From Massilia varians (GTDB lineage: Bacteria > Pseudomonadota > Gammaproteobacteria > Burkholderiales > Burkholderiaceae_D), in contig NZ_AP026966.1 in NCBI RefSeq assembly GCF_027923905.1, positions 3,597,001 through 3,661,000 of the forward strand: a DNA stretch of 64,000 nucleotides, given 5' to 3'. The notes under the pieces are model-generated. The model searched no databases. It was given only the letters and a program-made list of their open reading frames with translations, and was not told the DNA's origin. Positions 1-64,000 of this stretch are shown one piece after another; position 1 is the stretch's first letter; the number at the start of each line of letters is the position of its first letter. Made by a program: the position numbers and the translations under genes.

Positions 1-35
1 GCGCTGCGCAGCGCGCCGGACGCGGCTGCGCCGGA

Positions 36-782
36 TCAGGCCTCGCTGTCGCAGACCTGATCGCGCCCGGCCGACTTGGCCTGGTACAAACGGCGGTCGA
101 TCCGATCGAGGAAGACCTCGGCCCGGTCCTGCTTGCCTGGCACGATGGTGCCGGCCCCGATGCTGACCGTGACCAGGCGGCCCACGCCGGAACGCGCGTG
201 CGGCAACTCCTTCTGCGCCAGCAGCCGGCGGCAACGCTCCGCCACGTTGCGCGCCGCCTGGGCATCGGTCGCCGGCAACAGCAGCACGAATTCCTCGCCG
301 CCCAGGCGCGCGCACAGGTCGCGCGAGCGCGACGCCCCCGCGTCCAGCGCCGCGGCGACCTGGCGCAGGCATTCGTCGCCCTGCATGTGGCCGTAGTAAT
401 CGTTGTACTGCTTGAAGTAGTCGACGTCGACCACCAGCAGCGACAAGGGCTCCCCGGTCGCCTGCGCCTTGGCCCACTCGACCGGATACAGGGTGTCGAA
501 CATGCGGCGGTTGGCCACGCCGGTGAGGCTGTCGCGGTAGGACAGCAGCTCGAGTTCGCGCTGCAGCTGCAGGATCTTGTCCTCGGCCTGCTTGCGCGCG
601 GTGATGTCGAACATGAAGCCGGTCAGCGCCTCGATCTGCGGACCGATATAGGTGAAGCGCATGGTGGCCCAGTCGATGCGCCAGGGGATGGTCTTGCTCG
701 ATTCGAGCAGGGTGCGGTAGACGCCGGGGTCGTCGCAGGAGACCGGCGGGCATTCAGCGAGCTTGATCGTCATGATGCCCAT
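36..782 (-). CDS. Diguanylate cyclase (GGDEF) with a collapsed PAS domain
   Basis: This protein should make cyclic di-GMP from two GTP. The GGDEF domain spans about residues 80-245, with the active-site GGEEF at 161-165. An RxxD inhibitory site at 152-155 lies five residues upstream, so product feedback inhibition is expected. Residues 30-60 look like the first strands of a PAS domain (WRIDWATMRFTYIGP, then EALTG) joined directly to the end of a PAS (FMFDITARK). About 70-80 residues of the fold seem to be missing. The enzyme core is intact, but the sensor is probably not functional. Two in-frame ATGs (782 and 773) could start it; neither has a strong ribosome site. The 167 bases upstream contain no gene. 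Confidence 0.9.
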   Translation of the reverse strand: MGIMTIKLAECPPVSCDDPGVYRTLLESSKTIPWRIDWATMRFTYIGPQIEALTGFMFDITARKQAEDKILQLQRELELLSYRDSLTGVANRRMFDTLYPVEWAKAQATGEPLSLLVVDVDYFKQYNDYYGHMQGDECLRQVAAALDAGASRSRDLCARLGGEEFVLLLPATDAQAARNVAERCRRLLAQKELPHARSGVGRLVTVSIGAGTIVPGKQDRAEVFLDRIDRRLYQAKSAGRDQVCDSEA

Positions 783-949
783 GCAAGGTGGATATGCATG
801 GCATTTTGCACTGGAAACAGATTACTGTGCCAGTCTAGCTCGATTCCAGGTCGATGCGGCACCAAATGGCAAGTCCGAGGCTTCCAGCATGACGTCGCCT
901 TACAGACTCGCCACGAACGAAGCAAGGAACACTGTGCGGCGGGCCTTGC

Positions 950-1207
950 CTACCCCTGCAGCACACTGCATGCTGCCAGGTTCGCTTGGCAAAACGCTTC
1001 CCAACCCATGTGGCTGTAATGCCGCTGGAACTGAACGTCGACTCTGCAAATGTCCGGCCTGCTGTCGTAGACCCCGCACAGCTTGCTCACCTCGTCGTAG
1101 TGGATGCAGCAGCCGTCGCCCCGGTCGAGCATCGCGGTCTCGGGCGCTTTGTCGACATTGCGGCAACAGGCACCGCAGCGCGTACAAGGAAACGTGCCCT
1201 CCGTCAC
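950..1207 (-). CDS. YkgJ-like cysteine-cluster protein
   Basis: A short 85-residue protein with CTRCGACC near the N-terminus and further cysteines (GCC, LCG, DIC) spaced as in the YkgJ/UPF0153 family. That family is thought to chelate zinc or iron; its biochemical role is poorly known. The start is a GTG whose last two bases overlap the TGA of the gene before it (GTGA), so it is translationally coupled to the three membrane-type genes upstream. That makes it the fourth gene of the operon, not an independent gene. Coupling is seen in the sequence; any shared function is inference. Confidence 0.75.
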   Translation of the reverse strand: MTEGTFPCTRCGACCRNVDKAPETAMLDRGDGCCIHYDEVSKLCGVYDSRPDICRVDVQFQRHYSHMGWEAFCQANLAACSVLQG

Positions 1208-2691
1208 AGGACGAAGGCGCGTGTCGGGTCGCCCATCATGTCGTCGAACTCCTCCTGGCTACCGAAAGGCAGGCTGGCATCGAACTCTTCGTTAAGCGCC
1301 GTGAGACTGGCGAGGAAGCGGTCGCCGTCCCAGTCCACCATGGCGGATTCAAGCGCATCGAAGGCCGACAGCAGGTGCCGCCTGCGCGTGGCAAAGTGCT
1401 CCTCGATCAGCGCGTCGAACTCGAGACGGTGGGCCCGCATCAGCGGTATGGCGGTCAGACACATCGCCTCCACCCTCTCCTTGCGTTCGCGCGCCACCTT
1501 GACCACCGCCGTCTCGCCAAGACTGATGAGGCCGGACTGATGCAGCATATTGCCGACGAAGTAACCGACCGTCGAACCGATCAACGCTCCGACGACCGGT
1601 ACCGGAATCATGACCTGCCCCAATGCGCCGTAATAAAACGCAGATGCACCTGTCATTGCCGTGTGACTGACCTCAGACAGCAACTCATCTTCATCGATGT
1701 CGCCATTCAGGTAGCGCGCCAGCGATCGCCCGCTCTGCACAATGCCGGCAGCCAGAGCCACGTGAGCATTCGACTTCACGAAACGCGCACTGACGGCCTT
1801 GCCGATCTCGGGCCCGCCAAGCGAGGTGAAGCCTTCGCGTACGGCGTGAGTCGCCGCCTTGCTGAGCGCGCCCGATGCGTAGCTCATGGTGTAGCCCTTG
1901 GCGGCATCGATCGCCACCTGTGCAAGGATTTCACCAGGCTCGGCGTTACCACGAGCCAGGCGGACCAGTCCGGCTACACCGCTGACCCCGCCAGCAAGAG
2001 CGCCGCCGACCGCGCCGGCTTCCATACCGGCCTGATGTGCCTCGGACAACATCGCCCTGCGATTAAAGTCTGTCGCTATTTTCCTGGCGGCGTCAACGCC
2101 GGTTGCCTCGACCGCCTCATGGTAGTTGGTCCCGCCCGAAGTCACGTTGTCAGCTTCAATCCCGGTATGCAGGCGATTGCTTGCGCTCTCGTAGTCACCG
2201 GCTTTGAGCGTACCCGTTTTTATCCGCGCCTTATAGAGCCGTTCGACCGTCTCCTTCTGGTCGGAAGGACCAACCAGTCCGACTCCCTGGTACTTTGGAT
2301 CAGACAGTTTATATGCGGTTTCACTTGCTGCCTCGCAGGACTTGAGCTGAAACTCCTTGAGCTTGCGCTTGCCTTCCATGATGACGATATCGGCGGTCTC
2401 GTGGTTGGTCATACCGAGACTGTCGGTTGTCGCTGCCTTCAGAGTGCTGCGCTTGCCCAAGGCATCCAGGTTGAACTTGATCACCTCGAGCTGTTCGAAC
2501 TGCCATCCCTGAGCCTGGGCCGCGCAAGTGCCGGCACGTTGTTGCGCGACCTTCACGAGACGCTCGGTATCGCTGAACACACCAAGTGTCATCTTCGAGA
2601 TCTGCCGCGTTCGCGCATCAGCCAACAAGGTGGCGGCCAGCGCTTCAGGCTTCCCCGAGACGCGCTTGGTCGCCGCGTGCCGTTTGCTCAC
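1204..2691 (-). CDS. Uncharacterised protein: possible nuclease-like N-domain plus glycine-zipper membrane region
   Basis: The 495-residue protein starts at a GTG overlapping the upstream stop (GTGA); the longer open frame upstream is out-of-frame translation of the previous gene. Residues 60-130 hold a pattern resembling a PD-(D/E)XK fold: acidic residues near 66-69, D101 on a hydrophobic strand (ADIVIM) and EFQLK at 113-117. Residues 200-235 and about 330-370 are glycine/alanine-rich and hydrophobic (GAVGGALAGGVSGVAG; VPVVGALIGSTVGYFVGN), consistent with glycine-zipper membrane helices. The C-terminus is charged, helical and acidic. I do not recognise the family. The nuclease idea rests on a pattern only, and the QxK spacing is atypical. 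It could equally be a membrane toxin or stress protein. Confidence 0.7.
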   Translation of the reverse strand: MSKRHAATKRVSGKPEALAATLLADARTRQISKMTLGVFSDTERLVKVAQQRAGTCAAQAQGWQFEQLEVIKFNLDALGKRSTLKAATTDSLGMTNHETADIVIMEGKRKLKEFQLKSCEAASETAYKLSDPKYQGVGLVGPSDQKETVERLYKARIKTGTLKAGDYESASNRLHTGIEADNVTSGGTNYHEAVEATGVDAARKIATDFNRRAMLSEAHQAGMEAGAVGGALAGGVSGVAGLVRLARGNAEPGEILAQVAIDAAKGYTMSYASGALSKAATHAVREGFTSLGGPEIGKAVSARFVKSNAHVALAAGIVQSGRSLARYLNGDIDEDELLSEVSHTAMTGASAFYYGALGQVMIPVPVVGALIGSTVGYFVGNMLHQSGLISLGETAVVKVARERKERVEAMCLTAIPLMRAHRLEFDALIEEHFATRRRHLLSAFDALESAMVDWDGDRFLASLTALNEEFDASLPFGSQEEFDDMMGDPTRAFVL

Positions 2692-3695
2692 GCGCGCTCC
2701 AACGCCGCCAGCTGCTCTTTCGCACTTGCGATGACCGTGCGCGAGGCTGCTGTCAGAGCGCCATCCTTGTCGATCAGCGGCGCCTCCAGCACGTTCTTGA
2801 TGGTTTTCGCCATCGCAGCGGCCATCATGACGCCGGTACGGTCGGCGGCCGAGTAGCGGCTGTAATCCTTGCCCGCCGCAACGCGGCGCTGGAGTCCGGC
2901 GAGCAGCGGCTCGAAGTGCCTGTCCAGTTCCTTGAGGACGGAGATGATTTCCTTGAACCGCTTCTCGAGGGCCGCCGTGGCAAGCGCTGCGGTCTTCATC
3001 TCTTCCGCGGCAACGCGCGCCTTGCTCAGGTTGGAGGATGCATTCAATCGTGCCTCCTCGGCCTTTGCCGCGAGCATCATTCCGCCGACGGCCAGTACCG
3101 GCCCGGCGACGATTCCGCCCAACACGGCGGCGCCGCCCGCCATGCCGAAGCCACCCGCGCTCAGCGCCCCACCGCCCAACCATGCAAGGGTGGCGTTAGT
3201 CGCCGCCGCGCCGCTGAGACCTGCAATTGCCGTGCCCCCTGCCGTCGAAGCCAGCGCCCCCACGCCGCCGTAGGCGGCAAGGCCTGCCAATCCGCCTGCG
3301 CCGAGTGCAGTCACGCCGCCGGTCACAATGCCTTGCATGTCGAGCGCGGAACGCTCGATGGCACGCAGATCGTTGCCGCTGACGCCGGCCAGCTTGAACT
3401 CATCCTTGAGCTTCTGGTCCTGGAAGTCGATATTCTTGATTTGCTTGAATGTGTCGACAAACGGAATCAGCTTTGTCTCATACACCGAGAATTTCAGCTT
3501 GCCGAGCTGTGTCAGCGCACGCTGCGCCTTGTCCCGGGCGCTTTCCAGTTCGCTTGTGGCGTCGTTGAAGATGCTCTTTGCCTGGTTGTTCAACGAATCG
3601 GCCTTGTTGAAATCGCTCTTCGCGTCGATGCCCTTCTTGACGCCGTAACCGCCCGCGAGAACGGCTGCGCCAACCAGCAGTAGTGGCAATGGCAT
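2688..3695 (-). CDS. Uncharacterised glycine-zipper membrane protein with coiled-coil flanks
   Basis: 335 residues. It begins with a hydrophobic segment (LLLVGAAVLAGGYGV) followed by a charged helical stretch at about 25-75 that is likely coiled coil. Residues 125-215 form a long Gly/Ala-rich hydrophobic region with many GxxxG spacings (GGVTALGAGGLAGLAAYGG; AGPVLAVGGMMLAA), enough for several membrane passes. A second helical region covers 215-335. The shape resembles helical pore or membrane-remodelling proteins, but no family is recognised. The ATG lies 2 bases after the TerB-like gene, and its TGA overlaps the next gene's GTG. Confidence 0.75.
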   Translation of the reverse strand: MPLPLLLVGAAVLAGGYGVKKGIDAKSDFNKADSLNNQAKSIFNDATSELESARDKAQRALTQLGKLKFSVYETKLIPFVDTFKQIKNIDFQDQKLKDEFKLAGVSGNDLRAIERSALDMQGIVTGGVTALGAGGLAGLAAYGGVGALASTAGGTAIAGLSGAAATNATLAWLGGGALSAGGFGMAGGAAVLGGIVAGPVLAVGGMMLAAKAEEARLNASSNLSKARVAAEEMKTAALATAALEKRFKEIISVLKELDRHFEPLLAGLQRRVAAGKDYSRYSAADRTGVMMAAAMAKTIKNVLEAPLIDKDGALTAASRTVIASAKEQLAALERA

Positions 3696-3697
3696 GA

Positions 3698-4087
3698 TCA
3701 GGCCTCCATGAACTGTTCGGCTTCGCGCACGAGCGCAAACTGGCGGCGCACCCAGTTTTCCATTTGGGAAAGCTCCTCTTTACCGATATCCAGCGAATTG
3801 GCGATGCCGCTCACAAAAGCTTGCTCAGTCTCGTGATATTCGGCATCAACCAGCGCCATGCCGAGCAGTTCGAGCATCAGCGCGACCCGGTCCGAGCGGC
3901 TGGCGAACATGCCCGGCAAATCGCCGCTGCGTACCTGGACAGGCGACACAGTCGACGCCATCTGCTGGCGCAGCGTCTTCAGCAGCGCCAATTCTTCTGC
4001 AGCCTGTTTGCCGTCCGCACTCATGAGTTGCGTAGCAAATGACAGGAGTGCGCCTTGTTGGACTTCAGAAAGCCGGTTCAGAAACAT
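3698..4087 (-). CDS. TerB-like (tellurite-resistance/DUF533-type) protein
   Basis: A helical protein of 129 residues with the pattern of TerB-fold proteins. The start MFLNRLSEVQQGALLSFA and the acidic turn SADGK are followed by a second repeat containing AEYHETE. TerB domains are thought to bind metal and sit under the membrane in stress and anti-phage modules. I chose the ATG at 4087 because AAGG lies 9 bases upstream and family members begin MFLNRL; an ATG at 4141 would add 18 residues. It is the first gene of the coupled operon, and the 240 bases upstream hold no other gene. Confidence 0.7.
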   Translation of the reverse strand: MFLNRLSEVQQGALLSFATQLMSADGKQAAEELALLKTLRQQMASTVSPVQVRSGDLPGMFASRSDRVALMLELLGMALVDAEYHETEQAFVSGIANSLDIGKEELSQMENWVRRQFALVREAEQFMEA

Positions 4088-4327
4088 GGTAAATGCCTTG
4101 GTAATGTTGATTAAAGCTGACTCAGGGGAGCCACCATCCACACATTTTACCTAGAGGAAACATTACCAATCATCACGAATAGTTTCAGCTTTGTGTGTTT
4201 TACGAGGCCGATTGCAACTTCCGATAAGAGCCCGGTCGATCGCCCCTGGCAGAGCATCTCGGCAAGGCCCGACGACGCGCACGGGGACGTGCGGCCCCGA
4301 CCGCTCATGACGCCAGGAAGACGGTGC

Positions 4328-4960
4328 TCAGCCCTGTCCGGACGCCAGCGCGATCCGGCGCCGGATCCGTTCGGCTTCGCGGGTATCGCCGGCCGCCTCG
4401 GCCCGCTGCGCCTGCACGCCCAGCCAGGCCAGCAGAGGACGGCGCCAGCCCTGGTTCGATGCCGTGTCGATGGCCTGCACGATGCCGTCCGGCGTGATGC
4501 GTCCGGCCTTGAACGCGGCCCCGGCGGCCACCAGGCGCGCCAGCGGATCGGTCACGCCGGCGACCTGGCCGGTGGCGGCGACCGATTGGTGCTGCGCGGG
4601 CAGCAGCGCGGGATTCAAGCCCTGCCAGCGGCCGTAGAGATAGTCGGCATAGGCGCGCTGTTCCGGCGTGGCCTCCTCTGCCAGTCTGGTGTAGCCCGGA
4701 CAGTCGTCGAAATCCAGGCTGGCGACCTGCGCAGCGCAGCGCACCAGTTCGACCTGGGCCACGTAGTCCGGGCGGCCGGTGCTGGTGGTGGCCGTGCGCG
4801 CCGTGCGGAATTGCGCGGCGGCGGCGGCGGTGTAGCCCTTCAGGTAATCGTCCACCGACGCGTCGAGGGAGCCTTTGGCGTCCGCCTGCCAGTCGGGCGG
4901 CAAGGGTTTGCTGGCGCAGGCAGCCAGCATGGCCAAGGTGAGGAAGGCGAGGATTCTCAT
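4328..4960 (-). CDS. Lipoprotein of the MCE operon
   Basis: 210 residues with a lipoprotein signal (MRILAFLTLAMLAAC, lipobox LAAC). The mature part is alpha-helical with two CxxC-like separated cysteines (VRCAAQ, DDCPG) and helix-pair patterns resembling TPR/Sel1 solenoids. It does not look like the PqiC/auxiliary lipoprotein usually found with MCE transporters. Its ATG overlaps the stop of the MlaD gene by 4 bases, so it is coupled to it and probably serves the same lipid transport complex at the outer membrane. Function is inferred from position only. Confidence 0.65.
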   Translation of the reverse strand: MRILAFLTLAMLAACASKPLPPDWQADAKGSLDASVDDYLKGYTAAAAAQFRTARTATTSTGRPDYVAQVELVRCAAQVASLDFDDCPGYTRLAEEATPEQRAYADYLYGRWQGLNPALLPAQHQSVAATGQVAGVTDPLARLVAAGAAFKAGRITPDGIVQAIDTASNQGWRRPLLAWLGVQAQRAEAAGDTREAERIRRRIALASGQG

Positions 4961-5889
4961 GGCAGCTTGATCTCCTGGTCGCTGCGGGCGAACGGCCACT
5001 TGCGGTTGATCTCGTCCACCAGGCGGTTCACCTTGCGCAGGCTGGCGTCGACCTCGCCGCGCAGCGCGCCCAGGTCCTGGGTGGCCACGCGGGCGTTGGC
5101 GCCCACGGCCTGGGCCTCGACCAGCACCGCATCCACCTTCTTGAGCGTGGTGCTGGCATCCTGCAACACCACGTGCAATTGGCGGATCGCCAGCTGGGCA
5201 TCGTCCATCACGCCGTCCTTGCCGTAGATGCGCTGCTCGGTCTTGCCCAGCAGGGAGTTGATACGGTCGAGCGCCTCGCGCAGCTTGCGCGCTTCCGCGT
5301 CGCCGCCCATCACGCCGCCCAGCACCCCGCCGGGGCCGTTCAGGCGGCCGGTGACGGCATTGATGTTGGCCAGGCTGGCGTTGATGTCGGAATCGTTCGC
5401 CGTCATGGTCTCCAGGTTTTCCAGCAGCGCACGCGCGGTCGCGACGATGCGCGGGATCTCGGCGGTGGCGTCGCCGCGCAGCACCTGGCGGGTGGCGCCG
5501 GCGGGCAGCGGCGGATCGTTCAGCAGGCCGGTGAAGGCGCGCAGGCGGGTTTCGCCGACGATGCTCGACTCCAGCGTGAACACGCTCGAGGTGCGCAGCC
5601 ACTTGGCGTCCTTGCTCTGCACGTCCACCAGGATGCGCACCTTGCCCTCCGGCGAGAGCTCGACCTGGCTGACGCGCCCGATCGGAAAGCCGGCGAAGGT
5701 CATGTCCATGCCCGGGATCACCCCGGACGAATCGTCGGTTTCCAGCACCAGCCGCTGGGTCGGCTCGAACACGCCGCGCGCGTGCATCACGTAGCCGAAG
5801 AAGGCGACGACCAGGATGCCGATCGCCGCCAACAGGATCATCGCCTTGAGTTCGACGTGTTTCGGTTCGTCCGGCAGGGGTTCGGTCAT
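4957..5889 (-). CDS. MlaD/MCE-family lipid transport protein
   Basis: 310 residues. One N-terminal membrane helix (about 14-37, AMILLAAIGILVVAFFGYV) is followed by an MCE domain at about 42-120 with the typical GVIPGMDMTFAGFPIGRV. A long periplasmic helical tail (about 140-300) should form the coiled tube or needle of MCE hexamers. In Mla/Pqi/Yrb systems these proteins carry phospholipids between the two membranes. The gene is 18 bases downstream of the permease gene and overlaps the lipoprotein gene. Confidence 0.85.
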   Translation of the reverse strand: MTEPLPDEPKHVELKAMILLAAIGILVVAFFGYVMHARGVFEPTQRLVLETDDSSGVIPGMDMTFAGFPIGRVSQVELSPEGKVRILVDVQSKDAKWLRTSSVFTLESSIVGETRLRAFTGLLNDPPLPAGATRQVLRGDATAEIPRIVATARALLENLETMTANDSDINASLANINAVTGRLNGPGGVLGGVMGGDAEARKLREALDRINSLLGKTEQRIYGKDGVMDDAQLAIRQLHVVLQDASTTLKKVDAVLVEAQAVGANARVATQDLGALRGEVDASLRKVNRLVDEINRKWPFARSDQEIKLP

Positions 5890-5907
5890 GGGACTCCTAT
5901 TCTTGTT

Positions 5908-6714
5908 TTAGATGTATTTCAGCGCCAGCGATGCGGCCTCGATTACCAGGAGCACGAACAGCAGGCGCAGCGCGCCCGGCTGCACCGTGGAATTGACGCG
6001 GCGCGGGTAGCGCTGCAGTTCGAGGATGGCGGCGGTCGGGATCAGGGCCACGGCCAGGCCGAAGAACACGGTCTTGAGCACGAAGCCGACCGTCACCGTG
6101 GGCGAGAACACGCGGCCGACGGTGCGGGTGTAGTCCGCGATCCCCCAGGGCAGCAGGCCGTACACGTTCAGGTAGGCCAGCACCAGCACGATGGTGCTGG
6201 TGACCATGGCCAGGCTGGTCACCGCGACCGAGTTCGCCAGCAGCTGCGGCACCATGTCGCGCCGCAGCCGGCGCAGGGCTTCGTCGTTGGCGGCCTGCGG
6301 CGACAGGCCGGCGCGCGCCAGCCCGAGGGCGGAGGCGTCAAACGCCATGCTGGCGCGCAGGGCCACGAACATCGCGGCGGACAGGGGAATCAGTTCGAGC
6401 ACCAGCACCCGCACCACCATCTCGAGCGCGAAATGCGACAGTCCGTAGCTCTTGGCGGTGACCAGCACGATGCGGATGATGACCAGGCTGATCAGGGTCG
6501 AGGCCAGCGAGAAGCCGGGCAGCACCTGCCAGGTGCTGGCGTAGATGTGGCGCGCGGCCGCCAGCCGGTTGGCGCGGTTGTAGGTCGAGGGCGACAGCGC
6601 CATCACCAGCGCGACCGCGCCCAGGTGCACCATATACCACCAGCTGCGCAGGTAGCGCAGGAAGGCGAGGCCCCACAGGCTCGGGTTGGCGTAGAGGTTG
6701 AGGGTTCGGCGCAT
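5908..6714 (-). CDS. MlaE-family ABC transporter permease
   Basis: 268 residues with about five to six hydrophobic helices and the MlaE permease layout. The conserved central region has ELIPLSAAMFVALRASMAFDA, and the C-terminal helices follow TVGFVLKTVFFGLAVALIP. It should form the inner-membrane part of an MCE lipid transporter with the MlaD protein downstream. The ATG at 6714 is chosen over an in-frame TTG at 6732. No ATPase (MlaF) or STAS protein (MlaB) gene lies between this gene and its neighbours, which is unusual. relA lies 78 bases upstream on the same strand. Confidence 0.82.
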   Translation of the reverse strand: MRRTLNLYANPSLWGLAFLRYLRSWWYMVHLGAVALVMALSPSTYNRANRLAAARHIYASTWQVLPGFSLASTLISLVIIRIVLVTAKSYGLSHFALEMVVRVLVLELIPLSAAMFVALRASMAFDASALGLARAGLSPQAANDEALRRLRRDMVPQLLANSVAVTSLAMVTSTIVLVLAYLNVYGLLPWGIADYTRTVGRVFSPTVTVGFVLKTVFFGLAVALIPTAAILELQRYPRRVNSTVQPGALRLLFVLLVIEAASLALKYI

Positions 6715-6792
6715 GGTGTCAATATGATACAAATTCCGGTGGATGTGCCCGAATTTTGTATCGAATCGATACCGGCGCCGGCACGGAGCCCG

Positions 6793-9045
6793 TCATTGGC
6801 GGCGCGCCTCCATCACCCCTTTCACCTCGGCGATCGCCGCCAGCGCCTTGTTCAGCTGCCCAGTCGACCCGATCTCCGCCGTGAACACCATGCGCGCCTG
6901 CCCCTTGCTGCTTTGCGTGTTCACGCCGATTACGTTGATCTTCTCGCGCATGAACACGTCCGAGATATCGCGCAGCAGCCCTTGCCGGTCCATCGCCAGG
7001 ATGAACAGGTCGACCGGATACACGGTTTCCAGCCCGGCCGAACCCCACTCGGTCTGGATCACCCGCTCGGGCGCCTTGGCGCGCATCTCGGCGAAGTTCT
7101 TGCAGCTCAGGCGGTGGATCGAGACGCCCTTGCCGCGCGTGACGAAGCCGCAGATCGGGTCCGGCGGCGCCGGCTTGCAGCATTTGGCGAGCATGGTCAT
7201 CAAGCCCTCGGTGCCGACCACCAGCACGCCCGACTTGGCGCCCTGCTCCACGCTCGAGGCGCGGCTCTTGTTGACCACCGCTTCGTCGACCGGCGGCGGG
7301 CTTTCCGCCGTGTCGTGCAGGGCCGCTTCCACGTGGCGCAGGCTGAACTTCTCCTTGCCGACCTGGATGAACAGCTCGTCGACCTTGGCAAAGCCCAGTT
7401 TCTGCGCCAGCGCTTCCAGGTTGACCGCGGTCTTGCCCTCGCGCTGGAGCGACTTTTCGACCAGCGCGCGTCCCTGCGCCAGGGTCTCGGCCTGTTCCTG
7501 GGCGTGGAACCAGGCCCGGATCTTGGAGCGAGTGCGGCTGCTGACCGTGTAGCCGGGACTGAGCCAGTCGCGCGAGGGCCCCTGGGTGCCGGTCGGGCCC
7601 TTGGCGGTGATGATCTCGCAGGTCTGGCCGTTGCGCAAAGGCGTGTTCAGCGGCACCATCACGCCGTCGATCTTGGCGCCGCGGCAGCGGTGGCCCACCT
7701 CGCTGTGCAGGTGGTAGGCGAAGTCGATCGGGGTCGCGCCCTGCGGCAGTTCGAGCACCCGCGCCTGCGGCGTCAGCACGAAGATGCGGTCGTCCAGGGT
7801 GGCGGCCTTGAGCTTCTCGACCCATTCCTTCTGCAGGTCTTCCTGGCCCGCGACCACGTCGGCCACGTCGCTCTTCCAGGCCAGCAGCTGGCGCAGCCAG
7901 GCGATCTTCTCGTCGTACTTCTGGCTCTTGAAGTTGGAACCGCCCTCTTCCTTGTAGCGCCAGTGGGCGGCGACGCCGTACTCGGCGAAGTTGTGCATCT
8001 CCTGGGTGCGGATCTGCACTTCCAGCGGCCGCCCGTCCTCGGCGGTGACGACCGTGTGCAGCGACTGGTAGCCGTTCGGCTTGGGGCGCGAGATGTAGTC
8101 GTCGAATTCCTTCGGGATCGGGGTCCAGATGTTGTGGACGATCCCCAGCACCGTGTAGCAGGCCTTGACGTCCTCGACGATCACGCGGAAGGCGCGCACG
8201 TCGTACAGCGAGGAGAAATCGAGCTCCTTGCCGCGCATCTTCTTCCAGATGCTGTAGATGTGTTTCGGCCGGCCCGAGACCTCGGCCTTGATGCCGGCCT
8301 CGCGCAGCTCCTTTTCCAGCCGGTCGATCGAGGACTGCACGAAGCCTTCGCGCTGCGCGCGCTTCTCTTCGAGCATCCTGGCGATCTGGCGGTAGGCATC
8401 CGGCTCGATGAAGCGGAAGGACAGGTCTTCCAGCTCCCACTTGAGCTGCCAGATGCCAAGCCGGTTGGCCAGCGGCGCGTAGAACTCGAGTACCTCGCGC
8501 CCATAGGCGCGGGTGACCTCGTCGAAGCGCTTCTGCTCGGCGAAGTAGCGCAGGCTGGTGGCGCAGGCGGCCAGCCGCATCAGCACCACGCGCATGTCCG
8601 AGGCCATCGCCAGCAGCATCTTGCGCAAGGTCTCGACCTGGGCGGCGGCCTGCTGGGCGGCGTTCTTGCCGGCGCTCTTCGCTTCGGCGACCTGGTCCTT
8701 GCCAGCGGTGAGGTCGCGCAGCTTGACCAGCTGGTAGACGCCCTGCACCAGGTTCGAGACCTCCTTGCCGAAGCGCTCTTCGAGCGAGCCGGCCACCGCC
8801 GGGTCCATCATCGCCAGCTCGAACAGCAGGCCGGCAATGCGGGTCTCGGCATCGGTGCGCAGCAGCGCCAGCGTGCCGGCCACGCCGAGCGAGAATTCGA
8901 ACGCATCCTGGCCGGTGCCGGCGCTGCGCTCGCCATACATGCTGCCGGCGTAATCCAGCGCCGCCTGGACCCGCGCGCAGTCTTCCACGCCGAGTCCCTG
9001 GACCAGCTGGGTGCTGGCGTCACCGAGTAAAACGCTTGCGACCAT
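6793..9045 (-). CDS. relA: RelA-type (p)ppGpp synthetase
   Basis: 750 residues with the long RelA/SpoT layout. The N-terminal hydrolase domain lacks the catalytic HD motif (LLFELAMMD at 73-81, as in monofunctional RelA). The synthetase domain is at about 240-360, with GRPKHIYSIWKKM and YDVRAFRVIVED. TGS is at about 400-465 (FVLTPQ...LPQGATPIDFAYHLH), a Cys-rich zinc-finger/RIS region has AKCCKP, and a C-terminal ACT domain ends the protein. It should make (p)ppGpp on stalled ribosomes from ATP and GTP/GDP. It probably cannot hydrolyse it, so a separate SpoT should exist elsewhere. ridA is 20 bases upstream and the MCE genes follow 78 bases downstream. Confidence 0.95.
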   Translation of the reverse strand: MVASVLLGDASTQLVQGLGVEDCARVQAALDYAGSMYGERSAGTGQDAFEFSLGVAGTLALLRTDAETRIAGLLFELAMMDPAVAGSLEERFGKEVSNLVQGVYQLVKLRDLTAGKDQVAEAKSAGKNAAQQAAAQVETLRKMLLAMASDMRVVLMRLAACATSLRYFAEQKRFDEVTRAYGREVLEFYAPLANRLGIWQLKWELEDLSFRFIEPDAYRQIARMLEEKRAQREGFVQSSIDRLEKELREAGIKAEVSGRPKHIYSIWKKMRGKELDFSSLYDVRAFRVIVEDVKACYTVLGIVHNIWTPIPKEFDDYISRPKPNGYQSLHTVVTAEDGRPLEVQIRTQEMHNFAEYGVAAHWRYKEEGGSNFKSQKYDEKIAWLRQLLAWKSDVADVVAGQEDLQKEWVEKLKAATLDDRIFVLTPQARVLELPQGATPIDFAYHLHSEVGHRCRGAKIDGVMVPLNTPLRNGQTCEIITAKGPTGTQGPSRDWLSPGYTVSSRTRSKIRAWFHAQEQAETLAQGRALVEKSLQREGKTAVNLEALAQKLGFAKVDELFIQVGKEKFSLRHVEAALHDTAESPPPVDEAVVNKSRASSVEQGAKSGVLVVGTEGLMTMLAKCCKPAPPDPICGFVTRGKGVSIHRLSCKNFAEMRAKAPERVIQTEWGSAGLETVYPVDLFILAMDRQGLLRDISDVFMREKINVIGVNTQSSKGQARMVFTAEIGSTGQLNKALAAIAEVKGVMEARRQ

Positions 9046-9065
9046 CTAGCTCGTGTGCCTCCGCT

Positions 9066-9416
9066 TCAGCGCAGGGCTGCGGTGATGCACACCTCGACCA
9101 GGCATGCGGGATTGGCCAGCTTGGCTTCGACGGTGGCGCGCGGCGGGGTGTGGCCCTGCGGCACCCACTCGTCCCAGACGCTGTTCATGCCGGCGAAGTG
9201 CTCCATGCTCGACACGAAGATCTGGCACATCAGGATGCAGGACTTGTCGCTGCCGGCTTCGTTCAGCAGGCGGTCGACGTGGCCCAGCACCTCGCGCATC
9301 TGGCCTTCGATCCCTTGCGTCGTGTCCTCGGCGATCTGGCCGGCCAGGTAGACGGTGCCGTTGTGGATGGCGGTTTCGGACAGGCGCTTGCCTACGTGGT
9401 GTCGTTTGATTTCCAT
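9066..9416 (-). CDS. RidA-family protein
   Basis: 116 residues, the usual length for YjgF/RidA. Family features are visible: LAGQIAEDTTQGIEGQMREVL and the C-terminal PPRATVEAKLANPACLVEVC, whose arginine normally contacts the substrate carboxylate. Members deaminate reactive enamine/imine intermediates from amino-acid metabolism or act in related detoxification. It lies between an alpha/beta hydrolase gene (31 bases upstream) and relA (20 bases downstream), all on the minus strand, so co-transcription is likely. Confidence 0.88.
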   Translation of the reverse strand: MEIKRHHVGKRLSETAIHNGTVYLAGQIAEDTTQGIEGQMREVLGHVDRLLNEAGSDKSCILMCQIFVSSMEHFAGMNSVWDEWVPQGHTPPRATVEAKLANPACLVEVCITAALR

Positions 9417-9447
9417 AGCTGCTTTCTCATAAAACGTGGCGGAAGCC

Positions 9448-10335
9448 TCATGCTCCGCCGACTAAAAATTCGCGTGCGATCGCGATCTGTTCCTGCCGGA
9501 CGAAGGTGGGCGCATGGCCCACGCCCGGGATCTCGACCAGCCGCGGCTTCGGTCCGCGCGCGCACATCTCCAGGGCCGCCGCGCGCGACAGCAGGTCGGA
9601 CTGCTCGCCGCGCACGAGCAAGGTCGGGCAGCGGATCGCATCCCAGGCCGCCCACAGCTGCGCCTCGTCGCCGGCCGCGCGTTCCGGCGTCAGCGCGCGG
9701 AAGGGCTCGGCCAGGCCGAGGTCGTAGTGGCGCACCCACTGGCCGCCCGGCTCCTGGCGCAGCACGTCGCTGGCCAGCTTGAACCATTCTTCCTCGGTAT
9801 GCGGCCCGAAGGACATCGACACGGCTTTCACATAGGCCGCGCCGGTATCGAAATCGGGGAAACGGATGTCCTGGCCGATGTACTCGCCGATGCGCGCCAG
9901 CGCGCCCTGGTCCAGCACCGGCCCGATGTCGTTGAGGACCAGCTTGCGCACCGGGCTGTCCTCGAGCGACGCCAGGATCATGCCGATCAGGCCGCCCATC
10001 GAGGTGCCGAACCAGTGCACGCCGAGGCTGTCGTCCCGGGTAACGCGTGCGATCAGGGTGACCATGTCGGCGACATACTGCGGCACCGTGTAGTACGCTG
10101 GATCGCGCAGGCGGCCGGAGCGGCCGCGGCCGACCACGTCCGGACAGACCACGCGGTACTCGTCGCACAGGGCGCGCGCCAGGTGGTCGAAGTCGTCGGC
10201 CACGCGGGTGACGCCGTGCACGCACACCAACACCTTCGGATTCGCGGGGTCGCCCCACTCCTTGTAGGCCATGCGGTGCAGGCCGGCGGGCGAGCTGCAC
10301 TGCACGCTTTTCAATCTGGCTTCGCCGATTTGCAC
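9448..10335 (-). CDS. Alpha/beta-fold hydrolase
   Basis: 295 residues. The fold is shown by VLVCVHGVTRVADDFD (oxyanion region), the nucleophile elbow GTSMGGLIG, an acid after TLLVRGEQSDLLS and the catalytic histidine in PGVGHAPTF. The substrate cannot be told from the sequence; esters, lactones or C-C bonds are all possible. The start is a GTG, because the only in-frame ATGs lie inside the core domain. It is the first gene of the apparent hydrolase-ridA-relA-MCE run. Confidence 0.85.
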   Translation of the reverse strand: MQIGEARLKSVQCSSPAGLHRMAYKEWGDPANPKVLVCVHGVTRVADDFDHLARALCDEYRVVCPDVVGRGRSGRLRDPAYYTVPQYVADMVTLIARVTRDDSLGVHWFGTSMGGLIGMILASLEDSPVRKLVLNDIGPVLDQGALARIGEYIGQDIRFPDFDTGAAYVKAVSMSFGPHTEEEWFKLASDVLRQEPGGQWVRHYDLGLAEPFRALTPERAAGDEAQLWAAWDAIRCPTLLVRGEQSDLLSRAAALEMCARGPKPRLVEIPGVGHAPTFVRQEQIAIAREFLVGGA

Positions 10336-10452
10336 CTTCGCCCCCGCTCAGTCATGACAATATTGGTTACTTTGCATCGCAACACGCCATTTTACTTGGC
10401 ATTGCCATTAGAATTCTACCAATTCTGAGGAAGCAACCCGTTCACCCACAAA

Positions 10453-10572
10453 GGGCTCCTCGAAAAACCGTCGCGAGCGGCAGCAATGGTGGCCGAGAAG
10501 CGGAGCTGTACTAAGGTACAGTGAGCATCGCAGGCCGCCAGTGCAACGCGCAGCAGGTTTTTTGAGGTGCCC
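10453..10572. repeat. 120-bp imperfect palindromic element
   Basis: A long inverted repeat. The outer arms are GGGC-n-CCTC-n-AAAAACC at 10453-10469 and its near-exact complement at 10556-10572. The arms stay partly complementary to the centre, where CTGTAC (10506-10511) and GTACAG (10516-10521) close on a TAAG loop. The size and layout are like ERIC-type miniature intergenic repeats. Transcribed RNA would fold into one long hairpin. It ends 17 bases before the bdh start codon, so it sits in that gene's leader. Confidence 0.75.
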
Positions 10573-10588
10573 GCAACTAGAGGACGCA

Positions 10589-11383
10589 ATGAAATCCAAT
10601 ATGCTCAGCGGTAAAACAGCACTCGTCACCGGTTCCACCTCGGGCATCGGCCTGGGAATCGCCCGCTCGCTGGCGGAACAGGGCGCCAACATCGTGTTCA
10701 ACGGCTTCGGCGACGCCCAGCAGATCGAGAAACTCTACACGGACGTGGGCGTCGAATTCGGCGTGCAGACCGCCTACCACAATGCCGACATGAGCAAGCC
10801 GCTTGAAATCGAGGCGATGATGAAATTCGCCGCGGACAAGTTCGGCGGCGTCGACATCCTGGTCAACAATGCCGGCATCCAGCACGTGGCGACCGTGGAC
10901 GAGTTCCCGCCGGAGAAGTGGGATGCGATCCTTGCCATCAACCTGACCTCGGCCTTCCACACCAGCCGCCTGGCCATCCCCGGCATGAAGCAGAAGAACT
11001 GGGGCCGCATCATCAACCTGGCCTCGGTGCACGGCCTGGTCGGCTCGAGCGGCAAGTCGGCCTATGTCGCGGCCAAGCACGGCCTGGTCGGCTTCACCAA
11101 GGTGACCGCGCTCGAACTCGCCGCCACCGGCGTCACCTGCAACGCGATCTGCCCGGGCTGGGTCCTGACCCCGCTGGTGCAGAAGCAGGTCGACGACCGC
11201 GCCGCGCGCGACGGCCTGTCCAACGACGAGGCCAAGAAAGCCCTGCTGAGCGAAAAGCAGCCGTCCGGCGAGTTCGTCACCCCGGCCGAACTGGGCGCGC
11301 TGGCCGTGTTCTTCTGCTCGCCTGCCGGCGACCAGGTGCGCGGCGTGGCTTGGAACATGGACGGCGGCTGGGCCGCGCAGTAA
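10589..11383 (+). CDS. bdhA: 3-hydroxybutyrate dehydrogenase
   Basis: 264 residues, an SDR enzyme that interconverts (R)-3-hydroxybutyrate and acetoacetate with NAD. Seen: the cofactor loop TGSTSGIGLGIA, NNAGIQHV, the catalytic serine in LASVHGL, YVAAKHG (Tyr-xxx-Lys) and the C-terminal QPSGEFVTPAELGALA region typical of this enzyme. AGAGG sits 6 bases before the ATG. The enzyme fits polyhydroxybutyrate or ketone-body turnover; scoAB, which activates acetoacetate, lies 11 kb away in this window. Confidence 0.93.
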   Translation: MKSNMLSGKTALVTGSTSGIGLGIARSLAEQGANIVFNGFGDAQQIEKLYTDVGVEFGVQTAYHNADMSKPLEIEAMMKFAADKFGGVDILVNNAGIQHVATVDEFPPEKWDAILAINLTSAFHTSRLAIPGMKQKNWGRIINLASVHGLVGSSGKSAYVAAKHGLVGFTKVTALELAATGVTCNAICPGWVLTPLVQKQVDDRAARDGLSNDEAKKALLSEKQPSGEFVTPAELGALAVFFCSPAGDQVRGVAWNMDGGWAAQ

Positions 11384-11390
11384 GCCCGCC

Positions 11391-11771
11391 ATGAGCGAAC
11401 GCCTCGACGAACAACGCTTGCAGGACGCCTGCCAGGAACTGGCCCGGGTAGTCCTTGCCGCCGGCCAGCCCCAGGTCTCGAACGACATCCTCGAAACGCT
11501 GGCCGACCGTTTCTTTCGCGAGGTCGTCGATTTCGCCCCCGGCGTCGCCCGCGCCGGGCGCGATCCGAACCTCCTGGTCCGCGCGGTGCACTACCTGAAC
11601 GATGCCCACGCCCTGCCCCTGATGGGCACTGACATGGAATGGTTCCGCCAGGCGCTGCAGTGCCTGGTGGAGCTGGCCGTGCCGGGCATCGCCCTGTCCG
11701 AACAGGGCGGCGCCTTCCTGCGCGACGTGCAGTTCGGGATCGAGCAGTCGCTCGGGGACCTGGAGGGTTGA
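11391..11771 (+). CDS. Conserved-looking hypothetical protein
   Basis: 126 residues, acidic and helical, without signal peptide or membrane segment and with no motif I recognise. It begins 7 bases after bdhA. Its stop overlaps the next start (TGATG), so it is embedded in a three-gene operon with bdhA and the SMP-30-like gene. The codon use matches its neighbours. Function unknown. Confidence 0.65.
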   Translation: MSERLDEQRLQDACQELARVVLAAGQPQVSNDILETLADRFFREVVDFAPGVARAGRDPNLLVRAVHYLNDAHALPLMGTDMEWFRQALQCLVELAVPGIALSEQGGAFLRDVQFGIEQSLGDLEG

Positions 11772-12691
11772 TGTCCCTGTCCGCAAAGCTGCTCTTGCTG
11801 TCGCTGGCCTTCGCGGCGACGAACGCCCTTGCCGCGTCCTGCGGGGCGCCGCCGTCGGGCGAGCTGAAGGCCGAACGCGTCGCCGCCGTCACGCCCTCGC
11901 GCGCCGAGCCGGGCCTGTACGAAGGGCCGGTGTGGGTCGAGGATGCGCTCTACTTTTCCGACTTCAGCTTCGCCAAGGGCTTTCCCTCGCGGGTGCGCAA
12001 GCTGGCCGCGGACGGCACGGTCAGCACCTTCATCGAGGACAGCGGCAGCAACGGCCTGGCCGTGGATGCGGGCGGCAGGCTGGTGCTGGCCAGCCACAAG
12101 GACAAGGCGCTGCTGCGCCATGTCCCGGATGGCCAGGCCGTGCGGCTGGCCGGCGGTTTCCAGGGCCATGTGTTCAACTCGCCCAACGACATCGCCATCG
12201 CGGGCGACGGGACGCTCTACTTTACCGATCCCGACTGGCAAAAGGCGGCCGCGCCCGGCGGGCAGCCGGTGACGGGCATCTACCGCGTCGCACCAAACGG
12301 CGAGGTGACGCTGGTGGACGGCACCCGTCCGAATCCCAACGGGATCGCGCTGTCGCCCGCCGGCGACGTCCTGTACGTGAACGCCAGCGACGGCTTGCTG
12401 GTGGCCTATCCGATCGTCAAGGGCGTGCCGCAGGCCGGGCGCTCCCTGGTGAGCGGACTGGAAGGCGCTGACGGCATGGCGGTCGATTGCCACGGCAACC
12501 TGTATGTGACCGAGCACGGGGCGCAACGGGTGCGGGTGTTTTCGCCGCAGGGCCGGCAGCTGGCGACGATCCGGGTGGATGCCAATGTCACCAATGCGGC
12601 TTTCGGCGGCAAGGACGGCAAGACCTTGTATATCACCGGGGCTGGGGTGCTGTGGAGGCTGCCGCTGAAGGTGAGCGGGATGCCGTATTGA
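11771..12691 (+). CDS. Secreted SMP-30/gluconolactonase-family protein
   Basis: 306 residues with a signal peptide (about 1-21, ending NALA). It is followed by a six-bladed beta-propeller of the SMP-30/lactonase type: EGPVWVEDALYFSDF, NDIAIAGDGTLYFTDPDW and the repeated PNGIALSP and GMAVDCHGNLYV blades, with acidic and asparagine residues placed for a central calcium. Members hydrolyse sugar or other lactones. The ATG at 11771 overlaps the previous stop and matches the signal peptide. A hairpin about 100 bases downstream may end the transcript. Confidence 0.88.
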   Translation: MSLSAKLLLLSLAFAATNALAASCGAPPSGELKAERVAAVTPSRAEPGLYEGPVWVEDALYFSDFSFAKGFPSRVRKLAADGTVSTFIEDSGSNGLAVDAGGRLVLASHKDKALLRHVPDGQAVRLAGGFQGHVFNSPNDIAIAGDGTLYFTDPDWQKAAAPGGQPVTGIYRVAPNGEVTLVDGTRPNPNGIALSPAGDVLYVNASDGLLVAYPIVKGVPQAGRSLVSGLEGADGMAVDCHGNLYVTEHGAQRVRVFSPQGRQLATIRVDANVTNAAFGGKDGKTLYITGAGVLWRLPLKVSGMPY

Positions 12692-12791
12692 GTCGCCTGG
12701 CGCGCACGTCCCGAGAACCGCGCTGATGGCGGGAGGCGAGGTAGTTTACGTTTTGATTGCCACACGGTCAAAGCTTGGGTAGTGTCGGAGC

Positions 12792-12818
12792 GACAAGGGG
12801 CGCTAAACGCCCCTTGTC
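12792..12818. terminator. Stem-loop between convergent genes
   Basis: Perfect 11-bp stem GACAAGGGGCG / CGCCCCTTGTC with a CTAAA loop, lying between the ends of the plus-strand SMP-30 gene and the minus-strand small membrane gene. On the plus strand it is followed by GTTT only. It is probably a shared, weak bidirectional terminator. Confidence 0.6.
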
Positions 12819-12822
12819 GTTT

Positions 12823-13017
12823 CTACGCACTTCCCCTAACCCGCCTAGCTCGACGGCTCCGGAGCCTCAACACCAATGCTGTGAGGATTGCCGTGCCGAG
12901 GAATGAAAGGACGATGATGTTAAACGCCTTCTCGACATACATTTTCGACGGTAAGGCCAGATATACAAGCGCGGCCACCAAAAAGGCGACAACAAGCGAA
13001 ATGAACGTGTTTTTCAT
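12823..13017 (-). CDS. Small two-helix membrane protein (possible immunity protein)
   Basis: 64 residues with two hydrophobic helices (about 4-22 and 33-52) and a strongly basic tail (RLRSRRARRVR). Its ATG overlaps the stop of the preceding gene by 4 bases (ATGA), so the two are translated together. Sitting directly behind a candidate type VI effector, it has the position of an immunity protein. That role is inference, since no immunity family is recognised. Confidence 0.6.
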   Translation of the reverse strand: MKNTFISLVVAFLVAALVYLALPSKMYVEKAFNIIVLSFLGTAILTALVLRLRSRRARRVRGSA

Positions 13018-13436
13018 GCGAATGGCTCCGCAGCAGGACAATTCAGGTACATACCGGCGTTACTTCCGCCAGCCTGCACAATCTCTTCTACAAAAGACGC
13101 ACAATTGTTGGGCAAGACCAACCAGCGCCATTTCCTTGCTAGTAGTTCTTCCAATTTCTTGTGTGCCCCGGCAGGGTTCGGAAGCGGGACAATCCAGCGG
13201 CGAATCTCACGCTTCCCGTTCTCCTTTAGATAACGCATGTACCCGCTCTCTGTCATGAACTTAGGCAGATCGTTCTTCCCTGCTACGTGGAAGTACCAAC
13301 CATTGCCCACATGAAGCAAAGCGTGACCGCACACGTTGATGAAGTCTCCAGACACGATCACAGCGCATGTATGCTTGAAGTCAGCCGTTTTGAGTGGGCA
13401 GAGGACCATTTCATCCCCGGTGTAGGGTTCGGCCAT
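13014..13436 (-). CDS. Permuted papain-fold (NlpC/P60- or LRAT-like) protein, candidate T6SS effector
   Basis: 140 residues. CGHALLHVGNGWYFHVAG places a histidine (H38) in a first strand, and LPNNCASFVEEIV places a cysteine (C112) later. This H-before-C order is typical of permuted NlpC/P60 and LRAT-like hydrolases, which cut peptides or acyl bonds. There is no signal peptide, which fits delivery by a secretion system. Nine bases separate it from the original stop codon of the interrupted hcp, and GGGGG precedes the ATG, so hcp, this gene and the small membrane gene were one operon. The IS inside hcp may now cut it off from its promoter. The effector role is inferred. Confidence 0.7.
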   Translation of the reverse strand: MAEPYTGDEMVLCPLKTADFKHTCAVIVSGDFINVCGHALLHVGNGWYFHVAGKNDLPKFMTESGYMRYLKENGKREIRRWIVPLPNPAGAHKKLEELLARKWRWLVLPNNCASFVEEIVQAGGSNAGMYLNCPAAEPFA

Positions 13437-13484
13437 AATCGCCCCCTAGCACACTTTATGGGCGGTACAGTCCCATCCACCCTG

Positions 13485-13490
13485 AGTATT
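13485..13490. repeat. Left target-site duplication (AGTATT)
   Basis: Six bases directly outside the left end of the insertion element, identical to those at 14592-14597. Both copies are read as part of hcp. Confidence 0.85.
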
Positions 13491-14591
13491 TGTTTAGTTT
13501 CGTGCGATCATCTCCCTCGCCGTAGCTGGCCTTTGTTCCGTGCAAAGGCTATGCTGGGCGAGTTGATTGCTGGGTTCAGCAGTCCCGGCATTCAATCGCA
13601 CCAGGAGCAATTGGCAGCATGAGTTCACGTATTCACCCGCAGGCCCGTACCACACCGAAAATCCGGCAAGAGATCAAGGATTCGGGCCTGTCGGACCGGC
13701 AGGCCGCCAAGGTCTTCAACATCAGCCGCGCTACCGCCCGCAAATGGCTCAAGCGCGACGACGTGCAGGACCGCTCGCACCGTGCCCATACCCTGCACAC
13801 GACCCTGAGCGCAGCGCAGGAGAACATTGTGCTCGCGCTACGCCAGTCGCTCTTCCTGCCGCTCGACGATCTGCTGTTCATCACGCGGCAATACATCAAT
13901 GCCGACGTCTCCCGGTCGGGCATCGCACGCCTGCTCAAGCGCGAGGGCATGTCGCGCCTTGAAGACGTGATCCCGAAGGCCGAAGGCGAAACGATCTCTC
14001 CGAAGAAGACCTTCAAGGACTACGAGCCAGGCTTCATTCATATCGACATCAAGTATTTGCCCCAGATGCCGGACGAGACCTCGCGCCGTTACCTGTTCGT
14101 CGCCATCGACCGCGCCACGCGCTGGGTCTTCATGCACATCTACGGCGACATGACTGACAAGAGCAGCGTCGATTTCCTGCGCCGCTTGAAGCTGGCCTCG
14201 CCGATCAAGATCAGCAAGATCCTGACCGATAACGGCTCGCAATTTACCGACCGTTTCGCCACCAAGGACAAGAAGCCAAGCGGGCAGCACGCCTTCGACG
14301 TGGCTTGCGCCGCACTGCCTGCCGAGCACCGCCTGGCGCCGCCGCGGCATCCGCAAACGAACGGCATGGTCGAACGCTTCAACGGACGTATCAACGAACT
14401 GCTGCAGCAAACCCGCTTCGACAGCAGAGCCGACCTGGAAACGACCTTGCTGAACTATTTGAAGCTGTACAACCACCACATCCCGCAGCGTGCACTCGAC
14501 GCCAAAACGCCCATCCTGGCGCTCAAGGAATGGCAGCAGAAACGGCCAGAATTATTCGTTAAACGGGTCTATGAACAGGCGGGACTTGACA
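13491..14591 (+). mobile_element. IS481-like insertion sequence, 1101 bp
   Basis: The ends are defined by the AGTATT direct repeats on each side. The left end reads TGTTTAGTTTCGTGCGATCA. The right end read inward is TGTCAAGTCCCGCCTGTTCA, identical at 12 of 20 positions including the first TGT and an AGT at 6-8, a usual IS481-type terminus. It carries one transposase gene in the plus direction. The size fits the family. The intact target duplication and the exact restorability of hcp suggest a recent insertion. Confidence 0.88.
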
Positions 14592-14629
14592 AGTATTCCC
14601 CTGCGTTCCGCCCCTTATGCTCTGCTTGA
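13619..14629 (+). CDS. IS481-family transposase
   Basis: 336 residues. An N-terminal helix-turn-helix (about 15-45, LSDRQAAKVFNISRATARKW) binds the ends. An integrase-core (rve) DDE domain follows, with the first aspartate in FIHIDIKYLP, the second in KILTDNGSQFT and the glutamate in HPQTNGMVERFNGR. Length and layout match IS481 transposases. The frame has no stop inside the element: it leaves through the right terminus at 14591 and ends at a TGA in antisense hcp DNA, so the last 12 residues come from the target. It is probably still active. Confidence 0.9.
   Translation: MSSRIHPQARTTPKIRQEIKDSGLSDRQAAKVFNISRATARKWLKRDDVQDRSHRAHTLHTTLSAAQENIVLALRQSLFLPLDDLLFITRQYINADVSRSGIARLLKREGMSRLEDVIPKAEGETISPKKTFKDYEPGFIHIDIKYLPQMPDETSRRYLFVAIDRATRWVFMHIYGDMTDKSSVDFLRRLKLASPIKISKILTDNGSQFTDRFATKDKKPSGQHAFDVACAALPAEHRLAPPRHPQTNGMVERFNGRINELLQQTRFDSRADLETTLLNYLKLYNHHIPQRALDAKTPILALKEWQQKRPELFVKRVYEQAGLDKYSPAFRPLCSA
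14592..14597. repeat. Right target-site duplication (AGTATT)
   Basis: Second copy of the six-base duplication flanking the insertion element, followed by the rest of the hcp 5' part on the minus strand. Confidence 0.85.
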
Positions 14630-15307
14630 GGTAATGCCATTTTATTTTGGCGTACCCAAGCTGGACCCGCTCAACGATGATTCCGCTTTCACCACTGTCA
14701 GGGGTGATACTTGCAATAATCAAGTTTTCAAGTTCGATCTTGAAATACGGGATCGGCTTGCCGTCACCGTCTGCCCGAAGGAATTCAAACGTCGCCTTGG
14801 GCAGAGTCTTCCCGGCTGCGCAGGTTTGCAAGAGGACAGGGGAAGCCAAGTCAGCAAGCTTCTTGAAGGTGATGGGGTAGAGGTCGGCCCTTCCTGTTGT
14901 ATGCCCCCCTGCCGTCGATAGTGCCTCGGCCCTCGGCTGGTGAACCGCGTACAGGACGCTATTCACTTCCAGCCAATTGCGGTGCCGTTCGTCTTCCGAC
15001 TCCCCGTTGATGCCCTCGATCTTGAGGTATGCGTCACTTGCCATTCGTGCCTCCGTTAAAGGTTGAAGGGCGATTCTTGCCCGACTGAACAGGAGCAACG
15101 TTGGCAAGAGTCAGCACCCGGAGGGAGGAAGATCAACCGGCAGTGTTTCAGGGGTGATTTTTTCCAAAAAAAATTGGGAACTCGTCCTTGTGCTGTGCCC
15201 CTATTCGAAGAACGATCACACGGTGATCAATCCCTGAATGCAGACATCCCATACCCCCCTCGGCTATCATGGAAATTTCCAAGCCATAAAGACAAGAGGA
15301 AAACCCC

Positions 15308-16635
15308 ATGAGGATCCGCGCCATGCAGCTCGCCCTTTCCATCTTCGCCGCCCTGGCCGCCCTCTCCCACGCTCAAGCAGCACCGCGATCCGCGCCTTCT
15401 CGCCCCGTCCTGATCACGGCAGACAAGGTCTGGACCGGCGAAGGCGCCCCCCACGCCGGATGGAGCGTGCTGGTAGCCCAGGGCCGCATACAGGCCGTCG
15501 GCCCGCTCGACAACATGACCGTGCCGGCCGACGCCGAACGCATCGCCCTCCCCGGCAAGACCGTCTCAGGCGCCACTGGCGCCTGAGACTTCCCGGCATG
15601 ATCGACCTGCACTCGCACGTCCTGCTGCACCCCTACAACGAAACCACCTGGGACGACCAGGTGATCAAGGAGCCGGTCGCCTACCGCATCATGCTGGCTG
15701 GCCGCCACGCGGCCGCCACCCTGCAGGCCGGCTTCACCACCCTGCGCGACCTCGGCACCGAAGGCGCAGACTATGCCGACGTCGGCATCAAGCGCGCCAT
15801 CGACGAAGGCGTGGCGCCGGGCCCGCGCCTGCTGGTGGCCACGAAAGCCATCGTGGCCAGCTACAGCTACGGCCCGGCCGAGAGAAGCTACCGCCCCGAC
15901 ATGGAAATCCCCTACGGCGCCCAGCCGGCCACCGGCATCGTTGAAGTCACCAAGGCGGTGCGCGAGCAGTCGGCGCGCGGCGCGGACTGGATCAAGATCT
16001 ACGGCGACTACCGCACCGGCATCGACGGCACCGCGCGCCCGACCTTCACCATGGAGGAAATGAAGGCGATGGTCGCCGCCACCCACGTCACCGGGCGCAA
16101 GGTCGCGGTGCACGCGAGCAGCGACGAGGCCATCCGCATGGCGGTGCTGGCCGGCGCCGACACCATCGAGCACGGCTACGGCGCCACCGAAGCGACCTTC
16201 CAGCTGATGAAGGAGCGCGGCACCGCCTACATCCCGACGCTCACGGCGCCGGAAGCGACCGGCGAATACTTCCAGAAGCACGTGCGGGGCGGCGCGCCGA
16301 CACCTGGCATGCAGCAGGCGCAGCGCGCGTTCCAGCTCGCACGCAAGCTCGGGGTCACGATCGGCAACGGCAGCGACGTGGGCGTGTTCGCGCACGGGAC
16401 CAATGCGCGCGAGCTGGCATGGATGGTCAAGCTGGGCATGTCGCCGCTGGAGGCGATGCGCGCGGCGACTGTGGTGGCGGCCCAGATCCTCGGCAAGTCG
16501 CAGGACCTGGGACAGCTGAAGGCGGGCATGCTGGCGGACGTGGTGGCGCTGGAGGGCGATCCGACCAGCGACATCGCGGCGGCGGCCAGGGTCGGATTCG
16601 TCATGAAAGGCGGCGAAGTATTCAGGCGGCCGTGA
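15308..16635 (+). pseudogene. Secreted metal-dependent amidohydrolase, broken by a hairpin insertion
   Basis: The first part has a signal peptide (MRIRAMQLALSIFAALAALS...) with AGAGGA 7 bases before the ATG. It runs through ITADKVWTGEGAP and ends soon after IALPGKTV at a stop (15584-15586). The rest continues in another frame with PGMIDLHSHVLLHPY (HxH metal site), VAVHASS, IEHGYGA, GNGSDVGVF and GEVFRRP, a full amidohydrolase-superfamily C-terminal region like imidazolonepropionase/prolidase-type enzymes. Deleting the 23 bases at 15565-15587 restores one frame reading GKTVLPGMIDLHSH. An internal ATG at 15599 could make a cytoplasmic fragment. It may be a real pseudogene or an assembly error at the hairpin. 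Confidence 0.85.
15563..15589. repeat. Perfect 12-bp inverted repeat inside the amidohydrolase gene
   Basis: GTCTCAGGCGCC and its exact complement are separated by ACT. The inner 23 bases are the inferred insertion that shifts the reading frame. Confidence 0.85.
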
Positions 16636-16786
16636 AGGGAACCGAAGCCCCCGTGCCAGAAATATCACCCCATACACAATCAGCATATCCACAACAAGAT
16701 ATAAGGCCTGCGGATATCCACAATAGATAAGGCAGCACGCTTCGGTGAAGATGGCAACACCACAAACTTCACTACGAAGCGTTGCC

Positions 16787-18088
16787 ATGAAAAAGCCATT
16801 CTATAAAGTCCTGTATGTCCAGGTGCTGTTCGCCATCGTGCTTGGCGTGCTGCTGGGGGTGTTCTACCCTGAACTGGGCGCGAAGATGAAGCCCTTGGGA
16901 GACGGCTTCATCAAGCTCATCAAGATGATCATCGCTCCGGTGATCTTCTGTACCGTCGTCGCCGGTATCGCCGGCATGCAGGACATGAAAAAAATCGGCC
17001 GCGTCGGCGGCAAGGCCCTGCTCTACTTCGAGGTCGTCTCGACCTTCGCGCTGGCCATCGGCCTGGTGGTCGCCAACTGGGTCAAGCCGGGCGCCGGCTT
17101 CAACGTCGACGCCGCCCACCTCGACGCTTCGTCCATCGCCCAGTACACCGCCAAGGCCAAGGACCAGAGCACCGTCGACTTCGTGATGAACATCATCCCC
17201 AGCACCTTCGTGGATGCCTTCGCCAAGGGCGACATCCTGCAGGTTCTCCTGATCGCGCTGCTGTTCGGCTTCTCGCTGTCGATGCTGGGCGAACGTGGCC
17301 GTCCGGTGGCCAAGATGATCGACGACTTCTCGCACGCCATCTTCGGCGTGGTGAACATCGTCATGAAGGCCGCCCCGATCGGCGCCTTCGGCGCGATGGC
17401 CTTCACCATCGGCAAATATGGCCTCGATTCGCTGCTGCCGCTGGCCAAGCTGATGGGCTCCTTCTACCTGACCTGCTTCGTGTTCGTGATCGGCGTGCTG
17501 GGCATCATCGCCAAGCTCACCGGCTTCTCGATCATCCGCTTCATCAAGTACATCAAGGAAGAACTCCTGATCGTGCTCGGCACCAGCTCGTCGGAAAGCG
17601 CCCTGCCGGCCCTGATGCGCAAGCTCGAACGCCTCGGCTGCTCCAAGCCGGTGGTCGGCCTGGTGGTCCCGACCGGCTACTCGTTCAACCTGGACGGCAC
17701 CAACATCTACATGACGATGGCGGCCCTGTTCGTGGCCCAGGCCACCAACACCGACCTGACCCTGATGCAGGAACTGACCATCCTGGCGGTGGCGATGCTG
17801 ACTTCAAAAGGCGCATCCGGCATCACCGGCGCCGGCTTCATCACCCTGGCGGCGACGCTGGCCGTGGTCCCGACCATCCCGGTGGCCGGCATGGCCCTGA
17901 TCCTCGGTATCGACCGCTTCATGAGCGAAGCGCGCGCCCTGACCAACTTCGTCGGCAACGGCGTGGCCACGGTGGTGGTCTCGAAGTGGGAAAAGGAACT
18001 CGATGTCCAGCGCATGGACGACGTCCTGCACGGCCGCGTGCCGCTCGACGGCGACAAGGACCTGGAGCCGGTGCGCGCCGCCGCCTGA
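16787..18088 (+). CDS. dctA: C4-dicarboxylate/H+ symporter (DctA/GltP family)
   Basis: 433 residues with about eight membrane helices and the two re-entrant loops of the DAACS family. Seen are the serine-rich loop [26 protein letters not shown] and [14 protein letters not shown], all with the DctA pattern. It should import succinate, fumarate or malate with protons or sodium. The start [12 protein letters not shown] matches family starts; ATG 16751 or GTG 16745 would add up to 14 residues. A strong terminator follows 24 bases after the stop. Confidence 0.92.
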
Positions 18089-18111
18089 TTCCACCCTGCC
18101 CCGCCTCAAGA

Positions 18112-18139
18112 AACCGCATCTTCGGATGCGGTTTTTTTT
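18112..18139 (+). terminator. Rho-independent terminator of dctA
   Basis: Nine-base perfect stem AACCGCATC / GATGCGGTT closed by a TTCG tetraloop and followed by an uninterrupted T run. Confidence 0.95.
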
Positions 18140-18157
18140 CGTCTTCACTCGGGGGGG

Positions 18158-18237
18158 GTCAGGTCTGACAATCGGACACGAGCTCGAGCGTCGCTCGATC
18201 GCCCTGCTCAGCCCGTGTCCAAATGTCAGAACCTGAC
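18158..18237. repeat. 80-bp intergenic inverted repeat
   Basis: GTCAGGTCTGACAATCGGAC at the left is nearly complementary to the right end (18215-18237), with one extra base and two mismatches over 23. The middle 33 bases also contain short dyads (CGAGCG/CGCTCG). It lies between the dctA terminator and the blaI operator and codes for nothing. It looks like a dispersed intergenic element. Confidence 0.7.
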
Positions 18238-18267
18238 CTCGTTTGTATTCTGACCCCGTTTGTATTC
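18234..18267. repeat. Two tandem copies of a 17-mer
   Basis: TGACCTCGTTTGTATTC followed immediately by TGACCCCGTTTGTATTC, differing at one base. The first copy begins inside the right arm of the inverted repeat. Confidence 0.75.
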
Positions 18268-18300
18268 TCCGCGCATAAAGCACGCACGGCACCCGAAAAC

Positions 18301-18339
18301 TGTAGACAGCGGTGTCTAGACACACTATTCTAGACCTGA
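18301..18339. promoter_or_regulatory. Likely BlaI-type operator region
   Basis: A perfect 12-bp palindrome GTGTCTAGACAC (18312-18323) is flanked by TGTAGACA (18301-18308) and TAGAC (18331-18335). TGTA/TACA-like half sites repeated ahead of a BlaI/MecI gene are the usual autoregulatory operators. It begins 59 bases before the start codon. Confidence 0.65.
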
Positions 18340-18359
18340 CATTACCTATGAGGACGCTC

Positions 18360-18755
18360 ATGCCACGCAAACCCGATACCCCCAAGCCGACCCCGGCCGA
18401 ACTCGAACTCCTGCAAGTGCTGTGGCCGATGGCCTCGGGCACCGCCAAGCAGGTGCACCAGGAAATGCAGAAGAGCAAGCCCGAGGTCACCTACGCCACC
18501 GTGCTGCGCCTGATGCAGATCATGCACGGCAAGGGCCTCCTGGTGCGCGACGAGAGCGAACGCTCGCACGTCTACGCCCCTGCCCACGCCCAGGACTCGG
18601 TCGAGAGCAATCTGCTAAAAGACCTGATGCAGCGCGCCTTCGCCGGTTCGGCCAAGGCGCTGGTGCTGGCCGCGCTCAAGACCGGCATCTCGAAGAAGGA
18701 ACGGGAAGAGATCGAGGAGCTGCTGCGCGAGGACAAGCCGGAGGACAAGCGATGA
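18360..18755 (+). CDS. BlaI/MecI/CopY-family repressor
   Basis: 131 residues. A winged-helix domain (about 10-80, ELELLQVLWPMASGTAKQVH and YATVLRLMQIMHGKGLL) is followed by a helical dimerisation tail. The repressor is normally released by proteolysis that starts with its partner M56 membrane protease, encoded next with a 4-base overlap. ATG 18360 has AGGA 5 bases upstream. Target genes are probably this operon, through the palindrome just upstream, and perhaps envelope genes. Nothing here points to a beta-lactamase. Confidence 0.9.
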   Translation: MPRKPDTPKPTPAELELLQVLWPMASGTAKQVHQEMQKSKPEVTYATVLRLMQIMHGKGLLVRDESERSHVYAPAHAQDSVESNLLKDLMQRAFAGSAKALVLAALKTGISKKEREEIEELLREDKPEDKR

Positions 18756-20008
18756 ACGCCGCCGACCTCGTCGCCGGCGTCGGCTGGACGCTGGTCCACT
18801 TTCTCTGGCAGGGCACACTGGTCGGCTGCGCCACCGCGCTTGCGATGACCGTGCTGCGCAATGCGCGGCCGGAGTCGCGCTATCTGGTCGCCTGCGTCGG
18901 CCTGTTCCTGTGCCTGGCCTGGCCCGCCCTCGAGCTGGCGCTGCGCCTCGCCGGCGACAGCGGCAGCGGCGGCGATGCGATGGTGCTGTTCGCGGCCGGG
19001 CTGGTGGCCGGCTCGCCGGTCGACGCGGGCTGGGCCGCCCTGCTCGCCGACCAGTTGGCCTGGATCGTGGGCACCTGGGCCGTGTGCGCCCTGGCGATGG
19101 CCCTGCGCATGGTGGCCGGGCTGCTGTGGATCGAGCGCGCCGCCACGCGCGAACGCAGCGACCCGGCCTGGCAGGCGCGCATCGAACGCATGGCGACGCA
19201 ATTCGGCATCGGCCGTGCGGTGCGCCTGCGCGTGGTCGAGGGGCTCGGCAGCCCGATCACGGCCGGCTGGTGGCGGCCGGTGGTGCTGGTGCCGGCTGCG
19301 CTGGTCACAAGCATGCCGGCGCACCTGCTGGAAGCGCTGCTGGCCCACGAACTGGCCCACGTCAAGCGCCACGACTACCTCGTCAACCTCGGCCAGAACC
19401 TGGTCGAGACCCTGCTCTTCTACCACCCGGCGGTCTGGTGGATTTCCAACCGCATCCGGGTGGAGCGGGAGCAGATCGCCGACGATCACGCGGCAAGGAT
19501 ACTAGGCGAACCGCGGCGCCTGGCCCTGGCCCTATCCGAACTGGAGAAACGCCAGTTCTCAACCCAGCAACTGGCCCAAGCGGCCAACGGAGGAGATCTT
19601 ATGTCACGCATTAGACGATTGGTTCGTCCTGACACACAAGCCCTGAACTGGAAGGCGGCCATTCCCGTGCTGGGCCTGGTCATCGGCGCCGCCAGCCTGG
19701 CCCACGCCGCGCCTACCAGGCCGGTCGCGAAGGATACCGAAGCCGTGGCCAAATTCGACACCTGCAAGCGCCCCCACTACCCGGCCGAATCGATCAATCT
19801 GCACCATACCGGCACCGTCACCCTCGGCTTCCTGGTCGGCAAGAACGGCAAGGTGAAGGATTCGAAGGTCACCAAATCGTCCGGCCACGTGGCGCTCGAC
19901 GAGGCTGCGCATACCGCGCTGACCAAGTGCACGTTCAAGCCGGCCACCGCCAAGGGCAAGCCGGTCGAGGCCTGGGCCGCGGTGCAGTACGTCTGGACGC
20001 TGGAGTAA
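18752..20008 (+). CDS. M56-family (BlaR1-like) membrane metalloprotease with C-terminal TonB domain
   Basis: 418 residues. N-terminal membrane helices (about 10-65 and 75-130) are followed by a cytoplasmic M56 zinc protease with HELAH at 199-203 and a further acidic ligand in REQIADDHA. Another hydrophobic segment (about 296-316) leads to a periplasmic TonB C-terminal-like domain at about 325-418, ending VQYVWTLE. BlaR1 proteins sense an outside signal and cut the paired repressor. Here the sensor is a TonB-type domain in place of a penicillin-binding one. ATG and the repressor stop overlap (ATGA). Confidence 0.88.
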   Translation: MNAADLVAGVGWTLVHFLWQGTLVGCATALAMTVLRNARPESRYLVACVGLFLCLAWPALELALRLAGDSGSGGDAMVLFAAGLVAGSPVDAGWAALLADQLAWIVGTWAVCALAMALRMVAGLLWIERAATRERSDPAWQARIERMATQFGIGRAVRLRVVEGLGSPITAGWWRPVVLVPAALVTSMPAHLLEALLAHELAHVKRHDYLVNLGQNLVETLLFYHPAVWWISNRIRVEREQIADDHAARILGEPRRLALALSELEKRQFSTQQLAQAANGGDLMSRIRRLVRPDTQALNWKAAIPVLGLVIGAASLAHAAPTRPVAKDTEAVAKFDTCKRPHYPAESINLHHTGTVTLGFLVGKNGKVKDSKVTKSSGHVALDEAAHTALTKCTFKPATAKGKPVEAWAAVQYVWTLE

Positions 20009-20094
20009 GCCTGCATGCACGTGTTACGCTGGGAGGATTCGCGGGGACGCCCGCCCATTCCCGGCGTGACACGCCGACCGATAGTGGAGAACGC

Positions 20095-20496
20095 ATGACC
20101 GGCATTAACCGTTTTGTCACCCTGGCGCGGCACGCCCAGCGTCGCGGCCCCGCATCCGTCCTGCTTGTGGCGACGGCCGCATTGATCGGCCTGGCGCACG
20201 CCGCCCCGGACGCGGCGCCAGATCCGCGCCCGCTCGTGGACACCAGCACCTGCAGCAGGCCGGTCTATCCCGAGGAAGATGCACGGCTGAAGAACGCCGG
20301 CACGGTCACGATGCAATTTCTCATCGGCGCCGATGGATGGGTGGTGGAGTCGAAAATCCAGAAATCGAGCGGCTACCCGGGCCTCGACGAGGCGGCGCGT
20401 TCGGCACTGGCCAAATGCAGATTCAGGCCGGCGACGCGCGAGGGCAAACCAATGCGTGCATGGGTGGGCGTGCAGTACGTCTGGACGCCAGAATAA
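20095..20496 (+). CDS. Stand-alone TonB C-terminal domain protein
   Basis: 133 residues. A basic start and hydrophobic segment (about 19-36, SVLLVATAALIGLAHA), a signal peptide or anchor, are followed by one TonB_C domain. The domain runs through CSRPVYPEEDARLKNAGTVT, the SSGYPGLDEAA turn and the ending VQYVWTPE. It is clearly homologous to the C-terminal domain of the M56 protein encoded 86 bases upstream. GGAGA precedes the ATG. It might pass envelope signals or act as a partial energy transducer; it lacks the Pro-rich linker of a true TonB. Confidence 0.8.
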   Translation: MTGINRFVTLARHAQRRGPASVLLVATAALIGLAHAAPDAAPDPRPLVDTSTCSRPVYPEEDARLKNAGTVTMQFLIGADGWVVESKIQKSSGYPGLDEAARSALAKCRFRPATREGKPMRAWVGVQYVWTPE

Positions 20497-20634
20497 ATAC
20501 CAGCCCGGGCGCTCACGCCGCCCATTTTCCGTATATCGCCAGGACGTCCGGTTCGCAGCCGGTCGTCGTCCACACCTGTCCATGGGTCACGCCGCGTCGC
20601 TCGGCGGCAGGCCGCGCTCCCTTATTGTCAGTTC

Positions 20635-20682
20635 ATGCGTATCGCATTGCTCGGAGCGGGTGCCATTGCTACCATGGGGTAA
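20635..20682 (+). other. Possible remnant of an NAD-binding gene start
   Basis: A 15-codon frame reads MRIALLGAGAIATMG and then stops. GxGxxA on a first beta strand is the usual start of Rossmann enzymes such as aspartate dehydrogenase or ketopantoate reductase. The rest of the 278-base gap (20497-20774) shows no continuation. Low confidence. Confidence 0.25.
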
Positions 20683-20774
20683 TCATAGTACCCAGAGATA
20701 GCACATTTAGGTTCTGAGCACTGCAGATGGGAATCCCCCCACTGCCCGACGTTTCCTTACCCCATAGGATTCTT

Positions 20775-21821
20775 ATGCACCCGATGCGTACCCTGCTGCT
20801 CCTACCCCTGTTATTCGCTTCCCTCGCCTGCGACGCCAGGGCCGAGGTCGACGAGACCACGCGCAAGGCCGTGATCGCCGAACTCGGCGCCAAGGTCAGC
20901 GACATCTACGTCTTCCCCGACAAGGCCAGGCAGATCGTCGAACGCCTGAACGCGCGCGAGCAAAGCGGCGCCTACCGGACCGCCAAGGATCTGGCTGCCC
21001 TCGCGGACATGCTCACCGAGGACCTGCGCCAGCCGACCGGAGACAAGCACCTTGGCGTGCGCTACCGGGCGACGCCCATTCCTCCCGACACCGACAGCGG
21101 CAAAAGCGGACCGACGCCCGAGCAGGAGCGCCAGTTCGGTGCGTTCCTGAAGTCGCGCAATTACGACATCCGCAAGGTGGAGACCCTGCCTGGCAACATC
21201 GGCTATATCGACCTGCGCAGCTTCCCGCAGGCCTCGGCCGCCAAGCCGGCGCTGAGCGCAATGATGAACCTGGTGGCGGACACCGACGCGCTCATCGTCG
21301 ACCTGCGACACAACAGCGGTGGCGATCCGCACGCGGTCGCCTTCATGTCCAGCTACCTGTTCGACAAGCGTACCCACCTGAACGACATGTACTGGCGGGA
21401 AGGCGGCCGCACGGAGGCTTACTGGACCGAGGAGGATGTACCGGGGAAGAAGTTTGGCGGCACCAAGAAGATTTACGTCCTGACCAGCAAGAACACCTTT
21501 TCGGGCGCCGAGGAATTCAGCTACAACCTGCAGCAGTTGCGCCGTGGCGTGATCGTCGGCGAAACCACCGGCGGCGGCGCGCATCCGGGTGCAGTGCACC
21601 GCGTCCACCAGCACATGGCGACCTTCATCCCCGCCGGCCGGGCGATCAACCCGATCAGCAAGACCAACTGGGAAGGCAGCGGCGTGGTGCCGGACGTGAA
21701 GGTCGATGCGGAGGACGCGCTGCGCACGGCCGAGCGCCTGGCCCTGACCGAACTGTTGAAGTCGCCCGCGAACGAAGGGCATGCGCAGCGGCTGCGCCAG
21801 CGCCTGGAGGCCCTGAAATAA
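20775..21821 (+). CDS. S41-family (tail-specific/IRBP-like) serine protease
   Basis: 348 residues. The N-terminal signal has a lipobox-like FASLAC (Cys at 19), so it may be a lipoprotein. A helical N-domain leads into the S41 core: NIGYIDLRSFPQ, ALIVDLRHNSGGDP and KIYVLTSKNTFSGAEEF with the likely nucleophile S243. GVIVGETTGGGAHPGA and GVVPDVKVDAEDAL follow. There is no obvious PDZ domain, as in the N-terminally simplified IRBP-like group. The ATG at 20775 has AGGA five bases upstream. Confidence 0.88.
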   Translation: MHPMRTLLLLPLLFASLACDARAEVDETTRKAVIAELGAKVSDIYVFPDKARQIVERLNAREQSGAYRTAKDLAALADMLTEDLRQPTGDKHLGVRYRATPIPPDTDSGKSGPTPEQERQFGAFLKSRNYDIRKVETLPGNIGYIDLRSFPQASAAKPALSAMMNLVADTDALIVDLRHNSGGDPHAVAFMSSYLFDKRTHLNDMYWREGGRTEAYWTEEDVPGKKFGGTKKIYVLTSKNTFSGAEEFSYNLQQLRRGVIVGETTGGGAHPGAVHRVHQHMATFIPAGRAINPISKTNWEGSGVVPDVKVDAEDALRTAERLALTELLKSPANEGHAQRLRQRLEALK

Positions 21822-21824
21822 GGA

Positions 21825-21888
21825 GTCCGCAGCCGCGCTGCGGACCCGCTTGTAGAAGCGCGGGGCCGAACATGCCGCCCCCGCGCTT
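21825..21888. terminator. Two stem-loops between convergent genes
   Basis: First stem GTCCGCAG / CTGCGGAC (21825-21845, CCGCG loop). Second stem AAGCGCGGGG / CCCCGCGCTT (21856-21865 and 21879-21888). Together they fill the gap between the ends of the protease gene and scoB, with no T run. Confidence 0.6.
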
Positions 21889-21894
21889 GTTCCT

Positions 21895-22545
21895 TCAGAC
21901 CGCCGAGACGTCCAGCTCGCAGCCGGTTGCCGCCAGCACCTGCTGGGTGGTGACGCCCGGCGCCAGTTCCACCAGCTTGAGGCCGGTCTCGGTCACGTCG
22001 ATCACGCCCAGGTCGGTGATGATGCGGTCCACCACGCCCACGCCGGTCAGCGGCAGGTCGCACTTCGGCAGGATCTTGTGCGAGGTCGAGCCGTCCTTGG
22101 CGGTGGCGACGTGTTCCATCACCACGACCACGCGCTTGACGCCGGCCACCAGGTCCATCGCGCCGCCCATGCCCTTGACCATCTTGCCCGGAATCATCCA
22201 GTTGGCCAGGTCGCCGCGCTCGGACACCTGCATCGCGCCCAGGATCGCCAGGTTGATCTTGCCGCCGCGGATCATGCCGAAGGAATCGGCCGAGCTGAAA
22301 TAGGCGGCGCCCGGCAGCGCCGTCACGGTCTGCTTGCCGGCGTTGATCAGGTCGGCGTCGACCTCTGCGTCGGTCGGGAAGGGGCCGATGCCCAGCAGGC
22401 CGTTCTCCGACTGCAGGAAGACCTCGATATCCTTGGGGACGTAGTTCGCCACCAGGGTCGGCAGGCCGATGCCCAGGTTCACATAGAAACCGTCCTGCAG
22501 TTCCTTCGCCGCGCGCGCGGCCATTTCATCACGAGTCCATGCCAT
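21895..22545 (-). CDS. scoB: 3-oxoacid CoA-transferase, subunit B
   Basis: 216 residues. The catalytic glutamate is in [11 protein letters not shown], followed by [14 protein letters not shown] and [15 protein letters not shown], all standard for the beta subunit. With subunit A it moves CoA from succinyl-CoA to acetoacetate (or a similar 3-oxoacid). This links 3-hydroxybutyrate oxidation to acetyl-CoA. It lies 21 bases behind subunit A. Confidence 0.93.
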
Positions 22546-22566
22546 GTCTCTGTCTCCGCTCTAGTC

Positions 22567-23265
22567 TCAGTTGGCGCGCACGGTGCGCTGTTCGATGCGC
22601 TTTTCCGGCGTCGGGTTATGCACGATGCGGTGCACGAAGATGCTCGGGGTGTGCACCTGGTCCGGATCGATCTCGCCGATCTCGACCAGCTCTTCGACTT
22701 CCACGATGCAGATCTTGCCCGCGGTGGCCACGTTCGGATTGAAGTTGCGCGCGGTCTTGCGGTACAGGAGGTTGCCGGCCTTGTCGGCCTTCCAAGCCTT
22801 GACCAGCGAGACGTCCGGCAGCAGCGAACGCTCCATGACGTAGTGCTCGCCGTCGAATTCGCGGGTTTCCTTGCCTTCGGCGACGATGGTGCCGTAGCCG
22901 GTCTTGGTGAAGAAGGCCGGAATGCCGGCGCCGCCGGCGCGCAGCTTCTCGGCCAGCGTGCCCTGCGGGGTGAATTCCAGTTCGAGTTCGCCGGCCAGGA
23001 ACTGGCGCGCGAATTCCTTGTTTTCGCCGACGTAGGACGAGATCATCTTCTTGATCTGGCGGGTTTCCAGCAGCTGCCCCAGGCCGAAGCCGTCCACGCC
23101 CGCATTGTTCGAAATGGCCGTCAGGTTCTTGACGTCGGAATCGCGCAGCGCCGCGATCAGCGCCTCCGGAATGCCGCACAGGCCGAAGCCGCCCACGGCG
23201 ATGGTCTGGCCGCTTGCTACGACGCCGGCAAGCGCCGACTTCGCATCAGGATACACTTTGTTCAT
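22567..23265 (-). CDS. scoA: 3-oxoacid CoA-transferase, subunit A
   Basis: 232 residues with the alpha-subunit signatures GGFGLCGIPEALI near the N-terminus, ISNNAGVDGFGLGQLL and AFFTKTGYGT. First gene of the scoAB pair. The 113 bases upstream are shared with a divergent PAS-LuxR regulator gene, which may control it. Confidence 0.93.
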   Translation of the reverse strand: MNKVYPDAKSALAGVVASGQTIAVGGFGLCGIPEALIAALRDSDVKNLTAISNNAGVDGFGLGQLLETRQIKKMISSYVGENKEFARQFLAGELELEFTPQGTLAEKLRAGGAGIPAFFTKTGYGTIVAEGKETREFDGEHYVMERSLLPDVSLVKAWKADKAGNLLYRKTARNFNPNVATAGKICIVEVEELVEIGEIDPDQVHTPSIFVHRIVHNPTPEKRIEQRTVRAN

Positions 23266-23378
23266 ACCCGTCCCTTTTATAGGTTAAGCAAAAGCTCTTC
23301 TGTACTACAGAGTAGAGTCTCAGCATAAAATACGCTGTACTGAATAACAATACCGTAGAAATACGGGCGGCCCCGTCC

Positions 23379-23963
23379 ATGAACCGAGCAGTCGATCCAC
23401 CTCAAGTGAAGCCATCCGCCGCCATCGATTACGAGATGATCTTCCAGCACGCGCCAGTGGGAATGTGCGTCTCGGCCGACCGCGTGATCCAGTCCTGCAA
23501 CCGGGCCCTGGCAAGCATGTTCGGCTACGCCGAGGGAGACCTGAACGGCAGGTCGTTCAGCGTGCTCTACCCCACGATGGACGAGTTCCTGCGCACGGGC
23601 GACCGCATCGTGCCAATCATGAACGCCAGGGGACGCTATTCCGACGAGCGCATCATGCGCCGCGCCAGCGGCGAGCTGTTCTGGTGCCACGTGACCGGGA
23701 GCGCGCTCGATCCAAGCCAGCCGCTCGGCGCCGGCGTCTGGACCTTCGAGGACGTCAGCGAAAAGCGGCCGGTGTCGGCCGAGCTGACCCCGCGCGAACG
23801 GGAGATCGCGGCGCTGCTGGTGGAGGGCAAGACCAGCAAGATGATCGCCCGCGATACCGACCTGAGTCCGCGCACGGTGGAGATGCACCGCGCCAGCCTG
23901 ATGCGCAAATTCGCCGCCTCGACCTCGTCGGAACTGGTGCACAAACTGGTCGGTGCGCGCTAA
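23379..23963 (+). CDS. PAS-LuxR transcriptional regulator
   Basis: 194 residues. A PAS domain at about 18-125 (FQHAPVGMCVSADRVIQSCN through VWTFEDVSE) precedes a LuxR-type helix-turn-helix at about 132-190 (LTPREREIAALLVEGKTSKM, SPRTVEMHRASLMRKF). The PAS probably binds a small ligand or cofactor. There is no phosphoacceptor receiver domain. It is transcribed away from scoAB across a 113-base gap, so it is a candidate regulator of acetoacetate use. It is convergent with the aryl polyene operon. Confidence 0.88.
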   Translation: MNRAVDPPQVKPSAAIDYEMIFQHAPVGMCVSADRVIQSCNRALASMFGYAEGDLNGRSFSVLYPTMDEFLRTGDRIVPIMNARGRYSDERIMRRASGELFWCHVTGSALDPSQPLGAGVWTFEDVSEKRPVSAELTPREREIAALLVEGKTSKMIARDTDLSPRTVEMHRASLMRKFAASTSSELVHKLVGAR

Positions 23964-24078
23964 GTCCCTACTTCCGGAAACGCCGCACCGCAGGCCGGCA
24001 TGCCATGAACGGGCATGCTCACGGACCCTATTTAAGCAGCAGCGCGCAGAAGGGGGCGCAGCGCTCGCGCCGGCGCCG

Positions 24079-24708
24079 CTAGCAATCCAGGTCGACCAGG
24101 ACCGGATCCGGCAGGAATGCCGGCGGCCGGGCCCAGCAAAGCGCGCCGGCGAAGCCCGTATGCGTAAACACCTGCGTGGCGGCGCTCGCGGTGCCGAGCT
24201 TGATGCCCGCCTCGTGCAGGCACCACATGCGGTAGAACATCGCGGTGCGTTCCGGCGCCGCGCAGGCCCGAAGCCGCGCGACCGCTTCGGGAGAGAAGGC
24301 CTGCCCGGCAAGCGCGAGCAGGTCCCGGGCCGGATCCATGCGTTCGATATCCAGCCCCACACGGGTGACCCTGCTGGCGGCGCAGGCGACCAACGTAGCG
24401 CTGTGCGAGATGCTGAAGCCTGGCTCGCCGTGCGCAGGATGGACCAACAGGGGTGCCTGGCCGGGACGCTCCTGCAGCAGGATGCCGGCCGGATCCGCGG
24501 CGAGCATGCGGCCGAGCGCCAGGCGCAGCAAGGCCCGGCCGGCGACGAACTGGCGCCGCCGCTCGGGCCTGGCGAAGCGCGCGTAGCGCTGGCGTTCGGA
24601 CTCCCCCAGCCAGCCGGCGTAGTGCGCCAGCCGGGATGGCGGGAGGCTGGCGATGTCGGCGAGCCATACCAGCGTGTCCGTTCCTGGCGCCACCGCCACG
24701 GCCTCCAT
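24079..24708 (-). CDS. 4'-phosphopantetheinyl transferase
   Basis: 209 residues, Sfp type. Seen are the arginine-rich RRRQFVAGRALLRLALG, FSISHSATLVACA, the metal-binding GLDIERMD and MWCLHEAGIK (W/F-x-x-KEA-like, here H for K). It should attach phosphopantetheine to the serines of the two ACPs in this operon. It is the last gene of the aryl polyene operon. The ATG at 24708 lies 2 bases after the preceding stop. Confidence 0.85.
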   Translation of the reverse strand: MEAVAVAPGTDTLVWLADIASLPPSRLAHYAGWLGESERQRYARFARPERRRQFVAGRALLRLALGRMLAADPAGILLQERPGQAPLLVHPAHGEPGFSISHSATLVACAASRVTRVGLDIERMDPARDLLALAGQAFSPEAVARLRACAAPERTAMFYRMWCLHEAGIKLGTASAATQVFTHTGFAGALCWARPPAFLPDPVLVDLDC

Positions 24709-24710
24709 GC

Positions 24711-25157
24711 TTACGGCTTGAGCTTGACGAATTCGCCCTTGAGCGCGACGCCGGTCATCAATGCGCCGTCGTGGCACTCGAACTCGGTTGCGCTCGCATG
24801 TTCCACGTTCTTGTAGTTGCTCACGATGTTGACCACGGCATTCGCCCCCAGCTCGCGCGCCCGCTCCTGCAGGCGCAGCATGGCCGACAGGAAGGCCCAA
24901 TTGCAGGCGGTTTCGGCCGACTTGCCGAACGAATTGGTCTTCTGGCTGGTCTTGTCGCTGCCGAGGCGCTCGAGAATCGCCGGGGTCTTCTGGTCGCCGA
25001 AGTAGAACTGCACGGTGTCGCCCAGGCGGTTCTTCGCATCGTTGGCGGCCATGGCCTGGGCGATCGGCAGCATGTGCTTGGTGTCGCGCGCCTGCGCCGG
25101 TGCGGTGGCGGAGATGGCGGCCGCGCCGATGGCCAGCCTGAGGAGGAGTTTCTTCAT
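24711..25157 (-). CDS. Small secreted protein of the YbjQ-like/'excinuclease-like' type
   Basis: 148 residues with a signal peptide (MKKLLLRLAIGAAAISATAPAQA). The conserved stretch RARELGANAVVNIVSNYKN recalls YbjQ-type folds. Relatives are often labelled as excinuclease subunits, which the sequence does not support. The position inside the aryl polyene operon suggests an envelope role linked to the pigment. Function unknown. Confidence 0.7.
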   Translation of the reverse strand: MKKLLLRLAIGAAAISATAPAQARDTKHMLPIAQAMAANDAKNRLGDTVQFYFGDQKTPAILERLGSDKTSQKTNSFGKSAETACNWAFLSAMLRLQERARELGANAVVNIVSNYKNVEHASATEFECHDGALMTGVALKGEFVKLKP

Positions 25158-25192
25158 TTTTCTAATCCCTTGGTTCTGGTGATGGAAGACCT

Positions 25193-25780
25193 TCAGTTCG
25201 CGGCGATGGCAGCGTCGTCGGCGCCGGTCGGTCCGCCCACCGCCTTGCTGTAGTTGGCGATGATGTAGTCGCTGGCGAGCTTCGAGACGCGGGTCAGCAT
25301 CAGGTTGTCCTGCACGCCCAGGGTGAAGCCGCCGCTCATGGCGCTGGCGCGCTGGAAGAACTCGGGCGTCGCGATGACCTTGCCGGCCTGGTCGCGGAAG
25401 GTCACGCGCATCAGCACGCCGGAGCTGCCGGCCAGCGGCCCGAGGAACACGCGCTTGGTGCTGCTCTTGAACGACATCTCCTCGACGATCGGCTCGATCG
25501 TCAGGGTGCGCCCGTTGTCCGGCGCGCGGTTCCACTGCTGCACGGATTCGCCCAGGTTCTTGTCCAGGTTGCCGGCGATCTTCGCCAGTGCACCCGGGTT
25601 GCCCCGGTAGCCAGGGGCGAAGGCCACCGGCTTGACGACGATCCGGCCGTAGGACGAGAAGGCCTCGCTCGGCGCCGGATTGTGGGAAGTCGATGCCTTG
25701 ATCTTGGTTGCGCACCCGCTCATCAAGGGAAGGGCGACCGCGACCGAGGCGGCCAGCAAAACACGGCGTTGCTTGTTCAT
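25193..25780 (-). CDS. DUF4410-type lipoprotein
   Basis: 195 residues. Lipoprotein signal MNKQRRVLLAASVAVALPLM followed by SGC; the mature chain has the DUF4410 pattern (YGRIVVKPVAFAPGY, LTIEPIVEEMSFKSS, VLMRVTFRDQAGKVIATPEF). It is probably periplasmic or outer-membrane anchored. The gene is 35 bases ahead of the YbjQ-like gene and 11 bases behind the ketosynthase, inside the aryl polyene operon. Role unknown. Confidence 0.75.
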   Translation of the reverse strand: MNKQRRVLLAASVAVALPLMSGCATKIKASTSHNPAPSEAFSSYGRIVVKPVAFAPGYRGNPGALAKIAGNLDKNLGESVQQWNRAPDNGRTLTIEPIVEEMSFKSSTKRVFLGPLAGSSGVLMRVTFRDQAGKVIATPEFFQRASAMSGGFTLGVQDNLMLTRVSKLASDYIIANYSKAVGGPTGADDAAIAAN

Positions 25781-25791
25781 GTTATCTCCTG

Positions 25792-27024
25792 TTATGGAAC
25801 CTGCCGTTTAAAAATCAGCGACGTGTTGATGCCGCCGAAAGCGAAATTGTTCGACATGACGTACTCGCAATCGAGCCTGCGCCCTTCGCCGCGGATGTAA
25901 TCCAAGGCTCCGCACTCCGGGTCGACTTCGTTCAGGTTGAGCGTGGGCGCGAACCAGCCTTCGCGCATCATCTCGATGCTGATCCAGGCCTCCAGCGCCC
26001 CGCAGGCGCCGAGGGTATGGCCCATGTAGCTCTTGAGGGAACTGATCGGCATGCGGCTGCCGAACAGGCTGGCGGTCGCCTGGGTCTCGGCCACGTCGCC
26101 CTGCTGGGTCGCGGTGCCGTGGGCGTTCACGTAGCCGATCGCCTCCGGCGCCAGGCCGGCGTCGTCCAGGGCCAGCGCCATCGCCTGCCGCATCGTGGCC
26201 GCATTCGGCTGGGTCACGTGGCTGCCGTCGCTGTTGGTGCCGAAGCCCACCAGCTCGGCATGGATGACGGCGCCGCGCGCCAGCGCATGCTCGCGTTCTT
26301 CCAGGATCAGGCAACCGGCGCCCTCCCCGATCACCAGGCCGTCGCGCTTGCGGTCGAATGGCGACGGGGTGGCTTGCGGACTGTCGTTGCGCACGCTGGT
26401 GGCGAACAGGGTGTCGAACACCGCCGCCTCGGTGGCGCACAGCTCCTCGGCGCCGCCCGCGACCATGGCCAGCTGCTTGCCGCTCTGGATCGCCTCGAAG
26501 GCGTAGCCGATGCCCTGGCTGCCCGAGGTGCAGGCCGACGAGGTGGTGACGACCCGCCCGGTCAGGCCGAAGAAGACCCCGATGTTGACCGGCGCCGTGT
26601 GGGCCATCATCTTGATGTAGGTGGTGGCATTGATGCCGCGCGTGGTGCGCTCCTCGATCATGCGGCCGAAGTCGCCGATCGCGCTGGTGGTGCCGGCCGA
26701 GGAGCCGAAGGACACGCCCATCTGCCCGCTTCTCAGCAGCGGATGGTCCAGCAGGCCGGCGTCAAGCAGGGCCACTTCGGTGGCGCGGGTCGCCAGCAGC
26801 GCCACGCGGCCCATGCTGCGGGTCGACTTGCGGTCGTAGCGCGACGACAGCGTGAAGGGCGCGGCCGGCGCGCCGAGCTGGGTGTTCAGGCCCTCGTAGC
26901 TGGCCCAGTCCTCCATGCGCACCACCGCGTTGCGGTACTCGCCCAGGCGGGCGCGGATGCTGGCCCAGTCGTTGCCGAGCGGGCTGATGCCGGCCATGCC
27001 GGTGACGACGACGCGGCGCTTCAT
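25792..27024 (-). CDS. Beta-ketoacyl-ACP synthase of the aryl polyene pathway (FabF-like)
   Basis: 410 residues with the thiolase fold and a full Cys-His-His triad: C165 in TTSSACTSGSQ, the first His in NAHGTATQQGD and the second in SYMGHTLGACG. It condenses malonyl-ACP units onto the growing polyene. The C-terminal NNFAFGGINTSLIF closes the active site. ATG overlaps the stop of the ketoreductase gene. In characterised aryl polyene systems two such synthases and a chain-length-factor-like partner are used; this one resembles the FabF-like member. Confidence 0.9.
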   Translation of the reverse strand: MKRRVVVTGMAGISPLGNDWASIRARLGEYRNAVVRMEDWASYEGLNTQLGAPAAPFTLSSRYDRKSTRSMGRVALLATRATEVALLDAGLLDHPLLRSGQMGVSFGSSAGTTSAIGDFGRMIEERTTRGINATTYIKMMAHTAPVNIGVFFGLTGRVVTTSSACTSGSQGIGYAFEAIQSGKQLAMVAGGAEELCATEAAVFDTLFATSVRNDSPQATPSPFDRKRDGLVIGEGAGCLILEEREHALARGAVIHAELVGFGTNSDGSHVTQPNAATMRQAMALALDDAGLAPEAIGYVNAHGTATQQGDVAETQATASLFGSRMPISSLKSYMGHTLGACGALEAWISIEMMREGWFAPTLNLNEVDPECGALDYIRGEGRRLDCEYVMSNNFAFGGINTSLIFKRQVP

Positions 27025-27755
27025 GCCAGGCCTCCGTTCACCGACAGGACCTGGCGCGTGACGTAGCCGGCGTCCTCGGACATCAGGTAGCTGACCGCCG
27101 CCGCCACCTCTTCCGGACGGCCGACGCGGCGCGCCGGGACCAGTTTCAAGGCTTCTTCCATCGGCACCTCGGCGATCATGTCGGTCTCGATCAGGCCTGG
27201 CGCCACGCAATTGACGGTGATGTCGCGCTTGGCCAGTTCCAGCGCCAGCGCCTTGGTGGCGCCGATGACGCCGGCCTTGGCCGCACTGTAGTTGACCTGG
27301 CCGCGGTTGCCGATCAGGCCTGACACCGAGGCCATGGTGACGATCCGGCCCGGTTTGCGGCGCTGGACCATCGGCATCACGAGCGGGTTGAGGACGTTGA
27401 AGAAACCGTCCAGGTTGGTGCCCAGCACCTGGTCCCACTCTTCGCCGCTCATCGCCGGGAAGGCGGTGTCGCGCGCGACGCCGGCGTTGCAGACCACGCC
27501 GTAGTAGCAGCCGTGCTGCTCGACGTCCGCGGCCAGCGCGGCCGCGGTGGCCTCGCGCTCGCCGATGTCGAACTGCAGTACGCGCGCCGTGCCGCCCGTT
27601 TCAACAATCTGCGCGGCGACCGCGTCGGCTTCCTCGCGCCGGCTGCGGCAGTGCACGATCACCTGGTAACCGTCGCGCGCAAGCCGCAGCGCGATGGCTT
27701 TGCCGATGCCGCGCGACGAACCCGTCACCAGCACGCTTTTCTGGATACTACTCAT
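27021..27755 (-). CDS. 3-oxoacyl-ACP reductase of the aryl polyene pathway (FabG-like)
   Basis: 244 residues, SDR fold. The cofactor loop TGSSRGIGKAIA, CNAGVARD, MASVSGL (catalytic Ser), YSAAKAG (Tyr and Lys) and the PARRVGRPEEVA tail are present. It reduces each beta-keto group before dehydration, giving the conjugated double bonds. Coupled by 4-base overlaps to the genes on both sides. Confidence 0.92.
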   Translation of the reverse strand: MSSIQKSVLVTGSSRGIGKAIALRLARDGYQVIVHCRSRREEADAVAAQIVETGGTARVLQFDIGEREATAAALAADVEQHGCYYGVVCNAGVARDTAFPAMSGEEWDQVLGTNLDGFFNVLNPLVMPMVQRRKPGRIVTMASVSGLIGNRGQVNYSAAKAGVIGATKALALELAKRDITVNCVAPGLIETDMIAEVPMEEALKLVPARRVGRPEEVAAAVSYLMSEDAGYVTRQVLSVNGGLA

Positions 27756-28234
27756 ACGGAACTCCGTTGCAAGAACTCTTCAACATGATCGGGCTGGAAG
27801 ACGGTAATGGTGGCCGTCGCCAGTTCCTCGCCGCCGGCGTCTTCGATGCGGCAGTCGAACGCCCCCAGGCCGTTCTCGCCCTGCAGGGCGCGGCGCACCT
27901 GGATGCGCAGGACGCTGCCGACCCGGAAAGCCGGGACGCTGCAGACATACCTGCGGGCGCCGAGCAGGAAGCCGACGCGCACCGGTTCGCCGCGCCGGCG
28001 CGCACACCAGCCGGCATGCGCGGCGACCGCCTGCGCCATGTACTCGACGCCGACCCAGGCCCCTACGCCGCCGTCGTTGCAGAACATGCTGTCAGGCCTG
28101 ATGTCGACTTCGGCGCTGAGGGTCTCGTCGTCGGCTTCCAGGAAGCGGCCGAGCAGCGACATGGCGCCGCTGTGCGGCACCAGGCTGTGGATGTCGGGCC
28201 GGCACAGGTGCTCGCGCTGCACCATCCGGTTCAT
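27752..28234 (-). CDS. ApeP-like hotdog dehydratase subunit
   Basis: 160 residues with a single hotdog domain: the start DIHSLVPHSGAMSLLGRF, the central helix GAWVGVEYMAQAVAAHAGW and GFLLGARRYVCSV. This is the ApeP/3-hydroxy-fatty-acyl-ACP dehydratase pattern. In studied aryl polyene systems this protein works together with an ApeI-type dehydratase, here found fused to the acyl-ACP ligase. The ATG at 28234 overlaps the upstream ketosynthase stop. Confidence 0.85.
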   Translation of the reverse strand: MNRMVQREHLCRPDIHSLVPHSGAMSLLGRFLEADDETLSAEVDIRPDSMFCNDGGVGAWVGVEYMAQAVAAHAGWCARRRGEPVRVGFLLGARRYVCSVPAFRVGSVLRIQVRRALQGENGLGAFDCRIEDAGGEELATATITVFQPDHVEEFLQRSSV

Positions 28235-29418
28235 CGCGTCCTCCCGAACACCAGGCTGGCGTTGGAGCCGCCGAAGGCGAAGGAATTGCTCAATGCATAG
28301 CGGATCGGCCGGCCCAGGCGTGCGCCCTTCTCCGCCACGTTCAAGGACGGCAGCGCCGGATCGCGCTCGCCGTTCCACAGGTGCGGCGGCAGCTGGCCTT
28401 CCGGGTTATCGTCCTGCATCGCCAGCCAGCACAGCGCCGCCTCGACGGCGCCGGCCGCGCCCAGCGTGTGGCCGGTGAAGGGCTTGGTCGAGCTGACCGC
28501 CACCCCGGCGCCGAACAGCGCCGCCACCGCCCGCGACTCCATCGCATCGTTCTGGACGGTCGCGGTGCCGTGCAGGTTGACGTAGTCGACCTCGGCGGCG
28601 TCGATGCCGGCGCGCGCCAGGGCTTCGCGCATGGCGATGCGGGCGCCGCCGCCTTCCGGGTCCGGCGCCGACATGTGGTGTCCGTCGGAGGATTCGCCCC
28701 AGCCGCACAGGGCCACGGCGGCCGGCTCGCGCGTCATGAGGAACAGCGCTGCGCCCTCGCCGATGTTGATGCCGTCGCGGCCCGCGCCGAGCGGCCTGCA
28801 GGGCGCGCTACTGACCGATTCCAGCGCGCTAAAGCCCGCCACGGTGAAGCCGCACAGGGTATCGACGCCGCCAGTGAGAACCGCGTCGCACAGGCCCATG
28901 CGGATCAGGCGCGCGGCGCTGGCCAGCGCCTTGGCGCTCGACGAGCAGGCGCTGGAGTGCACGTAGACCGGTCCCTGGGCGCCCGATTCGCGCGCCAGCA
29001 GTTCGGCCGGCGAGCCCATCTCCTGCTGGCCGTAGTGGAAACCGGGCGGCAGTGCGCCGGCCGCGTGCTGCGCCGCCAGCGCCGCTTCGGTTTCGCCCAC
29101 GCCCGAGGTGCTGGTGCCGATGATGACGCCGACCCGGTGCGCGCCGAAGCGTGCAATGGCGTTCTCCAGCGCCGGTCGGATCTGCGCCAGGGCGGCGAGC
29201 GCCAGCGCGTTGTTACGGCTGCGTAAGCGCAGCGGCAGGTGTTCGAGGTCCGGCAAGGCGGTCTTGACACGGCCGAGCGGCAGCATCCGGCCCGGCGAGC
29301 AGGCGTCCGACGGAGCGAGTCCGCTTTCAGCGTCGACCAGCAGGCGCCGCCGGACGGCGGCCAGGTCGTCGCCCAGTGCGCACACCAGCGCGCATTCGTT
29401 CAGGTACAGGGTAGTCAT
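28231..29418 (-). CDS. Second beta-ketoacyl-ACP synthase of the aryl polyene pathway
   Basis: 395 residues, thiolase fold. The catalytic cysteine is C158 in SSACSSSAKA; histidines lie in NLHGTATVQND and FTGHTLGAAG. The N-terminus is more divergent than in FabF (a short LYLNECALVCALGDD). It carries out polyene chain extension or priming with the other synthases in the operon. Followed by ApeP with a 4-base overlap and preceded at 2 bases by the DUF3261 lipoprotein gene. Confidence 0.9.
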   Translation of the reverse strand: MTTLYLNECALVCALGDDLAAVRRRLLVDAESGLAPSDACSPGRMLPLGRVKTALPDLEHLPLRLRSRNNALALAALAQIRPALENAIARFGAHRVGVIIGTSTSGVGETEAALAAQHAAGALPPGFHYGQQEMGSPAELLARESGAQGPVYVHSSACSSSAKALASAARLIRMGLCDAVLTGGVDTLCGFTVAGFSALESVSSAPCRPLGAGRDGINIGEGAALFLMTREPAAVALCGWGESSDGHHMSAPDPEGGGARIAMREALARAGIDAAEVDYVNLHGTATVQNDAMESRAVAALFGAGVAVSSTKPFTGHTLGAAGAVEAALCWLAMQDDNPEGQLPPHLWNGERDPALPSLNVAEKGARLGRPIRYALSNSFAFGGSNASLVFGRTR

Positions 29419-29419
29419 C

Positions 29420-29974
29420 TCATTCGCTGGCCGACACCACGGTCAGCCGGTATTGGTAACGCAGGTTGTCCAGCACGGCGGTGCCCTGCCAGCGCGGCAG
29501 GCCGCTGTAGTCGATGGTCGCCACCACCTCGCCCTCGCGGCGCAGCGTGCGGCGCAGGCCGCGCTCCTCGACCTGCCAGCCGGGCGGCAGGGCCTGGGCG
29601 ATCCGCTCCACCGGCCACAGGGTCAGCTGCAGGTCTTCCAGCACGTCCGCGGCGCGCACCTGGCTGGGGAGCATCGGGTGGCGCCATTCGGTGAGCTCGC
29701 GGCCGTCGAAGTCCAGGCTCAGCACCCGCATGCCGAGCGCCAGGCCGACCAGGCTGAGCCGCTGGGCATCCACCTCGAGGGCAACGTCGAGGTCGTTGGT
29801 TTTTCCGTCACGCTCGACGGTCAGGTGCTGCTGGACGCTGATGGCCTCGCCCAGCGCCGACGGGGCCAGGCGCAGGCCGAGGCGCGCGGGCGCGGGCGGC
29901 GTCGCGGCGCAGGCGGCCAGGGTCAGGGCCGCGCATAGCGCAGCGCCGCGTTCAAGCCAGGACGGCCGAGGCAT
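29420..29974 (-). CDS. DUF3261-type lipoprotein
   Basis: 184 residues with a lipobox (CAALTLAACAAT). The mature part is beta-rich and resembles the DUF3261/LolB-like proteins that accompany aryl polyene exporters. It may accept polyene lipids at the outer membrane after the LolA-like carrier. Its start overlaps the exporter stop by 23 bases. Confidence 0.8.
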   Translation of the reverse strand: MPRPSWLERGAALCAALTLAACAATPPAPARLGLRLAPSALGEAISVQQHLTVERDGKTNDLDVALEVDAQRLSLVGLALGMRVLSLDFDGRELTEWRHPMLPSQVRAADVLEDLQLTLWPVERIAQALPPGWQVEERGLRRTLRREGEVVATIDYSGLPRWQGTAVLDNLRYQYRLTVVSASE

Positions 29975-32318
29975 CGATTGTTTCCTTTGTCACGACGAAG
30001 CAAGGGGCGACCAGCCAGACCAGCGCGGTCCCGGCCAGCATGGTCAGGCCGAAGGCCTGCAGTGCCGGCGTGCCGCTCAGGCCCAGCAGGCCGAAGGACA
30101 GGATGGTGCTGGCGGCCGACAGCCCTACCGCCAGCCAGGGGGCGTCGGCGCCGTGTCCGGCGTCTTCCTGCAGGAAGATGCCGTAGTCGACGCCGACGCC
30201 CAGCAGCAGCATCAGGGCCAGCACGTGGAACAGCTGCAGGCTCTGGCCCGCGAAGCCCAGCAGCGCCAGGGTCAGGACGCTGGCCGCCGCGGTCGGAGCC
30301 AGCACGCGCCAGGTGCTGCCGCGGTAGCGCGGCAGCAGCACCGCGAACACCACCGCGTAGGCGCCAAGCAGCACCCAGCCCATGTAGGCGCGGTAGCGGC
30401 CCAGCACCGAGGAGATGCCGCCGACCTTGTCCACCCACTGCACGCCATCGATGCCCTCGGCCGCGCGCGCGAGCGCCGGGATCGAGGCGTAGCGCATGCC
30501 GCGCAGGCCGACGATGCTGGCGTGCACGCCCTCGACTTCGCCCAGCCACAGGTGGCGCCAGGGTTCGCTGGCCGGCGTCTTCAGGAAGGCGTCGAGCGTC
30601 AATGGCGCAGCAAGGGCGCGCAGGTGCGCGGCGGTGGCGGCATGCCAGCCGGCGTCCTCGCCGATCTCGCTCGCCAGCGCCGCCAGCGGGCCGTGTGCGG
30701 CAAGGAGCTTGTCCTCGACCAGTCGCAGACGCGCGGCCTGGGCCTGGCTGGACGGCACCCAGTTCGACAAGGCCTGGTAGCCGGCGATGTCGCCCTGCGC
30801 CACCAGGGCGTCGAGACGGCGCTTGAGCGCCTCCTCGCGCCGCAGCACGTCTTCGCCGGTCGCGCCGCGCACCAGGTAGTACTGCACCGGGCTGGGCGCG
30901 TCGAGCAGCTTGCCCAGCTTGAGCTGGTCGCGCACCAGCTCGGGCGGCGAGGATTGCAGCGAGCGGATGTCGTCGTTCACCTCCAGGCGCGCACCGCCCA
31001 GCGCCGCGAACGTGCCCAGCAGCGCCACCGCCAGCAGCGGCACGATGCCGATCGAGATGCGCGGCCAACGCGCCATCATGCCGCGGTAGCGGCGCGCCAG
31101 CCAGCCGGCGCGCAGGCTGCGGCCGTGGATCAGCGCCGGGAACCAGCACACCACGGTCAGCCAGGCGAACACCAGGCCCAGGCAGGAGAACACCGCCATG
31201 TGGCGCAGGCCCGGGAACGGCGTCAGCGCCAGGCCCATGTAGCCGATCACGGCGGCCAGCAGGGTCAGGCCGAGGCCGGGCAGCAGGCGCCGCATCAGGC
31301 GCGGCGAGTCGAGCGCCGGATCGGCCCCGAGCCGGTGGCACAGGAAATAGATGCCGTAATCCTGGGCTACGCCGATCAGGCTGGCGCCGAACACCAGGGT
31401 CAGGAGGTGGATGCGGCCGAACAGCAGCCAGCACACCGACAGCGCCCCCAGGAATCCGATCCCGATCGCCAGCAGGGTGAGCGCGATCGGCTTGACCGAG
31501 CGGAAGGTCAGCCAGGTAAGCAGGACGATGCCGAGCATCGAGCCGACCCCGATGGTGTGGATTTCCCGGCTGGCCTGGCGCCCGGCCGCCGCCGCGTGCA
31601 GCACCACGCCTGCCTGGATCACTTCCGCCGAGGGCACGGCGCTGCGCGCCGCCAGGGTGGCGCGCTCCAGCAGCGGCACCACCGCTTCCTGCGCCGCCAG
31701 CGAGAACGCCGGCTGGCGCAGGGTGTAGGTCAGCAGCACGTATTCGCGTCCCTCGCCCGCCACGAACAGCTGGCCGTCGCGCGGGCGCACCGGGGTTTCG
31801 CCGGCGCGCTCCTGCGCCCAGCCGGCAAACAGGCCGAAGGGATCGTCGCGGAAGGCGCCCAGCCTGGGACCGGAAAAGGCGCTGTACAGGCTCGCCAGGG
31901 CTTTGTCGACCCAGAACCGGGGCGGTTCTTCGCGCAGCCGGCGCTCATCGAGCGCGCCCACCAGCAGGGTTGCATGCGGCTGCAGGCTGGCCAGCCAGCC
32001 CGCCTGCGCCTCCGCGCCCGGGGCGTCGGGCGCCAGGATGCCCGCATGCGGCGCCAGCGCCGCGCGCCAGGCCCGGGAAGCGCGCACCGCCTCGTCCCAC
32101 TGCGCGGCGCCGACCAGCACCACCACGCGTTGCTGGGCGCTGTCGACCATGTGACTGAAGGATTGCTGCAGCACCGGGTCGCGCTCGTCCGCCGGCAGCA
32201 GGGCCAGGATGTCGGTATCGGGCGCGATGCGCTTGCCCAGCCACAGCCAGGCATTGTGCCCGACCAGCAGGCAGACGATCAGCGCCCAGACCAGGGCGAG
32301 GCGGCGCTGCACGTTCAC
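29952..32318 (-). CDS. MMPL/RND-family exporter of the aryl polyene lipid
   Basis: 788 residues. One N-terminal helix, a large periplasmic domain (about 35-240), five helices, a second single helix with a periplasmic loop (about 420-610) and five more helices: the doubled MMPL topology of lipid exporters. Seen: GVGSMLGIVLLTWLTFRSV, FGASLIGVAQDYGIYFLCHR and LLLGVGVDYGIFLQED, where the aspartate-tyrosine pair belongs to the proton relay. A GTG start overlaps the LolA-like gene (GTGA). It should move the finished polyene or its lipid precursor across the inner membrane. Confidence 0.88.
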   Translation of the reverse strand: MNVQRRLALVWALIVCLLVGHNAWLWLGKRIAPDTDILALLPADERDPVLQQSFSHMVDSAQQRVVVLVGAAQWDEAVRASRAWRAALAPHAGILAPDAPGAEAQAGWLASLQPHATLLVGALDERRLREEPPRFWVDKALASLYSAFSGPRLGAFRDDPFGLFAGWAQERAGETPVRPRDGQLFVAGEGREYVLLTYTLRQPAFSLAAQEAVVPLLERATLAARSAVPSAEVIQAGVVLHAAAAGRQASREIHTIGVGSMLGIVLLTWLTFRSVKPIALTLLAIGIGFLGALSVCWLLFGRIHLLTLVFGASLIGVAQDYGIYFLCHRLGADPALDSPRLMRRLLPGLGLTLLAAVIGYMGLALTPFPGLRHMAVFSCLGLVFAWLTVVCWFPALIHGRSLRAGWLARRYRGMMARWPRISIGIVPLLAVALLGTFAALGGARLEVNDDIRSLQSSPPELVRDQLKLGKLLDAPSPVQYYLVRGATGEDVLRREEALKRRLDALVAQGDIAGYQALSNWVPSSQAQAARLRLVEDKLLAAHGPLAALASEIGEDAGWHAATAAHLRALAAPLTLDAFLKTPASEPWRHLWLGEVEGVHASIVGLRGMRYASIPALARAAEGIDGVQWVDKVGGISSVLGRYRAYMGWVLLGAYAVVFAVLLPRYRGSTWRVLAPTAAASVLTLALLGFAGQSLQLFHVLALMLLLGVGVDYGIFLQEDAGHGADAPWLAVGLSAASTILSFGLLGLSGTPALQAFGLTMLAGTALVWLVAPCFVVTKETIDASAVLA

Positions 32319-32917
32319 ATCAGGACCGATTCTTCGGGCAGGAGCGCCTGCGCGCCGGTCTTCAGTTCGCTGAAGACGATCTCGGTGCGGTCGCCGCCCT
32401 CGTCGACCATGCGGATGCTGCGCACGTAGGCGCCGCCTTCGAGCGTGATCGCCCCCACGGCGCGCGCCACGGCCGCGTTGCGGGCCTTCAACGCGACACG
32501 CCACGAGTCGCCGGCCACGCTGCCGTCGACCTCGAACAGGTTCTCCAGCTGGCCCAGGTCGCCGCCCAGCAGCGAGAACAGCACGCCATTGATCATGCGC
32601 ACGGTCGGTTCCTGGCTGGCGTCGAGGCGCATCGACACCCGCGAACCCTGCATGTGGACAATCTCGTCGCGCTTCAGGCGCAGGGTGTTCGGGAAGGGTT
32701 TCAGGGTGCGCCACAGCACCCCCTTGCCGGCGACGACGCAGAAGCGTCCGCTGGAGAGCAAGGGTTTCTTCATGCCGGCCAGCTGCTTGGTCTGCTCGAA
32801 GCGGCCGCACAGCTGCTCCGGCTTGGCCAGCATGGACTGGATCTGGGCCACTGGCGCGGCCGCCTGCGCCGTGGCGCCGGCCGCGGCAAGGATGAGGGTG
32901 ACGAGGATGCGTTTCAT
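32315..32917 (-). CDS. LolA-like periplasmic carrier
   Basis: 200 residues, with signal peptide MKRILVTLILAAAGATAQA. The mature chain has the LolA-like half barrel: LCGRFEQTKQLAGMKKPLLS, GVLWRTLKPFPNTLRL. It likely ferries a lipidic product from the MMPL exporter to the DUF3261 lipoprotein. The ATG at 32917 overlaps the thioesterase stop by 4 bases. Confidence 0.85.
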   Translation of the reverse strand: MKRILVTLILAAAGATAQAAAPVAQIQSMLAKPEQLCGRFEQTKQLAGMKKPLLSSGRFCVVAGKGVLWRTLKPFPNTLRLKRDEIVHMQGSRVSMRLDASQEPTVRMINGVLFSLLGGDLGQLENLFEVDGSVAGDSWRVALKARNAAVARAVGAITLEGGAYVRSIRMVDEGGDRTEIVFSELKTGAQALLPEESVLM

Positions 32918-33348
32918 GGGGCCTCTACGGCGAGCTTCTCGAACAGGATGGCCGGCGAGGCGAAGCACATCTCGCCGGTCTTGAGGTCAACCGCGACCTG
33001 GGTGGTGCTTGCCTTGTTGAGGCGCTTGCCGCTCGCGGCATCAAGGATGAGGTAATCGATGCGCAAGCGGTTCTCCCACTCGACGATTTCGGCGCGTAGC
33101 AGCAGGCGCTGGCCGAATGCGGCCGGCCCGGCATAGCGCAGGTTCATCTCGATGATCGGCCACATGTAGCCGGAGTCGCGCATCTCCTGGTAGTTGTAGC
33201 CGATCTTGTCGAGCAGCGCGCAGCGCGCCACCTCGAGGTACTTGACGTAGTTGCCGTGCCAGACGATCTGCATCGGGTCGAGGTCGAAGAACTGCACCTG
33301 CAGCTCGACCTCGGCCCACCAGCGGCTGGGCGTCTTCGCTTTACGCAT
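32914..33348 (-). CDS. Acyl thioesterase (4-hydroxybenzoyl-CoA thioesterase fold)
   Basis: 144 residues, hotdog fold. FFDLDPMQIVWHGNYVKYLE contains the catalytic aspartate (Asp in DLDPMQIVWHG) and the family helix. It may release or edit acyl chains on the aryl polyene ACPs. It overlaps the ammonia-lyase gene stop by 8 bases. Confidence 0.88.
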   Translation of the reverse strand: MRKAKTPSRWWAEVELQVQFFDLDPMQIVWHGNYVKYLEVARCALLDKIGYNYQEMRDSGYMWPIIEMNLRYAGPAAFGQRLLLRAEIVEWENRLRIDYLILDAASGKRLNKASTTQVAVDLKTGEMCFASPAILFEKLAVEAP

Positions 33349-34900
33349 ACAGGCTCCAGGCCTGGTCGCGGATGCGGCCCAGCAGCAGCTTGAGGTCCGG
33401 ATCGAGGCGGCGGTCCTCGATCACCGGCGCCACGTCCTGGCCCAGCAGCTCGAGCATGCGCGCCAGCGGCGCCGGCAGCACCTTGCCGGCGTCGACGCGC
33501 TGGCGCAGCCACACGCCCTGGCGTACCGTGATCAGGAGGCTTGCCGCCACCTGCTCGGTCAGTTCCAGCACGCGCAGGCAGTCGCGCGCGGCGATCGTGC
33601 CCATGCTGACCTTGTCCTGGTTGTGGCATTCGGTCGAGCGCGAGAACACCGAGGCCGGCATGGTCAGCTTCAGGGCTTCGGCGGTCCAGGCCGAGGCGCT
33701 GATCTGCAGCGCCTTGAGGCCGTGGCTGATCGGGGCGCGCGCGCCCTGCATGCCCGACAGGTTGGCCGGCAGGCCGGCGTTGTAGCGCGCATCCACCAGC
33801 AGCGCCATCTGGCGGTCGAGCAGGTCGGCCAGGTTGGCAACCGCGTTCTTCATGCCGTCCATCGCGAAAGCGATGTGGCCGCCGTAGAAGTGGCCGCCGT
33901 GCAGCACGCGCTCGCCGTCGGCGTCGATGATCGGGTTGTCGTTGGCGCTATTGAGCTCGTTCTCGATCGACGCGCGGAAGAACGGCAGCGCATCGGCCAG
34001 CACGCCGATCACATGCGGCGCGCAGCGGATCGAATAGCGGTCCTGCAGGCGCTTGCCGTTGCGCTCGAGCTGGCCGGCATACTCCAGGTCCTGGCGCAGC
34101 CAGGCCGCCACGCCCTGCATGCCGGCATGCGGCTTGACCGAGAACAGGGTCTCGTCGAAGTGGTGATCGTTGCCGTCCAGGGCGAACGAAGCCAGCGCGG
34201 TGATGCGGGTGACCAGGCGCGCCAGGTAGTCGGCGCGGTCCCAGGCCAGGCAGGCCAGGCCGGTCATGACGGCGGTGCCGTTCATGATCGCCAGCCCTTC
34301 CTTCGGGCGCAGGCGCAGCGGCGTGATGCCGGCGTCAAGCAGCGCCTGCGCCGCCGCGACCGGCACGCCATCGCGCAGCACTTCGCGCTCGCCGCACAGC
34401 ACCGCCGCCAGATAGGACAGCGGGGTCAGGTCGCCGCTGGCGCCGACCGAGCCTTCGCTCGGGATCAAGGGCAGCAGGCCGGCGTCGAACAAGCGCACGA
34501 TCTGTTCCAGCAGCCCCACGCTCACGCCGGAAAACCCCTTGGACAGCGAGGCCAGGCGCGCCGCCATCACGGCGCGGGTCTGCGCCGGATCGAGACAGGC
34601 GCCCAGGCCGCAGCCGTGGTAGGTGTAGAGGTGATGCGGCAGCTCGGCCACCAGCTCGAGCGGCACCGCCACCGTGCACGAGTCGCCATAGCCGGTGGTG
34701 ACGCCGTAGATCGTGCCGTCCTCGCGCAGCAGGCGGTCGAGGAAATCGGCGCCTTTCGCGATCGCGGCGCGGAAGGCCGGATCGTCCGACAAGGCGGGAT
34801 GCGCCGTGCCGCGCGCGATGGCGACGATGTCTTCCAGCGCCAGGCGCTCGCGGTCGAAGCGCACGGTGCGCCGGGAAGTCTTGAGGTCAGTGAGCTGCAT
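33341..34900 (-). CDS. Aromatic amino acid ammonia-lyase (HAL/PAL/TAL family)
   Basis: 519 residues. The Ala154-Ser155-Gly156 triad in SVGASGDLTPLSY forms the MIO electrophile. YGVTTGYG at 65-72 holds the catalytic tyrosine, and NSANDNPI the conserved asparagines. It removes ammonia from an aromatic amino acid, giving an acrylic acid such as 4-coumarate or cinnamate that could prime the polyene. The selectivity position usually read as HL (Tyr), FL (Phe) or SH (His) is Y94-H95 here, so the substrate is uncertain. ATG at 34900 chosen, since upstream codons do not match the family. Confidence 0.9.
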   Translation of the reverse strand: MQLTDLKTSRRTVRFDRERLALEDIVAIARGTAHPALSDDPAFRAAIAKGADFLDRLLREDGTIYGVTTGYGDSCTVAVPLELVAELPHHLYTYHGCGLGACLDPAQTRAVMAARLASLSKGFSGVSVGLLEQIVRLFDAGLLPLIPSEGSVGASGDLTPLSYLAAVLCGEREVLRDGVPVAAAQALLDAGITPLRLRPKEGLAIMNGTAVMTGLACLAWDRADYLARLVTRITALASFALDGNDHHFDETLFSVKPHAGMQGVAAWLRQDLEYAGQLERNGKRLQDRYSIRCAPHVIGVLADALPFFRASIENELNSANDNPIIDADGERVLHGGHFYGGHIAFAMDGMKNAVANLADLLDRQMALLVDARYNAGLPANLSGMQGARAPISHGLKALQISASAWTAEALKLTMPASVFSRSTECHNQDKVSMGTIAARDCLRVLELTEQVAASLLITVRQGVWLRQRVDAGKVLPAPLARMLELLGQDVAPVIEDRRLDPDLKLLLGRIRDQAWSLYA

Positions 34901-35837
34901 GGGGACGTTCCGAATCGGGTAGATGCCAAAAATCGTAGAAGTTGAACCACTCCAGCGGCGAGCACCTGGCATGGTGCTCGAGGCGCGCGGCGTATTCGCC
35001 CGCGAGTTCGGCCAGCGCGGCATCACGTCCGCGGCGCGGCAGGCGCACCTCCTCGCGCAGGCGTTCGAACTGCAGCGCGTAGCCCCCTTCCACCCGGATG
35101 GCGAACATCGCGTACAGCGGGCAGCCGAGCACCGAGGCCATCACGTAGGGGCCGACCGGGAAGGCGGCCGGCTGGCCCAGGAAGGGCGCGAGCGCCACCC
35201 GGCCGGCGCCTGATACCGGCACGCGATCGCCGGCGATGACGACGAACTCGCCTTGAGCGATGCGCTCGGACAGCTGCATCGCCATGGCCGGCGTCATCTC
35301 GGTCACCTGCATCAGGTTGAGCTGGCTGCGCGGATCGAGTTTGCCCAGCATGTCGTTGAAAGCCTGCGCATGGCGCGTGTGCACCAGCACCGTGATCCTC
35401 AAGCCCGGCGTGCGCAGCGACAGCGCCCGGCACAGGTCGAGGTTGCCCAGGTGCGAGCACACCAGCAGTGCGCCCTTGCCTTCGCGGATGCGCTGCCAGA
35501 GCGGATCGGCGCCAACCACCCGCACGCGCGAGAAGTCGAACTGGCCGCCCCACAGCAGCATCTTGTCGAGAATCGATTCGGCGAAGGCCTGGAAGTGGCG
35601 CAGCACCCCGAACAGGCCGGCGGGCCGGCCGATGCGGCGCAGGTAATCGTTGGAGACGCGGCGCGCGCGGCCCTGCGTGGCCACGTACCAGAACAGCACC
35701 GGCACCAGCAGCACGCGGAACGGCCAGCGCCCGAAAACCCGGCAGACCCAGAACAGCAGGCGCATGCCGGCCACGAAGCTGGCTTCGTTGATGGCGGCCC
35801 AGTGGCGGGTATCGGCGGAAGGATTCACGTGCGCCAT
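34887..35837 (-). CDS. LpxL/HtrB-like lysophospholipid acyltransferase
   Basis: 316 residues with one N-terminal membrane helix (about 20-50). The acyltransferase core has the HxxxxD-type SHLGNLDLCRAL and a later GEFVVIAGDRVPVSGAGRVA. It likely joins the polyene acyl chain to a lipid or sugar carrier, as related genes do in aryl polyene clusters. ATG 35837 is chosen; a GTG at 35828 overlaps the upstream stop (GTGA) and would give a protein three residues shorter. Overlaps the lyase start by 14 bases. Confidence 0.82.
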   Translation of the reverse strand: MAHVNPSADTRHWAAINEASFVAGMRLLFWVCRVFGRWPFRVLLVPVLFWYVATQGRARRVSNDYLRRIGRPAGLFGVLRHFQAFAESILDKMLLWGGQFDFSRVRVVGADPLWQRIREGKGALLVCSHLGNLDLCRALSLRTPGLRITVLVHTRHAQAFNDMLGKLDPRSQLNLMQVTEMTPAMAMQLSERIAQGEFVVIAGDRVPVSGAGRVALAPFLGQPAAFPVGPYVMASVLGCPLYAMFAIRVEGGYALQFERLREEVRLPRRGRDAALAELAGEYAARLEHHARCSPLEWFNFYDFWHLPDSERPHAAH

Positions 35838-36571
35838 CTGCGGACCAGCAGCGAAGGAATACGCGGCAGCATGCCGAAGAACAGGGCCACGTGCAGGCGC
35901 GTGATCAGGACGTTGTCGGTCCAGGCCTTGAAATGCGAGACCCCGTCCTCGGGATAGCCGACCTTGGTCGGCAGGTTGAGCACCGCCACGCCGTCCCAGT
36001 ACAGGCGCACCAGGATCTCGATGTCGAAGTTCATGCGCAGGCCGAGGCGGCGGCGCGCGGCGAGCGCCACGACCTGCGCCACCGGATACACGCGAAAGCC
36101 GCACATCGAATCGCGGATCGCCAGCGACAGCGTGTTGATCCAGACCCAGACGTGGGTCAGGTAGCGCGCGTACAGGCGCAGCGGCGGCACCGATTCGTCG
36201 TACACCGGGCAGCCGGCGACCACCGCCTGCGGCCGGGCGCGCGCGGCCTCGAGGAAGCGCGGGATGTCGGCGAGGTTGTGCTGGCCGTCGGCATCGACCT
36301 GCAGCACGTGGCTGTAGCCGTCGCGCGCGGCGCGCCGGAAGCCGGTCAGTACCGCGCCGCCCTTGCCCTGGTTGGCCGTATGCCGCTCCAGCACCACCCG
36401 CCCGCGGTGGGCTGCGGCCAGGGCGTCGAGCACGGCCGCGCAGTCCTGCGAGGAGCCGTCGTCCACCAGGATGCAGGGCAGACCGTGGGCCAGCACGCCG
36501 TCGACCACCTTGGCGATCGCGTGCTCGTGGTTGTAGACCGGGATGACAACGCAGGGATGGAAGGGCTTCAC
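35825..36571 (-). CDS. Family 2 glycosyltransferase
   Basis: 248 residues with the GT-A fold. Nucleotide-binding start VVIPVYNHEHAIAKVVDG and LVDDGSSQDCA; the DxD motif is in LQVDADGQHNL. Hydrophobic segments near 140-160 and the C-terminus suggest membrane contact, as in dolichyl-phosphate-mannose synthase-like enzymes. It probably adds a sugar to the lipid that carries the polyene. It lies 1 base after the methyltransferase stop. Confidence 0.85.
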   Translation of the reverse strand: MKPFHPCVVIPVYNHEHAIAKVVDGVLAHGLPCILVDDGSSQDCAAVLDALAAAHRGRVVLERHTANQGKGGAVLTGFRRAARDGYSHVLQVDADGQHNLADIPRFLEAARARPQAVVAGCPVYDESVPPLRLYARYLTHVWVWINTLSLAIRDSMCGFRVYPVAQVVALAARRRLGLRMNFDIEILVRLYWDGVAVLNLPTKVGYPEDGVSHFKAWTDNVLITRLHVALFFGMLPRIPSLLVRRWRT

Positions 36572-36572
36572 C

Positions 36573-37649
36573 TTAGTGCGCCCTCTCGAAACGCAGCAGC
36601 GAATGGCAGTAGCCGATGCCGTCGCGCGCGGTCACCAGCTTCAGGCCGGCGGCCTCGGCCAGCCGGATGTAGTCGGCGCTCTCGTAGACCTTGCTGTTAC
36701 CGCTCGCCATGACGTTGAAGTAAGGCGAGGTATTGATCAGGCAGTAGGCGGCGATGTCGTAGCGCTGGCGGTCCCAGAAGGTGTCGAGCACCAGCACCTG
36801 GCCGCGCGGGCCCAGGGCGCCCGCCACGCGCGCAAAGATGCTGGCAATCGCGGCTTCCGAAAAGCAGCTCAGGAACTGGCTCATCCACACCAGGTCCATG
36901 TCGCCCGGCAGCGTGGCGGCCTCGTCGAGCAGGTCGGTCGGGTGCAGGCTGGCACGGTCGCGCAGGCCCGCCTGGCGCAGCTTGTCCTCGGCCACGGCCA
37001 GTTGGCCCGGCAGGTCGACCAGGTGCAGGGCGACGCGCTCGTTGGCCGCCAGCGCGGCCAGGCTGAACTTGCCGGTGTTGGCGCCGATGTCCATCAGGCG
37101 GCGCGGACTCGTGGCGAACACGTCCGGCATGATCTCCGGGAAGGAGGTGTCGGAGTAGTAATGGTCGAAGGCGAGCCAGCTGGTGCGCGCCGGCTCCGGC
37201 AGCTGGGACAGGCCCTGGTACAGGGTCGGCCAGTCGCCGAACACCTTCAGGCCCAGCGGCTTCTCGGCGTCCAGCGTGTGTTCCAGCTCGAACAGCGCCT
37301 GGTAGCAGACGTCGTGGTTGAAATCGATGTTCACCTGGGTGATCGGGTCGGTCAGGACCACAAAGCCGGTCTTGTCCAGCACGTAGCGGCCCTGTTCCAG
37401 GTACACCACGCCGGCCGACAGGCAGGTCTCGAGCACCACCTTCAAGACGTAGGGCGTCCAGCGCCCGCTGGCAGCGAGCTGATCCACCGACAGGCCGGTG
37501 TCGCCGGCGTCCGCTATCGCCTGCAGCATGCCGCGCTTCCAGGCGAAGCGCACGCACTGGAACACAACCGGGGCAAAGGCGATCTTCTGGGCGTCGAAGC
37601 GGGCGTCGAATGCGCTCTGGCGCTCGGGCGAGAATTTTTTGTTCAGCAT
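36573..37649 (-). CDS. SAM-dependent O-methyltransferase-like enzyme
   Basis: 358 residues. An N-terminal helical dimerisation region (about 1-150) precedes a class I fold with motif I LMDIGANTGKFS (about 186-197), LVDLPGQ and the later LVLDTFWDRQRYD. Similar enzymes in aryl polyene clusters methylate the aryl head group. The exact acceptor cannot be seen. It follows the ligase gene by 7 bases. Confidence 0.85.
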   Translation of the reverse strand: MLNKKFSPERQSAFDARFDAQKIAFAPVVFQCVRFAWKRGMLQAIADAGDTGLSVDQLAASGRWTPYVLKVVLETCLSAGVVYLEQGRYVLDKTGFVVLTDPITQVNIDFNHDVCYQALFELEHTLDAEKPLGLKVFGDWPTLYQGLSQLPEPARTSWLAFDHYYSDTSFPEIMPDVFATSPRRLMDIGANTGKFSLAALAANERVALHLVDLPGQLAVAEDKLRQAGLRDRASLHPTDLLDEAATLPGDMDLVWMSQFLSCFSEAAIASIFARVAGALGPRGQVLVLDTFWDRQRYDIAAYCLINTSPYFNVMASGNSKVYESADYIRLAEAAGLKLVTARDGIGYCHSLLRFERAH

Positions 37650-37656
37650 GCTCGGT

Positions 37657-39327
37657 CTAGGTCAGGAGGATGCGGCCGCTGGCGTGGGCGCCGGCGTCCG
37701 AGAAATAGCGGAAATGGAGCTGGCCCTTGACCGCGTCGTGCAGCAGCTCGAGCCGCACCGGGCGCTCCGGGCGGATCATCTGCTGGAACTTGAGCGCATT
37801 GATGCCGCCGAACGCGGCCCCGAGGCCGAAATGCTCGCGGCCATAATGGATCGCCCAGTCCACCTGCACCACGCCCGGCAGTACCGGGGCGACGCTGAAG
37901 TGGCCGTCGAAGTACAGCAGGTCCGCGGGAACGCTCAGCTCCAGCAGCACGCGCGCAGGCGCCTGCTCCAGCAGGCATACCCGCGGGAAGCGCGGCCGCT
38001 CTTCCAGCAGGGCCAGCAGCGCCGCCTGGGTGGTCTTGCCCTGTGCATTCACCGGCATGCGTGGCAGGAAGCGCCAGCGGCGCGGCAGCGCCACCGCCTC
38101 GATGCTGCGGCCGAGCTGCGCGCGCAGGCGTGCGCTGAGCGCGGCGCGCCCCTCGTCGCCAAGTATCGCCTGCCCTGCTGCGCTGGGCACCACGAAGGCG
38201 GCCAGCAACTGGCGTCCGGGCGCGGGCAGCGGCACCACCCGCGCTTCGCTGGCCAGGCTAGTGCCCAGCAGCGCGGCTTCGATGGCGTCGAGCGAGATGC
38301 GCTTTTCCTCGATCTTGACGATGCGGTCGGCGCGTCCGCGCAGCAGGAAGCCGCCGCTGGCCGCTTCGGCGCGGTCGGCCAGGCGCTGCCAGCCAATGGG
38401 GCCGGCATAGTCCGACTGCACTTCGAGCAGGCCGCCGGCAGCGAGGCGCCAGCGCACCCCGGGCAGCGGCTGCCAGGCTTCCCCTTGCGGGCGGCGGCGC
38501 CAGGCGACGCCGCCGGTTTCCGAGCTGCCGTAGACTTCGATCGGCGCCTGTCCCAGCAGCGCGCCGGCATGGCTTGATGCGTCCTGTTTCAGCATGCCGC
38601 CGGACGAGAACACGGCGCGCAGCTGGCGCGCGGCGCCGCGCCAGTCGAGGTGTTCCGGCAGCCGCTTCAGGTGGGCCGGACTGGCCAGCAGCACGCAGGG
38701 GCGCTCCGCCAGCGCGGGGGCCAGGCTTTCGGGGAATTCGTGGCGCGCCGCGTGCAGCGGGCGGCCCTGGGCCAGCGGCCACAGGATGCGGAACAGCAGG
38801 CCGTAGATGTGCTGGTGCGAGACGGTCGAAACGACGGCGGCCGCGCCCAGGCTGGGCCCGAACTGGAGTTCCAGCGCGGCGACCTCGCTGGTCAGCTGCG
38901 ACAGCCGCTTCGGGATCGGCAGCGGCGCGCCGGTGCTGCCCGAGGTGAACACCACCAGCGCCGGGAATCTGGGCGCGGGGGGCGTCCACTGGTCCTGCCA
39001 GTCGTCGCCGGCAAGCGGGGCCTGGCCCTCGGGGAAAGCGCCCCAGAAGGCGCCGACCCGCTCACCCAGTGCCGCACAGGTCGCCGGCAGCGCATCGGCG
39101 CCGAGCCAGACGGTCTTCCCCGACAGCCAGGCGCCCAGCAGGCCGGCTGCGAATTCGAGGCTGTCCTCGTGGTACAGGGCCACCTGGCTGGCTGGCGTAC
39201 GCTGGCCGAGCGCGGTCCAGGCGCGCACGCGCGCGAGCAAGGCGCCGTGCGGCACGGGGACGCCGTCGCGCCAGCCTGCCAGGGCCTCGGACGAACGGGT
39301 GGCGATTCGGTGGAACAGCTCAGGCAT
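37657..39327 (-). CDS. Acyl-ACP ligase fused to an ApeI-like dehydratase
   Basis: 556 residues in two parts. Residues 1-440 are an AMP-forming acyl ligase with the ATP loop VFTSGSTGAP at 126-135, YGSSETGG and LLRGRADRIVKIEEKR, ending with the K-containing MPVNAQGKTTQ. Residues about 450-556 form a hotdog dehydratase with YFDGHFSVAPVLPGVVQ. The ligase should load the aromatic acid onto an ACP. The dehydratase pairs with the separate ApeP-like protein to remove water after ketoreduction. In many clusters these are two genes; here they are one chain. Confidence 0.87.
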   Translation of the reverse strand: MPELFHRIATRSSEALAGWRDGVPVPHGALLARVRAWTALGQRTPASQVALYHEDSLEFAAGLLGAWLSGKTVWLGADALPATCAALGERVGAFWGAFPEGQAPLAGDDWQDQWTPPAPRFPALVVFTSGSTGAPLPIPKRLSQLTSEVAALELQFGPSLGAAAVVSTVSHQHIYGLLFRILWPLAQGRPLHAARHEFPESLAPALAERPCVLLASPAHLKRLPEHLDWRGAARQLRAVFSSGGMLKQDASSHAGALLGQAPIEVYGSSETGGVAWRRRPQGEAWQPLPGVRWRLAAGGLLEVQSDYAGPIGWQRLADRAEAASGGFLLRGRADRIVKIEEKRISLDAIEAALLGTSLASEARVVPLPAPGRQLLAAFVVPSAAGQAILGDEGRAALSARLRAQLGRSIEAVALPRRWRFLPRMPVNAQGKTTQAALLALLEERPRFPRVCLLEQAPARVLLELSVPADLLYFDGHFSVAPVLPGVVQVDWAIHYGREHFGLGAAFGGINALKFQQMIRPERPVRLELLHDAVKGQLHFRYFSDAGAHASGRILLT

Positions 39328-39865
39328 GGTGCAACCGCTTGAAACGCATGCGCAGCAGGTATTCCCCGCCGAACATCAGGCCCATCAGGATGTAGGCGAT
39401 TACGCCGTTGTACAGCGACCAGACCGCGCTTGTGGCGAACAACGCCGTGCCCAGGGCCGCCGCGCCGTTCAGGACGAAGAACACGCACCAGGCCTGGGTC
39501 ACGCGCCGCGTGTACGCGACGCCGGCCGGCGGCAGGGCCGGTTCGCGCAGGCGCGCCAGGCGTTCGACGACCGGCATGCCGGACACCAGGCTGGCGCCGA
39601 AGGCGGCCAGCAAGGCGCCATTGACCAAGACCGGATAGAGCTTGAGCGGCAGCACGGCGTTCGAGCCGACCGCCAGCGCCACCAGCAGCAGGGCCCCGCC
39701 GGCGGTCCAGCGCGCCGTGCTGCTCAAGCGCAACATCGGCAGGCGCGTGGCCGCCGCCAGCAGCAGCAGTCCCGCCAGCCAGCGCGGTTCGACGCGCTCC
39801 TGGCCGAACCAGATCGCCAGCGGATAGGCCAGCGTCAGCGCGGCCGCCAGGGCGTTCCAGAACAC
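39320..39865 (-). CDS. COG4648-type membrane protein
   Basis: 181 residues with about five hydrophobic helices and short charged loops. The order and size match the membrane protein found beside the ACPs in aryl polyene clusters, whose role is unknown. A GTG start is used, 5 bases after the ACP stop. It overlaps the ligase start by 8 bases. Confidence 0.78.
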   Translation of the reverse strand: MFWNALAAALTLAYPLAIWFGQERVEPRWLAGLLLLAAATRLPMLRLSSTARWTAGGALLLVALAVGSNAVLPLKLYPVLVNGALLAAFGASLVSGMPVVERLARLREPALPPAGVAYTRRVTQAWCVFFVLNGAAALGTALFATSAVWSLYNGVIAYILMGLMFGGEYLLRMRFKRLHHA

Positions 39866-39869
39866 CGGG

Positions 39870-40142
39870 TCAGGCCGCCTGCTCTTCGGCCAGGCCGGCG
39901 AGCGCGTCCACCACGTCCCCGATGGTGCGGATGGTCTTGAACACCTCCGGCTGCAGGCGCTTGCCGGTCATCTGCTTGAGCTTCACGGCCAGGTCGACGG
40001 CGTCGATGCTGTCGATGTCGAGGTCGGCGTACAGGTTGGACGCCGGGCTCAGGGACGCGCGGTCGAGCTCGAACATGTCCGCCAGCAGGTCGGCGACCCA
40101 GGTGAACAGTTCGTCGCGGTTCATGTCGTTGATGCTTACCAT
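39870..40142 (-). CDS. Acyl carrier protein (ACP 1)
   Basis: 90 residues, acidic four-helix ACP with the phosphopantetheine serine S45 in LDIDSIDAVDLA. The second of two ATGs (40142) is chosen, because the strong AAGGAGG site lies 8 bases upstream of it and only 2 from the first. It carries intermediates of the aryl polyene chain. Confidence 0.9.
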   Translation of the reverse strand: MVSINDMNRDELFTWVADLLADMFELDRASLSPASNLYADLDIDSIDAVDLAVKLKQMTGKRLQPEVFKTIRTIGDVVDALAGLAEEQAA

Positions 40143-40161
40143 GGCCATAGCCTCCTTACCC

Positions 40162-40416
40162 TTACTTTTTTCGGTTCGTTTCAATCATCGCGGCCAGTGC
40201 GCGCACCGAGGCGAAATGGCGGCGGGTTTCCTGGGATTCGGCCGCCAGGGTGATGCCGTAGCGCTTCTGCAGCGCCACGCCGATCTCGAGGGCGTCGATC
40301 GAATCGAGCCCCAGGCCCTCCACGAAGAGCGGCGCGTCGCTGTCGATGTCGCCGGGGGCGAGGTCCTCGAGCTGCAGGACGTCGATGATCAGTGCTTTCA
40401 CTTCTTGTTCAAGCAT
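40162..40416 (-). CDS. Acyl carrier protein (ACP 2)
   Basis: 84 residues with the modified serine S39 in GLGLDSIDALEI. Aryl polyene systems typically use two ACPs, one for the aryl starter and one for the chain. The sequence does not show which is which. It overlaps the acyltransferase stop by 8 bases. Confidence 0.9.
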   Translation of the reverse strand: MLEQEVKALIIDVLQLEDLAPGDIDSDAPLFVEGLGLDSIDALEIGVALQKRYGITLAAESQETRRHFASVRALAAMIETNRKK

Positions 40417-41182
40417 GGTGCTGGCCTTCTTTCATAAAGAGCTGTTGCAGGTATTCTGTGAGGCGGCGCGCCGCCACGACCTCGCTCATGGCGCCGCTGC
40501 GGTAACTGTCCACGCCGATGTCGTCCCCGACCTCGATCCGGAAATGCGCCTGGCGCGGCGGGACGTGCCACCACTTGTCGCCCTTGCCCAGCGTCGGCGG
40601 CTCGCAGCGGATCAGGACCGGCGTGATCGGACGGGCGCCGCGCACCGCGACGTTCGCGGCGCCGCGCTTGAGTTCGGGCGTGCCGTCGCGCGGGGTGCGC
40701 GTGCCTTCCGGGAAGATGATCAGGTTGCCGCCGGAGCGCAGCGAGGCGATGCAGTCGTCGATCAGTGCGGGGCCGCGGTCGTTGCAGATGTAGCCTGCCG
40801 CGCGTACCGGCCCGCGCGTAAAGGGGTTGTTCCACAGCGCACCCTTGACGATGCAGTCGGCGTTCGGCACGAAGGCGATCAGGAATACGGTATCGATCAG
40901 GGTCGGGTGGTTGGCCAGGATCAGCTGGCCCCGGCGTTCGAGCTTGTCCAGCCCGCGTACCTCGTAGCGCAGCACGCCGAGTCCGCGCATGACGCCCACG
41001 AAGGCCCGGAAGCTGGCGCGGATCGTGGCGCGCGCGGCGCGCCGGCGCGCTTCGGGGGCGCGGATGCACAGGGCCAGCAGCGGGAAGACGATCACGCGCA
41101 GGAGCAGGCCGCCGATGCCGAACAGCGCGAAACTCAGGCCGGTGGCGAACACGCGCCAGGCATGGTCCAGCCTAGCCCTCAT
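40409..41182 (-). CDS. 1-acylglycerol-3-phosphate-type acyltransferase
   Basis: 257 residues. Membrane helix at about 10-40; the acyltransferase motifs NHPTLIDT (HxxxxD) and IIFPEGTRTP (glycerophosphate-binding) are clear. It resembles PlsC-like enzymes and the acyltransferase typical of aryl polyene clusters. It may transfer acyl chains onto the polyene's lipid anchor. The ATG at 41182 overlaps the upstream stop by 11 bases. Confidence 0.87.
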   Translation of the reverse strand: MRARLDHAWRVFATGLSFALFGIGGLLLRVIVFPLLALCIRAPEARRRAARATIRASFRAFVGVMRGLGVLRYEVRGLDKLERRGQLILANHPTLIDTVFLIAFVPNADCIVKGALWNNPFTRGPVRAAGYICNDRGPALIDDCIASLRSGGNLIIFPEGTRTPRDGTPELKRGAANVAVRGARPITPVLIRCEPPTLGKGDKWWHVPPRQAHFRIEVGDDIGVDSYRSGAMSEVVAARRLTEYLQQLFMKEGQHHA

Positions 41183-41921
41183 GGCGGCTCCAGGTCCAGC
41201 GCTTGCCGCCGGCTTCGCGCACCAGGCGTGCCTGGCCGCCGTGCTGGAAACGCAGCAGCTCGAGCCCGCCGGGCATGCGCGCCGGCGCAGCGCCGGGTTG
41301 AATGCCCTGGGCATGCCAGCGCAGGCGCACCGTATCCGGGCCGGCGCCGGCCGGCACCATGGCCCAGGCAAAGGCGAAAGGCTGCTCGTCGCAATCCTCG
41401 AACTGGCGCAGGGCTTCGGGGAGCGCGGTGTCGCAGGCGACCAGCAGCACCATCGGGGCGCCGTCGGCAAGCTGGCCGCAGGCCTCGATGACCGCGTGTT
41501 CGATGGTGGAACTGCCGGCGGCCAAGGCCACGTGGTTGGCGCGGTCGCCGCGCGCGATCGAGAACAGGCCCGCGCTGGCGTTGTGCACGGCCAGGCCGAA
41601 GGCGGTCGGGGACAGCGGTTCGCCGCGGGCGAGGTCGCCGAGCAGTTCCACCGCGCGCGCCACTTCGCCGTGGCGCGAGCAGAACACGGTCGCTACGTCA
41701 CGCTGCTCGCCCAGGCATTCGTAGGCGACTTCGAGCGCCATGCGGCCGAGGAAGCCGGCGCGGCGCCGCAGCATGGCCGGCATCGCGCTCACTTTCGGTT
41801 CTTCGCCAGGCGCGAGGGTCCAGGGTTCGCGCGCCCACTCCGTCCAGCGCTGCGGGCTTGCCAGGCCGGGCGCCCAAGCGGCATGTCGCGCAATGGAAAA
41901 AACGACCTCTGACTCGAACAT
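41172..41921 (-). CDS. Chain-length-factor-like ketosynthase, first gene of the aryl polyene operon
   Basis: 249 residues, shorter than a full ketosynthase, with the N-terminal half of a thiolase fold (VATVFCSRHGEV, SPTAFGLAVHNASAGLFSIA). The active-site Cys of a condensing enzyme is not seen, so it should act as a partner to the full synthases. This matches ApeC-like proteins. It is the first gene, and a TATAAT on the minus strand lies 57 bases upstream. Confidence 0.82.
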   Translation of the reverse strand: MFESEVVFSIARHAAWAPGLASPQRWTEWAREPWTLAPGEEPKVSAMPAMLRRRAGFLGRMALEVAYECLGEQRDVATVFCSRHGEVARAVELLGDLARGEPLSPTAFGLAVHNASAGLFSIARGDRANHVALAAGSSTIEHAVIEACGQLADGAPMVLLVACDTALPEALRQFEDCDEQPFAFAWAMVPAGAGPDTVRLRWHAQGIQPGAAPARMPGGLELLRFQHGGQARLVREAGGKRWTWSRHEG

Positions 41922-42273
41922 GACTCGCTGTTGTGGAAGTGAAGCGCACTATCTTGCGCTCTAGGAAATTGAACGGAATTATAATCGGTCGCCTTGTTTT
42001 CGTAGGACCTGTCTTACAGATCTCAACCGATTTGCAACAGTCATCCGTACGGGACGGTGCCCGAAATCGAAGAGGCGGGATGATGCCACAAAGAGAGGCG
42101 CTGCATTCTCACGAATTGTCACTGCGACACGGAAAAGCGCCGGGTTTTCGAAGAGGTTTAACCGGCATGAGTATGTAGGCGCAGGACTACAAGGTTTGTC
42201 CTGCGGGAGCGCATCGCGGCGCCGCTGGTCCCGGCCTTGCACCGGGACCCGTGTGCTTCATTGACGAGGTGGC
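41922..42273. other. 352-base intergenic region before the aryl polyene operon
   Basis: No gene is supported here. It holds a candidate promoter for the aryl polyene operon near 41980, an octamer GTCCTACG on the minus strand at 42001-42008 and two palindromes. These are GCAGGAC/GTCCTGC (42181-42204) and GGTCCCGG/CCGGGACC (42227-42249). The palindromes are close to the end of the downstream thioesterase gene and may be its terminator. Confidence 0.6.
41978..41983 (-). promoter_or_regulatory. Candidate -10 box of the aryl polyene operon
   Basis: TATAAT on the minus strand, 57 bases before the first start codon. No good -35 hexamer is seen at 17 bases, so an activator may be needed. The octamer GTCCTACG overlaps that position. 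Confidence 0.5.
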
Positions 42274-42702
42274 TCAGTCAGCCGGCGGCAGCAGCGCCCG
42301 CAGGCGATCCGGCAGCGGCCGCGATTTCTCGGCCTTGAAATCGATCCACACCACCTTGGCGCCGCCTTCGGCATGCAGCGCCCCGGCCTGCCCGTCCGCG
42401 CCCACCAGGCGGATCTGGTGCGTGACCTCGATGCTCGAGCGGCCCGGCGGCCCGACATAGGTGCTGACTTCGATCTCGCCGGGATAGGTCAACTGCTTCA
42501 GGAAGCTGCAGTGGGCGTTGACGATGACCGGGCCTTCGGTCGATGCGGCCGGGTCGGGCAGCGCCCCGGCCTGCTCCAGCCAGGCGATGCGGGCCGACTC
42601 GATGTAGCGGAAATAGACGGTGTTGTTGACGTGACCCATCGCATCCATGTCGCCCCAGCGGATGGGGATCCTCATGGAATGCACGAACTGCTTCTTGCTC
42701 AT
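42274..42702 (-). CDS. Acyl-CoA thioesterase (YbgC/4HBT family)
   Basis: 142 residues, hotdog fold with RWGDMDAMGHVNNTVYFRYI containing the catalytic aspartate, and the usual GADGQAGALHAEGGAKVVWI. It hydrolyses an acyl-CoA. It precedes the aryl polyene operon on the same strand but is separated by 352 bases and is not counted as part of it. AGGAAG lies just before the ATG. Confidence 0.88.
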   Translation of the reverse strand: MSKKQFVHSMRIPIRWGDMDAMGHVNNTVYFRYIESARIAWLEQAGALPDPAASTEGPVIVNAHCSFLKQLTYPGEIEVSTYVGPPGRSSIEVTHQIRLVGADGQAGALHAEGGAKVVWIDFKAEKSRPLPDRLRALLPPAD

Positions 42703-42727
42703 TGCTTCCTTTGTTGCTTGTTCTAGA

Positions 42728-43504
42728 TTACTGCGCCGTCATGCCGTCGTCGGCCGTGATGACCGCGCCATTGATGAAATGGGCCTCGTCCGCCGCCAGC
42801 AGCAGCAGCAGGCCGTCGAGGTCTTCCGGCCGGCCGGTGCGCTTGCGGGGCAGCATGTCGATCAGCTTGCGGCCCTGCTCGGTGTCGAAGTAGTCCTCGT
42901 TCATTTCGGTCGAGATGTAGCCGGGGCAGATGGCGTTCACGTTGATGCCGTAGCGGCCCCACTCCACCGCCATCGCCTTGGTCATCTGCACCACGCCGGC
43001 CTTGCTCATGCAGTACACGCCGATCTGCGGCAGCACGCGCAGGCCCGCCACCGAGGCGATGTTGACGATGCGGTGCTGCTTGCGCGGATCGCCCTTGGCG
43101 CGCTGGATCATGCGCTTGGCGGTCTGCTGCGCCACGAAAAAGGCGCCGCGCAGGTTGGTGTCCATGATGTAGTTGTAGTCTTCTTCGGTGACGTCCAGCA
43201 GGCGCTGGGTGCTCGACACGCCCGAATTGTTGACCAGGATGTCGATCGGACCGGCCTCGGTCTCGGCGTGCGCGATGGCCGACTTGATGCTGGCCAGGTC
43301 GGTCACGTCCAGGCGCACCACGTGGGCGGCGCCGCCGTCGGCCTCGATCTCGGCGCGCAGCTCCTTGAGCCGCTCGACCCGGCGCGAGGCCAGCACCACC
43401 TGCGCCCCGGCGCCGGCCAGCGCCTTGGCGAAACGCGCGCCCAGGCCGCTCGACGCGCCGGTGACCATGGCGATTTTTCCTTCGTAATTGACTTCGATGC
43501 CCAC
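42728..43504 (-). CDS. SDR-family oxidoreductase
   Basis: 258 residues: cofactor loop TGASSGLGARFA, NNSGVSSTQ, NIASVAGL (Ser) and YCMSKAG (Tyr, Lys). The GTG start has GGGGAG 4 bases upstream. The substrate cannot be told. It lies 25 bases upstream of the thioesterase gene, so fatty-acyl or beta-oxidation related chemistry is likely. A 165-base gap separates it from the divergent ETF-QO gene. Confidence 0.85.
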   Translation of the reverse strand: MGIEVNYEGKIAMVTGASSGLGARFAKALAGAGAQVVLASRRVERLKELRAEIEADGGAAHVVRLDVTDLASIKSAIAHAETEAGPIDILVNNSGVSSTQRLLDVTEEDYNYIMDTNLRGAFFVAQQTAKRMIQRAKGDPRKQHRIVNIASVAGLRVLPQIGVYCMSKAGVVQMTKAMAVEWGRYGINVNAICPGYISTEMNEDYFDTEQGRKLIDMLPRKRTGRPEDLDGLLLLLAADEAHFINGAVITADDGMTAQ

Positions 43505-43669
43505 GCGGCTCCCCTTCCTTGTCCAATTGCGAAGTCACCATGATTACACAAATCATCAGTATTAGATTGCCGCATCTAATAATGTCCGTAAAATGGCGCC
43601 CAACGTTGCAATCGGCAGCAAAAAAGTGCACACTCGTGCTTAAATTTTCATTCTTATTAAAATAATCAT

Positions 43670-45346
43670 ATGACTGAGCCAACCAACATCCTCGAACAAT
43701 ACGGACCGCGTGAAGCCATGGAGTACGACGTGGTCATCGTCGGTGGCGGTCCTGCGGGCCTGTCGGCGGCGATCCGCCTCAAGCAGCTGGCGGCAGAAAA
43801 GGGACAAGAGGTCTCGGTCTGCGTGCTCGAGAAAGGCGGCGAGCTGGGCGCGCACATCCTGTCCGGCGCGGTGATGGACCCGATCGCCCTGAACGAACTG
43901 ATCCCCGACTGGAAGGAAAAGGGCGCGCCCCTGAACACTCCGGTCACCGAGGACCAGGTGCTGTTCCTGACCGAGAAGAAGGCGATCAAGACGCCCCACT
44001 TCATGGTCCCGAAGATGCTGACCAACCACGGCAACTACGTGATTTCGCTGGCCAACGTGACGCGCTGGCTGGGCCAGCAGGCGGAAAGCCTGGGCGTGGA
44101 GATCTTCCCGGGCTTCGCGGCCGCCGAAGTGCTGTACAACGAGGACGGCTCGGTCAAGGGTGTCGCCACCGGCAACATGGGCGTCAAGCGCGACGGCGAG
44201 CCGGGCGCGGACTTCCAGCTCGGCATGGAGCTGCACGCCAAGTACACCCTGTTCGCGGAAGGCTCGCGCGGCCACCTCGGCAAGGCGCTGATGGCCAAGT
44301 ATGACCTGAACAAGGGCAAGGACCCGCAGACCTACGGCATCGGCATCAAGGAGCTGTGGGAGATCGATCCCGCCAAGCACAAGCCGGGCCTGGTGATCCA
44401 CACCGCCGGCTGGCCGCTCGACAACGACACCTATGGCGGCTCCTTCCTGTACCACCTCGAGAACAACCAGGTCGCGGTCGGCTTCGTGGTGGGCCTGGCC
44501 TACCAGAACCCCTACCTGTCGCCCTACGAGGAATTCCAGCGTTACAAGACGCACCCGGCGATCCGTCACTACTTCGAAGGCGGCAAGCGCATCTCCTACG
44601 GCGCGCGCGCCATCACCGCCGGCGGCCTGCAATCCCTGCCGAAGACCGTGTTCCCGGGCGGCGCCCTGATCGGCTGCGATGCCGGCTTCCTGAACACCAG
44701 CCGCATCAAGGGCAGCCACGCCGCGATCAAGACCGGCATGCTGGCCGCGGAAAGCGCCTTCGCCGCGCTGGGCGAAGGCCGCCAGCACGACGAGCTGGCG
44801 TCCTACCCGGCGGCGTTCGAGAACAGCTGGCTGCACGAGGAACTGCACGTCGCGCGCAACTTCAAGCCGTGGATGAGCAAGGGCCTGTACCTCGGCACCA
44901 TCATGACCGGCATCGACCAGATGGTCTTCCGCGGCAAGGCGCCGTGGACCCTGCACCACCAGCACGCCGACCACGAATGCCTGAAACCGGCCTCGCAGTT
45001 CCAGCCGATCGTGTACCCGAAGCCGGACGGCAAGCTGACCTTTGACCGCCTGTCCTCGGTGTTCATCTCGAACACCAACCACGCCGAAGACCAGCCTGTC
45101 CACCTGACGCTGAAAAACCCGAACATCCCGGTCGACGTCAACCTGGCCAAGTATGCCGGGCCCGAACAGCGCTACTGCCCGGCCGGCGTGTACGAGTTCG
45201 TGAAGACCGACGAGGGCAAGGACCGCCTGCAGATCAACGCGCAGAACTGCGTGCATTGCAAGACCTGCGACATCAAGGACCCGACCCAGAACATCGTCTG
45301 GGTGACGCCGGAAGGCGGCGGCGGCCCGAACTACCCGAACATGTGA
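43670..45346 (+). CDS. Electron-transfer flavoprotein:ubiquinone oxidoreductase
   Basis: 558 residues, the usual length. The FAD site [20 protein letters not shown] is near the N-terminus. The C-terminal ferredoxin-like domain has RYCPAGVYE and [16 protein letters not shown], the cysteines of one 4Fe-4S cluster, ending with [18 protein letters not shown]. It passes electrons from acyl-CoA dehydrogenases through ETF to ubiquinone. An esterase gene follows after 5 bases. Confidence 0.95.
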
Positions 45347-45351
45347 TCGGG

Positions 45352-46305
45352 ATGCGGACCACGACCGCGCGGCTGCGCGCCGCCGCCCTGGCCTGCGCGC
45401 TGGCCCTCCCCCTGGCCGCGCAAGCGGCCGACGCAGGCGTGAAGAGCGCCGCCCTGCTCGACCATGGCTGGTGGATCGACGCCGACATTACCTACCTGAC
45501 GGCGAGCGGCCAGGGCCTCAAGCTCGACGTCTACCTGCCGACCAAGAAGAGCGACAAGCCGCTGCCCGTGGTGATGTACTTCCACGGCGGCGGCTGGGTG
45601 GCCGGCCGGCGCGAGGGCGCGGCGCTGTCCGCCATGCCCTACATGGAGATGGGCTTCGCCTTCGTGAACGTCAGCTACCGGCTGGCGAAGGTGGCGCCGG
45701 CCCCGGCCGCGGTGGAGGATACGCTGTGCGCGCTGCAGTGGGTCGGGCGCAATGCGAAGAAGTACAACTTCGACCTGTCGAAGGTGGTGACCACGGGCGA
45801 CTCGGCGGGCGGCCACCTGGCCCTTGCCACGGCCATGATCCCGGCCGATTCGCCGCTCACGCGCCAGTGCGCGGCCAACGAGCCTAGCTGGAGCGGACCG
45901 TATCGGAACGCGGCGCCCAAGGTGGCGGCGGTCGTCAACTGGTACGGCATCACCGACGTCGCCGACATGCTGCAAGGCCCGAATGTGCGTTCGTACGCGG
46001 TGGCCTGGTTCGGCAGCATGCCGGATCCCGAACGCCAGGCGCTGGCGCGTGCGGTGTCGCCGCTGAGCCATGTGCACGCGGGCGGACCGGCCGTGTTCAC
46101 CATCCATGGCGACGCCGATCCGCTGGTGCCCTACGCACACGGCGTGCGGCTGAAGGAGGCGCTCGACAAGGCAGGCGTGCGCAACGTCCTGCACACGATC
46201 AAGGGCGGCGGCCACGGCGGTTTCACGGCCGAGCAGCACGTCGGGGCGTATGGGGCGGCGCATGCCTTCCTGCGCGAACTCGGGATCGCGCCGGCGCTGC
46301 CTTGA
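45352..46305 (+). CDS. Secreted esterase (BD-FAE/Hsl-like alpha/beta hydrolase)
   Basis: 317 residues. Signal peptide (AALACALALPLAAQAA). The oxyanion HGGGWVAG, nucleophile GDSAGGHL, acid in IHGDADPLVPY and catalytic histidine in GGGHGGF are clear. It hydrolyses an ester in the periplasm or outside. The 5-base spacing to ETF-QO suggests one transcript, although the functions do not obviously match. Confidence 0.87.
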   Translation: MRTTTARLRAAALACALALPLAAQAADAGVKSAALLDHGWWIDADITYLTASGQGLKLDVYLPTKKSDKPLPVVMYFHGGGWVAGRREGAALSAMPYMEMGFAFVNVSYRLAKVAPAPAAVEDTLCALQWVGRNAKKYNFDLSKVVTTGDSAGGHLALATAMIPADSPLTRQCAANEPSWSGPYRNAAPKVAAVVNWYGITDVADMLQGPNVRSYAVAWFGSMPDPERQALARAVSPLSHVHAGGPAVFTIHGDADPLVPYAHGVRLKEALDKAGVRNVLHTIKGGGHGGFTAEQHVGAYGAAHAFLRELGIAPALP

Positions 46306-46371
46306 CGCGCCGCTTCTGCGGCAATCGGCCTAAGATGTGGTTTCCACCACACTTGATGCAAGGAGGCCACC

Positions 46372-46548
46372 ATGCCTGAAAACAAGGATACTGGGGACAG
46401 GAGCCTGAGCGACGTCCAGCTCGACGACTTCGACGTGAACCGCCAGCGCGAACGGCTGGAGCGCAGCCGGCCGGGCAATCTGCAATCGGACCGGCAACAG
46501 GGTTCGCAGCAGTCCGGCGAGCAAGCGCAGCCGCAGGACAAGCGCTAG
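46372..46548 (+). CDS. Small disordered protein 1 (58 residues)
   Basis: A short hydrophilic protein starting MPENKDTGDRSLSDVQLDDF and ending with a Gln/Ser-rich tail and DKR. A perfect AAGGAGG stands 5 bases before the ATG. No fold is expected. It shares Q/S/G-rich composition and the QxQDKR-type ending with the two genes that follow, so the three form a small paralogous family. TAAGAT 41 bases upstream may be a -10 box. Confidence 0.7.
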   Translation: MPENKDTGDRSLSDVQLDDFDVNRQRERLERSRPGNLQSDRQQGSQQSGEQAQPQDKR

Positions 46549-46587
46549 CCCCCCCCCTCTTCTTTTACTGCTGACTTTGTACGGGCC

Positions 46588-46644
46588 GTCCTACGACGGC
46601 GCGTGCCCGATTCCGATTGTCTCGTCCTGCGAGGGGGCTATCAT
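46588..46644 (+). promoter_or_regulatory. Duplicated promoter, copy 1
   Basis: GTCCTACG, TCCGATTG (starting at 46612) and a -35/-10 pair TTGTCT (46617-46622) and TATCAT (46639-46644) with a 16-base spacer. All spacings equal those of the copy before the next gene. The start codon is 32 bases beyond the -10 box. Confidence 0.55.
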
Positions 46645-46676
46645 GAGCCCATCGACACTCAAACAAGGAGACTGGT

Positions 46677-47111
46677 ATGGGTGAAAACAAAGGACATGGC
46701 GTCAAAGGGCCGCGCCACGACGATGACGTGGACGAGCTCAGCATGAATACCGCGAGCGGCAAACCCGCCCAGGGCGGCCAGCAACAGTCCGGCAACATGC
46801 AATCGGGACAGCAGCAAGGCAGTATGCAATCCGGGCAGCAGCAAGGTAGTCGGCAGGGCCAGCAGGGCGGCAGCCAGCAATCGGGACAGCAGCAGCAAGG
46901 TAGTCAGCAATCGGGGCAGCAACAGGGAGGAAGCCGACAGGTTTCCCGCCAGTCGGGCCAGCAGGGCAGTCGGCAAAGCGGAGGGCAGCATGCCTCCGGC
47001 GGTACGCCGGCACTCGATGACCTGGGTACGCGCCAGGGTGAATCCGCCAAGGATGCATCGCAGGCGTGGAGCCAGGACGATAGCGCCGACCAGCAACGCG
47101 GCAATCGCTGA
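46677..47111 (+). CDS. Gln/Gly/Ser-rich disordered protein 2
   Basis: 144 residues. A basic/acidic N-terminus (MGENKGHGVKGPRHDDDVDE) leads into a long run of degenerate QQQSGxQ-type repeats (about 35-100). A C-terminal block GGQHASGGTPALDDLG is also present in the next gene. AAGGAG precedes the ATG. Low-complexity hydrophilic proteins like this often act in desiccation or stress protection; that is inference. Confidence 0.7.
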   Translation: MGENKGHGVKGPRHDDDVDELSMNTASGKPAQGGQQQSGNMQSGQQQGSMQSGQQQGSRQGQQGGSQQSGQQQQGSQQSGQQQGGSRQVSRQSGQQGSRQSGGQHASGGTPALDDLGTRQGESAKDASQAWSQDDSADQQRGNR

Positions 47112-47141
47112 GCACGGGCGCCCCTGACCTCGCAGTACCAC

Positions 47142-47172
47142 GCGCACCGGCAGGCCAGGCTTGCCGGTGCGC
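47142..47172. terminator. Stem-loop after protein 2
   Basis: Perfect 11-bp stem GCGCACCGGCA / TGCCGGTGCGC with a 9-base loop. No T run, so terminator or RNA-stabilising hairpin. Confidence 0.5.
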
Positions 47173-47221
47173 GTTCGCGTTCACGCTCCCTTTCTTGCTT
47201 GCCGGTTAGAGCGTCCGAACG

Positions 47222-47278
47222 GTCCTACGCCCCTTCCTCCCGTACTCCGATTGCCGACGTCAACAGGAGGACTAAGAT
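47222..47278 (+). promoter_or_regulatory. Duplicated promoter, copy 2
   Basis: GTCCTACG at 47222-47229, TCCGATTG (starting at 47246), TTGCCG (47251-47256) and TAAGAT (47273-47278), at the same spacings as copy 1. The start codon of protein 3 is 33 bases downstream. Confidence 0.55.
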
Positions 47279-47311
47279 GGTGGCTCGACAATCTTCGATG
47301 AGGAGACGATC

Positions 47312-47635
47312 ATGAACCAGCAGCAAAACCAGAAGCAGTCGCAAGCGGACAACTCGCAAACGGACCCGAGCAAGGACCTGGTGTCGGCCGCCGGCCAGGG
47401 CCAGCGCGAGGGCAACCAGCAGTCGGGTGGTCAGCAGTCGGGAAGCAAGCAGTCCGGCCAGCAGCAAGGCAGCCAACAGTCGGGCCAGCAGCGTGGCAAC
47501 CAGCAGCAAGGCGGCCAGCATGCTTCCGGCGGGACGCCGGCATTGGATGACCTGGGCGGTCAACGCCAGGGTGAAAGCGCCCAGCAGGCTGCCGACGCCT
47601 TCCAGCAGCAGGACCAGCAGCGCGACAAGCGCTGA
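47312..47635 (+). CDS. Gln/Gly/Ser-rich disordered protein 3
   Basis: 107 residues. Begins MNQQQNQKQSQADNSQTDPS, has a run of QSGxQ repeats and ends with GGQHASGGTPALDDLGG, then QGESAQQAADAFQQQDQ and RDKR. It is a paralogue of protein 2 by the shared C-terminal block and promoter. The region between proteins 2 and 3 (47112-47311) holds the stem-loop and this promoter only. Confidence 0.7.
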   Translation: MNQQQNQKQSQADNSQTDPSKDLVSAAGQGQREGNQQSGGQQSGSKQSGQQQGSQQSGQQRGNQQQGGQHASGGTPALDDLGGQRQGESAQQAADAFQQQDQQRDKR

Positions 47636-47665
47636 GTGTCCCCGCTCCCGCGTGCCGGCCCTTGG

Positions 47666-48328
47666 TCAGCGCGCGGCGTGCGCGCGGTTCAGGCGCCGCT
47701 CGGCGCGGCGCTGGATCGCTTCGAAGGACAGGCTCAAGGCCCAGTAGATGCAGGCTGCCGCGAGGTACAGCGGCAGCGGCTGGAAACTCACCGCGATCAC
47801 TTCCTTGGTCGCCAGCATCAGCTCGGTCACCGTGATTACCGATACCAGCGAGGTATCCTTGATCAAGCTGATGAGCGTGTTGCTCATCGAGGGCACCGCG
47901 ATGCGCAGCGCCTGCGGCATGACGATGTGGTGCAGGGTCTGCCAGTAGCCCAGCCCGAGGCTGAAACTGGCGCGCCACTGCCCAACGCTCACGGCGCGGA
48001 TCGCCCCGCGCAGGCTCTCGGACAGGTAGGCGCCCGCGTTCAGCGACAGCGCCAGCACGCCTGCCGTCACCGGCGCGAACTCGATGCCGATGCTCGGCAA
48101 TCCATAGTAGATGACGAAGATCTGCACCAGGAGCGGCGTACCGCGCATCAGGCTTACGTACAGGCTGGCCGGCAGGCGCACGGCGGCCCAGGGAGCGATG
48201 CGCATCAGCGCCACCGGCAGGCCGATCGCCAGGCCGCCGATCATCGAGGCCACCGCGAACAGCAGGGTATAGCCGGCGCCCGTCAACAGGGTCGGCGCCG
48301 CTTCGCGCAGCAGCGCGATCAGGTCCAC
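47666..48328 (-). CDS. Amino-acid ABC transporter permease (HisM/GlnP type)
   Basis: 220 residues with about five membrane helices and the EAA-type loop (AYLSESLRGAIRAVSVGQWRA). LMRGTPLLVQIFVIYYG is the family's first conserved segment. It forms the membrane pore for polar amino acids. Start is a GTG with a weak ribosome site. The gene is 10 bases after the binding-protein gene. No ATPase gene is adjacent on either side. Confidence 0.88.
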   Translation of the reverse strand: MDLIALLREAAPTLLTGAGYTLLFAVASMIGGLAIGLPVALMRIAPWAAVRLPASLYVSLMRGTPLLVQIFVIYYGLPSIGIEFAPVTAGVLALSLNAGAYLSESLRGAIRAVSVGQWRASFSLGLGYWQTLHHIVMPQALRIAVPSMSNTLISLIKDTSLVSVITVTELMLATKEVIAVSFQPLPLYLAAACIYWALSLSFEAIQRRAERRLNRAHAAR

Positions 48329-48338
48329 GTGGCGGCCT

Positions 48339-49148
48339 TTATTGGGCCGGGCGGCTGGCGTCGGTGCCGAACCACTTGAGCGACAACGCCTTCAGGCTTC
48401 CGTCCGCGGCCGCGTCCACCAGGACCTTGTCGAGCGCCGCCTTGAATTGCGGATTGCCCTTGCGGAAAGGGATGCCCATGCGCTCGGGTGCGCCGACGCG
48501 GGCGCCGGCCTTGATCGGCAGCTGCGAATGCTTCAGCAGATAGGCGACCATCAGGCTGTCGTTGAGCGCCGCATCGATGCGGCCGAAGGCCAGGTCCTGC
48601 AGGTTCTCGGGCGCCGCCGGGTAGCTCTTGACCTCGATGCCCGGCACCGCCTTGGCCTGCTGCTCGAACACGCTGCCCTGCCCCACGCCGACCTTCTTGC
48701 CCTTCAGGTCGTTCAGGCTGGTGTAGCTGGCGCGGTCGTTCTTGCGCACGATGAGCTGCGGGAAGGAATACGTGTACGGGCGCGAGAAATCGAAGGCCTG
48801 CTCGCGCCTGGGCGTGATGCCGACCTGGCTGACGATCACGTCGTACTTGCCGGCGGCCAGGCCGGCGAGGATCGCGGCCCATTCGGTGGTGACGAATTCG
48901 GGCTTGAGGCCCAGCTTGGCCGCCACCAGGCGCGCGACGTCGACGTCGTAGCCGGACAACTGGCCGGTCTTCGGGTCCTTGAAGTTGAAGGGCGGATAGG
49001 TGCCTTCCATCGCGATGCGCAGGGTGCCGCGCGCCTTCGCGTCCGCGAGCAGGTCGGCCGCCCGTGCCGGCGCCAGGGCCGCCAGGGAGGCGGCGAGCGC
49101 CAGGCCAAGTACGGCACGGCGTGCCACGGTGGTCGAATGCTTGCCCAT
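48339..49148 (-). CDS. Periplasmic amino-acid-binding protein
   Basis: 269 residues. Signal peptide with a possible twin-arginine-like start (VARRAVLGLALAASL). The SBP_bac_3 pattern is GTLRIAMEGTYPPFNFKDP, GYDVDVARLVAAKLG, DVIVSQVGITPRREQAFDFS and GKKVGVGQGSVFEQQ. It resembles cystine/glutamine binding proteins. ATG 49148 has GGAGA 8 bases upstream; an in-frame TTG just before is not used. Confidence 0.9.
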   Translation of the reverse strand: MGKHSTTVARRAVLGLALAASLAALAPARAADLLADAKARGTLRIAMEGTYPPFNFKDPKTGQLSGYDVDVARLVAAKLGLKPEFVTTEWAAILAGLAAGKYDVIVSQVGITPRREQAFDFSRPYTYSFPQLIVRKNDRASYTSLNDLKGKKVGVGQGSVFEQQAKAVPGIEVKSYPAAPENLQDLAFGRIDAALNDSLMVAYLLKHSQLPIKAGARVGAPERMGIPFRKGNPQFKAALDKVLVDAAADGSLKALSLKWFGTDASRPAQ

Positions 49149-49221
49149 CAAATCGTCTCCATGCCTAGTCGAGCTGACTTTATAACCGAAAGCCGTGCCG
49201 GCGGGAAGCGTCGTGGCGCCG

Positions 49222-49626
49222 TCAGAAGCGGCGGGCGCGCGCCCCGAAGGGGTGGCCGACCACCAGGGTGGTGTTCAAGACCAGCGTGGACAGGCCGAGG
49301 ATCAGCTGCACCAGCCTGTCGTCCGGGAGCACCCAGACCTGCCCGCGCGGCCGCTCGGCGCCGGTGGCCGCCATGATCAGGGGCGCGATCCAGTCGGCCT
49401 CCGCTTCGACGTCGAGGATCACCGCGTCGCCGGTGGTCTGCATGTAGACGTTGCCGCCTTCGGCCAGCGTGAAGCAGATGCCGACGCCGGTCTCGGTCGG
49501 CTTGACCAGCTCCTGCAGGGCGCGGTTGTGCTCGTCGATCCAGAGCTCGACGTCCTGCGGGGTTTCAAGTAGCGTCCAGGGACGGGGTCGGAAGCGCGGC
49601 TGTGGGGTATCGGGTGGCAGGTTCAT
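49222..49626 (-). CDS. Hypothetical protein
   Basis: 134 residues, proline-rich at the start (LPPDTPQPRFRPRPW) and then a mixed fold without signal peptide. One moderately hydrophobic stretch (about 106-124, LVQLILGLSTLVLNTTLVV) could be buried. No family recognised. It lies between the ABC genes and a methyltransferase gene, all on the minus strand with gaps of 30-73 bases. Confidence 0.55.
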   Translation of the reverse strand: MNLPPDTPQPRFRPRPWTLLETPQDVELWIDEHNRALQELVKPTETGVGICFTLAEGGNVYMQTTGDAVILDVEAEADWIAPLIMAATGAERPRGQVWVLPDDRLVQLILGLSTLVLNTTLVVGHPFGARARRF

Positions 49627-49656
49627 GATGCGGACAAAAGCGGAACGACCCGTATT

Positions 49657-50334
49657 TTACGCCAGCCGGCCCACCAGGATCAGCGACACCGGCTTGCCGG
49701 TCTGCGGATGGAGCGGCTCGCGCATCTCGACCACGCGCAGGCCGTGGTCCTCGAACAGCGCCAGCCAGCTCGAAACCGTCCGGAAGTACCAGGGCGCCGG
49801 ATCGGTGAAGTCGCTGCTGAAACCGGCCCAGCTGCCGTCGCGCCAGCCGTCGGCATAGGGCGCGTCGCCGCAGGCCGTCAAGGGGTGCACGGTCTGCACG
49901 ATGAGGTGCCCACCCTGCCGCAGGTAGCTCGGCGCGGCGCGCAACAGCCCGCGCACGGCCCCGTCGCCGATCAGCGAGAAGTTACAGACGGCCACGTCGG
50001 CGGCCAGCGCCAGCTGGCCGGCGGCGATCTCTTCATAGCTCAACTGGCGGAACTCGCCGCCACCCGCCTGCCTCGCCTGCCTCGCCTGCTCGACCAGGCC
50101 GGCGCTCGCATCGACGCCGATCATCGACACTTCCGGCAAGGCCCGCACCAGCCAGCCCTCGCCGCAGCCGAGGTCGACGCCGGTCGCCGGCGCATACGCA
50201 CGCACGGCGTCGACGATGGCGGCATTGGTCACCAGCACGCGCGACCCGATCTCGCCGCCGCGCACGGCGGCGGTCCAGGGATCGGTATTGCGCGACCATG
50301 AATCGATGATGGATGCGTCGGTATGGGCGGTCAT
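49657..50334 (-). CDS. Class I SAM-dependent methyltransferase
   Basis: 225 residues. Motif I VDLGCGEGWLVRAL, motif II MIGVDASAGLVEQAR and the later CNFSLIGDG and GGHLIVQTVHPL give the Rossmann methyltransferase fold. The substrate is not evident. ATG with a weak ribosome site. Confidence 0.85.
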   Translation of the reverse strand: MTAHTDASIIDSWSRNTDPWTAAVRGGEIGSRVLVTNAAIVDAVRAYAPATGVDLGCGEGWLVRALPEVSMIGVDASAGLVEQARQARQAGGGEFRQLSYEEIAAGQLALAADVAVCNFSLIGDGAVRGLLRAAPSYLRQGGHLIVQTVHPLTACGDAPYADGWRDGSWAGFSSDFTDPAPWYFRTVSSWLALFEDHGLRVVEMREPLHPQTGKPVSLILVGRLA

Positions 50335-50440
50335 GCGGTCTCCTTGGGTTTTTGCGCATTATCGCCGACCTGAAATCCGTTTGCGAAGCGTCGGTATCGT
50401 GTTCGACCCCGAAACCACATGGATCTTGCAAGCTCGCGTG

Positions 50441-50902
50441 CTATCCAACGTCCAGTGTCACCAAGCGCGCCGTGACCTGCCCGCCCTCGACCAGCAGTTC
50501 GCCCACCGAGATCGGCAGCGTGAAGCGCCGGCGCCCCGCGCTGCCCGGGTTCACGTACAGCACGCCGCCGCGCTCGCTGGACGAAGGTTTGTGCGAATGG
50601 CCGGCCACCACCACGCGCATGCCTTCGCGGGCGGGATCCAGCGGCAGTTCCTTGAGGTCGTGGATGACGTAGATCGCGAGCGGCCCCAGCCGCAGGATGG
50701 CGGTCTCGGGAAGCTCGCGCGCCCAGGCGCCGTGGTCGTTGTTGCCGCGCACCACCGTCAGCGGCGCGATCGCCGCCAACGGGGGCAGGATCTCGGGGCC
50801 GGTAATGTCCCCGGCGTGGATGATGTGGTCGCTGCCCCGGAGGAAGTCGAGCGCCTCCGGACGCAGCAAGCCGTGGGTGTCGGAAATCAGCCCGACGCGC
50901 AT
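50441..50902 (-). CDS. Metallophosphoesterase (YfcE/MJ0936-like)
   Basis: 153 residues. The metal ligands are in GLISDTHG, HAGDITG, RGNNDHG, IHD and VAGHSHKP, the complete calcineurin-like set for a small phosphodiesterase/phosphatase. YVNPGSAGRRR is the family ending. The gene follows the DUF378 gene by 5 bases. Confidence 0.9.
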   Translation of the reverse strand: MRVGLISDTHGLLRPEALDFLRGSDHIIHAGDITGPEILPPLAAIAPLTVVRGNNDHGAWARELPETAILRLGPLAIYVIHDLKELPLDPAREGMRVVVAGHSHKPSSSERGGVLYVNPGSAGRRRFTLPISVGELLVEGGQVTARLVTLDVG

Positions 50903-50907
50903 GCCGC

Positions 50908-51201
50908 TCAGGCCGCGCGCTTGCTGCCGGCCATCTTGGCCGTGGTGTAGATCGCGTACAGCGCCGCCAGGCCCACCACCACGTAGACGATGCGGGTCGC
51001 CGGGCTGCCCGGGCCGAAGATGGTGGCGACCATGTCGACGTCGAACAGGCCGACCATGGCCCAGTTCAGGCCGCCGACGATCAGGAGCGCCATTGCCAGG
51101 TAGTCGAGCGCCGACATCGCGGAGCGCCGATGCGCATGCATGGACGTGCGGCGCTCGCCCATGGTCCTGCGGTCCATGGTGGGAGTATTCATCGTTGCCA
51201 T
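50908..51201 (-). CDS. DUF378-family membrane protein
   Basis: 97 residues. A basic, methionine-rich N-terminus (1-30) precedes two membrane helices (about 33-54, 66-90) with the family's GGLNWAMVGLFDVDMVATIF. Function unknown. The second of two adjacent ATGs (51201) has AGGAGG 5 bases upstream; 51204 is an alternative. Confidence 0.8.
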   Translation of the reverse strand: MATMNTPTMDRRTMGERRTSMHAHRRSAMSALDYLAMALLIVGGLNWAMVGLFDVDMVATIFGPGSPATRIVYVVVGLAALYAIYTTAKMAGSKRAA

Positions 51202-51320
51202 CATTGCCTCCTTGAGAAAAGCGACATGGCCAGGGCGGCCTGCCCTGGCGCTGACAACGCATACTAGCGGAAGTTCGGTAGCGAGGACGCACCGGTCGGC
51301 GCGCGCCGGACGCGGGCGGC

Positions 51321-51956
51321 TCAGCCCTTCCAGGTGCGGTTGAGGCCGGTGTCCGCGTGGATCCAGCCGCCCTTCGGACCGGAACGGTAGTAATAGCCGA
51401 CGCCGCCCTGGCGGAAACTGCGGATCAGGCCGCCGAGCACTTCCTCGTTCAGGCTGGCGATGCGGATGTCGGCCGCCTTGCCCACCATGTGCAGGGACTT
51501 GCGCGCGGCCGGCACGCCCTCCTCGACCAGGCGCCGGTTCGACGCCTCGGTGCGGTAGCCGGAGAGGATCTCGAGGGGCTGGGTCATGCCGTAGCGGGCA
51601 ATGAAGGCCTGGGTGCCCCACAGGATCTCGAACAGCTTGGGATCGATCGGCGCCGACGCGCGGCCGTTCACGTCGCGCAGGATGTGGCACAGTTCCTGGT
51701 AGGCCGAATCGATGATCTCGCCGTCCTTCCAGTACAGGACCTTGGCGCGCTCGCCGCTTTGCGGACGCACCAGCGACAGGGTACGCGGCTTGATCCAGAA
51801 GTCGATGTCCAGCAACTGGGCATCGAACAGGTCGGGCGGGGGTTCCAGGTCGGTGGTCTGGGCCGCGGCCGCGGCCGGGACCAGCAGTGGGGAACCGAGG
51901 GTGCCCAACGCACATAGCCGGGCACTTTTCTGCAGGAAATCTCTACGTGATGCCAT
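51321..51956 (-). CDS. DUF882/YcbK-like M15-fold peptidase
   Basis: 211 residues. The N-terminus MASRRDFLQKSARLCALG looks like a twin-arginine signal. The LAS/M15 metal ligands lie in HMVGKAADIRI (His and Asp) and the final GGWIHADTG (His). ILSGYRTEASNRRL is the family's substrate region. It should cut peptidoglycan cross-links in the periplasm. Confidence 0.88.
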   Translation of the reverse strand: MASRRDFLQKSARLCALGTLGSPLLVPAAAAAQTTDLEPPPDLFDAQLLDIDFWIKPRTLSLVRPQSGERAKVLYWKDGEIIDSAYQELCHILRDVNGRASAPIDPKLFEILWGTQAFIARYGMTQPLEILSGYRTEASNRRLVEEGVPAARKSLHMVGKAADIRIASLNEEVLGGLIRSFRQGGVGYYYRSGPKGGWIHADTGLNRTWKG

Positions 51957-52045
51957 AACAAAGCGAACTCAGCCAAAGGAGGCGCTTACTATATCGCAAG
52001 CTTCTCCTGGACAAAAGGAGAGTTCGTCAAGATTATCGTGGAGCG

Positions 52046-52582
52046 CTAGGCGTTACAGTTGCAAAAGCGCTTGCGGGCGGCCGCGCCCGGCCCGCTCTCG
52101 CACTCGGCGTCGAGCGGCTTCCACAGCAGGTCGCATTCGAGGCCCCAGCAGGACTTGTCCTTGCCGGCGTTGACATAGCCCTGGCACTCGAAGAAGGCGC
52201 TCGCGCCCGCCGGGCTGTGCAGGTGCAGTTTCTTGATGCTCCAGGCGCGCGCCTGTTCCTCGGCGGCGTCGATCAGCGCGCGGCCGATGCCGCAGCGCAG
52301 CGCTTCGGGCGCCACATAGCACAGCGCCAGCTTGCCGGCCTGGGTCAGCAGGCACAGGCCGACCAGTTCTCCGTCGCGCTCGGCGACCAGGGCGTGGTTG
52401 CTGGGGTTGGCGAACCAGGTGGCGACGTTGGCGGCCGTTTTGTTGCCGAGCCAGGCTTCCAGCACGGCCGGCTGGTCCTGGTGGTCGGCCTTGCACCCGA
52501 TTTCGATCGAGCGGCGCAGCAGGGCGCAGGCGGGGGCAGCATCACCGGGTACCGCCTTGCGAATGTCAAAACGCGTGGACAT
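52046..52582 (-). CDS. GNAT-family N-acetyltransferase
   Basis: 178 residues. Acetyl-CoA site LCYVAPEALRCGIGRALIDAA, then LHLHSPAGASAFFECQGYVN, the typical GNAT B motif. The C-terminus has two Cys-rich patches (SCWGLECDL, RFCNCNA) that are not part of the fold. ATG 52582 follows an in-frame TTG. Confidence 0.85.
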   Translation of the reverse strand: MSTRFDIRKAVPGDAAPACALLRRSIEIGCKADHQDQPAVLEAWLGNKTAANVATWFANPSNHALVAERDGELVGLCLLTQAGKLALCYVAPEALRCGIGRALIDAAEEQARAWSIKKLHLHSPAGASAFFECQGYVNAGKDKSCWGLECDLLWKPLDAECESGPGAAARKRFCNCNA

Positions 52583-52829
52583 CAAACATCACTATGCAAA
52601 AAAAACGATCAGACCGCGCTTGTGGCGCAATGGCTGGGTACGACTATACACCGAAAGCTCCCGACCTTGCTGCGGCCGTCCGTATCGCCACGAGGCCGCG
52701 CAAGGCCGGTCACCGCCTTCACCTCCCTGCTCTGCAGTACTAAGCATATGACAAAACTATTGTTCCGTATTTGGGGGAAGCGGTGGATGATGCATCCCGT
52801 CACCACAAGATTCTGAAAAGCGAGACCAT

Positions 52830-53837
52830 ATGACCCTGACCTCCCCGCTCCGCCGTTTCATCCTGGCCCTGGCGCTGGGCGCCGCGCTGCCGCTGTCGGC
52901 CAGCGCCGCCACGACCGAGCTGCTGAATGTTTCCTACGACGTGGCACGCGAGCTGTACAAGGACATCAACCCGGCCTTCATCGCGGCCTACAAGCAACAG
53001 ACCGGCCAGACCGTCAGCATCAAGCAGTCGCACGGCGGCTCGAGCAAGCAGGCGCGCGCCGTCGCCGACGGCCTGGAAGCCTCGGTCGTCACCATGAACC
53101 AGGCGAACGACATCGACATGCTGGCCGACCGCGGCCTGGTGGCCAAGGACTGGGCCAAGAAATTCCCAAACAACGCGGCGCCCTACTACTCGACCATGGT
53201 GTACCTGGTGCGCAAGGGCAACCCGAAGAAGATCCGCAACTGGGAAGACCTGGCGCGCCCCGGCGTGCAGGTGATCATCCCGAACCCGAAGACCGCCGGC
53301 AACGGCCGCTACACCTACCTCGCGGCATGGGGCTCGGTGCTCAAGAAGGGCGGCAACGAAGCCCAGGCGCGCGACCTGGTGGCCCGCATCTTCAAGAACG
53401 TGCCGATCCTGGATGCGGGCGGACGCGCCGCGACCACCACCTTCACCCAGCGCCAGATCGGCGACGTCCTGGTGACCTTCGAGAACGAAGTGAGCATGGT
53501 GCGCAAGGAATTCGGCGACAACTTCGAGGTGGTCTACCCAAGCTCCTCGATCCTGGCCGAGTCGCCGGTGGCCGTGGTCGACAAGGTGGTCGACCGCCGC
53601 AACCAGCGCAAGGAAGCGACGGCCTACCTGAACTTCCTGTATTCGCCGGCCGGCCAGGAAATCGGCGCCAAGCACTACCTGCGCGTGCGTTCCGATGCGG
53701 TGATGAAAAAATATGCCGCTAACTACAAGCCGATCCAGCTGTTCACCGTCGACGAGCTGTTCGGCGGCTGGCGCAAGGCCCAGGAAGTCCACTTCAACGA
53801 CGGAGGCGAGTTCGACAAGATCTACCAGTCGAAGTAA
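52830..53837 (+). CDS. Sulfate/thiosulfate-binding periplasmic protein
   Basis: 335 residues. Signal peptide ending LSASAA. The sulfate-binding signature is VSIKQSHGGSSKQARAV, followed by ADRGLVAKDWAKKFPNNAAP and IIPNPKTAGNGRYTYLAAWG. It feeds sulfate to a CysTWA transporter, none of which is encoded here. The 247-base upstream region may hold a CysB-controlled promoter, but I do not see a clear site. Confidence 0.92.
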   Translation: MTLTSPLRRFILALALGAALPLSASAATTELLNVSYDVARELYKDINPAFIAAYKQQTGQTVSIKQSHGGSSKQARAVADGLEASVVTMNQANDIDMLADRGLVAKDWAKKFPNNAAPYYSTMVYLVRKGNPKKIRNWEDLARPGVQVIIPNPKTAGNGRYTYLAAWGSVLKKGGNEAQARDLVARIFKNVPILDAGGRAATTTFTQRQIGDVLVTFENEVSMVRKEFGDNFEVVYPSSSILAESPVAVVDKVVDRRNQRKEATAYLNFLYSPAGQEIGAKHYLRVRSDAVMKKYAANYKPIQLFTVDELFGGWRKAQEVHFNDGGEFDKIYQSK

Positions 53838-54169
53838 TCCCTCCACCAAGCCGCCCGCTTGCGGGCGCATGCCGAAGCCCTGCCCTTGTGCAGGGCTTTG
53901 TCGTTACGGCCTCCGATGCGTGGCGGTGCCTATCCACCCGGAATATCGACCTGTTCTGGCAATTATCATGGACGCTGTGTTAACTGCAGGGTTAAACTGC
54001 AACTAAATTCCGGTTCACAAGACCGTTTTTGCTTGTGTGCCATAGACATGCATCATGCTTGATGCTATCTTCCAACCTCCTGTAGTTGCCCTACAGCTAG
54101 ATTGTTGACTGCGCGCTTCTCCGACTGCCGCGTTTTCCCGCTCAACACAACCTATTCCTGCACCCGACA
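53838..54169. other. 332-base intergenic region
   Basis: No gene seen. It has the stem-loop described at 53875-53898 and, downstream, near-repeats GTTAACTGCA and GTTAAACTGCA (around 53980-54000). An AT-richer stretch likely contains the promoter of the S11 peptidase gene. Confidence 0.5.
53875..53898 (+). terminator. Terminator of the sulfate-binding protein gene
   Basis: Nine-base stem AAGCCCTGC / GCAGGGCTT with a CCTTGT loop, followed by TGTCGTTA. Confidence 0.7.
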
Positions 54170-55138
54170 ATGTTCAAAAAATTGTTTGCCACCGCATTGT
54201 TGTCGTTTTCGGCTGCGGCTTTCGCCGTGCCCTTCGGCTCGCAATCGGTGCTCGTGGTAGAAGATGACACCGGCAAGATTTTGCTGGAAAAGAATGCGGA
54301 CCGCGTCGCGCCGATCGCCTCGCTCACCAAGCTGATGACCGCCATGGTCGTGCTCGATGCCAGGCAAGACCTGGACGAGCTGATCGAGATCGACCGCAGC
54401 GACGTCGACACCTTCAAGCACAGCAGCTCGCGCGTGCCGGTCGGCGCCCTGATCTCGCGCCGCGACGTGCTGCAGCTGGCCTTGATGTCCTCGGACAACC
54501 GCGCGGCCCATGCGCTGGCGCGCACCTATCCGGGCGGCACCGCCGGTTTCAAGGCCGCCGTGCGCCACAAGATCGCGACGCTGGGCATGACCCAGACCGT
54601 GATCGAGGAGCCGACCGGCCTGTCGCCGCACAACCGCTCGACCGCGGGCGACCTGGTCAAGATGGCGGCGGCCTCGAGCAAGTATCCCGAGATCACGCGC
54701 ATGACCACCGAGTCGAAGGAGCTGATCAACATCAACGGCCGCGAGGTCGAGTACCGCAATACCAACCGCCTGGTCGGCGCGCAGGGCTGGGACATCGGCC
54801 TGTCGAAGACCGGCTACATCCAGGAAGCGGGCCGCTGCCTGATCATGAACATCAAGGCCGGCGGCAAGAACGCCACCATGGTGCTGCTCAATGCCGGCGC
54901 CTCGTCGGCGCGCATCCTGGATGCGCTGAACATCCGCCGCTTCATCACCGGCGACGAGCCGGTCAGCATGGCCAAGGCTTCGAACCGCGCGCCGCGCTAC
55001 AAGGCCGCATCGAGCCGCCCCGGCATCAAGGCCAGCGCCGGCAAGGCGCGCGTCAAGGCGACGGCCGGCAAGGGCAAGGGTAAGGCGGTCAAGCAGCGCG
55101 GCAAGGTGAAGGTGGAGCCGAAGCGCCGCAAGAAATAA
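54170..55138 (+). CDS. S11-family D-alanyl-D-alanine endo/carboxypeptidase with basic tail
   Basis: 322 residues. Signal peptide MFKKLFATALLSFSAAAFA. Active-site S51-xx-K54 in ASLTKLM, S107-D-N109 in SSDNRAA and K212-T-G in SKTGYI complete the penicillin-binding triad. It resembles PbpG-type endopeptidases. Residues about 280-322 form a Lys/Arg/Ala-rich tail (KGKGKAVKQRGKVKVEPKRR) with no fold, which may bind cell-wall acidic polymers or DNA. No C-terminal membrane anchor is present. Confidence 0.9.
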   Translation: MFKKLFATALLSFSAAAFAVPFGSQSVLVVEDDTGKILLEKNADRVAPIASLTKLMTAMVVLDARQDLDELIEIDRSDVDTFKHSSSRVPVGALISRRDVLQLALMSSDNRAAHALARTYPGGTAGFKAAVRHKIATLGMTQTVIEEPTGLSPHNRSTAGDLVKMAAASSKYPEITRMTTESKELININGREVEYRNTNRLVGAQGWDIGLSKTGYIQEAGRCLIMNIKAGGKNATMVLLNAGASSARILDALNIRRFITGDEPVSMAKASNRAPRYKAASSRPGIKASAGKARVKATAGKGKGKAVKQRGKVKVEPKRRKK

Positions 55139-55162
55139 ACGACACGCCGTGTCGCGCACAGC

Positions 55163-55185
55163 AAAGGGGCCACGCGGCCCCTTTT
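55163..55185 (+). terminator. Terminator of the S11 peptidase gene
   Basis: Stem AAAGGGGCC / GGCCCCTTT with an ACGC loop, followed by TGCTTT. Confidence 0.85.
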
Positions 55186-55207
55186 GCTTTGGCGCGCAGC
55201 CATGCCC

Positions 55208-56323
55208 TCACTGGCTGCGCTGGGCCAGTTCCGGTCCGGGCGGCGGCGTGACCGTGTCCCACAGGGCGCCGCTCAGCTCCTGCACCAGGTCGTCGCTGTA
55301 CGCGGCCGGCGGCGACTGCATCACCACCACCCGCCAGGCCTTGCCGTCGACCTCCACGATGCGCAGCTGCACCCGTTCCGGCCCCTTCTTGTGCAGCCCC
55401 CTGCCGACCCAGGAATGACGCCCGCGAAACTCGGCGAAGTAGCTGTCCGCCAGGTCGAAGCGGTCGGCCAGGCGGTCGACCAGGGCCTGGGCGTCCTGGC
55501 GCAGGGCCCGCCCGCCGGTCTCCTCGTGCGCGAACAGGATGGCGGCGCGGCCGCTGTGCTGGGTGAACAGGTGCTGCACGCTGCCATCCGTCCCGGCGCG
55601 CACCTCGAGTTTCCATTGCGGCCCGATGCGCGCCATCCGTCCGGTGACCGGGTTGGTCCAGGCGCTGTGCGGCGCTTCCTGCATGGCGCTCGCCTCGCCG
55701 CTGTCCTGGCGGTCGACGCCGTCGAGGATCAGGATGGCGCTGAACAGGCTGATGAAGGCGGCGCCGAACACGGCTTTCGCCACCCAGCCCGTGCCGCCGG
55801 CGCTGACCAGGAATTCGTCCTTGTCGTAGCTGGCCTGCATGCCCTTGCGCAGCCGCAGGCCCTGGCGCGCCATGGTGGCCAGGCTGATGAACGGCAGGCC
55901 GAGGGCGAGGCCGTCGCGCCAGATCTTCAGGTTGCGCCGCAGCAGCTCGCCGAAGCCGGGCACATGCCCGTCGGTCGTGATGAGGCGCAGGCCGAGCAGC
56001 GCCTTGCCCGGCGTATTGCCGAAGCGCGCCTGCAGGGCCGCGTCGAGCACCAGGCCGCCGGGTATGCAGGCCAGGCCGAACAGTTTCCAGCCGAACGGCG
56101 TTTCGAGCCAGCGCAGGAAAGCCGGGGACAGCTGGCCCAGGGCCGAACCGAGCACCAGGGCCACCAGCGCGGTCTGCCACCAGACGTCGAAGCTGCGGGC
56201 AAACCAGCGCGCGCAGGGTCCGGCCAACAGGAAGGCCGGCAGTTCGAAGGAAGCCACAAGGAGGGGCGCCACCCGGCCGGGGGTGGAACGGAACACGAGC
56301 GTCGGTTGGTCGAGTGGCTGCAT
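55208..56323 (-). CDS. RDD-family membrane protein with a soluble C-terminal domain
   Basis: 371 residues. The first 165 form an RDD domain of several helices (RSTPGRVAPLLVASFELPAF, FGNTPGKALLGLRLITTDG). A further helix at about 180-205 leads to a soluble domain (about 215-371) with no recognised family. RDD proteins are implicated in ion transport or envelope stress. Convergent with the S11 gene. Confidence 0.8.
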   Translation of the reverse strand: MQPLDQPTLVFRSTPGRVAPLLVASFELPAFLLAGPCARWFARSFDVWWQTALVALVLGSALGQLSPAFLRWLETPFGWKLFGLACIPGGLVLDAALQARFGNTPGKALLGLRLITTDGHVPGFGELLRRNLKIWRDGLALGLPFISLATMARQGLRLRKGMQASYDKDEFLVSAGGTGWVAKAVFGAAFISLFSAILILDGVDRQDSGEASAMQEAPHSAWTNPVTGRMARIGPQWKLEVRAGTDGSVQHLFTQHSGRAAILFAHEETGGRALRQDAQALVDRLADRFDLADSYFAEFRGRHSWVGRGLHKKGPERVQLRIVEVDGKAWRVVVMQSPPAAYSDDLVQELSGALWDTVTPPPGPELAQRSQ

Positions 56324-56545
56324 GCTTGCGCGGGGGGCGGTTGCGGCCCTGGAATAAGTGCTTAGTAGCAGGAATATTTACAGGGAAAGTTACATGAAAA
56401 ATGCTGCCCGGTCTTTGTTCTTGTACGTCAGTAAGACCACGAAGTAACGGTCGAGTTCGACGAAGCAGGCCTCGTCACGCGCCATTCCTGCTCTGCGTCA
56501 AACCCGTCGTCGCGCGGTCGCGACATGCGGCACTTGTAATCCGGC

Positions 56546-58495
56546 TCAGCGTGAGGTCGGCGCGATCATGCCGCGCAGGCCGCTGGTGCGGTGGGTGCGC
56601 TCGGCGATGGCTTCGTGCAGCGCGGCGCCGGGAGGCGTCACTAGCGTGAACATCTCGCTGGCGCGGGTGATGCCGGTATACACCAGCTCGCGGGTGAGGA
56701 CGGCGCCGCGTTCGCGCGGCAGGGCCAGCACGGTATGGCGGAACTCCGAGCCTTGCGACTTGTGGACCGTCATCGCGAAGGCCGTCTCGACGTTGCGCAG
56801 GCGGGTTGCGAGCACGCTGCGCACCGTGTCGCCTTCGAGGAAGTACACGCGCAGGGCGCCCGGGCGCGCCGGATCGGGCAGCGTGAGGCCGATGTCGCCG
56901 TTGTAGACCCCGGTCCCGTAGTCGTTGCGGGTCACCATCACCGGGCGGCCGACATACCACTCGCCGCTCGGGCGCAGCAATCCGGCCTGGGCCAGGCGCC
57001 GCGCCACCGCCTCGTTCAGTCCGCTAACGCCCCACTCGCCGTCGCGCACCGCGCACAGGATGCGGAAGGACTCGAAGCGCTGCAGGACCTGACGCACCCA
57101 TTCTTCATGATTCGTGTTCAATCCGGCCCTGGGGCCGGTATTCAACACGTCCAGGTAAGAACCGTAGCCGGACTGCGCCAGCTGCAGCAGGTGCTGCTGC
57201 TGGGCGTTTTCGATCCAGCGCACGCTCGGCTCGGCGGCGCGCAGCACGCTTTCGGCGCGCACCGCGTCGCCCGCATTCACGGCCAGGGCCAGCTGGCCGA
57301 TCGGCCCGCCGAAGCGGCGGCTGTGGCGCAGCATCACGGTCTGCTGGGCCAGGGCGCCGGCGTCGCCCAGGAATTCGCCCGGTAGTTCCTCGCCGCTGGC
57401 GGCCAGGACGTAGTCGCAGGTGGCATCGGTATAGCCGCCGGCGCCGGCGTTATGGCACAGGTCGCCCAGCACGGCGCCCGCCTCCACCGAGGCCAACTGG
57501 TCCTTGTCGCCCAGCAGGATCAGGGTGGCGCCCGGCGGCAGCGCATCGAGCAGCGCCGCCATCATCTCCAGGTGCACCATCGAGGCCTCGTCGACGATCA
57601 GGACGTCGACGTCGAGCGGATTGCCGCGGTGGTGGGCAAAGGCGCGGGTATCGGGACGCGCGCCCAGCAGGCTGTGCAGGGTGCGCGCGGCGCCCATGCG
57701 CAGCGTCAGTTCGCGCAGCGGCAGGGTCGAGCCGACCTTGTCGGCCAGCTCGCCCAGGGCCTTGTCGATCGACTGCTTGAGGCGCGCCGCCGCCTTGCCG
57801 GTCGGCGCGGCCAGGGCGATGCGCTGGCTGCCCGCCTCGGGTGCGGTGGCGAACAGCAGCGCCAGCAGGCGCGCCACGGTATAGGTCTTGCCGGTGCCGG
57901 GGCCGCCCGTGATGATGGCCATCGAACCGCGCAGCGCGATCGCGCAGGCCAGCTTCTGCCAGTCCGGCCCCTCCCTGCTCCCCTGCGAGGCGAACAGCAT
58001 GTCGAGCCAGGCGCGCACCGCTTTCTCGTCCACCGCGCGGGTGCGCGTCGCGCGCTCGCGCACGGCCTGGGCCACCAGCATCTCGTCGCGCCAGTAGCGG
58101 CGCAGGTAGAGGCGGTCGCCGTCCAGCACCAGCGGCTGGTCGTAGTCGAAGGCGCCGACGTCCCAGACCTGCTGGCAGCCGGAGAGCGCCTGGGCCCAGC
58201 CCTGTGCGTTCCTGGGCAGCGGGCCGGCGGCGCGCGCAAGCAGCTTCCATTGCTCGTCTTCCCAGCCGAGCAGCCCTGCGGGACCTGCGGCCAGGTCGGC
58301 CAGCTGCAGGCAGCTGTGGCCCTTCCCTTCCAGCTCGGACAGCACGCTCGTGGCCAGCACCAGCGCAGGCGGCGCCGCCCCAAGCGAGGCCACGAAGCGG
58401 GCGAAGGCGTAGGACAGGCGGCGCAGCTCGCCGGTTTCGCTCAGGCGCGCCAGCTCGCTCCACAGCAGCGCGATGTCGGCTTCATGTTTAAGCAT
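56546..58495 (-). CDS. recD: Exonuclease V (RecBCD) alpha subunit
   Basis: 649 residues. Walker A GGPGTGKTYTVARLL, Walker B VLIVDEASMVHLEMM, LLGDKDQLASVEAGAVLGDL and the C-terminal AFAMTVHKSQGSEF (motif VI region) give the superfamily 1B 5'-3' helicase. ATG 58495 overlaps the recB stop by 8 bases. The 222 bases after the stop contain no gene. Confidence 0.95.
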   Translation of the reverse strand: MLKHEADIALLWSELARLSETGELRRLSYAFARFVASLGAAPPALVLATSVLSELEGKGHSCLQLADLAAGPAGLLGWEDEQWKLLARAAGPLPRNAQGWAQALSGCQQVWDVGAFDYDQPLVLDGDRLYLRRYWRDEMLVAQAVRERATRTRAVDEKAVRAWLDMLFASQGSREGPDWQKLACAIALRGSMAIITGGPGTGKTYTVARLLALLFATAPEAGSQRIALAAPTGKAAARLKQSIDKALGELADKVGSTLPLRELTLRMGAARTLHSLLGARPDTRAFAHHRGNPLDVDVLIVDEASMVHLEMMAALLDALPPGATLILLGDKDQLASVEAGAVLGDLCHNAGAGGYTDATCDYVLAASGEELPGEFLGDAGALAQQTVMLRHSRRFGGPIGQLALAVNAGDAVRAESVLRAAEPSVRWIENAQQQHLLQLAQSGYGSYLDVLNTGPRAGLNTNHEEWVRQVLQRFESFRILCAVRDGEWGVSGLNEAVARRLAQAGLLRPSGEWYVGRPVMVTRNDYGTGVYNGDIGLTLPDPARPGALRVYFLEGDTVRSVLATRLRNVETAFAMTVHKSQGSEFRHTVLALPRERGAVLTRELVYTGITRASEMFTLVTPPGAALHEAIAERTHRTSGLRGMIAPTSR

Positions 58496-61400
58496 GATGG
58501 TCCTTGTCCAGCAATGCTTCCAGTCCGGCCAGGAGTTCCATGTCCGGGCCCAGCACGCAGCAGCCGCACGTGTCGGCATTGGCGATCCCGCGCAGGAACA
58601 GGAACACGGCTCCGCCCAGCTGACGGCATGGATCGTAGGCGCTTCCCAAGCGGCTCTTCAGGAGGCGATGCAGCGCCAGCATGTAGATGGTGGCCTGGAT
58701 GTCGTAGCGGTGCTCGGCCATGCCCAGTTCCATCGCGGCCTGGGTGTAGGCGGCGTCGCCCGGGCCCAGCGCATTGGTCTTGTAGTCGAGCACCCAGTAG
58801 CGGCCCTCGTGCTCGAACACCAGGTCGGCGAAGCCCTTGAGCATGCCGTGCAGCACCCGCTCCGGCAAGACCGGACGGTCCAGGCCCTTCATGATGCGCG
58901 CGCGGCACAGGCGGTCCAGCTGCACCACGTCGAGGCGCTCGCTGGGGAACCAGAATTCCAGCTCCGGCACTGGCGCAGTTTCACCCCGCAGGCCGCCCAG
59001 GGCCGCGCCCAGCGGCGGCAGCGGGGTCGTGACCACCGCGTGCAGCCAGGCCAGGGCGTCGTCCAGGCGGTGGCCCCAGCCGGCGCGTTCGATGCGCTGG
59101 CCAAGCCTGAGCATGAAGTCCGGCTCGTCGGCGCGATGAAAACCTTCCGCCGCCATCCATTCGAGCTGTTCGTGCATGAAGTTGCCGGGCACCGAGCCAC
59201 GCGGGAAGCGGTGCCAGGGCGCGTCCTCGATGCGCGGCGGCGTCAGCACCTGCGGCGCCTCTTCCAGCAGGGTTTCTTCCTGGGCGCGCATCGGCGCCGG
59301 CGGCGGGGCGACCACCGCCACGGCATGGCGCACCAGCGAGGTGAAGGAGCCGATCGACCAGTCGCGCTCGAAACTGGCTTCGTAGCGCGGGGCTCCCAGG
59401 AGCTCCGGACGCACGTCTTCGCGCGCCAGCAGGGTGCGGCCCTGCGCCTCGGTCAGGTCGTGCAGCACGATGCCTTCGACGCCGCCGCGCAGGCGCTCCA
59501 GCCGCTCGCGCAGCAGTTCGGCCGCGATCTTCTCGCCGCCGCCCAGCAGGTAGCCGAGCGCCGACTCGTGCAGGCGGTTCTCGTTCTTGCTGCGGCCGCT
59601 GATCGGGGCCGCGCCCAGCCATAGGTAGTGGCGCGCGCGGGTGAGCGCCACGTACAGCAGGCGCAGGTCCTCTTCCAGGCGCGCGCGGTCCACCGCCTCC
59701 AGGGACGCGTCGTCCATGGCCAGGTCGAGCCGGCGCGTGCCGTCGCTGCCGACGAACTCGAAGAAGGCGCGGTTGCGACGGTCTGTCCGGCGCGCGGTCA
59801 CCGCGAACGGCAGGTAGACCAGCGGGTATTCCAGGCCCTTCGACTTGTGGACCGTCACCACCTTGACCAGCTCGGCATCGCTTTCCAGGCGCAGCACGCG
59901 CTCGTCGCCGCCTTCGCCCAAACCCTCGACCTGCTCGGCCAGCCAGCGGATCAGGGCCTGCTCCCCTTCCAGCTGGCCGCTCGCTTCCTGCAGCAGCTCG
60001 GCCAGGTGCAGCAGGTTGGTCAGGCGCCGCTCGCCGCCCGGCTGGCGCAGCAGGCGCGCCGGCAGGCCAAGTTCGTGCACGAAGCGGCGCAGCATGGCCA
60101 GCACGCCCTGGCGCTGCCAGGCGCCGTGCAGGTTCTTCAGCTGCTCGACACGCTCTTCCCAGGCCACTTCGTCGCTCGAGAGCCGGGCCAGTTCGGCCAG
60201 CGGCAGGCCGGCGGTGCGGGTGGCGAAGGCCGCCCGCGCCAGGATGCCGTCGAGCGGGTTGGCCACCGCGTACAGCCAGCGCAGCACGTCGGCCGCTTCC
60301 TCGCTCTCGACCACCGAATCCTTGTCGGACAGGTAGACGCTGGCGACCTTGCGCTCGACCAGGGCGCGGCGCACCGCGCTCGCCTCGCGCCGGTCGCGCA
60401 CCAGGATCGCGATATCGGCCGGCATCAGGCGGCGGAAACGCTCGCCGTCCGAGAAGCCGACGCGCTCGTCGCCCAGCAGGCCGACGATGTGCTCGGCGCA
60501 GTGGTGGGCAAAGTACTCGCGGTACTCTTCTTGGTTCATCGGGCCGGCGCAGCACACCGACATCGCATGCTGGGCGCCGCCGGCTCCCACCAGGCGCTCA
60601 CGGTGGCCCTTGGCCTTGACGGACTCGAAGGGCAGCGGATTGTCCTCGCCGCGGCGGAAACGGAAGGCGCCCGCGGGATAGCCGCCCTGCCCGTCCGCGC
60701 CCTCGGCGTGGCGGAACAGCTGGTTGACCGCCTCCACCAGCTCGCTGGTGGAGCGGTAGTTGACGCCCAGCTGGTAATGGCGGCCGCTGGTGGCGCGGCG
60801 CGCCGCCAGGTAGCTGTGGATGTCGGCGCCGCGAAAGCCGTAGATCGACTGCTTCGGGTCGCCGATCAGGAACAGGCCCCGCTCCGGGTCGTTGTCCGCC
60901 ACCCGGTACAGCAGGTCGAAGATGCGGTACTGGTCGGGCGAGGTGTCCTGGAATTCGTCAACCATCGCCACCGGGAACTGCAGCACGATGCGCTGGCGCA
61001 GGGCCTGGCCGTTCGGGCCTTCCAGCGCATCCTTGAGGCGTTCGAGCATGTCGGCGAAGCCGAACTGGCGGTTGCGCGCCTTCAGCTCGCGCATGCGGGC
61101 GGCGATGTGGCTGGCGGCGTGGCGCAGCAGCGCGTGCGACAGCGGCTGCAGGCGCGCCAATGCGTCCCGCAGTGGCGCGGTGAAGCCGAAGCAGGCTGGC
61201 ACCTCGGCCACGAAGTCCTTGCTGAAAGCGTCATTGATACCGTCTGGGCACAGGCGCTTCCATGCCGTCTCGTTCAGGTCGGGCAGCAACCGCGCCGGGT
61301 CGATCGCCCAGGCGCGCAGCGCCTCGAACCACTTCACCAGCGAGTCGGCGCGCATCTTGTTGCCGTTGAAGCACTTCGGGTTGCGCTCGCGCTGGCCGGC

Positions 61401-62147
61401 GATCCAGCTTTCCATCTCGTCGGCGCGGGCGCTCCAGCCCTCCTTGAGGCCGGCCAGTTCGGCGCGCAGCGCCGCCTGCACGCGCGACACCAGGGAGCCG
61501 AGCGGCTCGGGCGCGCATTCGCCCAGCAGGTGGGTGCGCGTCACCAGCTCGCGCACGCCCCCCTTCAGGGCCTCGACATCGCGCCAGCATTCGCGCACCG
61601 AGGCCAGCGCCTCCGCGCCCAGCGGGTAGATGTGCTGGCGCCAGTAGTCGTGGGCGGCGTCCTCGAACAGGGCGCGCTCGTCGCTGACCAGCTCTTCGTC
61701 GAACAGGCTGCCGGAGTCGAAGGCGTGCTCGCGCAGCATGCGCTGGCACCAGGCGTCGATGGTGAAGATCGCCGCCTCGTCCATCGTCTCGGCCGCCAGC
61801 ACCAGGCGGTGGGCGGCGACGCTGCGCTCTGCGTCCGTGGGATAGGCATCCGCCAGCTCGGCCAGGTAGGGGTCGTCGATGTCGTGCTGGCCACGGAAAT
61901 AGGCGGCCGCCTCGACCAGGCGCTCGCGCACGCGGTTGGCCAGCTCGCGCGTGGCCGCGCGGGTGAAGGTCATCACCAGGATTTCGCTGGGCAGCAGCGG
62001 GCGGGCAAAGGCGGTCTCGCCGCCGTGGCCGAGCACCAGGCGCAGGTAGAGCGCGGCGATGGTCCAGGTCTTGCCGGTGCCGGCCGAGGCCTCGATCAGG
62101 CGCGTGCCGTGCAGCGGGAAGACCAGGGGTTCGAGCTGCTGGCTCAT
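58488..62147 (-). CDS. recB: Exonuclease V (RecBCD) beta subunit, helicase-nuclease
   Basis: 1219 residues. Walker A IEASAGTGKTWTIAAL at about 18-33, VDEFQDTSPDQYRIFD (motif II), LIGDPKQSIYGFRGADIHSY (motif III) and VTVHKSKGLEYPLVYLP (motif V/VI region) form the UvrD-like 3'-5' helicase. The C-terminal nuclease has YWVLDYKTNALGPG with the DxK active site. It processes double-strand breaks with RecC and RecD. ATG overlaps the recC stop by 4 bases. Confidence 0.96.
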   Translation of the reverse strand: MSQQLEPLVFPLHGTRLIEASAGTGKTWTIAALYLRLVLGHGGETAFARPLLPSEILVMTFTRAATRELANRVRERLVEAAAYFRGQHDIDDPYLAELADAYPTDAERSVAAHRLVLAAETMDEAAIFTIDAWCQRMLREHAFDSGSLFDEELVSDERALFEDAAHDYWRQHIYPLGAEALASVRECWRDVEALKGGVRELVTRTHLLGECAPEPLGSLVSRVQAALRAELAGLKEGWSARADEMESWIAGQRERNPKCFNGNKMRADSLVKWFEALRAWAIDPARLLPDLNETAWKRLCPDGINDAFSKDFVAEVPACFGFTAPLRDALARLQPLSHALLRHAASHIAARMRELKARNRQFGFADMLERLKDALEGPNGQALRQRIVLQFPVAMVDEFQDTSPDQYRIFDLLYRVADNDPERGLFLIGDPKQSIYGFRGADIHSYLAARRATSGRHYQLGVNYRSTSELVEAVNQLFRHAEGADGQGGYPAGAFRFRRGEDNPLPFESVKAKGHRERLVGAGGAQHAMSVCCAGPMNQEEYREYFAHHCAEHIVGLLGDERVGFSDGERFRRLMPADIAILVRDRREASAVRRALVERKVASVYLSDKDSVVESEEAADVLRWLYAVANPLDGILARAAFATRTAGLPLAELARLSSDEVAWEERVEQLKNLHGAWQRQGVLAMLRRFVHELGLPARLLRQPGGERRLTNLLHLAELLQEASGQLEGEQALIRWLAEQVEGLGEGGDERVLRLESDAELVKVVTVHKSKGLEYPLVYLPFAVTARRTDRRNRAFFEFVGSDGTRRLDLAMDDASLEAVDRARLEEDLRLLYVALTRARHYLWLGAAPISGRSKNENRLHESALGYLLGGGEKIAAELLRERLERLRGGVEGIVLHDLTEAQGRTLLAREDVRPELLGAPRYEASFERDWSIGSFTSLVRHAVAVVAPPPAPMRAQEETLLEEAPQVLTPPRIEDAPWHRFPRGSVPGNFMHEQLEWMAAEGFHRADEPDFMLRLGQRIERAGWGHRLDDALAWLHAVVTTPLPPLGAALGGLRGETAPVPELEFWFPSERLDVVQLDRLCRARIMKGLDRPVLPERVLHGMLKGFADLVFEHEGRYWVLDYKTNALGPGDAAYTQAAMELGMAEHRYDIQATIYMLALHRLLKSRLGSAYDPCRQLGGAVFLFLRGIANADTCGCCVLGPDMELLAGLEALLDKDHHA

Positions 62148-64000
62148 GCCGCCTCCCCTGCCGCGTCGCCGCCCAGGGGCGCCACCTGCACGCCGGTCTC
62201 CAGCCACTCGGCCAGCGGACCATACAGGTCGCGCGCCACGTGCGGCCAGTCGCCGGCCGCGACCAGGGAAGCGAAGTCGGGCCACAGGCGCGCCAGGCAC
62301 AGTTCCTCGACTTCGCCGGACAGTTCATAGCTGCCGTCGTATACCAGGCGCGCATCCGCTTCGACCGCGCCTTCGCGCAGCAGCGCCAGCGCGGTCTTGC
62401 AGGCCACGCCCAGCGGGCGGTCGAGGTTGGTGCGCCACAGCGTGACCAGGTCGTGCAAGGTGGCGGCCGCCTCGATCGGGTTCAGGGCCGGCATGGTGAG
62501 GATCGCATCGCGCGCCACCAGATGGCCCGCCACCGGGGCGCCGGCGGCGCTGGCCGCCAGCTGGCGCAGCCAGGCGCCGATCAGCTTGTCGCCGCGCGGA
62601 CGGCCTTCGCGGTCGAGCACCTTGGAGGACACCTGCATCAGCCAGGCGGTCTCGGTGCCGTCGGAGCGCAGGCGGTCGATCCAGTCGTCCAGCACCAGGC
62701 CGTCGGCCAGCCCCAGGCTCACCGCGCGCTTGGGCGCACTGTGGGGGAAGCGCGCGCCCAGCTCCAGCCAGGCGCTGCGCACCGGCACCAGGCCGTCGAC
62801 CAGCTCCTGCTGCCACTGGCGCCCCATCAGGCCGATCGGCAGCACGCCTTCGCGCGCCAGCCGTTCCGCGCGGCCATTCAAGGCCGTGCGCACGTCGTGC
62901 AGGGCTTCCATCGGTCCGCTGTCGTCGAGCAGATGGTCTTCGATGAAATAGCGCTCGAGCGCGTCCAGCGAAAACGGTTCCTCGTCCTCGCCCACCACGG
63001 CGGCGTCGGCGAACACCACGCCCAGGCGGCGCCGGAAGAAGTAGCGGGCCGGCTGGCGCAGGAAAGCCGCCAGTTCGCCCAGCTTGAGCACCAGGCCGGG
63101 TTCGATCTCGTAGGGCGGCAGGGTGTCGACGCCTCCGGCCTCCGGCTGGTCCTGCCCGTGGGCGGTGCGCCACTCGCCGGCATAGGTCAGCAGGCCACCG
63201 CGCTCGAAATAGCGGCGGCTGAAGGGCTGCAGCGCATGTTCCGTGGTGCGCTCGGACAGGTCGAGATTCCAGCCGCTCTTCAGGTAATCGCGCAGCTGGG
63301 CCACCAGCACCGAGGCCGGCTGCTCGCTGTTGTCGCGCACGTTGCGGCCGACCCAGCTCAGGTACAGCTTGTCGCGCGCCGACAGCAGCGCTTCCAGCAT
63401 CAGATAACGGTCGTCGTCGCGGCGCGAGCGGTCGCCCGGGCGCGCCATGCCGGGCAGCGCCAGGAGGTCGAAGTCGGCCTGATGGCTGCGGCGCGGGAAA
63501 TCGCCATCGTTCATGCCAAGCAGGCACACCACGCGGAACGGCACGGCGCGCATTGGCATCAGGGTGCAGAAGGTCACGCCGCCCGAGACGAACTGGTGGT
63601 TCAGGGTCGGCTGGTCGAGCTGGCCGAGCCAGGACTCGCGCATCACCGCCAGCGGCACCGGTTCGCTGAACTGCGCGCTGTCCGTGGTCTCGAGCCAGCA
63701 CTGCAGCGCTTCGTTCAGCTGCGCCAGGGTCAGGCGGTCCGCTTCGATGCCGGGATGGAAGAAGGCCGCCAGCAGCGCGCGCGCCGCCTCGCCCCACTCG
63801 CCTGGCGTGCGCGGCCGCACCAGCTCGGCACGCCAATGCAGGAGGTTCTCGATGAACTGGGCGAGCGAGCCGGCCAGCGCCGCATCCAGGCCGCCCACTT
63901 CGGCATAGGGTTCGATGTCGCCGAAACTGGCGCCGGCCCCGCTCGCGTAGCCGAGCAGCATGCGGCGCACCCCGAAGATCCAGGCATTCTGCTCCCCGAC
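62144..64000 (-). CDS. recC: Exonuclease V (RecBCD) gamma subunit, cut by the window end
   Basis: At least 618 codons are visible, continuing in frame to the last base, so the true start lies outside. Seen: NTW-like NAWIFGVRRMLLGYA, VSGGVTFCTLMPMRAVPFRV, CLLGMNDGDFPRRS and LKLGELAAFLRQPARYFFRR, the C-terminal half of RecC, which recognises Chi and threads DNA. The stop overlaps the recB start (ATGA). Confidence 0.92.
   Translation of the reverse strand, partial: VGEQNAWIFGVRRMLLGYASGAGASFGDIEPYAEVGGLDAALAGSLAQFIENLLHWRAELVRPRTPGEWGEAARALLAAFFHPGIEADRLTLAQLNEALQCWLETTDSAQFSEPVPLAVMRESWLGQLDQPTLNHQFVSGGVTFCTLMPMRAVPFRVVCLLGMNDGDFPRRSHQADFDLLALPGMARPGDRSRRDDDRYLMLEALLSARDKLYLSWVGRNVRDNSEQPASVLVAQLRDYLKSGWNLDLSERTTEHALQPFSRRYFERGGLLTYAGEWRTAHGQDQPEAGGVDTLPPYEIEPGLVLKLGELAAFLRQPARYFFRRRLGVVFADAAVVGEDEEPFSLDALERYFIEDHLLDDSGPMEALHDVRTALNGRAERLAREGVLPIGLMGRQWQQELVDGLVPVRSAWLELGARFPHSAPKRAVSLGLADGLVLDDWIDRLRSDGTETAWLMQVSSKVLDREGRPRGDKLIGAWLRQLAASAAGAPVAGHLVARDAILTMPALNPIEAAATLHDLVTLWRTNLDRPLGVACKTALALLREGAVEADARLVYDGSYELSGEVEELCLARLWPDFASLVAAGDWPHVARDLYGPLAEWLETGVQVAPLGGDAAGEAA

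Follow-up and report, generated by a model that had tools for sequence, protein, structure and literature searches.

A recurrent four-gene unit of Massilia varians with TerB-like, glycine-rich membrane and eight-cysteine proteins, a candidate accessory effector system

Layout of the four-gene unit

We analysed a 64,000-nucleotide window of the Massilia varians genome (NZ_AP026966.1, positions 3,597,001 to 3,661,000), in which a block of four minus-strand genes occupies positions 950-4087 (Table 1). All four open reading frames (ORFs) were confirmed, and their coordinates bear out the arrangement described in an earlier note on this DNA: genes 1 and 2 are spaced by 2 bases, and GTGA overlaps join genes 2 and 3 (2691-2688) and genes 3 and 4 (1207-1204). 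The frame of gene 1 is already open upstream from a GTG at 4141; a start at the ATG at 4087 fits the 127-aa TerB ORF of L021, which is the closest of the relatives that carry TerB. Promoter and terminator scans returned no more sites than shuffled sequences, and Rfam gave zero matches across positions 1-9000.

Table 1. Genes, protein regions and variable segment, in window coordinates
Feature	Position	Strand	Description and basis
Gene 1	4087-3698	-	129 aa, TerB-like; Pfam TerB above cut-off
Gene 2	3695-2688	-	335 aa, membrane protein rich in glycine, with long helices; PADLOC PDC-M09A, hydrophobic stretches, structure model
Gene 2, conserved glycine core	3081-3320	-	residues 126-205; Gly, Ala or Thr conserved in 75-86 of 86 rows at many columns
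Gene 3	2691-1204	-	495 aa, putative effector carrier; PADLOC PDC-M09B, homologue alignment
Gene 3, N-terminal PD-(D/E)XK-like domain	2215-2523	-	residues 57-159; E66, D101, Q115-x-K117; predicted fold order
Gene 3, hydrophobic glycine-zipper-like region	1522-2034	-	residues 220-390; hydrophobic 225-246 and 352-380; weak sub-cut-off Pfam Gly-zipper
Gene 3, constant helical C-terminal region	1207-1521	-	residues 391-495; matches stand-alone ORFs
Gene 4	1207-950	-	85 aa, eight-cysteine CxxCxxCC type; Pfam PF03692
Segment missing from nearest relative found (L163)	743-4326	.	blastn; flanks match at 92-95% nucleotide identity

The TerB-like fold and the cysteine cluster that had been read from the letters alone were both upheld by Pfam, in which gene 1 matches TerB (PF05099) at 32.7 bits (cut-off 24.4) and gene 4 matches CxxCxxCC (PF03692) at 28.3 bits (cut-off 23). 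Among relatives, the TerB score is 31.5 bits in L021 and lies below the cut-off in L032 (24.0) and L037 (19.3). Gene 1 carries two D-x6-E pairs, D25/E32 and D81/E88, whose residues are conserved across the aligned set including the query (D25 and D81 in 31/32 rows each, E32 in 28/32, E88 in 30/32), and its TerB domain appears acidic and metal-site-like. In gene 4, eight cysteines (C8, C11, C14, C15, C34, C44, C54 and C80) are invariant in 41/41 rows, query included; the protein probably binds a metal or an Fe-S cluster.

Gene 2 contains Gly/Ala-rich hydrophobic stretches and matches the PADLOC protein PDC-M09A over residues 25-304 (2.3e-26 and 3.2e-24). Its structure model consists of long helices, with low confidence over residues 127-205, and a fold search of the PDB returned nothing at E 0.001. 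Pfam Gly-zipper matches were confined to gene 3 and lay below the cut-off.

Head exchange on a constant carrier in gene 3

Gene 3 matches PADLOC PDC-M09B at residues 312-386 (1.5e-13) and 219-386 (5.6e-9), which places its N-terminal head outside the match. In relatives this N-terminus is replaced by an LRAT or M48 peptidase domain, while the glycine-zipper and helical parts stay constant. LRAT heads occur in three relatives (Pfam 7.8e-24 to 1.3e-16) and M48-type heads in nine, the latter assigned by length and an HExxH motif, with Pfam checked in two. HNH heads considered for L097 (by pattern) and for L054 and L057 (by eye) were rejected, no Pfam nuclease match being found. The constant tail also resembles stand-alone ORFs of 130-153 aa at seven loci (hhalign probability 96.9, against 0.1-1.9 for four controls). 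Gene 3 diverges fast, with a direct match in 3/300 genomes of the order.

The earlier note had regarded both zipper proteins as fit to form pores or rings. Genes 2 and 3 do have Gly/Ala-rich hydrophobic stretches. Gene 3 also has a separate N-terminal domain and, judged by this domain layout, is more than a pore or ring protein.

The PD-(D/E)XK superfamily is marked by an E..D..(D/E/Q)xK pattern set on a core of the order helix-strand-strand-strand-helix-strand. The head of gene 3 shows this residue pattern and, by prediction, this core order: its elements (H57-79, E84-88, E102-106, E109-116, H122-129 and E138-140) belong to an order of helix-strand-strand-strand-helix-strand-helix predicted at high confidence, and the four-residue pattern is complete in 48/76 aligned gene 3 rows (query included). 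We name the head PD-(D/E)XK-like, rather than a superfamily member, because profile and fold matches to known members failed. Comparison with Mrr and UPF0102 profiles, each built from few rows (8/16 and 17/27 sequences, those with a readable frame), gave a probability of 0.3, against 79.8 for the positive control of Mrr versus UPF0102, and thus no profile link to either family. PADLOC gave the head a match to PDC-M72B (5.5e-5) over residues 90-129. The PDB fold search with gene 3 yielded nothing at E 0.001, with EcoT38I at rank 43 (E 3.0); the best hits in a sequence search of solved structures were helical or coiled-coil proteins (best E 0.005), and Pfam on 44 gene 3 members placed no nuclease family among the 25 families listed. 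Residue pattern and predicted fold order together suggest a nuclease, a reading that the profile and fold searches did not bear out. Neither this nuclease-like N-terminus nor the match of genes 2 and 3 to PDC-M09A/B figured in the earlier note.

A nuclease-like head, a glycine zipper and exchangeable heads are also features of polymorphic toxins, and gene 3 might accordingly be read as an exported toxin that kills competitors, its zipper helping the head across the target membrane, a role reported for the glycine zipper motif of the T6SS effector Tde1, a DNase (PMC10240207). We regard this reading as improbable. Neither Pfam scans of individual gene 3 proteins nor the 25 families listed for 44 members revealed a domain for trafficking or secretion, and gene 3 is instead accompanied by a second membrane protein, its partner gene 2, and by two regulator-like genes.

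Recurrence, mobility and neighbourhood of the unit

A contig scan with gene 3 alone found zero relatives; a contig profile search with the gene 2 alignment found at least 268, of which 80 were kept. Across 81 loci, gene 2 is neighboured by gene 3 in 77 (six with the tail protein only), by TerB in 44 and by the Cys-cluster gene in 39, counts that depend on gene 2 having been the bait for the loci, on simple ORF calling and on iterated searching with E 1e-4 as the limit. Gene order is permuted among these loci, and the four-family matches all lie on one strand, none opposite. Seven of 42 well-flanked loci have neither TerB nor the Cys-cluster gene, and each is missing in many loci. Since the same four families adjoin in distant phyla, the grouping goes beyond chance, and a chance neighbourhood was rejected.

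The four genes therefore do occur together elsewhere, in many phyla, and searches of Pfam, NCBIfam and PHROGs returned no well-known housekeeping family, both of which the earlier proposal of a coupled system of membrane effectors with possible sensors had required. Co-recurrence favours that proposal; it is only partly supported, however, because PADLOC already lists the core pair as its candidate PDC-M09, gene 3 bears an N-terminal domain of its own, and the defence role rests on context.

Within the phylum, 17/398 genomes match gene 2, counting that of the window itself, and nine of these do so below 1e-20. Phage records gave no tblastn match to gene 2, and viral contigs gave one. At the site of the unit, the nearest relative found carries instead about 1 kb with another gene, and the GC content of the unit is 0.615 versus about 0.68 in the flanks. 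The best reading of this pattern is that the unit is accessory and horizontally spread. The contig of the window copy measures 5.6 Mb, so this copy is chromosomal; relatives were also found on three annotated plasmid records. In all three, the genes lying up to about two genes away from the unit include WYL and DUF3320 genes, a type I R-M gene set or a phosphorothioation-associated gene. One of the three plasmid copies adjoins conjugation genes.

These plasmid copies, together with the variability of the window site between relatives, would also suit a module for plasmid or element stability and exclusion, in which a toxin with linked controllers serves its carrier instead of anti-phage defence. 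We consider this quite improbable: the window copy is chromosomal, and the 25 most frequent neighbour families include no antitoxin family, with helix-turn-helix families in 2 to 4 members each.

In the wider neighbourhood, 11/38 genomes have a WYL gene no more than 5 kb from a strong gene 2 copy, 11 genes in all against 0.31 expected, the 38 genomes having been picked from the 80 loci mainly for their longer contigs. WYL was matched by 9/145 nearest neighbours; among 131 control ORFs it is not one of the 25 families listed, and no listed family matches more than two. By contrast, PADLOC families numbered 134 for the 145 nearest neighbours (of 238 candidates, and including L097, itself a gene 2 relative) versus 182 for the 131 control ORFs, a comparison in which a few R-M proteins match many models and the controls (of 250 candidates) come from 40 stretches of the 38 genomes, 38/40 starting at contig ends. 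N6 methylases, among the matches listed on gene 2-carrying contigs, numbered 0, 1 and 5 at distances of up to 10, 20 and 30 kb, against expectations of 1.2, 2.4 and 3.5. A general enrichment in defence islands, which the earlier note had suggested checking, is thus unsupported, as neither PADLOC families nor N6 methylases are enriched over control or expectation. What speaks for defence is context, namely the WYL regulators and the three annotated plasmid neighbourhoods.

An alternative is an intracellular stress module, in which TerB and the Cys cluster would sense metal or redox state at the membrane and gene 3 would remodel or degrade targets for survival, without being phage-specific. The TerB and CxxCxxCC family names are tied to tellurite and metal chelation, the acidic and cysteine residues are conserved, and WYL domains are described as also controlling DNA-damage responses (PMC10693628). 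Head exchange, patchy spread and absence at the L163 site would nevertheless be unusual for a housekeeping stress response, and we think such a role rather unlikely.

Related systems and a proposed mechanism

Eleos includes a dynamin-like GTPase. Gene 2 matches its LeoBC proteins weakly (4e-4, residues 95-293) and PDC-M09A far more strongly; Pfam found no GTPase among eight window proteins scanned, and membership was rejected. Shango, described as an anti-phage system with a TerB-like protein, a helicase and an ATPase (PMC10250203), shares the TerB-like protein with the unit; membership was likewise rejected, since Pfam shows neither helicase nor ATPase families in the unit.

The closest counterpart is PDC-M09, a PADLOC defence candidate whose A and B proteins are matched by genes 2 and 3, adjacent with a 4-base overlap; that A and B must be adjacent is our assumption from their names. 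Both genes recur, their order unchanged, at G255/L017, whose match to the A model reaches 2.9e-105. The unit differs in that the TerB and eight-Cys proteins lie outside the models, with no PADLOC match at E 1, and in that the match to B is confined to residues 219-386, outside the head. The earlier note could match the combination to no described system; genes 2 and 3 match an uncharacterised candidate pair. The name PDC-M09 was not found in the literature searched.

The most likely reading, which we hold with middling confidence, is that the unit forms an accessory membrane-tethered effector system acting in abortive anti-phage or anti-plasmid defence. Genes 2 and 3 would constitute the membrane core, with gene 2 as the dedicated partner of gene 3, and gene 3 would join a glycine-zipper membrane segment and a constant helical tail to a toxic or enzymatic head that can be exchanged and is PD-(D/E)XK-like in this copy. 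The TerB and eight-Cys proteins may hold this core inactive, or may detect shifts in ions, redox state or membrane. Infection or entry of foreign DNA would then release or activate the head, which would damage nucleic acid (or lipid or protein, with other heads) and lead to growth stop or cell death.

More tentatively, such units may represent a widespread, undescribed class of immune effectors that combines interchangeable heads (nuclease-like, LRAT, M48 and others) with a glycine-zipper pair, gating by TerB and eight-Cys proteins and, often, WYL control: one sensing platform with many killing chemistries. If these proposals are correct, PDC-M09, seen in the catalogue as a two-protein pair, gains a four-gene form and a modular effector whose heads are of three recognisable kinds, together with the idea of metal or redox cluster sensing at the membrane. 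They would also explain why TerB and YkgJ-type Cys proteins often accompany glycine-zipper proteins in unrelated bacteria, and would make different heads comparable on one platform.

Composition and recurrence of the unit

The unit is real, recurrent, modular and variably present. Four minus-strand genes spanning 950-4087, claimed in the earlier note from sequence inspection, were all recovered at their positions, and the 2-base gap and two GTGA overlaps joining them were borne out on the sequence. The TerB and CxxCxxCC (Cys-cluster) identities likewise held, with Pfam scores exceeding the cut-offs.

Positions of the four unit genes in the window
Gene	Coordinates	Strand
TerB-like gene 1	4087-3698	minus
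Gene 2	3695-2688	minus
Gene 3	2691-1204	minus
Cys-cluster gene 4	1207-950	minus

Pfam analysis placed MlaE, MlaD and one small gene (no Pfam match above cut-off) upstream of the unit, and a GGDEF gene downstream. The latter (window 36-782) lacks approximately 200 bases relative to eight fetched relatives, within an N-terminal part that reads as PAS-like; its protein measures 248 aa, versus 316 aa at the corresponding Massilia locus L163.

Searching genome contigs with a five-protein gene 2 alignment (A3) yielded at least 268 relatives. The 80 retained span Pseudomonadota, Campylobacterota, Bacillota, Bacteroidota, Actinomycetota, Spirochaetota and others (phylum assignment being partly interpretive), and a further relative lies on one viral contig. 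Iterated profiles run over 6,390 ORFs from 87 loci revealed that the gene 3, TerB and Cys families adjoin gene 2, confirming that the gene combination recurs elsewhere. The genome and viral contig scans together gave 81 gene 2 loci. Of these, 77 have gene 3 (represented by the tail protein alone in six), 44 have TerB, 39 have Cys, and 17 carry the complete set. For the 42 loci flanked by 2.5 kb or more on each side, the corresponding counts were 41, 20, 24 and 9, and seven carried neither TerB nor Cys. Gene orders included TerB-G2-G3-Cys (that of the window), G3-TerB-G2(-Cys), TerB-Cys-G2-G3, Cys-G2-G3 and G3-G2-Cys (G2 and G3, genes 2 and 3); neighbouring genes mostly overlap slightly or are separated by no more than a few tens of nucleotides. 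Aromatoleum evansii shares the window's order, with 67% identity in gene 2.

Gene 2 displays a strongly conserved, poorly modelled glycine core flanked by long helices. In the alignments, two D-x6-E pairs are mostly kept in the TerB protein and eight cysteines in all 41 aligned rows of the Cys protein; these kept residues may point to a bound metal or cluster.

Head exchange on a constant carrier in gene 3

Gene 3 combines an exchangeable head with a carrier that stays constant. Most relatives retain an N-terminal pattern of G, E, D and QxK, corresponding to G62, E66, D101, Q115 and K117 in the window, and 48 of the 76 rows aligned, window included, have all four of E66, D101, Q/E115 and K117. 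In the AlphaFold model, whose mean pLDDT is 81, this N-terminal part is predicted with high confidence as a helix-strand-strand-strand-helix-strand-helix succession, the order of the PD-(D/E)XK core. Against a nuclease reading of this head, it gave no profile match with Mrr or UPF0102; no Pfam nuclease family appeared among the families listed, and no significant fold match was obtained.

LRAT replaces the head in three relatives, and nine long relatives look M48 peptidase-like, with a Pfam match in both of the two tested. An HNH-like pattern, lacking Pfam support, was detected in one relative by script and in two more by eye. The remaining rows comprise two partial ones, one of them a by-eye HNH-like relative, and 13 in no head class; the tally keeps the script's sorting, which counted the other by-eye case (L054) in the four-residue or another class. 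Seven of the 87 loci have no more than a 130-153 aa ORF, which aligns to the constant helical tail with an hhalign probability of 96.9, against 0.1-1.9 for controls.

At locus L018 (3168-17884), a gene 3 relative without recognisable gene 2 lies beside genes that read as mutS-like and integrase-like and is followed by a helicase matching PADLOC MkoA (2.5e-101); the carrier may therefore also serve other systems. The sole viral fold match of gene 3 at E ≤0.001 was a Bodo saltans virus J-domain protein (E 5.4e-5, 274 columns). Weak Pfam matches, below cut-off, to C19orf12, a human disease gene according to PMC4470416, occurred in the relatives L061:8374-9753 (6.1e-6) and L085:1556-2899 (1.6e-4), and in five of a further 44 members searched at E 0.5.

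Variable presence and mobility

We searched 31 genus genomes with the neighbouring GGDEF protein, the window's own included. In the closest other genome (G439, locus L163), both flanks match at 92-95%, yet the unit is absent and its site holds about 1 kb with a different gene. That gene (L163:1680-2711) reads as aminoglycoside acetyltransferase-like, a candidate name. The other seven genus stretches match the window at the GGDEF gene only, and tblastn against all eight fetched stretches gave no match to any of the four unit proteins. GC content of the unit is below that of its flanks.

With the window's own genome included and weaker matches often partial-length, PDC-M09A, a PADLOC candidate model, matched in 10 of 399 genomes of the order (four below 1e-20), and the gene 2 profile in 17 of 398 genomes of the phylum (nine below 1e-20). 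A Massilia sp. H6 plasmid carries gene 2 together with a short tail protein and a gene of the YkgJ family. On a Vitreoscilla plasmid (L171:1680-8915), a type I R-M gene set directly precedes a gene 2 relative.

Relation to known candidates and defence context

The description of the system as undescribed stands in part: genes 1 and 4 matched no PADLOC model at E 1, but genes 2 and 3 match PDC-M09A (2.3e-26) and PDC-M09B (1.5e-13), PDC being, we presume, "phage defence candidate". In the literature searched, which covered part of published work, neither the term PDC-M09 nor a description of the four-gene form with head exchange was found. The most likely mechanism, to which we assign roughly even confidence, is a membrane-tethered effector system for defence.

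WYL matches occurred in 9 of the 145 nearest neighbours of the unit. A distance test used 38 genomes selected among the 80 loci (134 Mb, 100 WYL genes) and their 42 strong gene 2 copies: 11 WYL genes, in 11 genomes, lay no more than 5 kb from such a copy, versus 0.31 expected. BrxR-family WYL regulators often adjoin defence systems (PMC9122601), and WYL domains are also reported as fusions to TerB domains (PMC4012209). Neither PADLOC families in total (against controls) nor N6 methylases (against expectation) were enriched near the unit; general defence-island enrichment was therefore not borne out. Individual PADLOC matches among the 145 neighbours included JukA and capH (three each) and a few others (two each). 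On three annotated plasmid records, genes for R-M, genes associated with phosphorothioation, or genes of the DUF3320 and WYL families lie about two genes or less from the unit. DUF3944 matched in 3 of the 145 neighbours (loci L050, L051 and L062), where, judged from first residues, these genes directly adjoin the unit.
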